This document shows, piece by piece, positions 1-64,000 of a stretch of 64,000 bases of DNA; position 1 is the first letter of the stretch; the number at the start of each line of letters is the position of its first letter. Location of the stretch: the NCBI GenBank assembly GCA_037043015.1, contig CM073328.1, positions 14,667,495 through 14,731,494 of the forward strand. Reading direction: 5' to 3'. The translations under genes and the position numbers were made by a program. This stretch comes from Bryum argenteum (Eukaryota > Streptophyta > Bryopsida > Bryales > Bryaceae). The notes under the pieces were generated by a model. That model did no database searches, was not told the DNA's origin, and was given only the letters and a program-made list of their open reading frames with translations.

Positions 1-93
1 TAAAAAAATAAGTGAAAAATTGAGAATAAAAAGAGTTACAGGTAAGATTCTGTTGGAAAAAAAGCGCGAGGGGTTGACATGCACCTTTAAGGG
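1..93. mobile_element. Right end of a TTAA-flanked element (partial)
   Basis: The window opens inside a copy of the ~361-bp TTAA family. The text around 'gattctgttgg' and the terminal 'acctttaaggg' match the other family members, and TTAA follows at 94-97. The left end lies outside the window. Confidence 0.65.
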
Positions 94-99
94 TTAATG

Positions 100-870
100 G
101 AGTATAATTAGCAACTAGTATTATAATCAATAGAAGAGCAATTAATAATGAAATAAACGTATGTGAAGAAATCACTTTTGTGAACATTGGATGTTGGTGA
201 CAATTTAAACAAATATCTTCACAAAATAATTTCTTCACATACGTGTTTGTATTATCAACAACCAATATTCCAATCAAGTAGTTGGATCTACCCAGGCTCT
301 TTAATAGAAATTCTACAAATGAGTGAATCCGACTTTTGCGGATTGTATCTAACTAGCTAGAATATGCACATGGCTAATATATCAAATGTGGGAAGGTGAC
401 CATCGTTCAAGCACTTCAATAACCTTAATAGAGCTTGAGAAATAGGAGCTCAAAGTTGAAGACCCAAAAGAGGTGGGCATGCCTTTTTCTAAGACTATTC
501 AACACGAGAATTTGATTTTGGTGTTCAATAGTAATTTTTATGTGTATGAGTGTAAGATATGAAGATGTAACATGACCATTGTTGTGAAACAACATGAACA
601 TTGTTGTGTTTGAAGTGATTTCAAGGACAAACTATGAAAAACATGATCATGTTGTGTTTTGAGGACTTCAAGGCATGCACTACTTTTCAATGAGTGTATC
701 TCAAATACCTTATATTCAGTTGAGAAGTAAGCGGCTATCATCCTCCTAGATACCCAATTCAAATTTCTCAAAGCCCCATTCTCATAAGTGAAATGTTGGA
801 TCCGCTTGACTTTTTTATTAGAATATTTGTAGTTAATTGCTCTTCTATTGAAATATTACTAGTTATACTC
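100..870. mobile_element. Candidate inverted-repeat element with internal hairpin
   Basis: A segment near 110-147 (containing 'caatagaagagcaatta') recurs inverted near 835-868, giving imperfect ~35-bp terminal repeats around about 770 bp. A second inverted pair (152-184 with 217-250, core 'acgtatgtgaagaaat') forms a strong hairpin near the left end. There is no transposase, and I could not define a target-site duplication, so the superfamily is open. Confidence 0.45.
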
Positions 871-3261
871 TATTTAAAAGTTACATGTGGACTTTAGAGG
901 GAGCTTTAGAAGGGACATAGGAGATGCTCTAGGAATTGGTGCTATCGACTATCGAGCTAACTTCTCTACTTGGGGACAATGTCAAAATGTAACTAATGTT
1001 ACTTTATACTATTGTTGCATGCCATGTTGGATTGTATTATTGTAACACTAATTGCAACTGAAGTTGTGAAGTTGTGAATCCATCATATTGGAAATTTCAA
1101 TACAATAAGGTCCTTTATATATTAAAAATGAGAAGCCTTCGACCAAACTCCACTTGGGTCATGGTACATAATTGAGAAGCCATGGCCTTTAGATGTGGTG
1201 TAAAGTGAGAGAAGGCCAAAGACTCCCATGTGGAACTTTTTGTAAAATGAGCTTAAAATATACTAAATGATTGGTTATGGTTTGTTTTCCCAATGGCCCT
1301 TTGGATTTTTAGTTAGGCCTACCTCATTGAGGTAAATGTAACTACAATTCCGGAAGGCCCTCAAAAAAAGCAAATTTTGTGCCAACAAGGCAAAAAGTGC
1401 TTCCCATGTCATTTTTAGCTCCCTTTTTTCCATGGATTAAAATTTGCTCGTGTAAAGCCTCACTTCATTGGATTCTCAAATCCTACGCCTCTCATTAGTT
1501 GATATCCTTCCCCTCGTGACTTCTCAACTCTAATGAAAGAGGGCCTAAATTATACATTCATAACATATGGTATACCATACTCTCTACCTAGTCATGACCT
1601 GGCCCTCAGAGTCATGTTGATTTTAAGAAGCAATTATTGCGGAAGATGTTCTTTAAAACCTTATCATCAGTTACAAAAGTTGCACCGCTTACAGTTTCTA
1701 AATATAATATACTGTATATAAAAATGAGGTTAGTGGGGTGGTAATGAGTATGTAATAATAAGTAGTGTAGCTGCTTATGAATTTCGGACAAAGGTTTGCA
1801 GGATATTTAATTAAATTATGTTTTAAATTTAGACACACCAGTAAAAAAAAAATTTAAGAGTTTTGGCATAGTAGTCAATGGGTCGGTATACTTGAAATAA
1901 AAACGTTGATTTTACAATTTAAATGTAAATTTGACTGAATATATCTCAAGATCCGCAGAGTTCGATTCAATAAAACTTTTTTATGGGGACTAATTGGATG
2001 GCTATGAACAAGATCTTATTGTTGAATTTTGCAAAAGCGAATTTAAGAAATAACTGTTCAATGTTTTCAGAACGGAGTGCTTGGAGGTCATTGTGGACCA
2101 AATAGTGATCAAAAATTTTAAAATGCTCGTTCAAAACTAATCTTACTTTGGGATCATGAGATTTTGGGAATTTAGCCAACTACTTTAACTCCAAATGCTC
2201 CAGCTCTATACAAGGTTGTCTTGTGCGACAAACTGGACACGAGGTCGAACTTGGCATGTCAAACAGACAACAGACCCTTGGTTTGAGAATATACCATATT
2301 CCTAAAATATACTTAAAATATTTTAGAATATGCCCACATATTCTTGGATATTCAAGCATATTTCATCCATATTGTCTCACGTACCAGACACTTGACGAAC
2401 ACGACGAATACGATGAACACGACAACTCGATAGACATTGCGGAAGATGTGTCAAAGAAGACAACCCCGGCTCCATAGTGCCCTCCACATGGCCATATCCG
2501 AAATCCATGGACAATTTTATTTTTTAAAATTTGATTTCGACAAATCTAGCCATAGAATTTTGTTTATAACTGTCTAATTAGTCTACAACTCTACATACCA
2601 ATTTTTGTCATATTTCAAATTTTCATTGCGTCGATCTTAAGATATATTGAGTCAAAGTTTCAATACTTGTTAAGATATATTGAGTCAAAGTTTCAATATT
2701 TGTGAAAACAAAATCAAACACTGCCACATTATGACCGTTTGAAGCATAAGGGGTTCATTTTGGCTGAAATTGATAAGCACCTACACTAAAGAATATACAT
2801 GGACTACATTTATTGATTACTTTAACTTGCATTATGTGCCTACACACCCTCCATATTTAGCATGGATAGAATCCAATATACAGTAGAGAGTTAATGTTGA
2901 TTGTAAAATTGTAAATAGTGTCAAGTTGAAAAATTCCTCATAACCCTTAAAGTTGCAAGGGGCCATATTTTGCCCATTTAGACTTTGGTCAATCGGTGCA
3001 TTGGACGGATTTCTAATACCTTTCCAACAAGACCATTTATGCTTGCAAAATTCCTTACACATTAGGAGTCATTCACTCTTAACCTCTAGATGCCCCTACC
3101 TATTTTTAGCCAAAACACATTTTCAAAAAATGTATTATAGATGAAAATGAATGTAATGTATTCAGATCTCAACCATACAAACTTATGTTAGACTCATTGC
3201 AGATCAAGGGGACCAAAATTTAAGTCATGAACCCTCATAAATTGGGACATCGTAGAAGTAT
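871..3261. other. AT-rich intergenic DNA, no convincing gene
   Basis: No open frame here has recognisable protein character. Fragments of a dispersed repeat are present near 1010-1090 and 1560-1640 ('atatggtataccata'), related to 9120-9330 and 29990-30150. A ~34-bp direct duplication ('gatatattgagtcaaagttt') occurs at about 2637-2703. Confidence 0.5.
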
Positions 3262-3370
3262 CACTACTAAAAAAAAGAATCATGAAATTTCATCATTTGC
3301 ATTGTTGATTTTTGCTGGTCTCTTCATTTATTCATACTTCACCATTCTCTGCAACATGTGGACAACTTAG
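3262..3370 (+). pseudogene. Cassette 1 gene A: remnant of last exon
   Basis: Translated on the plus strand, the segment ends in a hydrophobic stretch followed by 'YSYFTILCNMW' and a stop at 3368-3370. It aligns with the last membrane segment of gene A in cassette 2 ('YSYSVILCGKW') and cassette 3 ('ISYFVILCNKW'). I see no upstream A exon in the preceding 3 kb, so only the 3' end of this copy survives. The stop lies 33 nt before the ATG of its partner B. Confidence 0.7.
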
Positions 3371-3759
3371 AATTGGGACGAGGGCATTCGATAGCTAAGC
3401 AACATGATAACCACGGTGATTAATACAATCAGCGATATATTGTGTAACAAAGAGGGAACACAGGGAGTACTGTATATATATAGGGTACTCCAGAAAAAAC
3501 TTCCACCTCACAAGAAGTACGTTATCAAGGTGGACCCAAATTCAACCTGTTGCGAATACTGGTGTGCTGCTGTCAGTGCTGGCCGCTCACTAAATCCAAT
3601 CCATGTTCCAAATGTCAGGCCCTGTTTTAGTACTCTTTCCGCGAACCGCGTAATGAAAAGAAAGACGATTTTGCCCCGATCGCTTGCGTCTTTTCCTTCC
3701 CGCTCGCGTATTTTCCTTTCTGATACACTTCAGCACGTCTATCGTCCAATAACAGTATA

Positions 3760-3955
3760 CCTGAAACCCCTTGGTAACCGATACCTCAAACCTCTTCGTA
3801 ACCGATACCTCAAACCTTCGGTAACCGATACCTCAAACCTTCGGTAACCGATACCTCAAACCTTCGGTAACCGATACCTCAAACCTTCGGTAACCGATAC
3901 CTCAAACCTTTTCGATACCTCAAACCTCTTCGTAACCGATACCTCAAACCTCACA
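3760..3955 (+). repeat. Tandem ~22-24-bp repeats in the left arm
   Basis: Consecutive copies of 'accgatacctcaaacctt' are separated by 'cggta' or 'cgta' variants. The right arm (about 6310-6430) has clearly fewer copies. This is the main difference between otherwise near-identical arms. Confidence 0.8.
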
Positions 3956-4019
3956 ATTCCTAGAACCTCTCACACACACGTGGGCGGGAAACGAAGCGAT
4001 ATTTCAGGAAGGGCTAGAG

Positions 4020-4529
4020 TGCGGCCAATGCTTTGACGTTAAGTGTATCGACGCCGCCACCTGCAACCCCTAATCCTCTTCGTATTGTCATCCCTTGCGG
4101 AGTGTACTACAGCAAGTCCGATCCCGCCTTCGACTTCGGTGGAGCTGCCATCAGCGGCACGGCGAGCTGCAGAATGTAGGCGAGAACGACATCATGTACA
4201 AGCACGTGTCGTGCAAGTATGGTAACCACAACATGGCGTTTCAAGTGGATGCGGGGTCGGCGCCGTTTTGGTTGTCTTTCACGGTGACCTACGTGGAAGA
4301 ACGTGGTGACATCGAGAGTGTGGAGATCGAGCACAACGGCAAGGAGTTTTTGGAGCTCGCTAAGCACAACTTGGGGGCCAACTCGTTGCTGATCAACATG
4401 TCGGCGCAGACATTCAACGGTCCTTCTTTCATCAAGGCCACAACCAAGCTAAACAAACACTTCGTTGTGGCAGAGGACGCGATCCTTGAGGGATTTGAGC
4501 CCGGCAAGGTATACGAGAGCAAGGTGTAG
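4020..4529 (+). pseudogene. Captured expansin fragment, left arm
   Basis: Translation in three frames gives successive pieces of an expansin. 'QCFDVKC' corresponds to the cysteine-bearing region of the N-terminal barrel. 'DPAFDFGGAAISGT' matches the end of that domain. A long frame ending at 4529 reads 'CKYGNHNMAFQVDAGSAP' through to 'EPGKVYESKV', which matches the C-terminal expansin carbohydrate-binding module. Expansins loosen cell walls, but here the signal peptide and N-terminal part are absent and at least two frame changes occur, so this is a broken copy carried as transposon cargo. The subclass (A, B or like) is uncertain; the spacing looks most like beta-expansin. Confidence 0.75.
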
Positions 4530-4920
4530 TTGAAGAACTAGCGTGCAATCTTCACAAAGTACATTGCAACTTGTGGTCTCGATAATGAAAGATTTTTGAG
4601 TGCTAGCTTTTCAGACAGAGAGTATTATCGTCTAGAGTTTGCCCGATAGCATGGGGTCTCGGATAGAGCTTTTCTATGAATTGTAAATTTAAGTAGCTTG
4701 AAGCTTTTAGAATGTGTGGAGTACCACTCACTAGTAAACAAGTTTAGCTTTGTAAGATTGATGGCCTCAGTGCTCGGATTGTGCAATTGTCCAATTTGAT
4801 TTCCCCTTTAATACATATTTTGTGACTTTTCTTGCCATATCTATGAGTATGACTTATTTAAGATCGATGGACATGAAATTCAGTTGATAATTGATTATTG
4901 GACAAACAAAGACATATCAT

Positions 4921-5120
4921 TTAGTGTCGTTTAGTAGGTGGTTGACGATAACGACCTCGGTAGGTGGTTGACGATAACGACCTCGGTAAGTGGTTGACGA
5001 TAACGACCTCGGTAGGTGGTTGACGATAACGACCTCGGTAAGTGGTTGACGATAACGACCTCGGTAAGTGGTTGACGATAACGACCTCGGTAAGTGGTTG
5101 ACGATAATGACCTCGGTTGT
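4921..5120 (+). repeat. 26-bp tandem repeat in the palindrome spacer
   Basis: About seven and a half copies of a unit reading 'ggtggttgacgataacgacc' plus six bases, alternating between 'gtagg' and 'gtaag' versions. The array lies in the single-copy spacer between the arms. The repeats have no unique spacers, so this is a minisatellite. Confidence 0.9.
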
Positions 5121-5601
5121 TGTTTGATGAGTGTGACCTCATCATCTTTCGAACACTGTTAAATAAAACACGTTGCTGCCAAGTGACACATTGTGTATAA
5201 AGAACTGTGTGTGTAGTAAAGTTTTTGGATACATTTTCAATATTGATAAGCAAGTTATTGAGAAAAAGAGCCCCAAGAGGCTCAAAGCGTTGCATGTATC
5301 CATTATTACAACATAAAATACCAAGTGGTTGGCGTGAAAAAGAATGCCACAAAACATCTTTTAGCCGCACTATCAAGCACTCTACTATACAAAATCGGGT
5401 ATCGTTGATAGAAAATCCAAATAGTCGAGTCCTATACTTTATTGAAATTTCCTCCAGCAGATCCATAACAACTTCAGACTTTAGAGGAAGCTCAAAATTT
5501 CAAAGTACATTCTTTGTGAATTTGAACATTGTTTGAAGGTAAACACTTGTACATTGTAATGCTTCCGTGGATAATCTAGATGAAGCTGAAAAAATTCACC
5601 T

Positions 5602-6606
5602 GTCCGAGACCCCATGCTATCGGGCAAACTCTAGACGATAATACTCTCTGTCTGAAAAGCTAGCACTCAAAAATCTTTCATTATCGAGACCACAAGTTGC
5701 AATGTACTTTGTGAAGATTGCACGCTAGTTCTTCAACTACACCTTGCTCTCGTATACCTTGCCGGGCTCAAATCCCTCAAGGATCGCGTCCTCTGCCACA
5801 ACGAAGTGTTTGTTTAGCTTGGTTGTGGCCTTGATGAAAGAAGGACCGTTGAATGTCTGCGCCGACATGTTGATCAGCAACGAGTTGGCCCCCAAGTTGT
5901 GCTTAGCGAGCTCCAAAAACTCCTTGCCGTTGTGCTCGATCTCCACACTCTCGATGTCACCACGTTCTTCCACGTAGGTCACCGTGAAAGACAACCAAAA
6001 CGGCGCCGACCCCGCATCCACTTGAAACGCCATGTTGTGGTTACCATACTTGCACGACACGCGCTTGTACATGATGTCGTTCTCGCCTACATTCTGCAGC
6101 TCGCCGTGCCGCTGATGGCAGCTCCACCGAAGTCGAAGGCGGGATCGGACTTGCTGTAGTACACTCCGCAAGGGATGACAATACGAAGAGGATTAGGGGT
6201 TGCAGGTGGCGGCGTCGATACACTTAACGTCAAAGCATTGGCCGCACTCTAGCCCTTCCTGAAATATCGCTTCGTTTCCCGCCAATACGGTGTGCACGAG
6301 AGGTTCTAGGTATTGTGAGGTTTGAGGTATCGGTTACGAAGAGGTTTGAGGTATCGAAAAGGTTTGAGGTATCGGTTACGAAGAGGTTTGAGGTATCGGT
6401 TACCAAGGGGTTTGAGGTATCGGTTACCGATACTGTTATTGGACGATAGACGTGCTGAAGTGTATCGGAAAGGAAAAGACGCGAGCGGGAAGGAAAAGAC
6501 GCAAGCGATCGGGGCAAAATCGTCTTTCTTTTCATTACGCGGTTCGCGGAAAGAGTACTAAAACAGGGCCTGACATTTGGAACATGGATTGGATTTAGTG
6601 AGCGGC
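5602..6606 (-). repeat. Right arm of the Mutator-like palindrome
   Basis: Reverse complement of the left arm from the conserved tail through the expansin fragment to the terminal repeat. The two C-terminal expansin frames differ by one residue out of about 144 (His versus Arg in the 'MYK' context). This implies recent duplication or ongoing conversion between arms. Confidence 0.85.
5737..6246 (-). pseudogene. Captured expansin fragment, right arm
   Basis: Mirror copy of the fragment in the left arm on the opposite strand. It has the same frame breaks, the same C-terminal carbohydrate-binding-module frame, and the same stop followed by the same 3' tail. Because both copies share the same lesions, the expansin piece was already broken when the palindrome formed. 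Confidence 0.75.
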
Positions 6607-7044
6607 TCAGTGCTGTGGGTAATGATCCCAAGGCAATTGTTCTTAGCTTCGATGACTGCCATGACAGCAGATCAGTTGATAATTATAAAGATGGAGGAAC
6701 GTTCAAGTGGAAACCGTTCGGAGCTCCTACGCCGATAGACCCTTCTGGGGCGTCGACTCTGGTGATTTCCTGGCTCCTACGACGGCAGTCCATACTGAGG
6801 CGTCGGGTTTTCCTGAGGCCACAACTACTACAACAGTAATCCCTCCTTGTGAGTCCACAACTCCTACGGCGGTTGTCCCTGCTGAGGCGTCGGGTTCTGG
6901 TGATCGCGGCGCGGACAAAGGGACTTATCGCTGTTTTTTGGGAGAAGATCACTGGAGGTAAGTCACCTTACACCAATCGCTCTGTATGGTCTAACTTCCT
7001 CGAACAAGTATCCTCGTATGTGGATTCTCTTCGAGCGTTTTTAA

Positions 7045-7405
7045 CCCTTAAACGCCCACGGGTCTAAAACGGGCAGCTCAAAATTGGATCACAACATCTT
7101 TTGGACTTGGGCATCATGAATAGTGCACTTTTTGAACTTGGGCATCATGAATGGACCAATCAATGATGAGCTTGCAACCTCCTACAAGGTTATGTACAAC
7201 CCCAACCTACCCACCACAATCCTTCCAAAGCACAAAATCACTCATACAAATTGTGATTTGAATTGTAAAATTTCACTTTTTGAATCCATCACAAGAAGGT
7301 GACCAGTTTGACATCAAAATATAAGTGAAAAGTTGAGTACAATGAGAGCTACAGGGAAGATTCTGTTGGAATCAAGCCCCTTGGGCTTGCTTGGATGTTT
7401 AAGGG
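7045..7405. mobile_element. TTAA-flanked element in the intron of cassette 1 gene B
   Basis: A 361-bp element with ends 'cccttaaacgccca' and, inverted, 'tgtttaaggg', flanked by TTAA at 7041-7044 and 7406-7409. The homologous intron of cassette 3 (about 40078-40095) reads straight through 'gcgttttTTAAgttgatcac' with one TTAA, giving a natural empty site. TTAA duplication plus CCC-type ends is the piggyBac pattern. It has no coding capacity. Confidence 0.9.
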
Positions 7406-7428
7406 TTAAGTTGATCACATACGATTGA

Positions 7429-7680
7429 CCTCAATTCCGTTAAAATGGCACCATGCCATGTGCCATTTTGTCACACCAAATCTTACATATGTGCTCACAT
7501 GGAATGGTGTATTTTGTAATATCACAATTATTTTAATAATATATCTCCTTTATATACATTGTCATTCATTTCCATAATATCACCTTAAAATTCTGTAATA
7601 TCACATGGGTTTTGTACTGTAGTTCAGAAAGTAGAGGTGTGCCATATTAGCGGCATGATGCCATTTTAACAGAATTGAGG
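7429..7680. mobile_element. Short inverted-repeat element (MITE) in the same intron
   Basis: About 252 bp with ~29-bp terminal inverted repeats: 'cctcaattccgttaaaatgg' at the left, and its near-perfect inverse ending 'aacagaattgagg' at the right. The cassette 3 intron lacks it, which supports insertion. Possible short duplication 'gattg' on both sides. Superfamily not assigned. Confidence 0.75.
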
Positions 7681-8059
7681 ATGATTGTTTTATCTTCGGC
7701 TTCAGGTGATCGTTCTACTTGATTGCTGAAATGCGATTGGTATTCATTTGGAAGTCGAGAAGAGCTTTTCTGCTAGTGACTGGGTACAAGGGCGTGGTTG
7801 TTTATCAATCAAATCATTTAGGGGACAACTTATTCCATTCCTAGCGTGTGTGTAGGAATGGCTTTCAAGTTGCAGTTACAGTAGTCCAAGTGTGTAACGT
7901 TAGCAATTTGTTGGTGGCAGCTTGTATTCTAGATGTTTAGCTTGAGGAGATTGTTGTCGTGAGGTAACCATAGTGTGCCACCCATTTGTGACCATTTGTG
8001 ACCATTATGGGGTCATTATGGGGTTTTGGTCAGGCTCGATGAAGCAGTAAAGAGTAGAA

Positions 8060-8265
8060 TCTGGGGCTGCATTTTTTTTTTTTTTTTTAAGGGTTGGAAT
8101 ATGAGAAACTAAATTTGGTAAAAATTCCAAAGTTAAATATGAACTTTTTATTTTTTAAGTATGTTCATCACCAAATCACTACTCAGATTTTCAAGTGACC
8201 CAAGTTGAAACCCTGAAGTCTTGCCTACTCAAGTGAATATCCAATTCAACGTTGAGTATTGATGA
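8060..8265. repeat. Decayed fragment related to larger TTAA elements
   Basis: After a T-run and 'ttaagggtt', the segment containing 'atgttcatcaccaaatcact' resembles the interiors of the elements at 28632-29557 and 62056-62498. No clean ends were found. Confidence 0.4.
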
Positions 8266-8299
8266 GGAGCACAACAAGAAATCACGCCAAAGGAAAGGA

Positions 8300-8522
8300 C
8301 TACACTAAATTTGATAATTAGTGTTAGATACACTAATTTACATAAACATGTTATAAGTTTTTACTGTTGTTTAATAATTTCACCCACTATATTGGCCAAG
8401 ATGGGGGTCCTTATATAGTATTAGAATCAATGCTCTTGGTAAATTTTTTTAAGCAAAAGTAAAAACTTATAGCATTTTCAAATCTTATAATAATCTAACA
8501 CTAATTATCAAATTTAGTGTAG
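8300..8522. mobile_element. MITE with perfect 29-bp inverted repeats
   Basis: The left end 'ctacactaaatttgataatt' and the right end are perfect reverse complements over 29 bp. A second inverted pair around 'gtaaaaactta' lies inside. No coding potential. The duplication is at most a TA, so the superfamily is uncertain. Confidence 0.75.
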
Positions 8523-11473
8523 AGACATAAAATCCTTCTCTTCACCCAAGAAGTATGGGCTCAAGTATATAAAGAACATCTACAGAATCTTACTTCGAAT
8601 TTGCATGCAAATAATACGGTCAGCCTGCCTATTTCCGACCGCCTTCCTAAAACCGAACTCTATAAGCCCATATTAAACCGAGCATCCCACTACCCAAAGT
8701 CGAGCTCATTAATAACTTGCCTCTTACACAAATGCCAGGTGCTTTCTTCCCTTTGGGTGGTTCTTGTCCACATGTGGGTTGGTGTGTGATGGACATTAAG
8801 GAATGACACGCACGGTTTAATGCCCACTTATGCCCCATTATAGGAGTCTACTTGTCTCCCACTTTGGAAATCTATAATAAATGGAGAATTATTAAGAAAA
8901 TTATGATTCAACTTGGTCTAATTTTCTACTGTATTTGCTAATCTGAGGAAAAAAGTTCATGTTCTAATTTTATGAAGAACTACAAGAACCCCTTAAAAGC
9001 TCGGGAATAGGCAGGTTGACCTTAACATTGTTATTGAAGCAAAAAGTGAGTTACTCAGTGGTGGAAGGTGTCTACACTAATTATAATTCATTGTGTAACA
9101 CTGTAGATCACTCTCCTTTGGGGGTTAATTACTGCTCCTTGCTGCATGCCATGCTGGACCTAGAAGGACGAACCAGCAACTTCTGGAAAAAGTGAAACTG
9201 TAACAGTAATTGCCAGCTGTGTATCCATCATATCGGTAAGTATAATATATTATTCAATACCATATGGTATACCATATTCTCATCCTAATCATGAACTCGT
9301 CCTCAAAGTCAAGATGATTCTACGATGCTTTTATCCCCTCAAAGACTTTTGTATAACCGTGTCGTTGACTACAATACTTGCACCGCTGAGTTTAATCCCT
9401 AAAGCGACTACCAACTATAAAAGAAAGGAATATACAAAAACAAACGAAGTAAGTTGAATCTCAAGTTGTGGTGATTTCTTTGAAGGTATCACAATCTTCT
9501 TATTGTAAAAAGGGGCAAACTTGAGAATGAATGAGCATATAATATAATCTTGGGCAGATTTCAGTATGCATTAATGATTTATATGAACTAATGGAAGAAC
9601 ATATCTCTTAACCCCTACACGTCCCTAGTGCCGAAAAACAACATTTTGGATGAAGGGGAGAAACTTTGAAGAGCTATAATTTCTTTATCCGTCTTGGAGG
9701 AATCACTTGGGTTGGGTCACAAATCAAGTCTAGTTTGTGTCGTAGAAACTACAAACCCATACTCATGTTGCAAAAATACAAATGAATGGCATGCATTTTG
9801 GTTGAGGTTTCTTTTGTTTTCAGGTTCTCAAACATTGGGCATGTTTCATCATTGCAAGCTGATTATGAGACATCGGAAATATTTTTTCATTAATTTTTTT
9901 TACATAAGTGATAAGTGTGGTCTTTAAATGCATTTCAACAACTTTGTAGTAGGAAGATTTTTTGATCATGATAACTTTTTTACTTGATTTGCAATGATGT
10001 TTCTAAATTGAAAAAAGTGAAAAAATGAATGATCTTTGAGGAGCTATATCTCCTTCATCCACCATTAGATCTTGACTTTATATTTTGGGATGGATCTAAA
10101 GTATAGTCTCGTTTTAGTGGTAGAAACCTTGACGAGATCGAAGATGTATTGAAGATAAGGCACCGATTCTGAGTACAAGGGGTCTAGTTTTGGACTATTT
10201 TTCCTTTGAAAAATGTTTGGCAGTTTTCACCATGATTGCAAGGCTACTATTTGAGCCAAGAGTTTTTTTGATGAATGTTTTTGGTACAATAGAGTCTTTG
10301 AGATGTAACTTAACAACCTTTCTAGTTGGTGATATTTTTATTGCGAATTTCATGTTGGTAGTATTTCACTTCAAAGTTCAAAGTGGAACGATAGTTTTTT
10401 GTAGTCTGTTTTGTATGCTAAAAAGTTATGATCTCGCAATCTATACGGTCCCATGAGTCAAATTTTGGTCCACATGGTCTACAACAAGTCTATTACAATT
10501 TTGAACTATTGAGATCCGAACAACTTATTTGCATTTTCATCTAATATGCACTTTCTCAGAAAATGAAGTACCTAGGGCCGTATAGGAATTAAAGTATGAG
10601 GATTTTGAGGCATTAATTGTCTTGTTAGAGTATTAGAGTTCTTTCATTGGTGTATGTCTGTAGGAATTGAGGCTAGCCCAATTGATTACAAAAATACACT
10701 AGTAGAAAACTAGAAATGAGGCTCCAATAAAGTCTTGTGTGTGTGGAACTAAAGGCAAAGGCCCAGTAAAGAGCAGTATACTCATGCCTTTAAAATGCAA
10801 GCAATTTTGGCTTGAGTAACGGAATGCCAGAGTTGATATCTTAAGTAACAAATTTGTCAAAGTTGACGTCTTAAGTGATAAATTTGTCAAATTTGATGTA
10901 TTAAGTGATGTCTTAAGTTACAAATTGTCACTTGAGAAATGTGACAACCAATATGACATAAATTTTTGTTTTTCCTCGTCGTTATTTTTTTGTATTTTTC
11001 TTGTACTGTTGGTTTGTGTCTTTGAGAATGTGAGTACCAGATGGAAGTGCTCTACAGGCAGTACCGCAATAGGTGTCCAAGTTACACAAAGCGTAGTATA
11101 GTGAGAACAATTATCCAATTACGACCCCGAGCCCCGAGCCTCTCAGAAGGAGTTTTCAAATTAGTGAGTAATTAGTTTTCAAATTTTACATCCCCTTCGA
11201 GCCAAGTAAGGACAATATCAAGGGGACAAAGCCTTAAGAGCGAAAATGGCCAATCTTAGCCTTGCAATACTATGGCCTCCACTCCCAAGCTCTAAGGCCC
11301 TCTTTGCATTGCTCTATTGTTGTAGAGGTCAACCATGTTGTTTATGTCATTCTTTCTTCCTCTTAACCTATATTTAACAAATTATGGACTTATTTCCAAC
11401 TTATGGACTTTTCGCAACTAATGAAAATCCTTGGTTTTATCGGCGGCCAGCCAATACATCCCCACATATGCAA
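8523..11473. other. Intergenic repeats, no gene recognised
   Basis: Contains a copy of a dispersed repeat at 9120-9330 ('ccatatggtataccatatt', related to 1560 and 30100). A diverged segment at about 9640-10450 recurs at 43800-44600 and, in part, at 12050-12180 and 53990-54160 ('aagtctagtttgtgt', 'aatggcatgcat'). Short degenerate tandem copies of 'cttaagtgataaatttgtca' lie at about 10830-10925. A single left tip of a TTAA element ('ttaacccctacacg') is visible at 9608 without a partner. Confidence 0.5.
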
Positions 11474-11617
11474 CTTTCAAAAGGCCATAACTCACTCAAT
11501 TTTGTCCAAATCAAACATATGAGGTGTTTTTTGACATCTACATTTATTGTAAATATCAAAAAACACCTCATACGTTTAGTTTGGACAAAATTTGACTTGA
11601 GTTATGACCTTTCGAAG
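11474..11617. repeat. Foldback hairpin, ~70-bp arms
   Basis: Two arms of about 68-70 nt (containing 'gaggtgttttttgacat' and its near-inverse) are separated by a loop of only a few bases around 'ttattg'. Pairing would be long, with scattered mismatches. It could be a small foldback element or a small-RNA precursor; nothing in the sequence decides. Confidence 0.7.
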
Positions 11618-12879
11618 ATTACTGATGGAGTCTTAAGGTAATATGGGTGGACAACCAACATCATTTTTGGACTATGAATTTGTCCATAATTAGTTAAATA
11701 TCAAGTTCTTGTCCTTTGGAGTCAAATTTGCTTGTGTGAAAGCTTCACTCCTTTGTCGTCTCAATTCCAAGGCCTCCCATTGGCTCAAAGGTACCTTCTC
11801 TTGGCTTCTTACTTGTAGTGTAAAGCACAAAAAATAGCATTTGCAAACTTGAAGATATGGTAACATTTGGTCAATAAAAGATACTTGAAAAACTATGGTA
11901 ATGAGCCAAATTGGAATCCAAAGCAAATAAACTTTTGATATAATAGTGTGTGAAGAAGATACTCAAGAACCATGTATTTTTGTAAGTTTTTTAAAAACAT
12001 AGAAACAGTATTTGTAATATTTAATTCCTAAATGTCCCCAATGTTGTTTATCTACATTTTGGATGAAAGGCTGAAACTTTGAATAGCCATTAAATTCTTT
12101 ATTCAAACTTGATTTTTGACAAAATCACTTTGGTTAAGTTCCAAATCAAGTTTCATTCATGTGGTAAATTTACAAAAAAGCACACTGTCCGCCAACGCCA
12201 AGTAGCTGGCTACTTTGGTTCACGATTGTATTTCTCGATTAATACATTGATTGTTAAAAAAGATTAGAACTCATGATAGGGTTCTTTGATTCGATCAACT
12301 ATAGCAGCGATGCTCATTCAGAATGACGTTGAATACTAGTAAATGTACCAATTTTGTAAATGACAATAGTCGTGAGTGGAAGCACGATGTAGCTGAGTTG
12401 TATAAATATTGTCAGCAAGATTAGAGTTGAAAAAGAATTGCCCTTCGTACGGACACATCGTGGGCCTGGGTGGGCTGAGGCAGCACAAAATTTCGTTTGA
12501 CGCTGTTCAATCTTGAAAGGTTCGGTTCATTATATGGTATTGTCCTTTTAACTTACCTCTATATAGATTATAGTTTACAGATACAGTCCTACTTCTCGTA
12601 TTGATTGTTTCAAATAAACAGATATAGTCTATTGAACCTGACATTGGCGGTATATGGGACACGTGGGGTAGATGCTTTACCCGGCTCTCCTTTAACAAGA
12701 TGGGGAGGCTGGTTCTCGCGAGTCACCCAGAGATATAGAATGAGATGATGGAATCTCATTTGATGAGATGCATGGTGCGGTTTCAGGTGTGAACAAGGTA
12801 AGAAAGGTGATTGTCTCTGAGGGCTTTGTGGAGTTTGCCGTCTGGTCGCATGGCCGACGATAGAGGACGCCTCCATTAG

Positions 12880-14605
12880 ATGCAGATGAGTAATCCAACT
12901 GCTCTTCCCGAGAATCCTCCTCGACCCCCCGCAAAACCGACGCAACGCTCTGCTGTTGTAGATCATCTCCGCGCTTCTGCAGCCGGACTCGGAGCTGCAG
13001 CACGGCGACCGGATGCAATACCTCAAGTTAGAGAAAAACTCCGTGCTTTTGCGGCTAAACTCCGGACCACTGTAGCTGCACGCCGTGTTCGAACTCTTCT
13101 AGGCTCATTCCAAGGTGATCAACCAGAAGCTGACCAACCTGTAGTTCACGGATCTGGAAGTAACGTCGAATCCAAAGGTGCCCCTGTAGACGGACCAAAG
13201 GCTGGTGCTGCCGCCCGACTCGACGATGTTGCAGGCCGACTGGACGCTGTTGCAGGCCGACTGGATGCTGTTGCAGTCCGACTCGAACATGCGTTCATAG
13301 AGTCCCTGGACGCTGCTGCACGCCCGTTGTTGGCTGCGGAAACCCTACTCCTCGCTGCTGCATCCCAAATTGAGGACGAAGCATTCGTTCTCACAGCTGA
13401 TGCTGCAGTCGTTATTCGAGCTGCTGCAGACAAAGTCAAAGCTACTGTATCCCGACTTCCTTCAGCTAGCGAATTCCGCGACTGTGCAGTCAAACTGTCC
13501 GATGCTGCACGTGCACTCCCCGGACAAGAACTCTCTGATGCTGCAGACGAACTCCGCCGTGTTGTAGGCGAATACCCCATACCTCCAGCTCCGTCCGGCG
13601 AACAGCCGACTGCTGCAGGCAAGTGGGATGCTGCTGTACTCCAACTCCGCTTTCTTGCTTACGAACTTCAGGATGTAGTAAACGAAGTTAAAAGTGTTAG
13701 GCTTACTTTGACCGAGGCAGATGCAGATATAGTAGAACTTCGTCTTGTCGAACAAATTCGAAATCTTAGAGGTGACATTCTGGTCCAACTTTGTGGAGGT
13801 TATCCACCTACAGCATTTACACAGATTAGTAACCTCTTAGACCTTGAAAGGGATCCAAGGCTCAAAAAGGCGCAAGAAGTGTGGCTTCAGAAAGAGAAGG
13901 ACTTAAGCGGGAAGGTTGTGCGTAGAGAAGCTGCAAGTGCTGATGTGAGGACACAGATCTATAACATAATTGGATGGTATGCGGTGTACTTAGGAGTTGT
14001 GCTATCAGCTGTGACTCAGTTGACACAAACATCCTCTTCCTCCTCACAGACATCCTCCTTACTGTGTGGGAAGTGGTGGTTCCCATTCATATTAACAGTG
14101 GTTGGCACGGTCATCACCATTATTGGATTGATTTACAAGTTCAATTCTCTTGATTCCTTGGATGACACAATCCATTCAGACAGGAAGATCTCAGCGGTAA
14201 ATATATATCTACACTTATTGAGTTTTTTCTTGCCTTCTATAATTTGTAAGACTTCATGATCTTGTTAGCATTTCCCTAACCTGGAGGTTCGTGTGTTTCT
14301 AATTTGATTGTGGAATCCGATATGAAATCAAGCATACAACTTGGTTTCAAGTTGCTAACTCTGTTATAAATTGCAACATGTAGGAATTTCAACAAAGGAT
14401 ACTCAGGCTTGAGCAAAACGGCTTGGACTTCGATTTCACAAAAGACGTTGATAACAAGTCAACTAAGGATATTGCCAAAAAACCTTGGAAGGAATATGGT
14501 TTGGTGATTGTTGCATTGATTGTTCTTGCAGCATTGTTCTCATATTCTTACTCCGTCATTCTTTGCGGCAAGTGGAAAATCCAGCAGAGGGAGTGGGAAA
14601 TCTGA
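12880..14605 (+). CDS. Cassette 2 gene A: Ala-rich membrane protein, unknown family
   Basis: Two exons, 12880-14196 and 14384-14605, with a GT-AG intron (tcagcg|gtaaat ... catgtag|gaattt), give about 512 residues. Residues 1 to about 250 are rich in Ala, Arg and Leu, with repeated amphipathic 'AADxLR..A..L'-like units. These suggest helical bundles, and there is no signal peptide. A conserved block follows around 'TEADADIVELR', then 'ASADVRTQIYNIIGWYAVYL'. Three hydrophobic segments are predicted at about residues 364-383, 404-424 and 477-499, with a short charged C-terminal tail. The same exon structure and C-terminal half recur in cassettes 3 and 4. Gene B starts 77 nt after the stop. The start codon is the first ATG before the Ala-rich repeats. 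I do not recognise the function; a membrane-anchored scaffold is only a guess. Confidence 0.7.
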
Positions 14606-14682
14606 TCCTGCTAGTAGGATATCAAACTCTTCAACCTACCGTTTAATAAAACAAGATTTTCATCGTTGATAGCCAGACAACA

Positions 14683-15110
14683 ATGAAGACCAAGGTGACC
14701 AATAAAACTCATGACAGTATCCTTTTGAAAGAGGGAACACAGGGAGTGTACAGGAAACTCAAAGAGCTCAAATCCAATGAGGAGTACGTTATCACGGTGG
14801 ACCCAAATGCGACTTATCGTGAATACTGGTGTGCTGCGAAAGATGATCATCCCCACCCAATGATCCTTAGCTCCGACGATTGTCAAGACAACGATTCAAT
14901 CGAAATATATTATGTTGGAGGAACGTACAAGTGGAGAAAATCCACGGAGGCGCCTAAGAAGTGGTTTGGCGGTGTTCTGAAAGAGAAGTGGAACGCATTC
15001 TGGAAGAGAGGTAATTTACAGACTTCTCGCCTTTGGATTCTCTTTCTGAGTCTATGTGTTGATCACAGTCGGTTGTTTTCTTTTCAGATTCAGGTAGTGG
15101 TTCCACTTGA
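14683..15110 (+). CDS. Cassette 2 gene B: small conserved protein, unknown function
   Basis: Exon 1 (14683-15010) plus a very short exon 2 (15088-15110) give about 116 residues. The conserved core runs from 'TNKTHDSILLKEGTQGVYR' through 'VDPNATYREYWCAAKDD' and 'LSSDDCQD' to 'GGTYKW'. The pattern suggests a compact beta-rich domain with conserved Cys residues. There is no signal peptide or membrane segment. The intron position matches cassettes 1, 3 and 4 (after a codon's first base, before a Gly/Ser tail). Related short domains may exist as unnamed families in other plants; I cannot name one with confidence. Its tight linkage to gene A points to shared expression or joint function. Confidence 0.75.
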
Positions 15111-17108
15111 TTGCTGAAAAGCGATTGATGATTATCTGGAATTCGAGACGAGCTGTATCAAGAGTAATTGGATACAATGGCGTTGAGGGTGGCTGTCAGT
15201 CAAATCTCTTCCGGTCGATGCTGCACATGAGTCGTTTCATCTGCAGCGTGTGTGTAGGTTCAGATTTTTAGTGTGTGTGCGTAGTCTAAGTGTGTGACAT
15301 TAGTAATGTGTTGATGGCAGATTGTATTCCAGACGTGGAGCTTAAGGAGATTACTGTGCGATAGTGTGCCGCTCATTTTACTCCTTATTCTGAATAAGTA
15401 TTATCCTGATGTAAGTGTGTGTGAGCGTAATACAGTCGTTTGCCTCTACATGCCTATTGATTTCCAATGGATTTATGTGATACAGAATGTGTATTCTAGT
15501 AAGTAATTTAGCATTCTTTTGTCGCAAGTGGACCAAAGTATGCAATGTACTTCACTGACATTCCAAGTGTATGATTGAACCCCATATCGAGGAACCTGCT
15601 TCCTACTGAAGCCACACCGAAAATTGAAGTAACCAGACTTCCAGTGGACACTCACCCAGATTGTTATAGGTGATGTTTGAAGACTGAAACATTGTGCATA
15701 CCGGCTTATATTGCATGAGAGGAATTAATAGACGTGATTGAAGGTCTCCCTCAGACGCAAACATCAGTTTCCAGAAGCCGAAGTTGAAACGCCTGTTTGT
15801 ATTCAGCACTACCAACAATCTTTACACTATGCGGGCGGTCCATTCTTCAGTTCCTTTTTTAGCTGACTTAAAATGTGTGAGTGATCCGCGTTTCTCGATT
15901 AATCATATTGATTTGTCCAGTTGAGATTGCTGACTTGCGCCCATGTCCCCCCGATGAAAGCACTGTCACTCACAAGGTCATCTAACTACATTAAAAATCC
16001 GAACACCAATACTACTTCAACCCCATTGAGATAATTACATGATGTCACTCAAGTCCGGGGATATTAACCATAGGGACGAAATAAGAAGTTGAAGTAACTA
16101 ATGTAAATTACTTATGCGATGATCAGTTCGTTAAGGATACGTAACTCTGTCAAGAATTTTTAGCTGATCACATACTCTTATCTGAGTTTACGAGGTTCAG
16201 CCCATATTGTATCTTTCAAAACCGCTCAATATGAAAACGCTTGTGACAAAGAGCGCAAATGTTTTTGACTCTCTTCATGAGTTTCTCTTTTTCAGAATGA
16301 GTATATCTCCTATCGAAGTGGTCATTATGGTTTTGTTTCATCTTCATCAACATGGAGTTAATAGAAAAATAGGTGCCGTGGTAGAGTGTTATGCTTTAAA
16401 TAAAACTATCTTAGATGAATTGGAGTTGATGAATTGGAGTTGTTGACAGATTGGTGAAGAAGATGACAAGGAGCAGAAACCTTTCAAAGTTCACTATCAG
16501 AAGAGCAAATGAGTTTTACTCTTTCCTGCAAAAGAGCAAAAGAGTATTACAATCATGATTGGTTGACCTTTCAAGGGTTGTGATTGGTGAACTTTTTAAG
16601 GGTTGTGATTGATCGGCCTTTTAAGGGTCGTGATTGATCAAAGTCTTTGTCGGTGGAAGCATGCTACGGTGAATCAAAAAGTACGTCTCGCGGCAGTTTT
16701 CTTGTAATTTTCAATGCCTTGTTTGGCAATCATTAGAAAAGTTTTGGAGTCAGTAAGAGGCCCCTAGAGCCAAAATTCAGGTAGCTCCTTTTGGAGAGAA
16801 TGGTACGTGTCACATCAAAATTTTGCACTTTCACACAAGGTGCCACCTCAACATCTTGTACAAGTTTTCAAACAAAATCGGCCAATCATTCCGTGCGAGG
16901 AAACTCTGTACTGGATACATTCGCTTGTGTGTTTTGAGGTACTGTTAACATTTTAACAGAATCACAACTTTTGGAGAAGATTAAAAAAACTTGGTTGTGA
17001 TGGCCAATCCGCATTAAAAAAGCATAGATCTTATGTGGGAGACTGATGACTGGATTGATGGTATACAATCCAACAATGTAATCATCCTCTTCCTCAGCCT
17101 AAGTCAAC

Positions 17109-17155
<47 letters not shown>

Positions 17156-17516
17156 GAGACATGTGATGAAGATTGTGCTATATCAGAGGTCGACGAGATG
17201 GTTGACAAAAACTTCGCACATGCCCAACCATGCCACATGTCATATCTCATACATCTTCCTGCCAGTTTATTTTGCTCCTTCCCGCTAGTTAATTTTGTTC
17301 CTTCCCGCCCTACTAAAGCTAAAGTGGCAAACTTTAATGTTAATTTTATAGTACAAGTATAGCTTCTAGTCATTCTATATTTTAGTTTTGTGGTACAAGA
17401 AAGTCTAGTTGGCATATCATATCAATTTTGATATTGTGTAGAGGTTTCAATAAACTATTTCTCCCTCGAAGGACAATTGATGGAATATGCTCAAAAGTAG
17501 CATGCTCGAGACTCCC
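15111..17516. other. 3' flank of cassette 2 and featureless AT-rich DNA
   Basis: To about 15380 the sequence resembles the 3' flanks of the other cassettes ('gatggcagattgtattcc', 'ggagcttaaggagatta'), probably a shared 3' UTR. Beyond this I see no gene. Degenerate ~31-bp direct repeats with 'aagggttgtgattgat' lie at 16550-16645, and an (AT)n run at about 17113-17150. Confidence 0.5.
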
Positions 17517-18217
17517 TCAATCCTTAACCCTTAAAGGCGCCTGTCAGCCCCTCGGGCTGTTTTCCAACAGAATCTTGTCTATAGCTCATTTGATTCTCAT
17601 TTTTTCACTTGTTTTTTTATATCATTCTGGTCACCTCTTTGTGATGAATCTACAAAGTGAAATTCTACAATTCAAATCACAATTTGTATGAGTCATTTGT
17701 GCTTTGAAAGGATTGTGGTAGGTAGGTTGGGATTGCACAAAACCTTGTAGGAGGTTGCAAACTCATCATTGATTGGTTCATTCATGCTGCCCAAGTTCAG
17801 AAAGTGCACTATTCATGTTGCCCAAGTCCAAAAGATGCTAAGATCCAATTTCGGGCTGCCCATTGAGGAGTAAAAGGACCTTTAAGGGTTAAACGCCTAA
17901 GGTGACCTGAGGGGCTCTTTTCCAACAGATGCTCTGTAGCTCTCGATGTACTCAACCTTTCACTTATATTTTGATGACAAACTAGCCACCTTCTTGTGAT
18001 GCATTCAAAAAGTGAAAATTTAGAATTCAAATCACAATTTGTATGAGTGATTTTGTGCTTTGAAAGGATTGTGGTAGGTAGGTTGGGGTTGTACATCACC
18101 TTGTAGGAGATTGCAAGCTCATCATTGATTGGATCATTCATGATGCCCAAGTTCAAAAGATGCTGTGATTCAATTTTGGGCTACCCATTTGAGACACCTT
18201 AGGCGTTTAAGGGTTAA
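17517..18217. mobile_element. TTAA element split by the nested copy
   Basis: The right end reads 'ccttaggcgtttaaggg' followed by TTAA at 18214-18217. The left interior begins 'ttaaacgcctaagg' at 17889. The missing outer three bases and duplication appear, mutated, as 'tcaatcc' just before 17524 (TTAACCC expected). The body of about 325 bp matches the 361-bp family. Confidence 0.65.
17528..17888. mobile_element. TTAA-flanked element nested in a sister element
   Basis: 361 bp from 'cccttaaaggcgcctgtca' to 'ggacctttaaggg', with TTAA at 17524-17527 and 17889-17892. The right TTAA runs directly into 'acgcctaagg', which is the inner end of the next element's terminal repeat. This copy therefore sits inside that terminal repeat. 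Confidence 0.85.
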
Positions 18218-19030
18218 AAGGCCTCTCATTGACCTCAAAACTTTTCTAATGGTTCCTTATGCGAAAGTACTAATGTTTATAATATTGAAGTTGCAAACAT
18301 TTGTGAACCATTTGAATTAGTTGTCTGTCACATCCAAATATAGATGCAACTATAAACAACTTTATAGATTTTCTATTTTTGAAAAGTACTTCGAGTACAA
18401 AAGTTTACTGAAGTACTCAAAAGTACTAAAAAAATTATTTTTAAAATCGGAATGACAATTCTGGAAGGGACTGTTTAACCCCTAAAAGCCCAAGGGGGTA
18501 GGAAGCTTGAACTTCACCCTAGAAAGAGCAAGACAATCAGCATTTTTTAAGGATTTTTGAAATTAGATCTGAACAAATCCAACCGTAGGATCTTGTAGGA
18601 TAGTAGTATGGAAACCTTCACAAAAAAATTCAGAATTCTTGCCCGCACGGATTGGGAGATATATGCATTAGATGAAAAATATGCAAGTTTTGATTTTTCG
18701 GGCAGCAGACTTTGAGCAATTATTACGACTTCATACAATGTTGAAAACGCAGCCTCTCTTGGAAATACATTGTCATGTGTAGTTCTATACCATTTTAAAA
18801 AAAAAAGTAGAATTTTAGGATGTGTACATATTTTATAATGTGGCTTGCAATGGGCTGAGGTACACAAAATCTTGAAACATTGCAAAATTTCTCAAAAACT
18901 TTACACACCTTGGGGCACAGTGGAAAATAAAGGGTGCCGGATGGGCCCTTCACTACAGTTCCAAGAAAAGAAGAATAATTGTTATAAAACACATTCAATC
19001 ATACTACTAAAATCACAACACCCAGCTGGA

Positions 19031-19270
19031 CGTGTACTTTACCTTTTACTTTATCTTTTACTTTACCTTTTACTTTACCTTTTACTTTTACTTTAATGTT
19101 ACTTTACTTTTACTTTTACTTTTACTTTTACTTTTACTTTACTTTACTTTTACTTTACTTTTACTTTACTTTTACTTTACTTTTACTTTTACTTTTACTT
19201 TTACTTTACTTTTACTTTACTTTTACTTTACTTTTACTTTACTTTTACTTTACTTTTACTATTACTGTTA
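19031..19270 (+). repeat. (TTTTAC)n-type microsatellite
   Basis: About 240 bp of alternating 'ttttac' and 'tttac' units near the Helitron 5' end. Apparent Leu/Tyr/Phe frames across it are artefacts of the repeat. Confidence 0.95.
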
Positions 19271-19668
19271 CCTTTTACATTTTATGTTACTTTTTACTTC
19301 TATACATGTTTACTTCTTAACTGTACTTCTACTTCTCCACAGTGTTTTTGAACGTTGAATTTGTGGGTTTGTGAAAATGCACTTGTATGTTGCAATTTGA
19401 GCTTACACACAACACATTGCAAACTTTTTTGACACATTTGAGTTCAACACTTGAAGATTTATGACAAATTGTGAAGTTGTGAAGTTGTGAGGTTGTGATC
19501 TTGGACGTTGGAATTTACAAACTTGGAGTTGCAAAATTGCAAGTTCAAGTTGTGGAGATTGAAATTGCAAGTTTTCAAGTTGAAATTGCGAGTTTTGAGG
19601 TGAGATTGCAAGTTTTGAAGTTGAAATTTCACAAATTGAAGTTCAGCTGGTGCGCGAGACAGCAGCTG

Positions 19669-19852
19669 GCGCAGTTCTGCGTTTCACAGAACTGCGCCCG
19701 CGCGAACGAACCGCGCGCGCAACTGCGCGCAGTCGCGTGGTTCTGCGTGAGTTGCGCAGTTTGCGCAGTTTGCGCAGAACCGCGCGACTGCGCGCAGTTG
19801 CGCGCGCGGTTCGTTCGCGCGGGCGCAGTTCTGTGAAACGCAGAATTGTGCC
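19669..19852. repeat. CpG-dense palindrome (80-bp arms, 25-nt loop)
   Basis: Arms 19669-19747 and 19773-19852 are near-perfect inverses built from 'gcgcagttctgcg', 'ccgcgcgcgcaactgcgcgc' and similar strings. The loop is 'tgagttgcgcagtttgcgcag' minus flanks. GC content is far above the surrounding DNA, and a T-run follows directly. It lies within the Helitron boundaries. Confidence 0.9.
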
Positions 19853-20079
19853 GATTGATGTTCCTTTTCTTTTTTTTTTCTTTTTTTTTTTTTTTTTTTT
19901 TTTTTTTTCAAAATTTAAAACCTAAATTTATTATTCTTTTGGAATGATGATTGGTGAAGCACAATGCATTGGAGGTAAACTTCTTGGAGTGGAGCAAGTG
20001 GTGGTAAACTTCTTGGAGTGGAATCTCTTGGAGCACAAGTCTAAAAGGTATTATCATTGACTTTACTCTTGTGATTTTA

Positions 20080-20300
20080 AAAAGATTGAATTTAGGATTT
20101 ATAGTAGGATTTTTTTCCTACACTAAATCCTACTTTATAATAATTTTTGAAATCTTTGTTGGATTTATAGGGTTTAGAATAGGATCTTTGTTATCCTATA
20201 ATAAATCTTATATTTTTGATAACCTTCGTTGAAATTTTGTAAACTTTATATGATTTATGATAGGATCTTCATCATCCTATCATAAATCCTACTTTTTTAG
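20080..20300. repeat. Three degenerate hairpin repeats
   Basis: Three successive ~70-bp units each read like 'gatttatgataggatc' followed shortly by its inverse 'atcctatcataaatc', so each unit can fold on itself. They lie just upstream of the Helitron gene and could be part of its 5' regulatory region. Confidence 0.6.
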
Positions 20301-20359
20301 TGTCTTTTTAGACAATGGCACATGCTTTGTCTTGTCTACCATTGATAATTTTCTAGATG

Positions 20360-23300
20360 TCAATGTTGATAGTGTTGGATCAATGTGCATCCAATGTCCA
20401 AAATGTTTGGCATTTCGTTTTAAAAAAGAAAAAAATACCATTTGTTGTTACAATGGCAAAATTGCCAATGAACATGTTAATCACCCAATCGTCCATCCAA
20501 TGCTCAATGAGCTTTATATGGGCACTACACCTAAATCTCGAGAGTTTATTAAATATATTCAAAGTATAATCAAGCTTTTGCATTTACGAGTATGAGAAGT
20601 AAGTTTCAATCTAGCCAAGTTGAAGGTAGAGGGGTATATACTTTTCGTGTAAACGGAGAATTATGCCACCACATTGGAAATTTACAACCCGATTTAGACC
20701 AAGGTGCTAAATTTGCACAAATTTATTTCTTGGATGATGGTTTACAAACGAATCGTCGTATGGAGATTTTTGATGATCTTCATCGTGATACTCTTAATAA
20801 CATTCAAGAAGTTTTAGAATCCGTAAATGCATTAGTTCGAGGTTTTAAGTCTTCGCGTGATGTTCTTCAAAGGGGATCAAACATGGGACTTCGTATCTCC
20901 GGTGAAGTTCTTTCCGAGAACATCCCCGTCGATATAATCGCCAAGTAGTTCCGTTCTTTGCTATTGTTCTTGACGAACAAGACATGAATTTAGGTAGAGA
21001 TATTATTCTTCACCAACATGGTGGAAATTTACTACGAATAAAAGAAATTCACCCAAATAAGCACGACTTTATCCTATCCTTTGTTATTTCCGGAGGGACA
21101 ATGTGGATGGTCACCAACTTTTAAAGCAAATCTTTGGAGTGACTTTAAAGTCATATGTCCAATATTTGCTTCAAAAGCGACCGAATCTAATGTACTACAT
21201 AGGGTCGGTAGATTATTCCAAAGAATATGTGGTAGATCAATATTTACGTGTAGAACATGAAAATTTGTTATTCATTAGACAACATCAAAATGAACTTCGT
21301 GCAGAATGCTATCAGGGGATTGTAGATGCTTTGCAGGAGGACAATAGAGCACGCATTGGGCGTCGCATTGTCTTACCCGCAACATTTATTGGCTCCCCTC
21401 GATACATGCAAAAACTTTTTCATGATAGTATGGTTTTGGTTAGAGTTTTAGGAAAACCCGATTTGTTTGTGACAATGACGTGTAATCCGACCTGGCCTGA
21501 GATTCTTAATGAGCTTGAACCAAGTCAAAGTCCTCCAGATCGTCCAGATGTTGTTGTACGTGTTTTTGAACTTAAATTAAAAACTTTGATGGATGAGATT
21601 ACCAAGAAGAATGTCATGGGAGAGACAATTGCTTTTTGTTACACTATTGAGTTTCAAAAACGTGGTCTTCCTCATGCACACATTCTTCTTTGGTTAAAAG
21701 ACAAGGTCAATGACTCACACCTTATAGATAGAATAGTATGTCTTTGAGATTCCCGATTTAGATAGACAACCTCAATTGTATGCCGCTAGCTTGCCAAACA
21801 TATGATGCATGGACCTTGTGGTTTGGACAATCCCAATTGTCCATGCATGGAAGACAATAGTAGATGTACAAAAACTATCCTATGCAAGTTCGAGATACTA
21901 CCGAGGTAGATGGTGATGGTCATGTTTTATACCGTCGTCGAAACCAAGGTCGATATGTCGAGAAACGTGTACATGGACAAATTGTTCGCTTAGACAATCG
22001 ATGGGTTGTACCATACAATCCATATTTGATAGGTCGATTTAATTGTCACATTAATGTGGAAATTTGTAGTTCGGTAAAAACAATCAAATACCTCCACAAG
22101 TATATTTTTTTTTAAGGTCCGGATCGTGGTGTTGTAGAAACAGATGAAGTTGTAGATGAGATTAAAGATTTCTTGGAAGGTCGTTATGTGGCTGCCCAAG
22201 AAGCATGTTGGAGACTTTTTGGTTTTGAAACTAACAATAAGAGTCATAGTATTTGTCGTTTACCCGTTCACCTTCCCCGGTCAACAATATGTTACTTTTG
22301 AGGAGGCAACATCTTTGCAAACGGTGATTGATCAAAATGCTGAGACTAAACTCACTAAGTTTTTTGAGCTCAATCGCCACATTCGTGCCTTGATTGCTTC
22401 TGGCAATCAAGGCAATCATATGCTTCTTCGTTACATGGATCTTCCACTCCATTACAAGTGGGATGTGAAGAAAAACATGTGGGAAAGAAGACTACGTAAT
22501 ATTAAAGTTTTTGGTAGGATAAATATGGTTCCCATGGGTACCGAAGTATTTTACTTACGTTTGTTGTTGACTCATGTTGAGGCACCAACTTCATTTGATG
22601 ACCTACTTTGTTTTAATGGTATTGTGCATTTAACGTACAAAGCCGCTTGTATTGCAAGAGGACTTTTACATGATGATATTGAGTGGGAAAATTGTCTACA
22701 AGAGGCAACTCTCATTGCGTTGCCTAAGCAAATTCGGCGGTTGTTTGCAACACTTCTTGTGTTTGGACAACCACTAGATCCTCTTAGTTTATTAAGGAGT
22801 CATCTTGATGCTATGTCTGATGATTGGCGCAATGATCAAAATCGCTATTGCAAAGCGATTTTGTCCATTGAAGAATATTTGTCATCATCAGATAAACATC
22901 TTACTGATTTTTTAATATCGAAGAATTGAATGAGTTTGGTTATCCAAACATTGTTGATGTTGGTAGTGATACCAATGACAATATTGATTTTGATAACCAA
23001 AACATTACTTTTCTAGAAGAGGATGTAGGTAGACTCAACGAAGAACAAAACATTGTTTTTAATGCAAAGGACCTCTGCTGTTTTAAATTCTGATTCTTCA
23101 AATAGGCTTTTCTTTTTAGATGGTCCTGGTGCTACAGGTAAGACTTTTTTGTATAACACCATATTAGGTTATCTTCGTGGTCGTAATGTCAAGTGTATGG
23201 CAATGGCAACAAATGGAATTGCCGCATGCCTTTTGAATGAAGGGCGAACGGCACATTCATCTCTTGCTATTCCTTTACAGTTGCACGATGCATCAATTTG

Positions 23301-24377
23301 CAACATTAGTGCCCAATCTACATTAAGTCAAAGCTTACGTGAAGTACAATTGATTGTACTTGATGAAGCTTGTGCTGGACATCGTTTTATGTATGAAGCT
23401 ATAGATAGATCTTTGCGAGATATACGCGGTATAGACAGTCCAAATGGTGGTGTTGTAGTTTTATATGGTGGTGATTTTCGCCAAACTTTGCCTGTAGTTG
23501 TACGTGGAGGTCGCAAGCAAACTGTTGAGGCTTGCTTGCGACATTCATATTTATTTCCACTGATGCAACATTTTCATCTGACCACTAACATGCGTTTGCA
23601 AAGTCAACCGGACTTTCAACGATTTTTGCTAGATATTGGTGAAGGCAAAACCGGTCCAAAGGTAGATTTACCGCCCGAATTAGTTGCTCCTGGAAATTCT
23701 TTAGATGGTCTCATTGATGCTATTTTTGATGATCCGGTTGATTTTTCTGAACGTGTCATTTTGGTCGCTTTTGAAATGATGATGCTCAAGAAATCAACCG
23801 AAAAATTACCGATCGTTTACCCGGTGATGTGCATCAATGTTTTAGTGCTGACTTTGTTCACGAGAATGATGAACATGCTCATCATTATCCCGTAGAGTTT
23901 TTGAATTCTTTACAATTGAGCGGTTTGCCTCCTCACCAATTAGATCTTAAATGTGGTCAATATTTGATGTTGCTAAGGAACTTGAATCCAGCAAAAGGTT
24001 TGTGCAATGGTAGTCGTTTGCGTCTTTTGCAAGTGTCTTCCAGTGTGTTGTTGTGCAAAATTGTAGAAGGACGCTATCGTAGCCAAGAGGTGTTGATTCC
24101 TAGAATCACCCATCATTGCAATGATAGCCGCTTGCCATTCACACTTTGCCGGAAACAATTTCCTGTCACTGGTGCTTTTGCCATGACAATTAACAAATCG
24201 CAGGGCCAATCATATGATAGAGTCGGCATTTATCTTCGTAATGAAGTATTTAGCCATGGTCAATTATATGTGGCATTGTCTCGTGGTAGACATCCTGCAA
24301 ACATTAAGGTTGCCAATGACAACAATGAAGCCGTGAGAACGGTGAAAAATGTTGTTTATCATGAGGTTTTTACATGA
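20360..24377 (+). pseudogene. Helitron Rep/PIF1-like helicase, frameshifted
   Basis: The encoded protein would nick, transfer and unwind DNA for rolling-circle transposition. Pieces occur in family order: an N-terminal Cys-containing region ('CIQCPKCLAFRFKKE'), the Helitron-like N domain with 'GVYTFRVNGELCHHIG', the HUH nuclease motif 'QKRGLPHAHILLWL', and the tyrosine motif region 'KYLHKYIF'. A PIF1-type helicase follows, with Walker A 'GPGATGKTFLYN', 'LDEACAGH', 'GDFRQTLPVV' and the C-terminal 'NKSQGQSYDRVGIYL'. At least five frame changes or stops (near 20595, 20948, 21747, 22115, 22929 and 23850) break it, so it cannot encode one product. Intact plant copies are usually over 1,300 residues; the pieces sum to roughly that. 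Confidence 0.9.
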
Positions 24378-25917
24378 CATTGTCATGTATAATATATTAT
24401 TAATTCCTCTTAATTTTTACACCTGAAACAAGTGGATGGAAAAGTTAAGAGTTTGTTTCAAACTCTGCATGTTTAGGGTTCATGCACGCTTCGGCGACGT
24501 CCCCTTCCATCCAATTGTATTCTTTTGGTGTTTATCATTATCATGTTATTGTTTCAAATTGTTTCAAATGAGACATCTTACAAGTTGTGTAAATGAAGAT
24601 TGCTATACATAACCGGTCAAGAACCACAATTGACATGTAACACACAAAAAACATGCATAAAAACACATGTGATGAACATATTCTCAAGCCTTCAAAGTTT
24701 AGACTCTAAATTCTTCTTTTTGAAGACGCTATAAAATGTCGATTTTTGAAAAAAATTGTCACAATCTTTTTTCTATTCTTCAAGATGAAAATGCACCTAA
24801 TAAATTCAAATCCAAAGTCAGAATTCAAAAAAAATATGTATTTTGGGAGATAATAACTCACTGTTAAATTAATTCTGCTCAAAATACAGTTTCATCCACA
24901 CTGGATGAAAATATGTGCAATAGATGAAAAATCGCGAAGGGATGACAAATCTCACAGTGGATGAAAATCGCGCATTGAATGGAAAAAATGTTGGGATGCA
25001 ATGGATGAAAAATAGGTTATGGATGAAAGTTGTTGCAACCTCGCTCCCCACTTCAATTCTTTTACCACTCACATTTTGCTCAAAAATGATCGAAATGAAG
25101 CGCCGTTTGTTGCATCATACTTGAAAATGTTAAGATTTTGTTTCAGGAATGTCTGCTTCGGTCATATTGCATTCTTTTGGTGTTCAATTATATTGTCTCC
25201 CATGAAGCAATGTATCATTCAATTGAAAAAAGTTATACTTTTGAATTTACAATTCAATGAATGTATATTTTCCAATGCAAACATTCTTTTGTTACCTTCT
25301 TTATTTTTTTACTTTCCTTTTGTGTAATATAAAAACCACATTAAAATGGTTGGACTAATGCGTTGCAACGCAAGCGCCAACCGCTAGTAATAATAAAAAA
25401 AATAGCAAGTAGCATGTGAGGTGGCATGTGAGTTGTCGCATATGGCATCCACCCAAATCCTGTCTCACATAAGCAAGTCTCCCTCCCCTTTACCCATAAA
25501 AGCAATCCCCCTTCCCCTCTTATCCATTGCCCTTTTTAACATTTTGTAAGCATGTGAACAGTGGAGAGTGAGGGGAGGAATCATGGGTGACCCTCAAACC
25601 CTTTCTGCCCCTCTGTCAAATTTCAAGATTTCCATTTTCAAGCTGTTGCCCAATCAATGGCCAAACTCACACTTGATTGGCTCTAGATCCTGCCCACAAG
25701 CTGCCCAAGTCCAAATCTTTGCCCTGTTTGTGTTTGAAGCTTAGTAGAAAAAATTCTATGAATTCAAATGAGGTTTTGTAAATTGGATGTAGTTCTCAAC
25801 TCACCAAACTCCTAGTAAAAAAAAAATACTTTGCAAAAAGTTACTTTTTTTACCCACTGGAGCCCCTCAAAAATTGGCATCGACCAGAATATGGTCGATT
25901 GGGCTTTTAGGGGTTAA

Positions 25918-26884
25918 TGCCATTATCAGCGGCAGCCAAAACAATGAAGAATTTATGGTCAAACCCTTGAAATAGTTTCGGGCCCGTAACTCCCTCAAAA
26001 AAAATAGATGTATTCGTTTTTTATTTCGCTCTAACAAGTTGTGCCTCTGGCGGAGGTACGGCTCCTTAGAGCATCTCCACCCATACTCGCTAAAGGTGAC
26101 TCGCAAAAAATGCTCATCTATATTTGAAGAGCCCTTGAAATCACACTCCCCCACCCTTAAAGGCCCCTCAAGCACCAAAAGTGCATGTAAAATAGTCAAT
26201 GCACCAATTGCAAGTAGAATGTAAGATTTAGTCAATTAAACTTAGATTTGGAGGGCCATTTCTTGACGCGCCATAGTAGAGAGCCACAAGACATTTTTGA
26301 AGGGCCCTTAGCATTTCTCATCCACTTATTGCGTGTGTAGACACTTGGCGAGTAAGGTACAAACAGACCCAAAACCGACAGGCGACCAATAACCAATCAA
26401 GCCCAATTCCTAGATTTTGAAAGTACAGATGTACCTCATTTGTATATTTGAGCATGTATTCGGCTTTAGGTTCCAAGCAACTTTTCACTTTAAATAATTA
26501 TAACTATTTGAATAATGCAAATAAAATCACAAAACTTTTTGCATTCAACAAGAACATTATGTTTGCACACATGAAAATTCTATAAAATATATATATACCT
26601 TAATATCATGTGCTAAAATCCTTAAGTTGTCGGTTATAGGTCTGTCTACCTTAGCGGTGCAGATGCTCTTATACTTTCTAGAGACTTCGGGGACACCTCC
26701 AATTCAGCGGAATGTAGTACTCCTGAAATTCAGTAAAAATTTGATGCCCGGAATAGTGATGCCCGGAATAGTGCCTGACGACTTCGACGAGTCTGACACA
26801 CCTTCGCTGGAGCATCTAAGTTTAATATTCCTATCTTTCAACATGTGAGAATCGCTTTATGTGAGAAGTCAAGGTCATCAAATC
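25918..26884. other. Unassigned AT-rich stretch
   Basis: No recognisable gene. It includes 'gcatctccacccatactcgc' and short open frames without family character. A possible decayed element is suggested by 'gcatctcc...ggagcatctaag' near 26071 and 26810, but the ends are not convincing. Confidence 0.35.
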
Positions 26885-26888
26885 TTAA

Positions 26889-27250
26889 CCCTTAAACGCC
26901 CAAGGTGACCCGAGGGGTCACCTTCCAACAGAATCTTCTCTGTAGCTCTCACTGTATTCAACTTTTCTCTTATATTTTGATGTCAAACTGGTCACCTTCT
27001 TGTGATGCATTCAAAAAGTGAAATTTTACAATTCAAATCACAATTCGTATGGGTGATTTTGTGCTTTGAAAGGATTGTGGTAGCGAGGTTGGAGTTGTAC
27101 ATAACCTTGTAGGAGGTTGCAAGCTCATCATTGATTGGTGCATTCATGATGCCCTTGTTCAAAAAGTGCACTATTCATGATGCCCAAGTCCAAAAGATGT
27201 TGTGATCCAATTTTGGGCTGCCCGTTTCACACCCCATGGGCGTTTAAGGG
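26889..27250. mobile_element. TTAA-flanked ~362-bp element
   Basis: Ends 'cccttaaacgcccaagg' and 'catgggcgtttaaggg', with TTAA on both sides (26885-26888 and 27251-27254). The interior shares 'tggacttgggcatcatgaat' in inverse and 'ggattgtggtag' with 7045-7405 and 17528-17888. Non-coding. Confidence 0.9.
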
Positions 27251-27796
27251 TTAACACCAGTTCACCCAAATTTTAGGCCTAAATGGGTTCAATAGATTGC
27301 TCCTACATTGTTTTTTTTTTTAAAGGAATATATTTTTTAACACTTGAGAAAAATATAATCGTGAACATTAGAAAGTACAAAACTGCTCCTACTTTGATTC
27401 ATGATTGTATTTGTCTTGTTTGATAAATACGTGGATTGTTTCAAAAAAGTACAATGAAGTGGACTACTTAATAATGGCTCAAGTTTCAAAGTATGAAACT
27501 TGTAATGCAATTCATTTCGTTAGCAGTTTTTTAGAATTGTGAAAGTAAGTGGAAGACTAGATCAAGGAAAATCATTAATATGAACTTTTCTACATTTTTT
27601 TATAATTTTTTAAGGTGGACACATTAGTGTTTCTAAAGTGGTGCCCTAACATGACACCCTATATACTTCACTAATTGTTCCTAAAAAATTGGAGTAATCT
27701 TCTTTAGCCTTGGAATTATTGGATGCAGGCCTGTAATCTACCCTAGCAATAAAGTTTACTCTCCTCTGAAGAGAAAAATATAAAATAAAAGAAAAG

Positions 27797-27798
<2 letters not shown>

Positions 27799-27848
<50 letters not shown>
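27799..27848. repeat. (AT)n microsatellite
   Basis: About 50 bp of uninterrupted AT dinucleotides. Confidence 0.95.
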
Positions 27849-27852
<4 letters not shown>

Positions 27853-28272
27853 GTACACGATAATAAATAAATAAATTGGACTACCCTACCCCGTGGTCAA
27901 TTTCAACATAAATTAATCCAAATCAGAAATGTTGGATGTTTTGGAACATTATATGTTGGGATTTGTTGAAAGTGCATAAATCATAAAGCATTACTGCTCA
28001 ATTTTTGAAAATTTTATATGATTGTTTGAAATTGCAAGAATGAATTTTTTGTGGTAAAGCGTAGTTATCTCCATGTTGGATATGGTGGGCTTTACAGCTG
28101 TCTCCATCATCCCCAGAATTTGGAACCCTACCCCCAAAAATGTAAAAACTGCGAGATAAATATGGTGGCCTAGTTCAAAAGTAAAAAGTATTTCAATCCC
28201 TATTGCCAAAACCACAAGAGGGGTAAAAATGATCCATGTTACTCAGTGGAGTGTCAAAACCGACCACTATAT

Positions 28273-29564
28273 CCCTTAAACGCCCATGGGGTGTGAAACG
28301 GGCAGCCCAAAATTGGATCACAGCATCTTTTGGACTTGGGCATCATGAATAGTGCACTTTTTGAACTTGGGCATTGTGAATGAACCAATCAATGATGAGC
28401 TTGCAACCTCCTACAAGGTTATGTACCACCCCAACCTCGCTACCACAATCCTTTCAAAGCACAAAATCACTCATTCAAATTGTGATTCGAATTGTAAAAT
28501 TTCACTTTTTGAATGCATCACAAGAAGGTGACCAGTTTCACATTAAAATATAAGAGAAAAGTTGAATACAGTGAGAGCTACAGAGAAGATTCTGTTGGAA
28601 GGTGACCCCTCGGGTCACCTTGGGCGTTTAACCCCTAAAAATCCAGGAAAGCCGATTCGGTTTTCTGAGATTTCGGGCAGCTCATTTTAAGCATTTAAAC
28701 TGATATTTTTGCCTAAGATTTTTATTGGGTGCTCCACATGCAGTAATGTGTATGTGGTAAAATTTTCAAAGTCAAATTTTAATTTTATAACCTTCATCTA
28801 GAAATTTTAGGTTTCAAGTCCAAATCGGGCAGTTTAAAATAATTTTTTTTAATTTTTTTTTTTTAGAAATATGTTCATTACCAAATTACTATTCAAATTC
28901 CAAAGTGCTCGAAGTCAAAAAGTTTACCAATTTTACAAGGGCAGCCTCCAAAACTTTCAAAAACAATCTTCACAATTTCTAGTAATTTTACAATTTTTTC
29001 TTTCAAAAATTGCCAAAATTCGAGATTTTGGATTTTTTCCAAGATTTTTTTTTTCAAAATTCACATTATCATAAATGCACCTTCTCACCGTCGAGATTTT
29101 TCTCAAACTAAATATATCATACGTGGTGCTTGTTTTACTATATGGTTGTTTTTAGACCTTCTTTCATAAAATATTTTACATTAAGGTCAAAAAGTGGAAT
29201 TGGTCTCTAAAATTTTGCATGAGCATAACCAACTTGAATACCTACATGAAAAAAATGAGGGAAAAATATTTGGAATAACAATCATCAAGTTGCCCTTGGC
29301 ACCATTTAGACAATGCCTCTCACGCAGTGGCAAAAAAAAAGTGTTGGTCAAACTTTGATTGTTATGATCTCACAAATGAAAAACATCCAACGGTTGAAAT
29401 TTTGACCAGTCCTTTGTATACAAGTTAGGTACAAGATCTTACGGTTCAAAGTCTAAAACCAGAAAAAAAAGTTTCTCCATTTCCCCATCTCCCAACGAAG
29501 GTGAAAAATGGCAGTTTTTGGTTCTGGAGGTCGAGGAAACCCCTGGATTTTTAGGGGTTAAGGG
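28273..29564. mobile_element. Small TTAA-family element split by a larger one (ATAT flanks)
   Basis: The body at 28273-28631 begins 'cccttaaacgcccatgggg' and runs to 'ttgggcgtTTAA'. A 926-bp element then intervenes, and the last three bases GGG reappear at 29562-29564. Outside the ends the flanks are ATAT (28269-28272) and ATAT (29565-29568) instead of TTAA. The two parts give a complete ~362-bp family member. Confidence 0.85.
28632..29557. mobile_element. 926-bp TTAA element nested in a terminal repeat
   Basis: Perfect 16-bp ends 'cccctaaaaatccagg' and inverse, with TTAA at 28628-28631 and 29558-29561. It sits exactly in the TTAA that forms part of the sister element's right terminal repeat. 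The interior contains 'atgttcattaccaaattact' and 'gggcagcctccaaa', shared with 62056-62498. Short open frames only; no transposase recognised. Confidence 0.9.
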
Positions 29565-30218
29565 ATATACGGTAGTTAGCTATTATGAACCTACAGTATG
29601 TGCTTTAAGGCCTGTTGAGTCATTATTGGTATTGCGTCAATTTCAAGCAGTCTTGCTTTTAGAATATAATAGAAACTTCACATACTGTAGTAAGGGCCAA
29701 CTACCCCATACGTAAAGCCCTTAAACTAGCATAGGGTGGTGGGAGAAGAGGAATGTAGTTTCCCCAAGAATGAAACATGAGGTCATTGATCGACCCCGTG
29801 CAATCAACCACGATCACAATAAAATCACCTGCTATCCACACCCACGTGCAACAAGACCAAAAAATTAAAGTTAAATACAAAATAAACAAATAAATAAAAT
29901 ATGGAACCAATTTGTTATCTTATATTTCCTCTAAATTTGATGTTGACTTCCCGACACGGGGAAAAGGTCAGAAAAGAAACAATTATATTAGATGGTGTTT
30001 GCTGCATTGCCATTCTGGATTTTTAGGATCCAGCCAGCAACTTCGTGAAAAAGTTAAATTTCAACAGTAATTGCAAGCTGTGTATCGATCATATCGGAGA
30101 TTATAATATATTATGCAGAATATATGGTATACCAGATTCACTCCACAAGAGTTGTTAAATAGTGTTATAAACGCCAATTGTCACACGTCCCCACGTTGTT
30201 ACAACAGTAATTGTCAAA

Positions 30219-30317
30219 GATAGATAGATAGAAACTCCGGTCCTTTCTAAGGGGCCGGCGTGAATGAAGTGTCCATTCGTGATGCTATTATCCCGATGGC
30301 AACCAGACAAGGGGAAT
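30219..30317 (-). mobile_element. 5'-truncated SINE with 13-bp duplication
   Basis: The (GATA)n-type tail and ~90 bp of the 3' region of the SINE at 59003-59364 ('ccggcgtgaatgaagtgtcc') are flanked by the exact duplication agtaattgtcaaa at 30206-30218 and 30318-30330. Truncation at the 5' side is typical of target-primed reverse transcription. Confidence 0.85.
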
Positions 30318-30779
30318 AGTAATTGTCAAACCATAATATTGAATGTGAGAGCATGCATAAATTTCTTGCAAGTGAGAGAATTTATTGAAAGTGGTGTAAT
30401 TGGTTGTTTAAAAAAAAGACAAGAAACATTGATTGCAATGGCGGCCTAAAGTGAAAGTTAATCTTAAGAGAGTTGAGAAATAGTGTCTCTACTAAAAGTT
30501 ACCCGTTACACTAATCTCTATTGAACACAAATTAACAACTCTTGTGTATGAAATGGTGGCCCTCCCCCTCACTCTGGTTCACAATGTATTTATGCCTAAT
30601 TAATGAATACATTAATTTTTTCAAAAAATAATTAAATGATGGTCTTCCTAGTCAACTTGATTTTAGGGACTATTTTAGGGACTATTCATCCCGGATGTAT
30701 TTCTTTTTAGAAAATTTGCTGATAATGGTTTGTTCAACTTTGAAAGGCATCTATAAGCCATCATTTTTATGGCTCCAAA

Positions 30780-30970
30780 TCTGTATGAAGTTGAAGAGAG
30801 TATTCATTCACCCTATCCTTGGATGTATGCTCGGAGGTCATCAAACTAATGTCATCATACCAATGATAAGACTACTAACCCTCTCAAGATGAAGTTGAAG
30901 TCAGTGTTCATTCAACCTATTCTTGAATGTATGCTCGGAGGTCATCATACCAATGACAAGATTATTAATC
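30780..30970. repeat. ~100-bp direct duplication
   Basis: Two consecutive copies share 'tgtatgctcggaggtcatca' and 'taccaatgataag/acaag'. No coding role is apparent. Confidence 0.65.
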
Positions 30971-31004
30971 CCTCTCATATTAACTAAACCGAATACATTA
31001 GTTC

Positions 31005-31207
31005 CTAACTAAGCATTAGTGCCTAAAAGATACTTGACACGGTATCCCCCTAAAGAGGTTTGAGGTGCCTATACAATAAGGTGAAGGGACTTCACTTTGG
31101 GTGTATTATGGTAATGAGCACTATGCTCGCATGGGGAATTGAACTCACAACCTCCTCATTAGAGACCACAAGGTCTAACTACTGAATTGAGGCTTGTGGT
31201 GCCTTTC
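31005..31207 (-). mobile_element. Diverged SINE, tRNA-related head
   Basis: On the minus strand it starts 'ggcaccacaagcc'. An A-box-like 'tcagtagttagacc' and a B-box-like 'gtgagttcaattcccc' follow at tRNA-like spacing. It matches the head of the SINE at 59003-59364 but has no tail. Confidence 0.65.
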
Positions 31208-31581
31208 AACTACTGCAGCCTACACTAATCAAAATTATTGATGTATTTATCTTAAAATCGGTATTTATTTGCTCTCTTCATGCACTGTCTAGTAGAAAAT
31301 AGCAAAAAATGACAATTGAGATGACGACAATTGTTAAAGGGTGCATAGAAAGTGTTTCAAATGACAAACAAGCTCTTATCATTCGCATCAAGTGTTTATC
31401 AACATCCTTGTCATTTGTATCAACCCATCATCCAATCATGATAGTATTGTAGGCGGAAGAGGTGGTCTTAGCAATTTGGACATTTGTCACAAACATCGTC
31501 ATTTTGGATATTGAAGTCACATCATGTCATAAGACACTTCACAAACAAATTAAAAATTTATTTAAAAAAATAAAAATAAAA

Positions 31582-31616
<35 letters not shown>

Positions 31617-32592
31617 GGGCCCATTTCTAGAAGTGATGGCTTTATTTTTCTTTTAAGAGCATATAAATCAATTAAAAAAATTATTTAGCGTTAATTGTAA
31701 CATCACAACAACCTTCCATATGACAGTACTTAAGACGTAATTGTCTTTGTATTAAGAGAGAGAGAGAGAGCCAAATAATTTCTATTGAGCTTAAGACATA
31801 TGAAGCAAGACTCCTCAAAGTGAGGTCATACCTAGCTTAAAATCCACTACGGAAAGTTTTACACATGAAGTCGAGGTCAACAAATCTCCAAGCTAATTCA
31901 TTCATATTTTGAGCTTAATTGGCTCAATGGGCAACTTGGAGAACACATTGAAAGATTGTTAAAGTGAGAGCTAATTCTCCATGTGGAAAGCCCTTGAGAC
32001 TATTTTGTAATAAAAAATAAAAGCCATAGAGCCAATTTGTACATTGCCTACATTCCATCCTCTTGATTTTCCACAAAAAAATTACGTGACATAATACTTT
32101 AGTAATAAAATCAATGCCCCAAAGTCATGAATTTGCCTTCCACTTTTTATCTCCCAATTTATGAAACACACATTGTGCTATAACTTGTTATGTACACATA
32201 GAAATAAAAATTTTTAAAGTTAGCCTTGACTCCATGTGATGCCCTTGGAGTCAATTTTGAGATATGAACCATAAGAGAAATTTACTATGAATTACCCATC
32301 AATGGCTTGGCCCCTTGTGAAAAGTGACCTTCAAATACTTACATAGATTTATAGAGCTCCTCCAAGGTTAATTTTCATTCTCATGATATTCATCTGAATT
32401 TTAGACCCTAAATTTGTGCCGAAACGCCATGGCCTTACGAGTAACTCAATGGTACAACAACTCACTATTTCTTCTTATTTATTAAAAAGTATGATTGTAC
32501 ACAACACCATTCTAGGCCCAGGTTTGGAACTTATAATTTACTTATAGTTCTAGAAAAACCTTTCTTATTAGAGAGCTATACTTGTATATATA
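31208..32592. other. AT-rich intergenic DNA
   Basis: No gene recognised. Contains an (AT)n run at about 31581-31608 and a short (GA)n run at about 31757-31772. Confidence 0.45.
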
Positions 32593-32594
32593 TA

Positions 32595-32696
32595 CTCTCT
32601 TTGTCCCATAGTGACAGATCGAGAGGTTCTCTCAAATTTACCTCTAGAGGTAGATTTGAGAGAACCTTGCAATATGACATTATGGGACATATTGAG
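32595..32696. mobile_element. Stowaway-like MITE
   Basis: A 102-bp hairpin with TA on each side (32593-32594 and 32697-32698). The ends 'ctctctttgtcccatagtg' and inverse resemble the Stowaway consensus 'ctccctccgtccc'. The whole element folds on itself around 'cctctagagg'. Mobilised in other plants by Tc1/mariner transposases. Confidence 0.85.
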
Positions 32697-32850
32697 TATT
32701 TAGTATCACTTATTAGGCAATCAATTTAGAAGACATGCATTAGATTTATCATGCACAACAACTCCATACAATATCAACAACACAACTTCTTTTGAGTATA
32801 TATTGCAATATTGGGCTATTTAATATTTCTAGAAATCTTAAACATATTAA

Positions 32851-33090
32851 CCCCTAAAGGTTCTTGATGAAAATTGCAAAAATGGACATTCCCTTACTTC
32901 AGGCCTAAAAACTCTCAATCTAAGAACTATTTGGAAGATCCAACCGTAGGATCTTGAATTTAACTTAACCTTCCACTCACTTGCCAAAATTGAACCGTTG
33001 ATTCTACTTCATTTGTGAGATTATAATGGTCAAAGTTGACTGAATTTTGGACTCCATGAAGCAGTTTTTGCTTTCCTGGACTTTTAGGGG
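32851..33090. mobile_element. 240-bp TTAA-flanked element
   Basis: Ends 'cccctaaagg' and 'cttttagggg', with TTAA on both sides (32847-32850 and 33091-33094). The interior has 'gatccaaccgtaggatcttg', a phrase shared with the elements at 18479 and 33346. Confidence 0.7.
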
Positions 33091-33345
33091 TTAAAGGTCT
33101 ACAAATTATCAATGGGCTTTGAATGGGTTGAGATGTCAAGAACTTACAATTTCTTCTTAAATTTGAAAATTAAATGAGGGTGTTGGGCCTTTTGGAGAGA
33201 AGGGGGATAATTTGCGCTTTATTTTTTTTCAAATATTGGCAAGATTCTATATCTAAGAGAATGTAAGAAAGTGGATGGGGAATTTATGGCTTAACCTGGA
33301 AATTGTGGTATTCATACCGAAGTCTTAGAAAGTTATAAGTTTAAC

Positions 33346-33599
33346 CCCTAAACACCCAAGGGGGGGAGCAAAGCTCCAAAAAGCTTGTGAAAATGCTGAT
33401 TTTTTCAAAACTGCGTAAAAAAAAAAAAAAAAGAAGAAAATGGATAATCCAACCGTGGGATCTTCTTTGGAGCATAACAATTAGTATGTCTACCAATTTT
33501 CATGCCATTTGGAATAATGGATTCCAAGATCCATGCAAAAAAGGGGTGAAAAACGCCCCCCAAAAAGGAGGGGCAGCAAGCATCACCCCACTTTAGGGG
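33346..33599. mobile_element. Probable decayed TTAA element
   Basis: Left TTAA and 'cccctaaacacccaaggggg' are clear. The right end 'actttagggg' is followed by 'tgta', not TTAA. Interior 'aatccaaccgtgggatctt' ties it to the same family. Confidence 0.5.
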
Positions 33600-34021
33600 T
33601 GTAATACTTTTTTTCAGAGCCTCGGATAGAAATGATTCCTTCTAAAGAAAGGAAGATAAGAGAGCCTAAAAGAAGAATCCGGAAACGGAATGTGAAAAAC
33701 AAATTCTAAATAGCGGCAATCCACCTTGCAAGTCAAGGTGATGAAATTGTGGCCCACAATTCTCTTCTCGTTTCTCTTCCTTGCCTACCCAATTTCCAAG
33801 CAAAAACGTTCATGCAAAAAGTCTACTGCTCCTCTCACAACTTGAAAAATGTGATTTTTACTATTTACCCAACTGCCCAGCAGAGTAAACCCGACGAGGA
33901 GGCGGGTAAAAAAAACCCCGGATGAAAAAATGATCGGATGAAAGCACGGCAGCAGTGCAAAGATGACGGTGTACATCCAGAATGTCAAAAAACGACACTC
34001 TGGGCGCTTAACCCTTTCATG

Positions 34022-34949
34022 ACCACTCCTGTTTTGGAAGTCGAGGTTTTTTTGAGGTGTCTGGATGTATTTTGGAATGCATCAAACAAATGAAGGGTCA
34101 AAATTAAGATCCGACCGTATAAATGTGTAGTCAACTTCACATACATGCTAGAGGCCAAACATGGGTCAGATCTACCGTATAAACTAGAGTATTATGATGT
34201 TCCGAGTCAAGTGTAGTACATAGCGTATACATGACCTTGAAGCTTTTTACTAGAATTAGAGACCAGAATATCTAGATTTGGGCAAAACACATGTAGTCAA
34301 TATTGTAGAGAGTTTAAAGATCTATCCAACAACACCATGAGCGTTGCATTTTGAGCATTTATGAAACTTAAATTGTGAAAAGAGACCAAGAACCCAATTC
34401 CTTGTATACGGTAGCGTACGAGAAATACATGGGATATCGTAGCAAATATGGTCAGATTGAAAAATCAGACATGGTCACATTCATCAGACGCCAAGCCAAC
34501 AACATCACTGTGGAAACAACATGTGGTTGATTCTTTTTGGGGAGGATTTTAGGTTGTACAAACGTATACACTTTGATAGACGGTGTTGGGTTGCCAAAAG
34601 AAATCAACTCTTTTTTTGTCGATGGAGCCAATTGAGTAGTACCCCCATGTTCCCATGTTTTCAAGGGACCCTTATAATTGGTGTCATGTGTCCTCGACAG
34701 CCGTATTTCCTGAATCTTTCTCACTTCTTTCCAGACAAGCAACCGTATCGTATACTCATCACCATGTATAGATAGCTCTACCAGGCGGAGTACGAGTCCA
34801 AATGCATTAATTGTTTTGTGTAGTAGATCCAATACACACTCCTCTTCCGGCGTTGTTCTCTAACATTTTGCTCTTTCTACATAGATTCTACTCAATCATG
34901 GAATAACCACACTTCAGCGACCATATTTGGTTGATTGGTCATGAAAGGA
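34022..34949. mobile_element. 928-bp TTAA element with possible transposase relic
   Basis: Ends 'ccctttcatgacca' and, inverted with one change, 'tggtcatgaaagga'; TTAA at 34018-34021 and 34950-34953. On the minus strand, 34452-34832 keeps an open frame of 126 codons. Its start ('NAFGLVLRLVE', later 'YKGPLKTWE') is loosely like the piggyBac transposase stretch before and after the second catalytic Asp region. Other frames supply 'RKYGCRG', as expected of a frameshifted gene. The terminal structure is clear; the transposase identity is tentative. Confidence 0.7.
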
Positions 34950-35284
34950 TTAAGGATTAAGGAAATGCACATCCCATGGCAATAGACAAATCTAATTGAT
35001 TGCCATTTTTGTAAAAGAAGAAAAACTTGCCCTCTTGAGTTAGAACGTAGAAGCCTTTTAAAAAGAAACTATGAATGCAAATCAAGCTTTATTTTTGTTA
35101 TCATTACTTCTTCTTTTATTGTTGAATCTGTTGATGTAATAGTTAGTTGAATCAATACAACGTGATTCTAAGCATAAGGATGCTTGATGGTAAACAAAGT
35201 TTTGTAAATCGCATATGATCTTCAAGTCACCAAATTTCAATGAAAAGTTCTTGGTTTTGAAAAATATGCTAATAAGAATCTTCA

Positions 35285-35533
35285 CCCCTAATTCTCCTTA
35301 ACTGACCCGGAACGGGTTTCGGAGGTTTCCGCAGGAGAAAAACTCAGCCAACTTTGACCATTATAATCTCACAGAATGAACGGTTCAAATTTGGTATGTG
35401 AGATGAATGTCAAGCTTTGAGATCTTATGGTTTAATCTTTCAAATAATGCTTGGATTGAGATTTTTTGAGCTGAATATAAAGGAAGGTCAAATTTTGTGA
35501 CTTTGACTGTTTTGCAACAAGGAGAGTTAGGGG
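35285..35533. mobile_element. 249-bp TTAA-type element
   Basis: Ends 'cccctaattctcctt' and, inverted, 'aaggagagttagggg'. Left flank TTCA (mutated), right flank TTAA at 35534-35537. Non-coding. Confidence 0.65.
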
Positions 35534-35955
35534 TTAAATTGTGACAACCCTTCAACTTCTGACATTGACCGTAAGTTGGTCAATTGAATCCTTTGGGATT
35601 TCATATGAACACATATGATAATTTTGACCCAGACTGTACAGTCTGTACATACCATATCTTTGAATACACCAATGATACCGTTTGCACAAACTAAACATAC
35701 TGGGGTCACGATCGGAGCATAGCTTATGATTCGATTTGGTTCGATTGAGATATATTTGTGTCATCCAGTTCATTGTTGGAATCGACCAACTGACGCTGAT
35801 TATTCAGACCAACCTTTCAAGATACATGTATTGCACTAAGTTACTCCTGAATCGCAACGTTCGATACATTCGTTGTTTGAAAAAATAAATAGAAAATGCA
35901 AAATCAAATTAGAATACTCATGAGTGAAGGCACAATATGGCTGGAATGTAGTTAA

Positions 35956-36962
35956 GGGCCGGTTTACACTACGGTGGAGAAGTCCACCGGTCATGAAAAA
36001 AGGGAATTTCTCATTTGTGATTGGTTGAAAGAGTGCTTCTTGACCGGTGGGTGTTTACACTAGGTGAAGAAAGCAATGGTGGTGAAGATTTCTCATGGAT
36101 GATAAAATGACATGGCCTCCTACGTGGCACCACTTTTTGAAGAAAGAGTTCTCCGGAGGAGGAGTTTCTTGTCCGGCCTCAAGAGGCCGGACAAGAAATC
36201 ACTGTTCCGGACAACACCAATTGAAATTTAAAAATATTTATTCAAAGCACATTCACTGTGGTAAAAGAAACCATTATAAGAAAATCAAGACTGTACATCA
36301 CTATTTTGAGGGTATTAAAATATTCTGCAGTTTCTGCATTTCTGCAGTTTCTACATTTCTATATTCTTGTGACTGTTTGTAAATTTTTTCGCTTATGTCC
36401 TCATGCACCATACACATATCATTACCCATTATGTACTTCATTACCATTGTTTCCTAGATGGGTTGATTTGACAAAATGGTAATTACAAAAAATAAAATAA
36501 ATTAAAATGTATAAAGTTGAACACAACATTACCATGTGATGTCATTTTAGTATTTGAAAGTAATGATGTATCAAAAACTTATTATTTACGACACGATTTG
36601 ATATGCAACTTGAAACAAAGTTAAATCAAATTGTCATACATATACGTTTCAATTTTTCATGAACACAATTCTTGATGATTTGTTTTTAAACAATGTACAT
36701 GTAAGGAAATATAGTTTTTCTAATCAAAGCTAACTTCCACCATTTGATAAACTTCTCTTCACCGATGGACTTCTCCGGTGGACTTCTCCGGTAGTACTTC
36801 TCCTTTAGGTGTTTAGACTACAACCGGTCAAGACTACTTAAGAAATTTTTTATTGCCTATAATTCTTCTCCGGCACATCCACCATTTGCCTTATATAACC
36901 ATGTCTTGGCCAAGCATTCTTGACCGACCGGAGGCCTTCTCCACCGCAGTGTAAACCGGCCC
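35956..36962. mobile_element. 1-kb PIF/Harbinger-like non-autonomous element
   Basis: Terminal repeats of 27 bp with one mismatch ('gggccggtttacactacggt' and inverse), flanked by TAA at 35953-35955 and 36963-36965. A 3-bp TAA/TTA duplication with GGGCC-type ends is the PIF/Harbinger (Tourist) pattern. Several 'ttctccggtggacttctccg' subrepeats lie near the right end. No transposase. It ends about 310 bp before the start codon of cassette 3 gene A, so it may supply or disturb promoter sequence. Confidence 0.85.
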
Positions 36963-37272
36963 TAAGTATGCAGCATAGTTTCGTCCTTTCCCCTATTTTT
37001 AGTCTGCAGAGGACCTGGAAGTGGCGGTTTCTAGCGCAGATGGGTTTAGATGCTTTAACCGGGCCTTTTATTCATTCAGCATGATAGGGGCTGGTTGTCC
37101 GCACGACTTACGAACAACCGTGAGTTTGGGTGAGTGAGGTTCTGATTTCGTGAGGTGTTGGTCTTTGAGGTGCGAACTGGGTGGGAAGCAACGGTGCTTG
37201 TCTCTTAGGGCTTCGTCTAGTTGCCATTTACTCACATGGCCCACGTAAGTAGGACGTCGCAACGGAATACAG

Positions 37273-39634
37273 ATGGGTGCAGGGCAGTCGACCCCTCAGG
37301 CTACTGAAGATGAACGCCGTGCTTCTGCGGTAGGTCAACTCCAAGCTGCTGCTGCTGAACTTCAAGCTGCAGGTGATCGACTGTCCGATGCTGCAAGCCA
37401 AGCATCCATTGCTAAGATCCAACTTCGCGCTGCTGCGGACAAACTCCGCACTGCTGCTCCAGTCCCACCCCCTGCGCCAGTCCCACCCCCTGCGCCAGTC
37501 CCACCCCCTGCTCCAGTCCCACCCCCTGCTCCAGTCCCACCCCCTGCTCCAGTCCCACCCCCTGCTCCAGTCCCACCCCCTGCTCCAGTCCCACCAGCTG
37601 CTCCACCCCCTGCTTCAGATCCACTCCCTTTCCTAGATCAACGCCGACTCAGAACTGTTGCACACCAACTCGAAGCTCGTGTAACCACATCCGGAGCTGC
37701 TGCTGCAGACCTGCTCGTCTCTGGGGACTCGCTACGCACTGCTGCAGCCTCGCTCCGCAACGCTGCAAACTTCCTATTCGATGCTGCCCGAGGAATTAAA
37801 GATGTTGCATACCCTCTCCCAGCAACTATTGACGATGTAGGAGCTGCTGCAGGCCTTCTCCAAGATACTGTAAGTCGACTGAGCCGACTTCCATCAGGAC
37901 AAGAACTCATCGCCTGTGCAGATCAACTCTCCGCTTGTGCAAGCCAATTGGATGCGGGTGCAGGCCAACAGGCCGCTCCTGTAGCCCCACCCCCGGTTGC
38001 TCCTGCAGCCCCGCCCCCCGGTGCTCCTGCAGCCCCGCCCCCCGGTGCTCCTGCAGCCCCGCCCCCCGGTGCTCCTGCAGCCCCGCCCCCCGGTGCTCCT
38101 GCAGCCCCGCCCCCCGGTGCTCCTGCAGCCCCACCCCCCGGTGCTCCTGCAGCCCCACCCCCCGGTGCTCCTGCAGCCCCACCCCCCGGTGCTCCTGCAG
38201 CCCCACCCCCGGTGCTCCTGCAGCCCCACCCCCGGTGCTCCTGCAGCCCCACCCCCGGTGCTCCTGCAGCCCCACCCCCCGGTGCTCCTGCAGCCCCACC
38301 CCCCGGTGCTCCTGCAGCCCCACCCCCCGGTGCTCCTGCAGCCCCACCCCCCGGTGCTCCTGCAGCCCCACCCCCCGGTGCTCCTGCAGCCCCACCCCCC
38401 GGTGCTCCTGCAGCCCCACCCCCGGTGCTCCTGCAGCCCCACCCCCGGTGCTCCTGCAGCCCCACCCCCCGGTGCTCCTGCAGCCCCACCCCCCGGTGCT
38501 CCTGCAGCCCCACCCCCCGGTGCTCCTGCAGACAAACTCCGCCTTGCCGCAGGGGAACTGCTCCAGGCTCTCGACGTACGTCCTACTGCTCCAGATCAAC
38601 ACGGTGCTGCTCCTGCGCAACGCTGGGACTTTTTTGTTAGAAGTGTTTCCTCTCTTGTAGCTCAACTTCAAAAGGATGCGAAAGAGATTCGACAAGTTAG
38701 GCATAGTCTGACGGAGGGAGATACCAATATAGCAGAGCTTTGTTCTGCTGAAAAAATTCTTCAAGATATTAGACAGTGGCTTGAGATCTTAATTCATGGA
38801 GATTCTCCACCTATAGCTTTGACATTTGTAAATAATTTGTTAGATGTTGACAAGGATCCAAGGCTCAAAAAGGCACTTGAGGACTGGTCTGCGAGAGAGG
38901 CAGATTTGAGTAGGAAGCTTGCTCGCAGAGAAGGTGCAAGTGCTGACGTGAGGAACCAAATCTATAACATACTTGGGTGGTGGGCGGTATACTTAGGAGT
39001 TGTGCTAACAGCTGTGACACAATTGACACAAAATAGTGACAAAGTGCCGGTGTGCGGGAAAGTTTGGGTCCCAATTGTTTTGACAGGTTTCGGCACGTTT
39101 GTCATCATCTTTGGGTTGGTCTTTAAGTTCATGATCCTCAATTCCTTGGAGGTCACAATTCAATCTGAAAGACAAACTTTAAAGGTAAGTACTTCTGTGC
39201 ACTTCTTGGTTTTTTGCTTGCTTTCTTCGATTAGTTTGTAATTTTGTGGAGGACTTCATGATTCGTTAGGTTTTCTTTTGTTGTAGTTACAGGTAGTTCA
39301 TGTACATATTTTTATAACTATGTGTAGACTATAACTGAATTTTGTGACCGAAATTTGAATTGATCATACAACCTTCTTTAGAATCTGCTAACTTGGTGTT
39401 ACATACTGCTTGTAGGAACTCCAAAAAAGGATACTCAAAATTCAAGAGAAAGGCTTGGGGTTTGACTTCAAAATAGATGTTAATAACAAGTCCCCGAAGA
39501 TTCTTGCGAAACACTTTTGGAATCAATATGCATTAGTATTTTTGGCGTTACTTTCCCTTACGACATTATTCATTATTTCTTACTTTGTCATCCTTTGCAA
39601 TAAGTGGAAAGCCTCGTTCAAGGCTGAAAGCTAG
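37273..39634 (+). CDS. Cassette 3 gene A: frameshifted in a GC-rich minisatellite
   Basis: Paralogue of cassette 2 gene A. Exon 1 (37273-39184) and exon 2 (about 39417-39634) share the intron position and acceptor context. The N-terminal half has Ala-rich amphipathic repeats ('AADKLRTAA'), a Pro-Ala-Pro-Val array of 18-bp units (about 37456-37605), a second helical block, and then an array of 8-residue 'GAPAAPPP' units (about 37985-38530). The conserved C-terminal half has three predicted membrane spans and ends 'FVILCNKW...'. Five array units are 23 bp, not 24, so the frame entering the array is not the frame leaving it. The reading is therefore broken unless there is splicing within the array, an assembly error, or allelic variation. 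The stop is 5 nt before the ATG of gene B. Confidence 0.6.
37456..37605 (+). repeat. 18-bp tandem repeat encoding Pro-rich array
   Basis: Units of 'gctccagtcccaccccct' or 'gcgccagtc...' encode 'APVPPP' in the frame of gene A. Length is a multiple of three, so the frame is kept. Confidence 0.9.
37985..38530 (+). repeat. 24/23-bp GC-rich minisatellite in gene A
   Basis: About 22 copies of 'gctcctgcagccccacccccc' followed by 'ggt', with early units having 'ccccgcc'. Most units have six C before 'ggt'. Three consecutive units (about 38205-38275) and two later ones (about 38415-38460) have five, so the net change is minus five bases. All six frames remain largely open across it, which yields several misleading long frames on both strands. 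Confidence 0.9.
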
Positions 39635-39639
39635 GCACC

Positions 39640-40132
39640 ATGACAACCAAGGTGATCAATAAAACCAGTGGCACACTCATTCTGAAAGAAGGAACACAGG
39701 GAGTATATAGAGTAATCGGTAAGCTCAATTCCGGATGCCATCACGATATCAAAGTTGACCCAAACTCAACTTACCGTGAATACTGGTGTGCTGCGAAGGA
39801 CAATGACCCCAATTATACCGTCCTTAGTTCCGATGACTGCCAGGACTATAGAATAATCGAAATTTTCTGTGAAGAAGGAACTTATTTTTCTGTGAAGAAG
39901 TGCCCGATCAAGACCACTGAGGCATCGGGTTCTGGTGAGGCGCGTAAGAAGGTCCCTGCAGCTGTTGCCTGGGTGAAGGCATTTTTCAGGGGAGGTAAGT
40001 ACCCACATCACACCAAATCGCTCTGTATGGTCCGACTTCCTCAAACAAGTCTCTTCGTATGTGGATTCTCTTTCAGCGTTTTTAAGTTGATCACATACGA
40101 TTGTCTTACCTTCGGTTTCAGGTGCTGGTTGA
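39640..40132 (+). CDS. Cassette 3 gene B: small conserved protein, unknown function
   Basis: Exon 1 (39640-39994) and a tiny exon 2 (40122-40132, ending TGA) give about 121 residues. The core is 'INKTSGTLILKEGTQGVYR', 'VDPNSTYREYWCAAKDND' and 'LSSDDCQD', followed by a Lys/Ala-rich tail. The start context 'gcaccATGA' is favourable. Intron boundaries 'ggag|gtaagt' and 'tttcag|gtgctgg' match cassettes 1 and 2. The frame is intact, and this is probably the best-preserved copy with cassette 2. It begins only five nucleotides after the stop of gene A and in a different frame, so it cannot be a simple readthrough product. No membrane segment or signal peptide is seen. Confidence 0.75.
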
Positions 40133-40858
40133 TTGCTGGAATGCGATTGGTATTCATTTGGAAGTCGAGGAGAAGTTAACGGGCGTAGTTGTCTATCATA
40201 TCAACATGCGATCACGATATTTCAACCGTAGTGTGTGCGTAGGAATGGTTATCTAGCGGCAGTACTAGGCCGAGTGTGCGTAACATTAGCAATCTGTTGG
40301 TGGCAGATTGTATTCCGCATGTGGAGCTTGAGGAGATTATTGTCAAGGAGCGATAGTGTGCCGCCAGATTTACTCCTCATTTGTCACCATTATTAATAAT
40401 TATTTCAATAAAGCAGCTCGAACGCCTCTACATACCCATTGATGTCTTGACAGGGTCCCTTGGTATTGATGATGAATGATGTACATATTTGTGTTTTTGA
40501 GTATGGTGTTCACTTCGTTTGCAACGAATGGACCAAGGTATGCATCGTAATTATACGATTAAACTCCATAATGAGAGTTCTTCCATTGCTGAAAAGAGGA
40601 AAAGCCGAAGGTACTCAAGAACCCCCCCCCCCCCATTTAGCTTCTCTCAGGGAGAAGATGTAAGGTCACTACTAGGTTGATGTGACATTACCATAGTTCT
40701 CTACCACTACCATACTTTTGAATGCACAGTTGCTTGAACTCGAATATTATGAGAAATGATTGGAGAGTGTTAAGTGACTTGATGTGGTTCGTTTGTGTCA
40801 ATCTGTTCATTGCTTGTGAAAATTAGTTCATGACTTTCTCAGCCCGAGAATCTTTCTA
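40133..40858 (+). other. 3' flank of cassette 3
   Basis: To about 40400 it matches the 3' flanks of the other cassettes ('gttggtggcagattgtattc', 'gtggagcttgaggagatta'), consistent with a common 3' UTR. A 12-13-base C-run lies at about 40622. The next cassette begins shortly after. Confidence 0.55.
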
Positions 40859-40869
40859 GTGATTGTTTG

Positions 40870-42236
40870 TTCTTGTAGCTTTTCTTGGGAGGTTGCCCGA
40901 GGTGCCGCGGACCCGCTCGTCGTTGCTAGTGACCCGCTCAGAGATGCGGCAACCTTTCTCTGCACTGCTGCAGACCATACTGAGTATTATGTTGCTGAGT
41001 GCGTCCCCTCTGCCGTTGCAGGCAGTATAGATGCTGATGCAAGCTAACTCCGTGCCTGTGCCGACCAACTGTCCGCTACTGCAGGGTTGATCCCAGGTTC
41101 TGATGCAGACCCACTCAGAAAATCACTCACCTCTGCTGCAGACGAGCTCCGCCGTGTTTGAGGCGAACACCGCACTGCTCCACCTGGCCAACATCGCACT
41201 GCACGCTGCTGTACTCCAATTGCGCTCTCTTGTTTACGAACTTCAATATGATGGAGACGAGATTCAAAAGTTAGTCATAGCTTGACCGAGGCAGATGCCG
41301 ATATCGTACAAATTCATCACGTTGAACAAATTGTTCAAGATGTTAGAGGTCGGTTTTTGTCTCAACTTTGTGATGGAATTGCGAGAGAAAATTACAGGTT
41401 TCCACCTAAAGACTGTGAAGAGTCGGCATCTACAGCGTTGACACGTAAGAACAACCTGCTGATATTGATAACGATCCAAGGCTCAAGAAAGCGAGGGAAG
41501 AGTGGCTTCGAAGAGAATTGGATTTGAGTAGGATTATTATATACCAGGAAGGTAGAAGTGCTGATGTGAGGAACCAAATCTATAACCTAACTGGGTGGAA
41601 TGCAGTGTACTTAGGAGTTCTGCTGTCTATTGTGACTCAGTTGGCAAAAAATAGTGACAAAGAACCAATGTGTGGTGTATCTTGGGTCCCAATTTGTTTG
41701 ACAATAATTGGTATGTTTGTCATCATTGGTGGAGTGATTTTTAAGTTCATGAATCTCTTCATCATGTTGAAGTACTGAATTGAAGATGAGACACTGGCTA
41801 TGAAGGTAAATATTCCTGTACTTTCTCATTGGTTTTCTACTTGCTGATTGATCTTGCTACATTTTTGTAGGAATTCATGACCATGCTAGCATCTTCTTGT
41901 CACATTTGGAGGCAGCTCATGTATCTTTGAATAGAGTGTAATACTAATATTTGAGCTTATTACAGAAATCTTTGTCGAAAAATGTTAACTTGATATGCAG
42001 GTGTATCAAGACCTGATGTGCAAACTTAAACATAAGGGCCTGTGGTTTGATATCACGAAAGAATTTAGAGCTATTGGCATTAGAAAGTTTACGAAGTCAT
42101 ATGTATACAGAGTGACATAGTCGGAATACATTTCTATCAATTGGTGATTTTGGCCATGATTGCTCCTGCAATTTTGTTCATAATAACGTACGTTGTCATC
42201 CTCTGCGATAAGTGGAGAATTCGGCATTGGGACTAG
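40870..42236 (+). pseudogene. Cassette 4 gene A: decayed copy
   Basis: Homology runs from the Ala-rich repeats ('ADPLRDAATFLCTAAD') through 'LTEADADIVQI' to 'ADVRNQIYNLTGWNAVYLGV' and the second membrane segment. A further piece at 42001-42236 matches the last exon ('FIITYVVILCDKW'). In-frame stops (near 41044, 41161 and 41776) and frame changes throughout rule out a full product. The Pro-rich array of cassette 3 is absent, so that array is specific to copy 3. Confidence 0.8.
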
Positions 42237-42270
42237 GGACTAGGATATTCACGGTTGATAGCTAGGCAAC

Positions 42271-42741
42271 ATGATAATCAAGTTGATCAATAAAACTGGT
42301 CGAACACTCGTTCTGAAAGAGGGAACACAGGGAGTATGGAGTACAATCACTTGGGCGCTCTAAACGGCAGGAGTCACGAAATCAAAGCTGACTCAAACTC
42401 AACTTATCGTGTGCTGCTAAGGACACTGATGCTTATGCAATCATCCTCAGTTCCCGATTACTGCCATGACAAGGAAGACATCGAAATTTTCTAGAACAGA
42501 CGAGAAGAGATCTTTCGTAACCCGTAGATCCCTCCTCGGCCGCCTGGAAAGGAAGGCTTTGGTGGTTTAATGGTGTCATATCTCAAGAAAAATATCGTAC
42601 ATCACTTCAAATCGCTCTGTATGATCCGACTTTCTCGAACAAGTCTTCTCGTATGTAAATCCTCTATCTGCTTTTTTGAGTTAAATACAGATGATTGTCA
42701 TCTTTCTAGTTTCAGGTGATAATTCCAATCGAATGCTGTAA
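42271..42741 (+). pseudogene. Cassette 4 gene B: decayed copy
   Basis: Starts with ATG and 'INKTGRTLVLKEGTQGVW', then an early stop. The 'TYREYWCAA' segment has lost several bases ('TYR' joined to 'CAAKD'), and frame changes follow. A last exon remnant (about 42716-42741) follows 'ctagtttcag'. The A-stop to B-start gap is 34 nt, with the conserved string 'gttgatagctaggcaac' just before the ATG. Confidence 0.8.
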
Positions 42742-45700
42742 ATGCGATAGGTATTCATACGGAATTCAAGGGGAGCAGGATGCAAGTGTTTGAACACAAT
42801 GGCGTTGAGGATGGTTGTCTATCATATTATATTATCTTTGCAGACGAGATGTTCCATCGGTAGCGTGTGTGGGATTTGGTTGAAAGCGGCAGTAGTCTAG
42901 TAAGTGTTAACGTTAGCAAACTATTGCAGTCTAGTAAGTGTTAATGTTAGCAAACTATTGTTGACCGATTGTATGGAGCTTCAAGAAATTTTGTTAGGTG
43001 GAAGAAGGTGTGTGGCCTATCTCACTCATTAACTCACTCCTCATTTGTCAACACTACACATATTAACTATTAAGTATGTTTCTATGTAAGTCTTTGTGTA
43101 TAATGAAGCAGTTCACCTCTCCATGTCCATGATATCTTGGCAAGGTCACTGACATTTCCACTAGGCATTTTGAGTGTTTTCCATGTGTACTCTTGCAACT
43201 TATGACCAAAGTTTGTACGATCGAGCCCCATTTTGAGTAGCTGAGTGTTCTTCTTGAACAATTGAAAAACTCTTTGGAGTACTCACGAATTGCCCATGAG
43301 TTGCTCCTTTCAGGGAGGAGACGTGGGGTCACTACTCGGTCGATGTCACGTTTCTCTATGGTTACCGTGCTTTTGAATGGATGCACGGTTGCTTGCATCA
43401 AGGATCGGAGCGTGTTATTTGATTTCGTTCGAGGTATATTTTGTTTCATCTAGTTCATTGTTTCTTGAATTACCCTCAAGCGCTGCTCATTCAGACTGCT
43501 TTTGGAGTAGAACTTAAATACTAGAACGTGTTCTCGTCTATTTTTAACTAAACCTGTAATTTATTTCTTCCAATTGTGAGATGATAATGCACAATCATAG
43601 AACAAGTGCAGTAGTACGATGAGGTAATCAAAGGACTCAAATACACTATATTTTGGTAATCAAAGTGCTCAACTTTACAAACACGTTACAAACTTACAAT
43701 CTTGCAATTTTTGAGACCTCATGACTCAAATATCATTCTGCATGACCTACAACAAGTTTGTACGGTTGAGATTTCAATGACTTCTCTTCATTTTTATCTA
43801 TGACATGAAATGTGTTTTTTGGCTACAAAAAGGCTAGAACATTTACAGGTTAAGTCTAGTTTGTGTGGTAAAAATTGCACAATCAAATTTATGAAGTTTG
43901 AATTAATGGCATACATTTTAGTGAAAGTAGATCTTGTTTTTGAGTTTTCAAAGATGGGGACACATTTTACTATTGCAAGCCAACTATGTAAAGGTCCAAT
44001 ATGGTTTTTCATGAAATTGTTTACACAATCATGATCTTACCATAAAATCCGATAAACTTGTAGATGGAAGCTTTTGGATTTGCATAAAGTTGGTATCGGA
44101 TTTGCTACGATGTTTCTATATTGAGAATTTGATGAAATTACATGGTTTTTAAGGAGTTGTTTCTCCTTCATCTAATGTTGAATTGGAACAATGTTTATTC
44201 GAACAGAATCCCAATTTGAATTTGGTTCGTGTGGTATAGACCTTGATTTCAGCCAAGATGTGATGAATACAAGGCATGAAGTTTAGTGCACTCCGTCTAG
44301 GTTAGGACTCTTTTCTCTTTGTAAATTTATAGGCAATTTCTCTTGCCATTACTTTACGAAGAAATTATTCTCAATGCTCCTTTTTGTTCAAGGTTGTGAT
44401 GAAAGTAAACAACTCTATAGTTGGTGTTTTTTTCATTGAAATAATTCTCATGGTAGCATTTTCACTTCAAAGGGAAAAGGATGAAATTTTGTGATATGTT
44501 TCTATATGTTATGATATCACAACTATGGAGGCCTAATCACTCAAAACTTGACCCACTTGACTTACAGTAAGTATGATACAAGATTGTTTGTTTGAGGTTA
44601 AACAACTCACAAATCCTTTTCATCTATGTCCCTTTTTTTGAAAATATGAGTTTTGGCTATAAATAGAAGAAATACTTTCTACCATTCCAACCTATGGAGA
44701 TTGGGAACATTTTCTACATGATTGAGAACAAGAGAGGGTTGCAATTACCGTTTCCAAGACCTTCGATAAAAAAAAAGAAGAAGAACACCGAAGTTGTACA
44801 GGGCTCGCGTAAATATAGTGTCCGTTTGACCTATCCTTCAATTGATTATATGTCCACAAGAGCGAACATTGATATTAGTGACATGTATGTCTAGTTCAAC
44901 TAGCCATCTATCAAATACTACCATGGCATGACATGATACTTAGCATCAATACAATTTATTGTAATTATTTGATCTTATATTTAAGATATAAATTTTACAA
45001 TTTTTACCACAAGTAAACAATGGACATCTTATCATCAGAAATGGCTTGGGGGTCTCCATGAATTTTAGGGTGCCTTCTTGTTGGCTACCACAAACCATTG
45101 CCCCTCTCAACTTAACCCTTGGATGCCCATACCCTTGTCAGTCACTCAATAGCTTATCAAAGCCTAATCGTACAAAATTGAGAAAAGTGGTACAAAAACT
45201 AAAAACATCAAACTTGTGGTTGTAAAATCAGACTTAACAAACATATGTATCTGATTTCTTGGAATTAGCCAATCGATTAATTTTTATTGATTTACGAGAT
45301 TTGAATGTTTGACAACACAAATGTTATTGTTGACTAGAGTGACACGCAAGGTTTTGAGAATTTAAGGCAGAAAATCATTAGAACTGTAAAAGGAACTTAA
45401 ATTCAAGTGATAAATAATAAAGGGTCATGTAAGGTGTATAATCTTTGCATTTCCTACAATTTAAATGTCACCAATTAATTCTTGATAGATTTGTACCCAA
45501 ATCTACAATTCGTGTTTGGCTTTTTAGCACTTCACTCAAAAAAAGTGATCTCATGAAATTTGGTTTTTTCTAGATCGATGGATCCCAAGATATTGAATTT
45601 TGAAGTATTTATGGCTTAAAAAATACTAGAATATATTTGGATGAGCGTGGCAACCCCGTGGGAACATACTAGTATTTAACCCTAAATTTCCTTGGCATCT

Positions 45701-47818
45701 TTTGGTAGCTTGAAACCTCAAAATTGTGATTTTCTACCTCTATGTACTCTTGAGGGTGTGAAACAAACTTTATTTTATCTTTTGAACTTCCCAAAAACTT
45801 CCAATGTTTTTTGATCCATAAATACTTCAATATTTTCTATCTCGAGATCCATCAACTTGTTTCATTATCCAATTGTTGTCTGCACCTCTACAAGTAATCT
45901 TGCTTCCAACGACACCTCATGCGCGCCAATCCGACCAACGGTTTTAAAGAACATAATGTTACTGATTGACTCACACACAAACCAGACTACTTGCCTCAAA
46001 TAATAGATGCCGTTTACCGCTTGAACTTCAATTTGAAAAGTATTGCAAAGAAAGTTTTACACTTACAATGCCAAGACTCCCACGAACTTTGATTTTTCTA
46101 AAGTAATGCACTTGGCAACTTCCCAAGGTACTAGCTATTTGTACAATTTTTGAGCATATTGTCATTTTTGTCCATTGGCTTGCCACCTAAAAACCTTCCT
46201 ACCTCCAAGAACCTTGTGCGCACACTAATTGAGTCATTGAGTGTATTGCCTTTTCTTTGTCCATTCGCCCCCTTTTGAAAAGTTAATCTTCTTAAGAACA
46301 CACTTCATAGACTAAGTATGTCTTCCCTTTTAAATGTCCCTTCTATGTTCCACCCCATGCCTAACATCCACCACACCAATGACAAAAGTCCAAAAATTTG
46401 AAGTCCAAAGGCTGAAAAGTTTTCAAAAAAAATCAAATATGGGGTTCAAATCTCTCCAAGAGCAAAGTCAATTGAGGAATTAATGCAATTGGGTGGGAGT
46501 TAGATATGTGGCCATCCAAGCACACATGAGGACTTGAAAAGTCTATACCTTTGGCAAGTCAAATCCTTCTTTGGTTTGGTTTTGGCGGGCTGCCAATCTT
46601 GAGGGGTCATCTGTCTTGGCGCGCCGCCAATCTTGGAGCACGGCCACTCTTGGGGCGCCGCCAGTCTTGGACTGGGCCTAGTCTTAGACGAGCGACTAGT
46701 CTTAGGGCGCCGACAGTCTTGGAGCACGGCCACTCTTGGACTGCCGCCACTCTTGGGACGCCGCCAACGAGTAAGAAAAGGAAATTGACCCTTCACCCCA
46801 CCAATGTTACGAGTCCCGTCACTTTATCTAGTTTGTCGGGAATGCTCTAAGTTAAACAACTTGAAATTGATGCATGATCCATTATGACTAACTGTTTTGT
46901 CAATTCACCCGAAGGTACATAATATCTTTGTAATACAATCCTCCATGTTCTTAGAGTGAATATTATAGAATACCTTTTAGGGAAGGATTTGAAAAATACC
47001 TATAAGTTGAGCTCGAGAAATGAGAATTTCACTTGATGGAATATCACTTACTTTGCCCACAATAATTACTTATGTACACAATAATTACTTTTGTACACAA
47101 TAATTACTTATGTACACAATAATTACTTCTGCTCTAAACTTCACTGCAAATTTTCCATACTGAAGTTTGACCTATTATTGAAGTTTGACCCATTATTGAG
47201 CAGTCCACCTAATATGTCAGAACGTCTCTTTCTCATGTATCTGCCGTTTAGAGTGAACTTGTAGTAGGTGGCTTAGAACCCACGCAACACTGCAGACCGT
47301 CCACTAATCCTATCCAAGCCGGACGTACATTACAACTTCCCTTACCAAAAATCTGATATAATCATGGTGTACGTTTTAGTTTAAGTGGTTCTAGGTACAC
47401 ACATGGGTTCCTCTTCCAAAATTCATAATTAATTTAATATTGATTCAAAATTAATAAATCTCCATATTTCCAACATATTTTGCACAATTTCCAAACTTTT
47501 TTTCCCTTAGCAAACTCCAAACAAGCATGCCAATCTGAAATTTGCACATTTCTAAGCCACTTACTACAGTGAATGCTCCATTTACTAATTAAAAGCTTGT
47601 CAATGGCTGCACCATAAGTGCATCGCCGTCTGTCAGCCGACCCGACAGGGGGGGAGGTCGCCATCGCCGTTGTGTGAGCTCGTCTGCCATGCATGTCTAG
47701 CCTTTCACGTCAACCCCTATTCACCGGCGTCGCCTCCTTCCTCCTCCTCCCTCTACAAATTGCGACTACCCAAATTGCTTCCCACACGCATACAACTTCT
47801 CGCACTCTCGTTTGAATC
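42742..47818. other. AT-rich intergenic region with decayed repeats
   Basis: To about 43040 it is cassette-type 3' flank. A segment at 43800-44600 is a diverged copy of 9640-10450. A GC-rich degenerate ~30-bp repeat array ('cgccgccagtcttgga', 'agcacggccactcttgg') lies at about 46600-46765, and four 19-20-bp repeats ('cacaataattacttatgta') at 47048-47125. Unpaired TTAA-element tips appear at 45114 and 45675. No gene recognised. Confidence 0.5.
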
Positions 47819-49333
47819 ATGGCGGTACACACCCACACCGTTTACTCTCGTTTACTTTCCGATTCCGATTGTGAGCTAGCTTCTTAACCTCGATTTGTGG
47901 CATTTTGCGCAGAGACCGAAGATGACCGCTCAACGTGCGCGAATGATCAGCATCGCCATGACCCAGAATGCGCCTCAGGAATTAGGTGAGGAAGGAAAGA
48001 AACTGGTGAAACTCGAGGATGGGAAAATGGTGCACATGAGGGTGAAGAATCCGCCTCCGAACTCCCATGAGGCAATTCATGGCTGTGTGGAGAACGATAA
48101 TGTCGAAGAAGATCTTAAACCATTTCTTGCTGTTGGTTCGAGCTCTGGCAATCTGGACAGCAATCAAAGCACCGAACCTGTCCCAATGACTCCACAGGCA
48201 GAGACCATCCTCAGTCTTGTTTGTCTTAATTGTTTGTTTGCGAATGTACATTCTGATTGTTTGTTACTCATTGTTTGTTTGAGAATGTACATAAAACCTT
48301 ACTCGGGAATTGAGTTTCTGAGCAGATTCAGCAGGAGAATGGGGATGATGGACCGCCTGGGGAGCAGTTCAAGTGCACAGCATGTGGTAGAAATGTTCAC
48401 ACAACGCAAGTGGTAGCGCATCCGTTGTTACTTGTGGGAGTGTGCACGGCCTGTTACGCCTTTCTCTTCAGCAGCCCATTCACGAAGGTTAGCCATTGAT
48501 CGAACTTCCTGTATGCGAAGCTTTTGTTGGAGAATCGATCTGAGCATGTTGATGCGTGCAGGACAATCTGGATGAGCATGAAAACGAGTGTCGTTGGTGC
48601 GGCGATGGTGGCGACGTGGTGCTCTGCGACTTCTGTCCAAGAGCATTCTGCAAGGCCTGCATCGAACGCAACATTGGCGCTTCTCTTCTCCATGCCATCG
48701 AATCCCCAACTGGCCGATGGCCATGCTTCGTCTGTGACAATCGTCCTCTCCAGACCGCCATTCTGGAGTGTCGGAAGTTGGAGAGCATGCAACGGAGCTC
48801 CGTGCTACCTCAACAAAAGCGCAAAAAAATCATGCAACGGAGCTCCGAGCTACCTCAACAAAAGCGCAAAAAATTCAGCAGGTCCCTCTTTCAGCCCAAA
48901 TCCCTGCAAAGCTGGGTCCTCACATACATTTGCGGCGTTCTAAACCTTTTTGTACATGCTTTCAGGGTCGAGCCTCGAACTTGGTCCAGGTCCCGGTCTA
49001 TCATCAGCAAGACGTACTCTCCAGATGATACGATTGCAACGATCATTGCTTGCGAGCAGGTGCACGAAACTTCTATCCCTCTGGACATAATCTAGTTACT
49101 CGATCTTGGCTATGATTGAAGAGTGTTAACCAGTGACTCTGTTTTCGCAGGTTCGAATGCAGAGGGAGAATCCAGGCAAGCATTTCACTGGATTTGATGC
49201 GCCGGATCCTCGACGTCGTCGACGACCCAAACCATATCGCCCTGCACCACTACACGATTCCAACAGCGAGTATGATACATCCGACGACGATGCAGCCCGT
49301 CCTTCCAGCAGGTGCTACCTTTGTGATTCGTGA
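47819..49333 (+). CDS. ADD-finger protein, ATRX-like histone-reader domain
   Basis: Proposed exons: 47819-47824 (ATG GCG), 47913-48218, 48326-48487, from 48562 to about 48900 or beyond, about 48966-49060, and 49151 to about 49316, all with GT-AG borders and compatible phases. After an acidic N-terminal region comes an ADD module. A GATA-like finger 'FKCTACGRNVHTTQVVAHPL...VCTACY' is followed by an imperfect PHD finger 'CRWCGDGGDVVLCDFCPRAF' and 'CKACIERNIG...WPCFVCD'. In ATRX and DNMT3 proteins this module reads histone H3 tails unmodified at Lys4 with methylated Lys9. Two short basic repeats ('LPQQKRKK') and a Lys/Arg/Pro tail follow. No SNF2 ATPase domain is found before the next gene. The last exon may instead splice at 'tccagcag|gtgc' to about 49498. 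The exon 4-5 join is uncertain. Confidence 0.7.
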
Positions 49334-50039
49334 ACGTACTTGACCATGATGGGTTCTCGTACATTCATCTACCGTATCATACCTTACTGTACCGTAGGTC
49401 AGTATCATTGATATTTAGCTGAGATCTGAAAGAAGATCCGTAACTGATACTCTTGAAAAATTGCGAGCTTGAGTATACCTATGTTTTTGGATGCAGCGAC
49501 GTAGCAAAGAGCATGTGAAATGGGTACGTATCAATAATGGACGTGGGGAATTTTATGCGGAAGTTATGGCGCATTTTTGTACTGTATTCTGCTCTGCGCA
49601 TGGTACCTGAGGAACTTCGAACTAGTACGACTGAAGGTGTAATTTAGTGTAGCTTTGTATTTGTCAGTAGAGACTCTCAATGCCTTCGTAGATATGTTGC
49701 AATGGCTTTGTTTTTTGTCTGAAGTTATGTATTAGAGTTCCTGTGGACTGGTTACCTGTACCCCATACTCTTTTCAAGTGTTCATGTACAGTAACTCATG
49801 AGCCTTGACTCGCTTGATATAATATTCATTGCTTTGACTAAAGAAATCATCAAGATGCTCGTATTTGTCGGCTGAACTTAACATAAATAAAGCTAGGGCC
49901 ATGCATTTGCAAGGTACTCGTGGAAAAAAGACTTACGACGAAGATGTGAAATATGTACTCTTCCAGTACAGTACTGAAGTGACGAACATTACAAAATCCT
50001 TAACCCTGAGCTGAATAAAGATGAAGTATGTAACAATTT

Positions 50040-50365
50040 TGAAGTAAGCCTTGTATTGCAACCTCCATGTAAACTGACAAAATCAGCTGCACAAAAAGCT
50101 CTGACAAAATCAGCTGCACAAAAAGTTCAGGCATGTCTGAAAATGCATTTACAGTCATGTGATCAATCAGGGCAATATCTCATCGTGATCATAACAGGGG
50201 AATACCGTCTTGATCAGAACAGAGCAAAATGTCATCGTGATAAAATCAGGGCAAAATATCATCGTGGTCGATAAGAAAGTAAATCATCATGCTCAAAACA
50301 GTGCATAAAGAATTCAGGGCAATAAAACATAGGGATAATATCATCGTGATCAAATACGTGCAAAA
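50040..50365. repeat. Degenerate short tandem repeats 3' of NOG1
   Basis: Two copies of 'ctgacaaaatcagctgcac', then four or five copies of a ~25-bp unit with 'atcatcgtgatcaaaac' and 'agggcaaaat'. They lie just beyond the NOG1 stop, on the side of its transcript end. Confidence 0.65.
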
Positions 50366-50460
50366 TCTCTTTACTTCTGCAATTTGTGAGAAGCACTGTA
50401 AACTCACTACAACTAAAAAACCTAAGCAAAATTTTCCTACACTGAAATAATCCAAACGAG

Positions 50461-53241
50461 TTACCTCCGGTCGGTTTTCCCGGTTCCTCGTTTACCAGAA
50501 AACAAATGCTTCGGCTTTTTGTTGTAATGAACACGATCTGCCTCTCCTTTCCTGGCATCCAGATTCCTTTGCCTAACAGCGTTCTTACCAATCTGCATCG
50601 CCTTAACCTTCTGGGCACTATCCTTATATCCTTCTCCTGGAAGTGCTTCCTTATGTGGCCGAGATAATGAACGAGTCTTCGAACGTATTCTCTTCTGGGC
50701 TTGCTCATCAACTTCCATGTCATCTCCACCTGCTCCTTCCGACCTGTCCCTCTTCCTGCTTCTTGTTCCAGTCGCCGACTTACTCCTCGCTCGGTTCACA
50801 GCGGCAGTAGGGTCCAAGCCCAAGCTCGAAAGATGTCTGCCCATCCTACTTGTGTTGAATTGTCGTTCGACATCGTGTCTTCTCGGCATAACAGGTTTGT
50901 TATCGGCTGTCTTCTTCTTCGCCCTGTGCTCTGCCAACATGAGCCTCTTCTTACGTCGAATCGCAGCGAGAGCCTCTGCTTCCTCTGGTGTCAAGTCCTG
51001 CATATGAAGAATATGAAAATGATTAGTTGATGGAACTTCTGTGTTGACAGAATGAAGAGTTAGGCTATGAAAGTACACTGACCTGATCACTCATGTCCTC
51101 GTCTTCATCCATGCCTTCAGCAGCCGCTGCACGCTCATCTTCCTCCCTCTCCAATTCATCCAGCCGAAGGAGAATGTCCGCATCGACAAAATCAGCAATG
51201 TTATGGCCGTCCATGATCTCAGGGACAATGTCTTCCTTCCAGTCGGGATCCAACAACAAGTAATGCTTGTGCAAGTTCGCAGAGTACACTCCTGTCAAGA
51301 CAATAATTCACCAGTAAGACAGTAACCACTTTCAAAACAGAAATGAAAACGATTGGAGGTGGTAAGGATTCCGATAACAAGTGATTTCTGTACCTGCACC
51401 GCCATTCTCGTTCTCAAGATCCTTCTCAAGTTTCCTCTTGTTCTCAGCAGCCTTGTTTTCAGCAGCCCTGGCATCCAAAACTCCCTGGGGAATAACAGGA
51501 GGACGTTCTTTCTGGTCCCTAAGCTTGGGCACAGCCACATGAATCCGATTCAGACAGTCATTGATTTTCTTCGATTTCATCTTCACCTCCACACGCATCT
51601 GCAGCAGCTTCTCACAAGCAGCATTCTTAACATTAATAATGCCCTCCTCAGTCATGGTACTCATCATCAACAAGCAACTTTCTTCATCGGGCGGAGCACC
51701 GTCGATAAGACCAGCTCCAGCTTTCGCAGCTTCTTTCCTCATCTCATAGAGGAGCTTCTTGTCCGACTCCGGAAGAGTTTCGAATGGCTGCAAATCAGTC
51801 TTGTTGCAGGCGACGATCACTGGCTTGTTACCGAGCATAGGCCTGATCGAATGGAACAGAGATGATTGCTGAGCAATGGTGTAGCCACAGTTTCCGGAAA
51901 GATCCACCACAAAAAGTACTGCGGATCTCAAATGTGCGAGGGCAAGAACACTCAATCTTTCGATAGTGCTGTATTCTTCGATGGGATGATCCAAAATTCC
52001 GGGAGTATCGATCACCTGAAAAATGGAAGGCATGTTGATTGATGATACGAGAAAATGCACTTCACAACCATTCGAAGTTTAGAGTGATAAGAAAGTATAC
52101 CTGCCACCGCATGTACTTATAATCGGTGTGACCTACAAACAGAGACTTTGTAGTGAAAGCGTAAGGTTGCACATCCACATCCGCACGCGTGATTTTGTTG
52201 ATGAAACTACTCTTGCCGACATTAGGATAGCCACAGAGAAGAATAGTTCGAGTATTGGGATCAATTGTCGGCAATCTTGACATGTGCTGTCGAACCTGTT
52301 CGAGGTAAGCCAAACTAGGGCTGACTCGCTTCATAACAGTGCACATCCTTCCCATTCCTGCTTTCTTCAAATTCTTACATCTGCAAAAGCAAAACACCAA
52401 CCCAGCTTCCTATCACTTTGAATTTATCAATCTCAAGCAACTTAGAAGAGTGGTAACACATTCAAAACAACCAAAATTTAGGAATTCTTCCTGAAATACA
52501 CTGGCTTCCTTAAACCCTGAACCCTAAACCTCGAAAAGCTGAAAAACCACCGGCACGTTTAACCGACATTCCTAGAATCTTATCCGACTCCGGAAGCGTT
52601 TCGAATGGCTGCAAATCAGTCTTGTTGCAATCAACGATCACTGGCTTGTTACCGAGCATAGGCTTGATGGAATGGAACAGCGATGATTGCTGAGCTGTGG
52701 TATAGCCACAGTTTCCGGAAAGATCCACCACGAAAGATACTGCGGGACTTAGATTTGCGAACAGTCAATCTTTCGATAGTGCTGTATTCTTCTATGGGAT
52801 GATTCCGGTGTCTTTTAAGCTAAAATTTCTTAAACCCATTCCTTAAACCCTAAACCTCGAAAAGTACCTGTAAAGCGAGTCGCCGTATTTGAGCAAGCGA
52901 ACATAATCCTTGGCGATTTTCTCGATCAAGTTCCTGGCGGTGTTGAGCTGCCCAAGCGCAAGCTTGTAATGGTCCTTGTCATACAGCTGATTCAGAAGCT
53001 CCCCGTAGAAAGGATGGATGTCATCAAGGCGAGGAAAATCTTCCAAGATGGTGGAAATCTTCTCGTGGAAGTTCGTCTGCGTATACTTCACCTTGCGCAT
53101 GTAAAACTGGCGAATTCGGTTGATAGCATAGCCCTTGTGCACCACCGTGGGCGTCTGGCGCTGCGTCCGGGACAATATAATGTCCACGAACTCCTTGCCC
53201 GAAGGCACCACCGTAATCCGCTTGAAATTGTAGAGCACCAT
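50461..53241 (-). CDS. NOG1: Nucleolar GTP-binding protein 1 (NOG1)
   Basis: NOG1 is an essential GTPase of 60S ribosomal subunit assembly in the nucleolus and nucleoplasm. Five exons on the minus strand, about 53241-52868, 52380-52101, 52015-51394, 51291-51083 and 50997-50461, give 673 residues, close to plant NOG1. The N-terminal helical domain starts '[18 protein letters not shown]'. The G domain shows G1 'GYPNVGKSS', G3 'DTPGILD' and G4 'NKTDL'. The C-terminal part is acidic, then strongly basic, and ends '[11 protein letters not shown]'. Junctions are in frame (for example [12 protein letters not shown]). A telo-box-like 'aaaccctaa' lies just upstream of the start, as in many plant ribosome-biogenesis genes. 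Intron 1 holds a partial copy of exon 3. Confidence 0.95.
52577..52812 (-). pseudogene. Partial NOG1 exon 3 duplicate inside NOG1 intron 1
   Basis: The segment repeats about 235 bp of exon 3 in the same orientation ('[10 protein letters not shown]' to 'FETLPESDK'), with small deletions and substitutions. It is bordered by near-identical strings 'aaaccctaaacctcgaaaa' at about 52518 and 52846, the second overlapping the exon 1 donor region. A tandem duplication through these short repeats is the simplest origin. It lacks splice sites at both ends of the homology, so use as an exon is unlikely. Confidence 0.85.
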
Positions 53242-54501
53242 CGTGACCGAGCTTCAAACCCTAATGACAAAGAAGAAGGAGGAATACTGAACCGCTAGCG
53301 ATGTTTTAGAGCCCAGTCGAAAGAGAAGAGACGGCTTATGATTCTCAAGGAGGTAGAAGTGCAGCAAACGAAGCGGCCTGGCCGCAGAGGAGGAGCAGAG
53401 CTCGGCTCCCGCAAAAGGGTAGGCCAGGAGTCGGCGATCGTTTGTATAGAGAAAAGTGGACTACTGAAAAGCTGCATCCTGGCCGTCCGTTCTACTTTGC
53501 ACCTACGATCTAACGGCTCACGCATGCTGTCGTGGATGAATGATTAGTAATCCGGTTCATTTTTTTCATCCAATATTTGTCCCACCCTCGAAACTTCGTA
53601 GACATGGAACTCTCTTTGCACTCAAATATGTTACTCCAAGTGCCCTTTCTAGAGTGTTACAAGCTTATAAATTCTTTGGTTTTACTTTATGAATTCATGG
53701 TTATTTATTTTCCTCTTTATAATTTTTTTTTTATTTACATATCGTTTGTTTTCTCAATTCTAGTCTTTTTATGCATATGGAATGCAAGAAAACTTACTTT
53801 ATAATCTTGTCATTCGTTATTTATTTTCATAATATAAATTTAAGGTTACTTACTTCTTATCAATTTTTGTGTCCTAGTTTTTGGTTTAGCAATTACATAG
53901 CTTTGCTTTAGCTCCCCTTTAGAACATTTAAGTTATTTTCTAATTAAAATTTACACAACCTTGATGTTTGAGTTAAAAATGTTGAATAAAAGGGTGAAAT
54001 TTTGAAAAGCCATCATTCTTCATCTTGTGTTCGCTCTTAACAAAGTTAGTTGGATTGGGTACCAAATTGATTCTTATTTTACTGAAATGCATGTTGAATT
54101 TATTCAACATTGTATGAAATAATGGCATGCATAATTGTTTAAGGAGTTTCTTTTGGTTTCTACAACATAAGGCATATTTTTGGTATCAGATTTCTGATAA
54201 TATTCTGTATACTAAAAAACCAAAAATCTTTAAGGCGTTTGGAGAAGCAGTATTGGCGAATCCTGTCTACTTACAAATTCTCACCGCCGAAGCAATTGTT
54301 AACATCAAGGTTGTCGACAAATCATCGGCAGCTTGGGGCACTGACAATGCTAACACCATTGCACATGCTCGCCAATCATGATGCAATTTTCTTCCAACCA
54401 GTTCAAAGTGCAATTGTAGTGAATAAAACTTTATCAATGGAGATGTGATAATGAAAATTTCTTCCAACCTGTTTAAAATGCGAGTCGTAGTGAACAAAAT
54501 T
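53242..54501. other. NOG1 upstream region and intergenic repeats
   Basis: The first ~300 bp upstream of NOG1 is GC-richer and includes the telo-box; presumably the promoter and 5' UTR. From 53990 to 54160 there is a fragment of the dispersed repeat seen at 9.7 and 43.9 kb. No other gene seen. Confidence 0.5.
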
Positions 54502-57500
54502 CTATGCAGTTTGAAGCTGCTCTTCAGTGACGGCAGCAGGGCGCCACAATGTGCCATCGCCCCCATCCATCAAAGCGATACCTACAGCTGCCAACTCTAA
54601 TCTAATCTGATCTGACCTTGCATAGTCTTTCGCATTCCGAGCAGCAGCTCGCTCTTGACAACGAGCTGTTAGGTCATCCAAACTCAGTCCTGCTCTCTTC
54701 AGTGCTAGTTCTTTGATCTCATCCAGTACCTGACAAAAAGCAGTTGGCAAAATACTCATGAGATTTATTGTGAAGACATCAGAATATTCAGTCAACTCAA
54801 AGCATGAGAGAAGCGTGACTCGTGCAATACCTTGAAGTAGCTAGGAACTTGAAACCCTAGAATATCCAGAGCTCTTTCGATTTCGGTCATAAGCAACTGC
54901 AATGATGGCAGACGGGCTTTGTCTTTGCGGCCCTGAGAAAACCGTGTAAATACTTTAGATACAGGATTCATCATTTTAAATACACTTTCAATTTTCATTG
55001 GAATGATGTACTGCATGACCGTCAGACACATTCTAGCCAAAATCGACCACCCAACCGTTTTAATTACCATTCAAGCAAGCTGCATAAAATAGTTGGTTAT
55101 ATACCAGCGCATTTATCGTTTGATTCAAGATGCAAGAGGAAAGTGGATGTCATAGGACAGGAAAAACGCAAAAACAGAAATTAGCACGTGGACAAAAGTT
55201 GTTCGGACTACTTTGCAAACGTCAAGGAAAGAGAGGTTTATGAAGATTAAAATGTACCTTTTTAGTATGCAGGAGATTGTTTATGAACTTCAAAGGATCA
55301 GAGAAACTTGCTACAACAACAGGGGTGTGCAAATCATCTGCCATGGACGACTTAAAAATGGCTTTGAAGCTCTTCGCGAGCTCTGTAGCGTCCTTGGAAG
55401 GATTACCGCTTGCCTCTTTGCTGTCTTGTTCATTTAAAACCTGTTCAGAATCTGCGAGTGCCTGTCCAGATAGAAAAGACGTGAGATGTTTTAGATGAGT
55501 CAATAAGCTTAAGGTAGATCGAAGTGATTACAAATGTATCACTTGCTATCAAATACAGTGAGAACCCCACCTGAAAGAGGTAAAATATGCGGTCAGATGC
55601 CATCTCGAGCTGCCGCTTGGAGTAGTTCACAGGAGCTCGATAGTGGGTGCCGAGCAAGAACCAACGCAATGCCAGAGGGTGATAAAGCTCCAGTACCTTC
55701 ATCAAAATTACAACTTACACTAATTTAAAAAGGCATTAACCACGTAAATAAACTAAAAGGACCACGATGACAAATTCCTTGTATCACCATAAGCAGTAGA
55801 GAACGTTGCATGTATCAGTAAAGACTAAGTGCAGATTTCTTATGATCTACTCAAAACTGCGTGCACAAAAACGTCGTAAGACTTGCACTTAACAATTGCC
55901 ATAGCTCGAAAAAGCTAAGAAACTAAATCAAGACACGATCTTGACTTCATGTACGAAGTAGTGTCCAGAGTTCAACTCAGATGTGTGAAGGTTATTTCAG
56001 CAGCAATAGCATTGACGAGTTCTAACACATACCTCGCGAATGGTAAAGAAGTTGCCCAGTGACTTGGACATCTTCTCAGAATCCACAGTGACGAAACCAT
56101 TGTGCAACCAATAGCTGATTCGACTTTCCGCACAAGCAGCACAGCTCTGTGCGATCTCATTCTCGTGATGAGGAAAGATAAGGTCCATCCCACCACCGTG
56201 AATATCAAATTTGTGACCTAAATGTTCCGCACTCATGGCGCTGCATTCAATGTGCCAGCCCGGCCGTCCAGCACCCCATGGACTGTCCCATGCAGGCTCT
56301 CCTGGTTTCGTACTCTGCATAGCATCAGAATAGTTTGAGCTGACATCAGAATGGTGCACCCTAAACCCTAAACCCTGGAACATTGATCCTCACTGTAATT
56401 AAGCCAGAGTATATCTCGCGGACACCTCTGAATAGACAAAGAGAAGTGTTCTTCTCTCACCACTTGCAGAGGCGCTGACCTTCCAAAGAGCGAAGTCTGC
56501 AGGATTTTGCTTTCGGTTGTCGACTGTCACTCGCTCTCCTGCCCGATTCTCCTCCTGCTTACGACCTGACAAGCATCCATACGTTGGAAGAGTGTCCACT
56601 GCGAAGTAAACGTCTCCTCCTTCCATCACATACGCATTTCCATTCTCTATAATCTGCAATCCAATCATCACATGAATGATCACACTCAAGAACAAAAGAG
56701 GGCCTGCACTGTGAAACGCAATGAATTTCAATCTGAAGACTAGAGGAACACAAATGATTCAAAGTTCAGTAGGTGAACTTGTCGTAACATTTCGATGGAC
56801 TCTAAGCAGGAAAAAATGCACACCCTAGCAGCCTTATCACATGTTCCCGGTCCACGCAGACCATTAGTATGAGGGCTTTAGAAGCGACTTGCAGTTAAGA
56901 ATCCTACAATAGGCTGGAATCTCTATAGGCTGCATTATGAAAAGCAACGAAGCCTATTTGAAGAATAGTGGAACATAATTGATTCATGGTTCAGTAGAGA
57001 AACTTGTTGCAGCATGTTAAGACTCTAAAAATGACGAAATGCACACCCTAGCCGTACCAGTTATTCCGTTCCATGCAATGTAAGAGCTTCTGAAATAACT
57101 TGCAGTGAATAGGCTACAATAAGCTCGAAATAAAGTACAAGAACACAAACTAACCTTTGAAATCATATTGATGATTTGCGGTATGTGGTCAGTAACGCGA
57201 GGCTCCACATTCGGAGACAAACATCGGAGCAGTTCCATGTCCACTTGAAACTCTTCACAAAATCTTCTACTCAATGCCACAGGATCTTCTCCAAGTTCGT
57301 TCGCCCTCTTAATAATCTGGTGAAGAAACTCAAAAACCGTCAACATCTACGCGGGAAATATGAGAATTATCAAAGACTAGAATTAGGGTGAGATCTACCT
57401 TATCATCGATGTCGGTAAAGTTGCGGACATAAGTAACATCATAGCCCACGCTCTTCAAGTACCTGATGCAGTAAACGCAAAATTAAACAATGTGCACGAG

Positions 57501-57834
57501 AAGAATACTCACCGAAATTAGAGCAATAAGTTACTCACCGGAAGAGGACATCGAAGGCGACGTAAACACGGGCATGGCCAATATGGCTATAATCGTACGA
57601 AGTCACGCCGCACACATACATGCTCACTTTCCCTGGCACAAGTGGCTTGAAAACCTCCTTCTGCCTCTTCATAGTATTGAACAACTGAATGTCGCTCTCC
57701 GTGACCGCGCTGGAACAACATATCTTACGAAATTGAGTCCGCGCTCCGTAGAACGGCGCCACACGCGGCTTGGCCACTCGCGACAGAAAGGCCGTGCTGC
57801 AGCAGCTCATCATGCGAGCTGCCATCGCCATCAC
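54502..57834 (-). CDS. Cysteinyl-tRNA synthetase, probably organellar
   Basis: Class Ia enzyme that charges tRNA-Cys. Nine exons on the minus strand (about 57834-57539, 57462-57399, 57316-57155, 56653-56480, 56316-56033, 55696-55571, 55461-55258, 54932-54831 and 54729-54502) give about 545 residues. The first ~45 residues are rich in Ala, Arg and Ser without acids, like a plastid or mitochondrial transit peptide. The HIGH motif appears as 'SHIGHARVY' after 'YVCGVTSYD'. Zn-ligand regions are 'GWHIECSAM' and '[11 protein letters not shown]', and KMSKS is 'KMSKSLGNF'. The DALR-type helical domain and C-terminal region end '[15 protein letters not shown]'. All motifs look intact. The 56340-56400 intron has telomere-like 'accctaaaccctaaaccctg'. 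Confidence 0.93.
56355..56382. repeat. Short telomere-like repeat in CysRS intron
   Basis: About three units of CCCTAAA, 'accctaaaccctaaaccct'. Similar strings flank the NOG1 intronic duplication. Too short to be an interstitial telomere array. Confidence 0.7.
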
Positions 57835-58991
57835 TTACCACTGCTAGCGAGAGAACGGGCTACAATGCCATTCTAAGACCTTGACTCAACCATGATTGAG
57901 CTGCAGACAATCCACAGAATAGTTAGGGTTTATGGATTCGAGAATTCTAGCAGCGGAGAAGAAGAGAAAGTGAGACTTTCTGAATGAGTATCAAAGTGGA
58001 GAGCTCGAATTGCTAGAATTGTAAGAAGCAAGGTTTGAATTCCCTCGTTCGTATTCAAATTCCGATAGAAACGAAACCGCAACAAGGAAGATGAATTGCG
58101 AAAAACAAACTTGGACTTACAGAGAACGGCGGAAGGGTTCTTAGATTCATCGCCATTGAGAGAGTGAAGCTTACCATTCGCAATCAGAGCCACACCATCG
58201 GAACTACATCCGAAATCCAATTAGTGTGGACTGCATATCTCTAGTACAAACAGAGGACGGATTTAGGCTAAGGTAGATAATGGCAGAAAATGGTACCCAA
58301 AATGGTCATCAGGGTGAACTTCAACACCGGAGGTACATGATAACTTAGGAGGTTGATTTTCAATGTACTCTCCTTGAATATTCTAAGTTGTGCTAATTTA
58401 AGAATGCCTACAAGTATAATTTCAGAGGTTTTGTACTCAAATTATAAAATGGTCTAGAAGTGATGATTTTATTTGTTCAATCTTTTACTTGGTTTTGCCC
58501 ATGCGCAAAAATTGCTCATTTGGCTAACTTCTCTATATTTTTGTTAAGCTGAAATTGCACTATTACTAAGCACATTGAGTTTATAATTTGAGGCTAGAAT
58601 AAGAGTTGAAATAATTGGAATTGACTTTTTTGTTTCAACTTGTATGGATTGGTACTATGAGTCAAAACCAATATGATTATTCTTTTTTCTTCCGTTAGTA
58701 TTATCCTTGTAGTTTAATTATATAGGTGAGGTCCTAACCTAGCCCCAAGAGTTTTTGAAATGGAGCTTTAGATATGATGAGTGAAACTCACTTTTGTAGG
58801 GTTGTATTGTGCCACAAATAGAGAGAAATGGGCATTGAGGGTTTTAGAGCCCCTTGGTTCTAATTTAATATGTAAACCATATTTAGGTGCTCAACTCAAT
58901 AATGGTCCAAATTTGAGGATGGTAATTTTGTGGTGAAGTTGAAACTGTAAGCAATTTTTGTACGTGGGTATAGTAAGGACTAATTAACCAA
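57835..58991. other. CysRS upstream region
   Basis: Immediately upstream are a GC-balanced 5' region and 'agttagggtttatgg' (telo-box in inverse). On the minus strand 58220-58130 is open from an ATG to a possible donor ('gcgaatg|gtaagc'). It could be a non-coding or alternative 5' exon, but nothing supports a protein. Beyond 58250 the DNA is AT-rich and featureless. Confidence 0.4.
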
Positions 58992-59002
58992 TTGTTATAA
59001 TC

Positions 59003-59364
59003 AGATAGATAGATAGAAACTCCGGTCTCTTTCTAAGGGGCCGGCGTGAATGAAGTGTCCGTTCGTAATGCTAATATCCCGATGGCCACCGGACAAGGGG
59101 AAATTGGAACAATACTACTTCCCCCTCTCGAGGGTGGACACTATAACTACGCTAGTTTCTAACCTAGTTAGAAATGCCTTGAAGATACTTGATATAGTAT
59201 CCCCTCAAAAGGATTTGAGGTACCTATACAACAAGGTCCAAGGACCTCCCACAATGGTTGGGTGGACTATAGTGGTGAGCACCATGCCGGCATGGGGAAT
59301 AGAATCCACGACCTCCTCATTGGGGGCCTAAGCCCTAACCACTAAGCCAAGGCTTGTGGTGCCT
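59003..59364 (-). mobile_element. Full-length tRNA-derived SINE
   Basis: On the minus strand it starts 'ggcaccacaagccttggctt'. An A box 'ggcttagtggttagggc' and a B-box-like 'gtggattctattcccc' follow. The end is a (TATC)n tail. Flanks 'ttgttataatc' (58992-59002) and 'ttgttatgatc' (59365-59375) form an 11-bp duplication with one change. About 362 bp. No protein. A diverged head (31 kb) and truncated tails (30.2 and 61.7 kb) belong to the same family. Confidence 0.85.
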
Positions 59365-59692
59365 TTGTTATGATCAATTTCAACTCTTCTACAATCTACT
59401 TTACATCGGGTTTGTGTTCAATTTGTGTTGTCAAACCTTATGATCCTTGAGATTCAAACAATTATTTGAATTTAATTTGTAAAAGTACAACCACGTGATA
59501 TGAGGCCACGTAACAAAGTATTGTACCTTTTTATAATTTCTACGTGCAACTTAGACATTTTTGTATAACACTACACAAGTTTTTGAAACTCTTGACACGC
59601 TACACATGTTCTAACTTTCTCAACATGCTATACGTGTTTTTAGTCTCTCGACACATCATTTTAGGTTTCTTGACAAACTACGTGTCTATTAA

Positions 59693-60054
59693 CCCTTAAA
59701 GGCGCATGTCAACCCCTCAGGTTGTTTTCCAACATAATCTTGCATGTAGCTCTTTTGATTCTCAAATTTTCACTTATTTTTTAATATCATTATGGTCACC
59801 TTTTTGTGATGCATTTACAAAGTGAAATCCTACAATTCAAACCGCAATTTGCATGAGTGATTTGTGCTTTAAAAGGATTGTGGTAGGTAGGTTGGGATTG
59901 CACAAAACCTTGTAGGAGGTTGCAAACTCATCATTGATTGGTTCATTCATGCTGCCCAAGTTCAAAAAGTGCACTTTTCATGTTGCCCAAGTCCAAAAGA
60001 TTATGAGATCCAATTTTGGGTTGCCCATTGAGGAGTGGAAGGACCTTTAAGGGT
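59693..60054. mobile_element. TTAA-flanked ~362-bp element
   Basis: Ends 'cccttaaaggcgcatgtcaa' and 'aggacctttaaggg', with TTAA at 59689-59692 and 60055-60058. It is closest in sequence to the copy at 17528-17888 and forms a subfamily with it. Confidence 0.9.
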
Positions 60055-60094
60055 TAAAGTCTTTCAAAACGCTACACTCATTATTAGGCTCTTT

Positions 60095-60552
60095 AACACT
60101 AGGACCGATTGCTACCGTATCTGTAACATATAAGTTACGCTTATCCATAGGGTGGTGGAGGTTCATTGGTTGCACGAAATGACTTAGACTTTGGTGTAGC
60201 ACTTCCTAACAACTTGCCTAAGATAGCTACAACAACAATATACCAATAGAACATACTTTAGATGCACTCATACGGAGTGAAATGAGTACGACATGAGATT
60301 CTAGAAATGGTTCAAAATGAATAATTCTGATTGGTCAAAGTCGTGGGTCATATCCCACATTAGCAAGGTCTAGTCAATCAAAATAGTTGCTAGGCAATGT
60401 ATACAGACCATTGATGTAGAAACATCAAGGGTTCATGCTCAAAGCACAAGAAAAAGATAGGTGTGTTTCAGCCCTATAAGCGTAACACATATGTTACGCG
60501 TAACATATATGTTACGCGTAACATATATGTTACGCTTATCGGTCCTAGTGTT
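60095..60552. mobile_element. Inverted-repeat element with GTTACGCGTAAC palindromes
   Basis: Left end 'aacactaggaccgatt' is mirrored by 'atcggtcctagtgtt' at 60552. Subterminal 'gtaacatataagttacgctt' is also mirrored, and the right side carries repeated perfect palindromes of the form gttacgcgtaac and acatatatgt. About 458 bp, non-coding. No clear target duplication. Confidence 0.7.
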
Positions 60553-61795
<1,243 letters not shown>

Positions 61796-62055
61796 ATTAG
61801 TAACATGCATTCAATTGCAATCTAGCGTTTGGTTATATTCAATTGACCAATCACCCTATTCACATTTTCTACGTGGAAAAACGTATCCTTACGCGTTTTT
61901 GTATGGTTCTCAATTTAATTATTTTTCCATAATTCTCCATAAATACGTGTGTGAAGTTGTCAAGTAGCATTCTATTTGATGTGAATGATCAATCATGAAA
62001 ACCGCATGGCCTCAAATCAGAAATATTGTATCTATATAACTTTTTAACATCTTAA

Positions 62056-62498
62056 CCAATTTTTGAGTCTTTTAGGAGTCTTTGAGTCTCTTGGGTTGCG
62101 AGCCGAGAATGGGGCAGCTCAAATAAGTAACTTTTTTGATTTTTTTTTTTTTTTTTGAAACATGTTCATTACTAAATCACTACTCAAATTTCAAAGTGAC
62201 TCAAGTCAAAAAGTTTACCAATTTTACAAGGGCAGCCTCCAAAAATTTCAAAACCAATCTTCGCAATGCCCAAAAAAACTTGGGAGACAAACTTTGAATG
62301 TTATAATTTCTCAAATGGTAAACATCCAAAGGTCAATTTTTTGAACAGTTTTCAAGCATATTCTTAGGTACAAGATCTTACGGTTGGAAGTTTTAAAAAA
62401 GGAGAAGAAATTGGTCCACACCCCCACGAGTGCTTAGAGGTGGAGAATCGCAGTTTTGAGTTTTCAAGCTCCCAAAAAACACCAAGGAAATTTAGGGG
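62056..62498. mobile_element. Internally deleted relative of the 926-bp TTAA element
   Basis: The right end 'aaggaaatttagggg' is followed by TTAA at 62499-62502, and a TTAA stands at 62052-62055 on the left. The interior shares 'gggcagcctccaaaa' and 'ttaccaattttacaaggg' with 28632-29557. The left terminal repeat is eroded. Confidence 0.55.
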
Positions 62499-62502
62499 TT
62501 AA

Positions 62503-63929
62503 GTCACCGTTTTTGTCAGAATGCATACATAAATAGTGCAAAATTGTTTACCACCTCGAAGGCTGCAAAGAAACTAGGAGATGCAATTTTCGTTACACTA
62601 GAAATTCACCCACTTGAATTAAAACCCAAAACTTGGAGTTGTACCTGGTATACCAACATCTCGGAAACCTTGCAAACCTCGCAATGATCAGACATTTGTA
62701 AAAGAAAAAGCACCTTACAATATTTATTGTACAATGTTATTTTAAACTTTCATCATAGAAAAGATCCAAATGATTTCAAGCCTCATGGAGCGAGGCTTTA
62801 CCTGTAGACTTATCTTGTTCGTATTCTCCATAGCCGTAGATTCGAGCTATACATCGATGGTCAAAGTCCACCGTATACCATATTATACGATTTCCGTAGT
62901 CTTCCACTTCCGGCTGCAAAGAAAAAGGCCATGAAGGCTCCAAATCTCTGGACTGCGTGTGCCGCGCAAGTTGGAGCTCTCCTCATGGCCACGTTCGACG
63001 ATTCGTTGACCCTGAATTGCTTGCTGCCGGATTCCTGGCTCAACGAGCTTTCTGTAGACTCATTTCCCGGTCCAACGCGAACAGTATTGCTGCCTTTCTT
63101 GGGAGGTTATCTATGAATTTTCGGTCGTATCTTGGTCGATCGCGTCTTCATGGCGCAAACCGTGCGGAGGTACTCGTTAGTCATGAACGTTTATGTTTCT
63201 TTTGATAAATTCGGGCAGGAGTAGGTGCGGAGCCTCGTTTCCCGCTCATGCGACAAGGAACGCGATTGCGTTGCTCGCCGAGCACGGGATATTCAGTAGG
63301 AGTGCGGATGTTTCGGTAGCTTTGTGAAATTTTTTAGCGAAGACTATCTGCAGTATTTTCGTTCGCTTTTTTGAATTTTTTTTTCGGTGATGCTGTTGAG
63401 GTTAGTAAGCGAAATTTAGTTATTTTGGCATGCGATAGTAGTACGTGACGGAGCGGGACTTGTTCGAGTCTTCCAACCTGACGACGTAGCGAGCCTGTCT
63501 ATTCGAGCAAGAGTTTGTTAGCTGCCGGTTTTGACTGTGCATGTCGTGAGTGTGTAGGTTCAACGGTCTCAAATTTATGTGGAGGCGATATGTAATCGGA
63601 CTCGTTCTTGAGATAAAGTAAGGAGCGTGAAACGGACACTTGCGGTAAGCAGGAGGAAGTTTTTTGGAATGAAACAGTAGTGTATGGCGAAGCAGGAGGA
63701 GCAAGACCGGTGAAGAGGATATTTCGTGGATAGAAGCGAACTCACTTTCGTGGCGTCATTTGTCGACTTGAAAACCGTAGAAAGCTTGAATGTCAAAGCA
63801 AGCTTGTTTCACTACGCACGTGGATGTGAGAAGTTTTAGTGATAGATACTTCCGGATAGCGTGCCAGGCGTTGACACTGGATAATCGAAATAGTGGATGC
63901 TTCTAATCTACTGGAAGCGAGCTACGGAG
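62503..63929. other. Gene-upstream-like region at the right edge
   Basis: From about 62860 base composition rises and becomes typical of plant 5' regions, with short mixed open frames but no family match. Possibly the promoter and 5' UTR of the gene beginning near 63930. Confidence 0.35.
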
Positions 63930-64000
63930 ATGTGCGGCTCGGATAAAATGGCTACCAAGTCGGTATCTAAAGAGGCCATTTCGGAGGGGCTAAAGTTTGC
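63930..64000 (+). CDS. Possible gene start running off the window
   Basis: An ATG at 63930 opens a frame that stays open to the window end ('MCGSDKMATKSVSKEAISEG'). A second ATG seven codons in has a good plant context (aaaATGGCT). Only 23 codons are visible, so no family can be named, and the call rests on composition and the open frame. Confidence 0.3.
   Translation, partial: MCGSDKMATKSVSKEAISEGLKF

Follow-up and report, generated by a model that had tools for sequence, protein, structure and literature searches.

Nuclear genes of land plants are, to our knowledge, taken as monocistronic, with few proven exceptions. The Drosophila stoned and Snapin loci are reported to be bicistronic, with a first cistron lacking in-frame AUG codons and a second cistron that depends on scanning (Wall et al. 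2005). Bicistronic loci of green algae are described as having a short ORF 1 (medians of 357 and 291 nt) and AUG depletion before ORF 2 (medians of 0.49 and 0.48 of the expected value; PMC11892635). A plant nuclear bicistron, CDC26-TTM3, carries a first ORF of 65 aa and has been linked to nonsense-mediated decay (NMD) (Lorenzo-Orts 2019, via PMC11291117), and some Arabidopsis readthrough transcripts are reported to place neighbouring ORFs on one RNA, with intergenic splicing and with the second ORF rarely translated (PMC9768141).

The window analysed here, a stretch of 64,000 nucleotides of the Bryum argenteum genome, contains four cassettes in which a gene that we call A is followed by a second gene, B; all cassette features lie on the + strand and are given in window coordinates. 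In cassette 3, the stop codon of A (TAG, 39632-39634) and the ATG of B (39640), which lies in a different frame, are separated by an intercistronic gap of only 5 nt (GCACC, 39635-39639), exactly as the initial annotation had reported. The conserved C-terminal part of A exon 1 (38534-39184) is followed by a GT-AG intron (39185-39415, 3 ATG in 231 nt) and by exon 2 (39416-39634), which encodes no Met; together, the conserved part of exon 1 and exon 2 contain a single Met in 289 codons. B is made of exon 1 (39640-39994), matching the DUF7748 profile (PF24928, E = 4.1e-26), an intron (39995-40121) and exon 2 (40122-40132, including the stop at 40130-40132), the last two read from the sequence. B therefore has its own intron 3' of the A stop, as had been proposed when a plain dicistronic message was put forward as an NMD candidate, the distance from this stop to the B exon junction being, from the sequence, 360 nt in cassette 3 and 405 nt in cassette 2. 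The earlier description of the cassette 3 A gene held for its stop and for the B start, but the ORF that begins at ATG 37273 (455 aa by ORF reading) ends at 38640 and is out of frame with the C-terminal part. A repeat scan detected in exon 1 an array of 24-nt C-rich repeats (37990-38540, ends approximate) in which five of the 22 spacings are of 23 nt and shift the frame. This frame break could reflect an assembly error within a run of C, or else be a real break or hypervariable frame switch.

Cassette 2 consists of A exon 1 (12880-14196, 439 codons with Met at codons 1 and 3 only), an A intron (14197-14383, 3 ATG in 187 nt), A exon 2 (14384-14605, ending with a TGA stop and without Met), a gap of 77 nt devoid of ATG and with one AATAAA inside (14606-14682), and B exon 1 (14683-15010, DUF7748, E = 2.4e-29). 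In cassette 4, A (41461-42236) has accumulated stops and frameshifts; 118 codons of its exon 1, read through one stop, contain 5 Met, of which 4 precede that stop. B (42271-42491) is split over two frames. Of A, cassette 1 retains just the terminal part (a remnant of exon 2 delimited by eye, 3240-3370, start approximate), followed by a broken B (3404-3571). The four A-B cassettes initially listed thus all display the adjacency, but two of them, cassettes 1 and 4, have decayed. For cassettes 1, 4 and 2, the reported gaps of 33, 34 and 77 nt were correct (A stop and B ATG at 3368-3370 and 3404, 42234-42236 and 42271, and 14603-14605 and 14683, respectively), and the conserved string noticed before the B ATG reads gttgatagctaggcaacATG in cassette 4, is altered in cassettes 1 and 2 and is more altered in cassette 3. 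Beside broken B pieces, the window also holds two inverted, near-identical ORFs for an expansin C-terminal domain (4095-4529 on the + strand and 5737-6171 on the - strand), an Expansin_C Pfam match being found within the window, which, with the introns and the genome size, points to the DNA of a plant nucleus. Further along, at 20257-24377, lie ORFs that resemble a fragmented Helitron replicase/helicase.

B is a DUF7748 protein according to its Pfam profile. Profile searches with A gave no convincing Pfam match and matched no solved structure. By eye, the A proteins of the window have an Ala-rich N-terminal part and a hydrophobic C-terminal part, and we read the hydrophobic stretches as those of a putative membrane protein. 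The matches listed in a literature search included no paper on DUF7748 and no report of an A-B family.

We searched the whole genome to which the window belongs (258.8 Mb) and obtained 82 matches to the DUF7748 profile and, for A, 30 and 31 matches with two queries and 42 and 41 with two further ones. On the same strand and at most 1.3 kb downstream, 12 of the 31 A matches are followed by a B; for the other 19, the nearest B was never within 1.3 kb, in any arrangement. By our own estimate, based on 82 B matches in 258.8 Mb and made before allowing for whole-pair duplication, the chance of such an adjacency is about 2 in 10,000 per A. Further searches and locus reading added three more pairs (C8:10000, C8:10003 and C7:5567), for a total of 15 A genes with an open conserved region followed by B, distributed over contigs C3, C5, C7, C8, C10 and C11. 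The initial annotation had let its interpretation hang on whether the adjacency occurs elsewhere, and it does recur, among paralogs of the same genome. The unspliced A-B spacing in the 15 pairs ranges from a 4-nt overlap to 300 nt; the overlap is found at C8:14664, just left of the window, where the TGA of A and the ATG of B share the motif ATGA. The A intron occupies a constant position and is of the GT-AG type in most copies read, with the exceptions of C5:14404 and the damaged C3:26733; no clear acceptor could be seen in C4:21704, C2:17575 and C3:20557. Near-identical A-only copies, with one internal TGA per match, occur at C3:30.49-30.55 Mb (~12.5 kb apart) and on C19, and the B start region of C8:10003 is frame-shifted with respect to its close relative C8:10000.

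B is also found on its own. Inspecting by eye 1.5 kb upstream of the best DUF7748 matches at 32 places, we recognised A exon 2 at 2 of 33 loci, a count that left out the paired loci L001-L003, L006 and L007. The 31 loci without A exon 2 upstream suggest that B can be expressed alone, from its own promoter. DUF7748 genes form clusters at C6:9.27-9.32 Mb and C10:12.29-12.34 Mb, and the loci read there had no recognisable A upstream.

Both genes mostly show lower nonsynonymous than synonymous divergence: dN was lower than dS for A and for B in the five comparisons where both were measured, some of them near saturation. For A, the margin was clear in seven of nine comparisons, the other two being C8:10000/C8:10003 (dN 0.11, dS 0.14) and C3:26705/C3:26707 (dN 0.08, dS 0.07). 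These seven comparisons argue against A being a mere 5' leader of B. We also rejected the idea that A and B form a single fused protein, since the frames differ between copies and the A stops are kept. Across 14 pairs, distances among A sequences and among B sequences were correlated (Pearson 0.54, 1 of 5000 permutations; Spearman 0.36), indicating that A and B tend to duplicate as a unit. A tree of 23 A rows required four changes of B label, two of them forced by well supported branches, and the independent contrasts available for a link between Met content and B are few.

The most conspicuous property of the paired A genes is their shortage of methionine. In the homologous region compared, namely exon 2 (its start placed by eye) and the 108 codons that end exon 1, the 15 paired A genes contain 9 Met among 2680 codons, versus 24 among 1106 codons for six unpaired ones (Mann-Whitney p = 0.0005; Fisher p = 2.6e-7), p-values that are too small because the A rows are related, and with unpaired controls that are few, include two near copies and may be under weaker selection. 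The 15 paired rows include cassette 3 with its frame break, C8:10003 with its damaged B and C5:14404 with an unsure exon 1 end. This comparison excluded sequences that were broken, not fetched or nearly identical to C3:26769 (C3:2352, C5:14398, C2:590, C2:863, C3:26781, the C3:30.49-30.56 Mb and C19 copies, C6:5222, C6:7117, and window cassettes 1 and 4). Adding C3:26733 and C3:26769, both damaged and outside the main test, brings the unpaired count to 29 Met in 1469 codons. Among unpaired genes, three that are open throughout the region, C3:24800, C4:21704 and C6:7727, contain 8, 4 and 5 Met, respectively, and C2:17575 has one; C3:20557, whose B is decayed and which stands outside the main test, has one in 177 codons. 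When all 20 residues were tested, Met alone differed markedly (ratio 0.15, p = 0.001), the next being Glu (p = 0.047). Met is missing along the whole length of A in the paired copies: the longer coding sequences of 12 pairs contain 10 Met in 3587 codons, with none in the 599 internal codons of C8:14664 A and one in 511 for cassette 2 A. The B proteins contain 17 Met in 1239 codons.

This shortage extends to ATG triplets in all frames (4.7 per kb in paired versus 15.1 per kb in unpaired A). The A introns have ATG densities of the same order in both groups (23.0 per kb in paired and 18.9 per kb in unpaired genes), which indicates that AUG is avoided in the spliced RNA. Between the A and B starts, ten spliced pairs contain 63 ATG in 11,552 nt (four of them gap ATGs of C8:16797 placed in a candidate intron). 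The comparison values are 64 ATG for 2,496 nt of intron, 74 for the 4,932 nt lying upstream of A and 51 for 3,000 nt of B sequence. In exon 1, the decayed cassette 4 has 8 ATG over 356 nt; over 348 nt, cassettes 3 and 2 have 2 and 4, and C8:14664 has 2. Relative to synonymous shuffles, paired A genes showed no depletion of ATG in the +1 frame (26 observed, 25.8 expected), versus a strong one in the +2 frame (3 observed, 15.3 expected; 0 of 1000 shuffles); the corresponding values for unpaired genes were 20 versus 18.4 and 6 versus 8.1. Shorter open frames were considered as a cause of the missing +1 depletion, but their length failed to account for it. Out-of-frame ATGs were, overall, fewer in paired than in unpaired A (p = 0.013). 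Some ATGs are kept between the two starts (12 in cassette 3, 16 in cassette 2 and 9 in C8:14664), opening ORFs that end before B, so that ribosomes reaching B in cassettes 3 and 2 would need reinitiation or bypass.

The DNA between the two genes follows a similar rule. Nine of 14 pairs have an ATG-free junction, one being the ATGA overlap, which leaves no gap. The gaps of the other five (C8:16797, C8:10003, C8:10000, C8:8039 and C7:5567) contain 4 to 7 ATG each, and in each of them a candidate GT-AG intron would remove these ATGs, after which the 14 gaps together hold one ATG in 646 nt; these candidates are individually weak, GT and AG being common, with three donors reading GTGAGT or GTAAGT. 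The single leftover, in C8:10003, is likely the B start itself, as it matches that of C8:10000. The 100-nt gap of C5:14404, outside this 14-gap set, breaks the rule, containing, immediately ahead of B, an ATG with TGA as the next triplet. Position -3 is an A at 1 of 12 A starts and at 9 of the 14 B starts (p = 0.005), and a purine at 8 of 12 and 12 of 14, respectively (p = 0.37); the A starts are thus only mildly weaker than the B starts. For two of the 14 pairs, C8:8039 and C7:5567, the open frame of A showed no ATG start.

The initial annotation had called this arrangement operon-like and offered three options: a dicistronic mRNA, alternative splicing selecting A or B, or a B promoter inside A. 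The sequence, which is the side of the question covered here, favours the first, since the Met and ATG shortage is located in A exons, is tied to B and is absent from introns. Such a shortage is expected if ribosomes scan A and unexpected if B has its own downstream cap site or if A is spliced out. We infer, with a probability of about 0.7, that A and B are carried by one bicistronic nuclear mRNA and that B is reached by leaky scanning through A. The capped mRNA would start upstream of A, and the A intron, plus an intercistronic intron in some copies, would be spliced out. Most ribosomes would initiate at the A AUG and produce the Met-poor protein A, while some would bypass this codon, scan an A frame nearly without in-frame AUG and initiate at the B AUG, more often provided with an A at -3. 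Short out-of-frame ORFs within A would be tolerated via reinitiation, which may add to B translation where the A stop touches the B start. Several observations count against this reading: ATGs of the +1 frame are not depleted; 12, 16 and 9 ATGs persist between the two starts of cassette 3, cassette 2 and C8:14664; the C5:14404 gap has an ATG; a purine at -3 is about equally frequent at A and B starts; the A leaders exceed the algal ORF 1s in length; AATAAA occurs in the cassette 2 gap; the unpaired C2:17575 has a single Met; dN and dS are close for A of C8:10000 and C8:10003; two pairs show no A start; and the cassette 3 A is frame-broken in the assembly.

Reinitiation might instead be the main route to B on the same bicistronic mRNA, with ribosomes terminating at the A stop and resuming at the adjacent ATG. 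The ATGA overlap at C8:14664, the gaps of 5 and 14 nt, and a candidate splice at C7:5567 that would put the A stop 6 nt from the B ATG all agree with this route. We nevertheless consider it unlikely, as reinitiation in eukaryotes is rare after ORFs of 200-600 codons and the A-B spacing varies from -4 to 300 nt. In addition, scanning predicts an AUG shortage along A, whereas reinitiation would mainly concern the neighbourhood of the stop, and Met is missing across the entire A. B could also be translated from an mRNA of its own, produced from a promoter or cap site within A or through the joining of an upstream leader to a splice acceptor beside B. The many DUF7748 loci without A exon 2 upstream (31 of the 33 best-matching ones) and the acceptor candidates before B in five pairs speak for this possibility, which we judge quite improbable, because it gives no reason for a Met shortage in A exons that tracks the presence of B and because the C8:14664 overlap leaves no space for an acceptor between the ORFs. 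This same pair, one of the 15, departs from the organisation of trans-spliced operons, in which an acceptor lies between the ORFs before every downstream ORF.

A last explanation would dispense with any translational coupling: the A protein would be poor in Met by nature, copies under relaxed constraint would have lost this trait by chance, and the adjacency would merely be inherited. It draws on the small number of independent contrasts and on the C3:26705 versus C3:26707 comparison, where dN and dS are 0.08 and 0.07. Against it, Met alone among the 20 residues differs strongly, the unpaired C3:24800, C4:21704 and C6:7727 have remained open and yet contain 8, 4 and 5 Met, and most gap DNA is likewise ATG-free, so that we hold this explanation to be very improbable. 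The leaky-scanning reading of a single message accords with two features known from leaky-scanning bicistrons, a short inter-ORF distance and a depletion of in-frame AUG in A that is tied to B. The recurrent A-B unit bears a sequence signature that strongly suggests such a mechanism. With somewhat less assurance, we regard as probable a family of nuclear land-plant operons in which scanning towards B makes Met near-forbidden in A and in which Met returns where B is lost.

If this is true, the amino-acid make-up of one protein would be dictated by its neighbouring gene. The 15 pairs, together with the natural losses of B, offer a ready test of the effect of scanning on coding sequence, and B-dependent Met depletion gives an easy means of screening whole plant genomes for hidden bicistronic loci, which gene annotation may divide in two or record with one of their ORFs missing.

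Compared with the known systems, the A-B pairs share with Drosophila stoned and Snapin, as these are described, the shortage of in-frame AUG in the first cistron, but those are animal loci encoding unrelated proteins, whereas here we find a family of 15 paralogous pairs. Arabidopsis readthrough transcripts likewise have two neighbouring ORFs on one RNA; the portion of that report on which we rely makes no mention of selection on ORF 1. CDC26-TTM3 is, like the proposed A-B unit, a nuclear plant bicistron, for which an NMD link has been reported as a feature; the proteins are different, B being a DUF7748 protein and A lacking a convincing Pfam match in our profile search. The green algal loci, as far as their published description goes, are alike in their short inter-ORF distance and AUG depletion before ORF 2. 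However, the algal ORF 1 is short, whereas A is ~600-1800 nt long and its start only mildly weak; the A leaders, of 0.67-2.1 kb, are longer than the algal ORF 1s reported.
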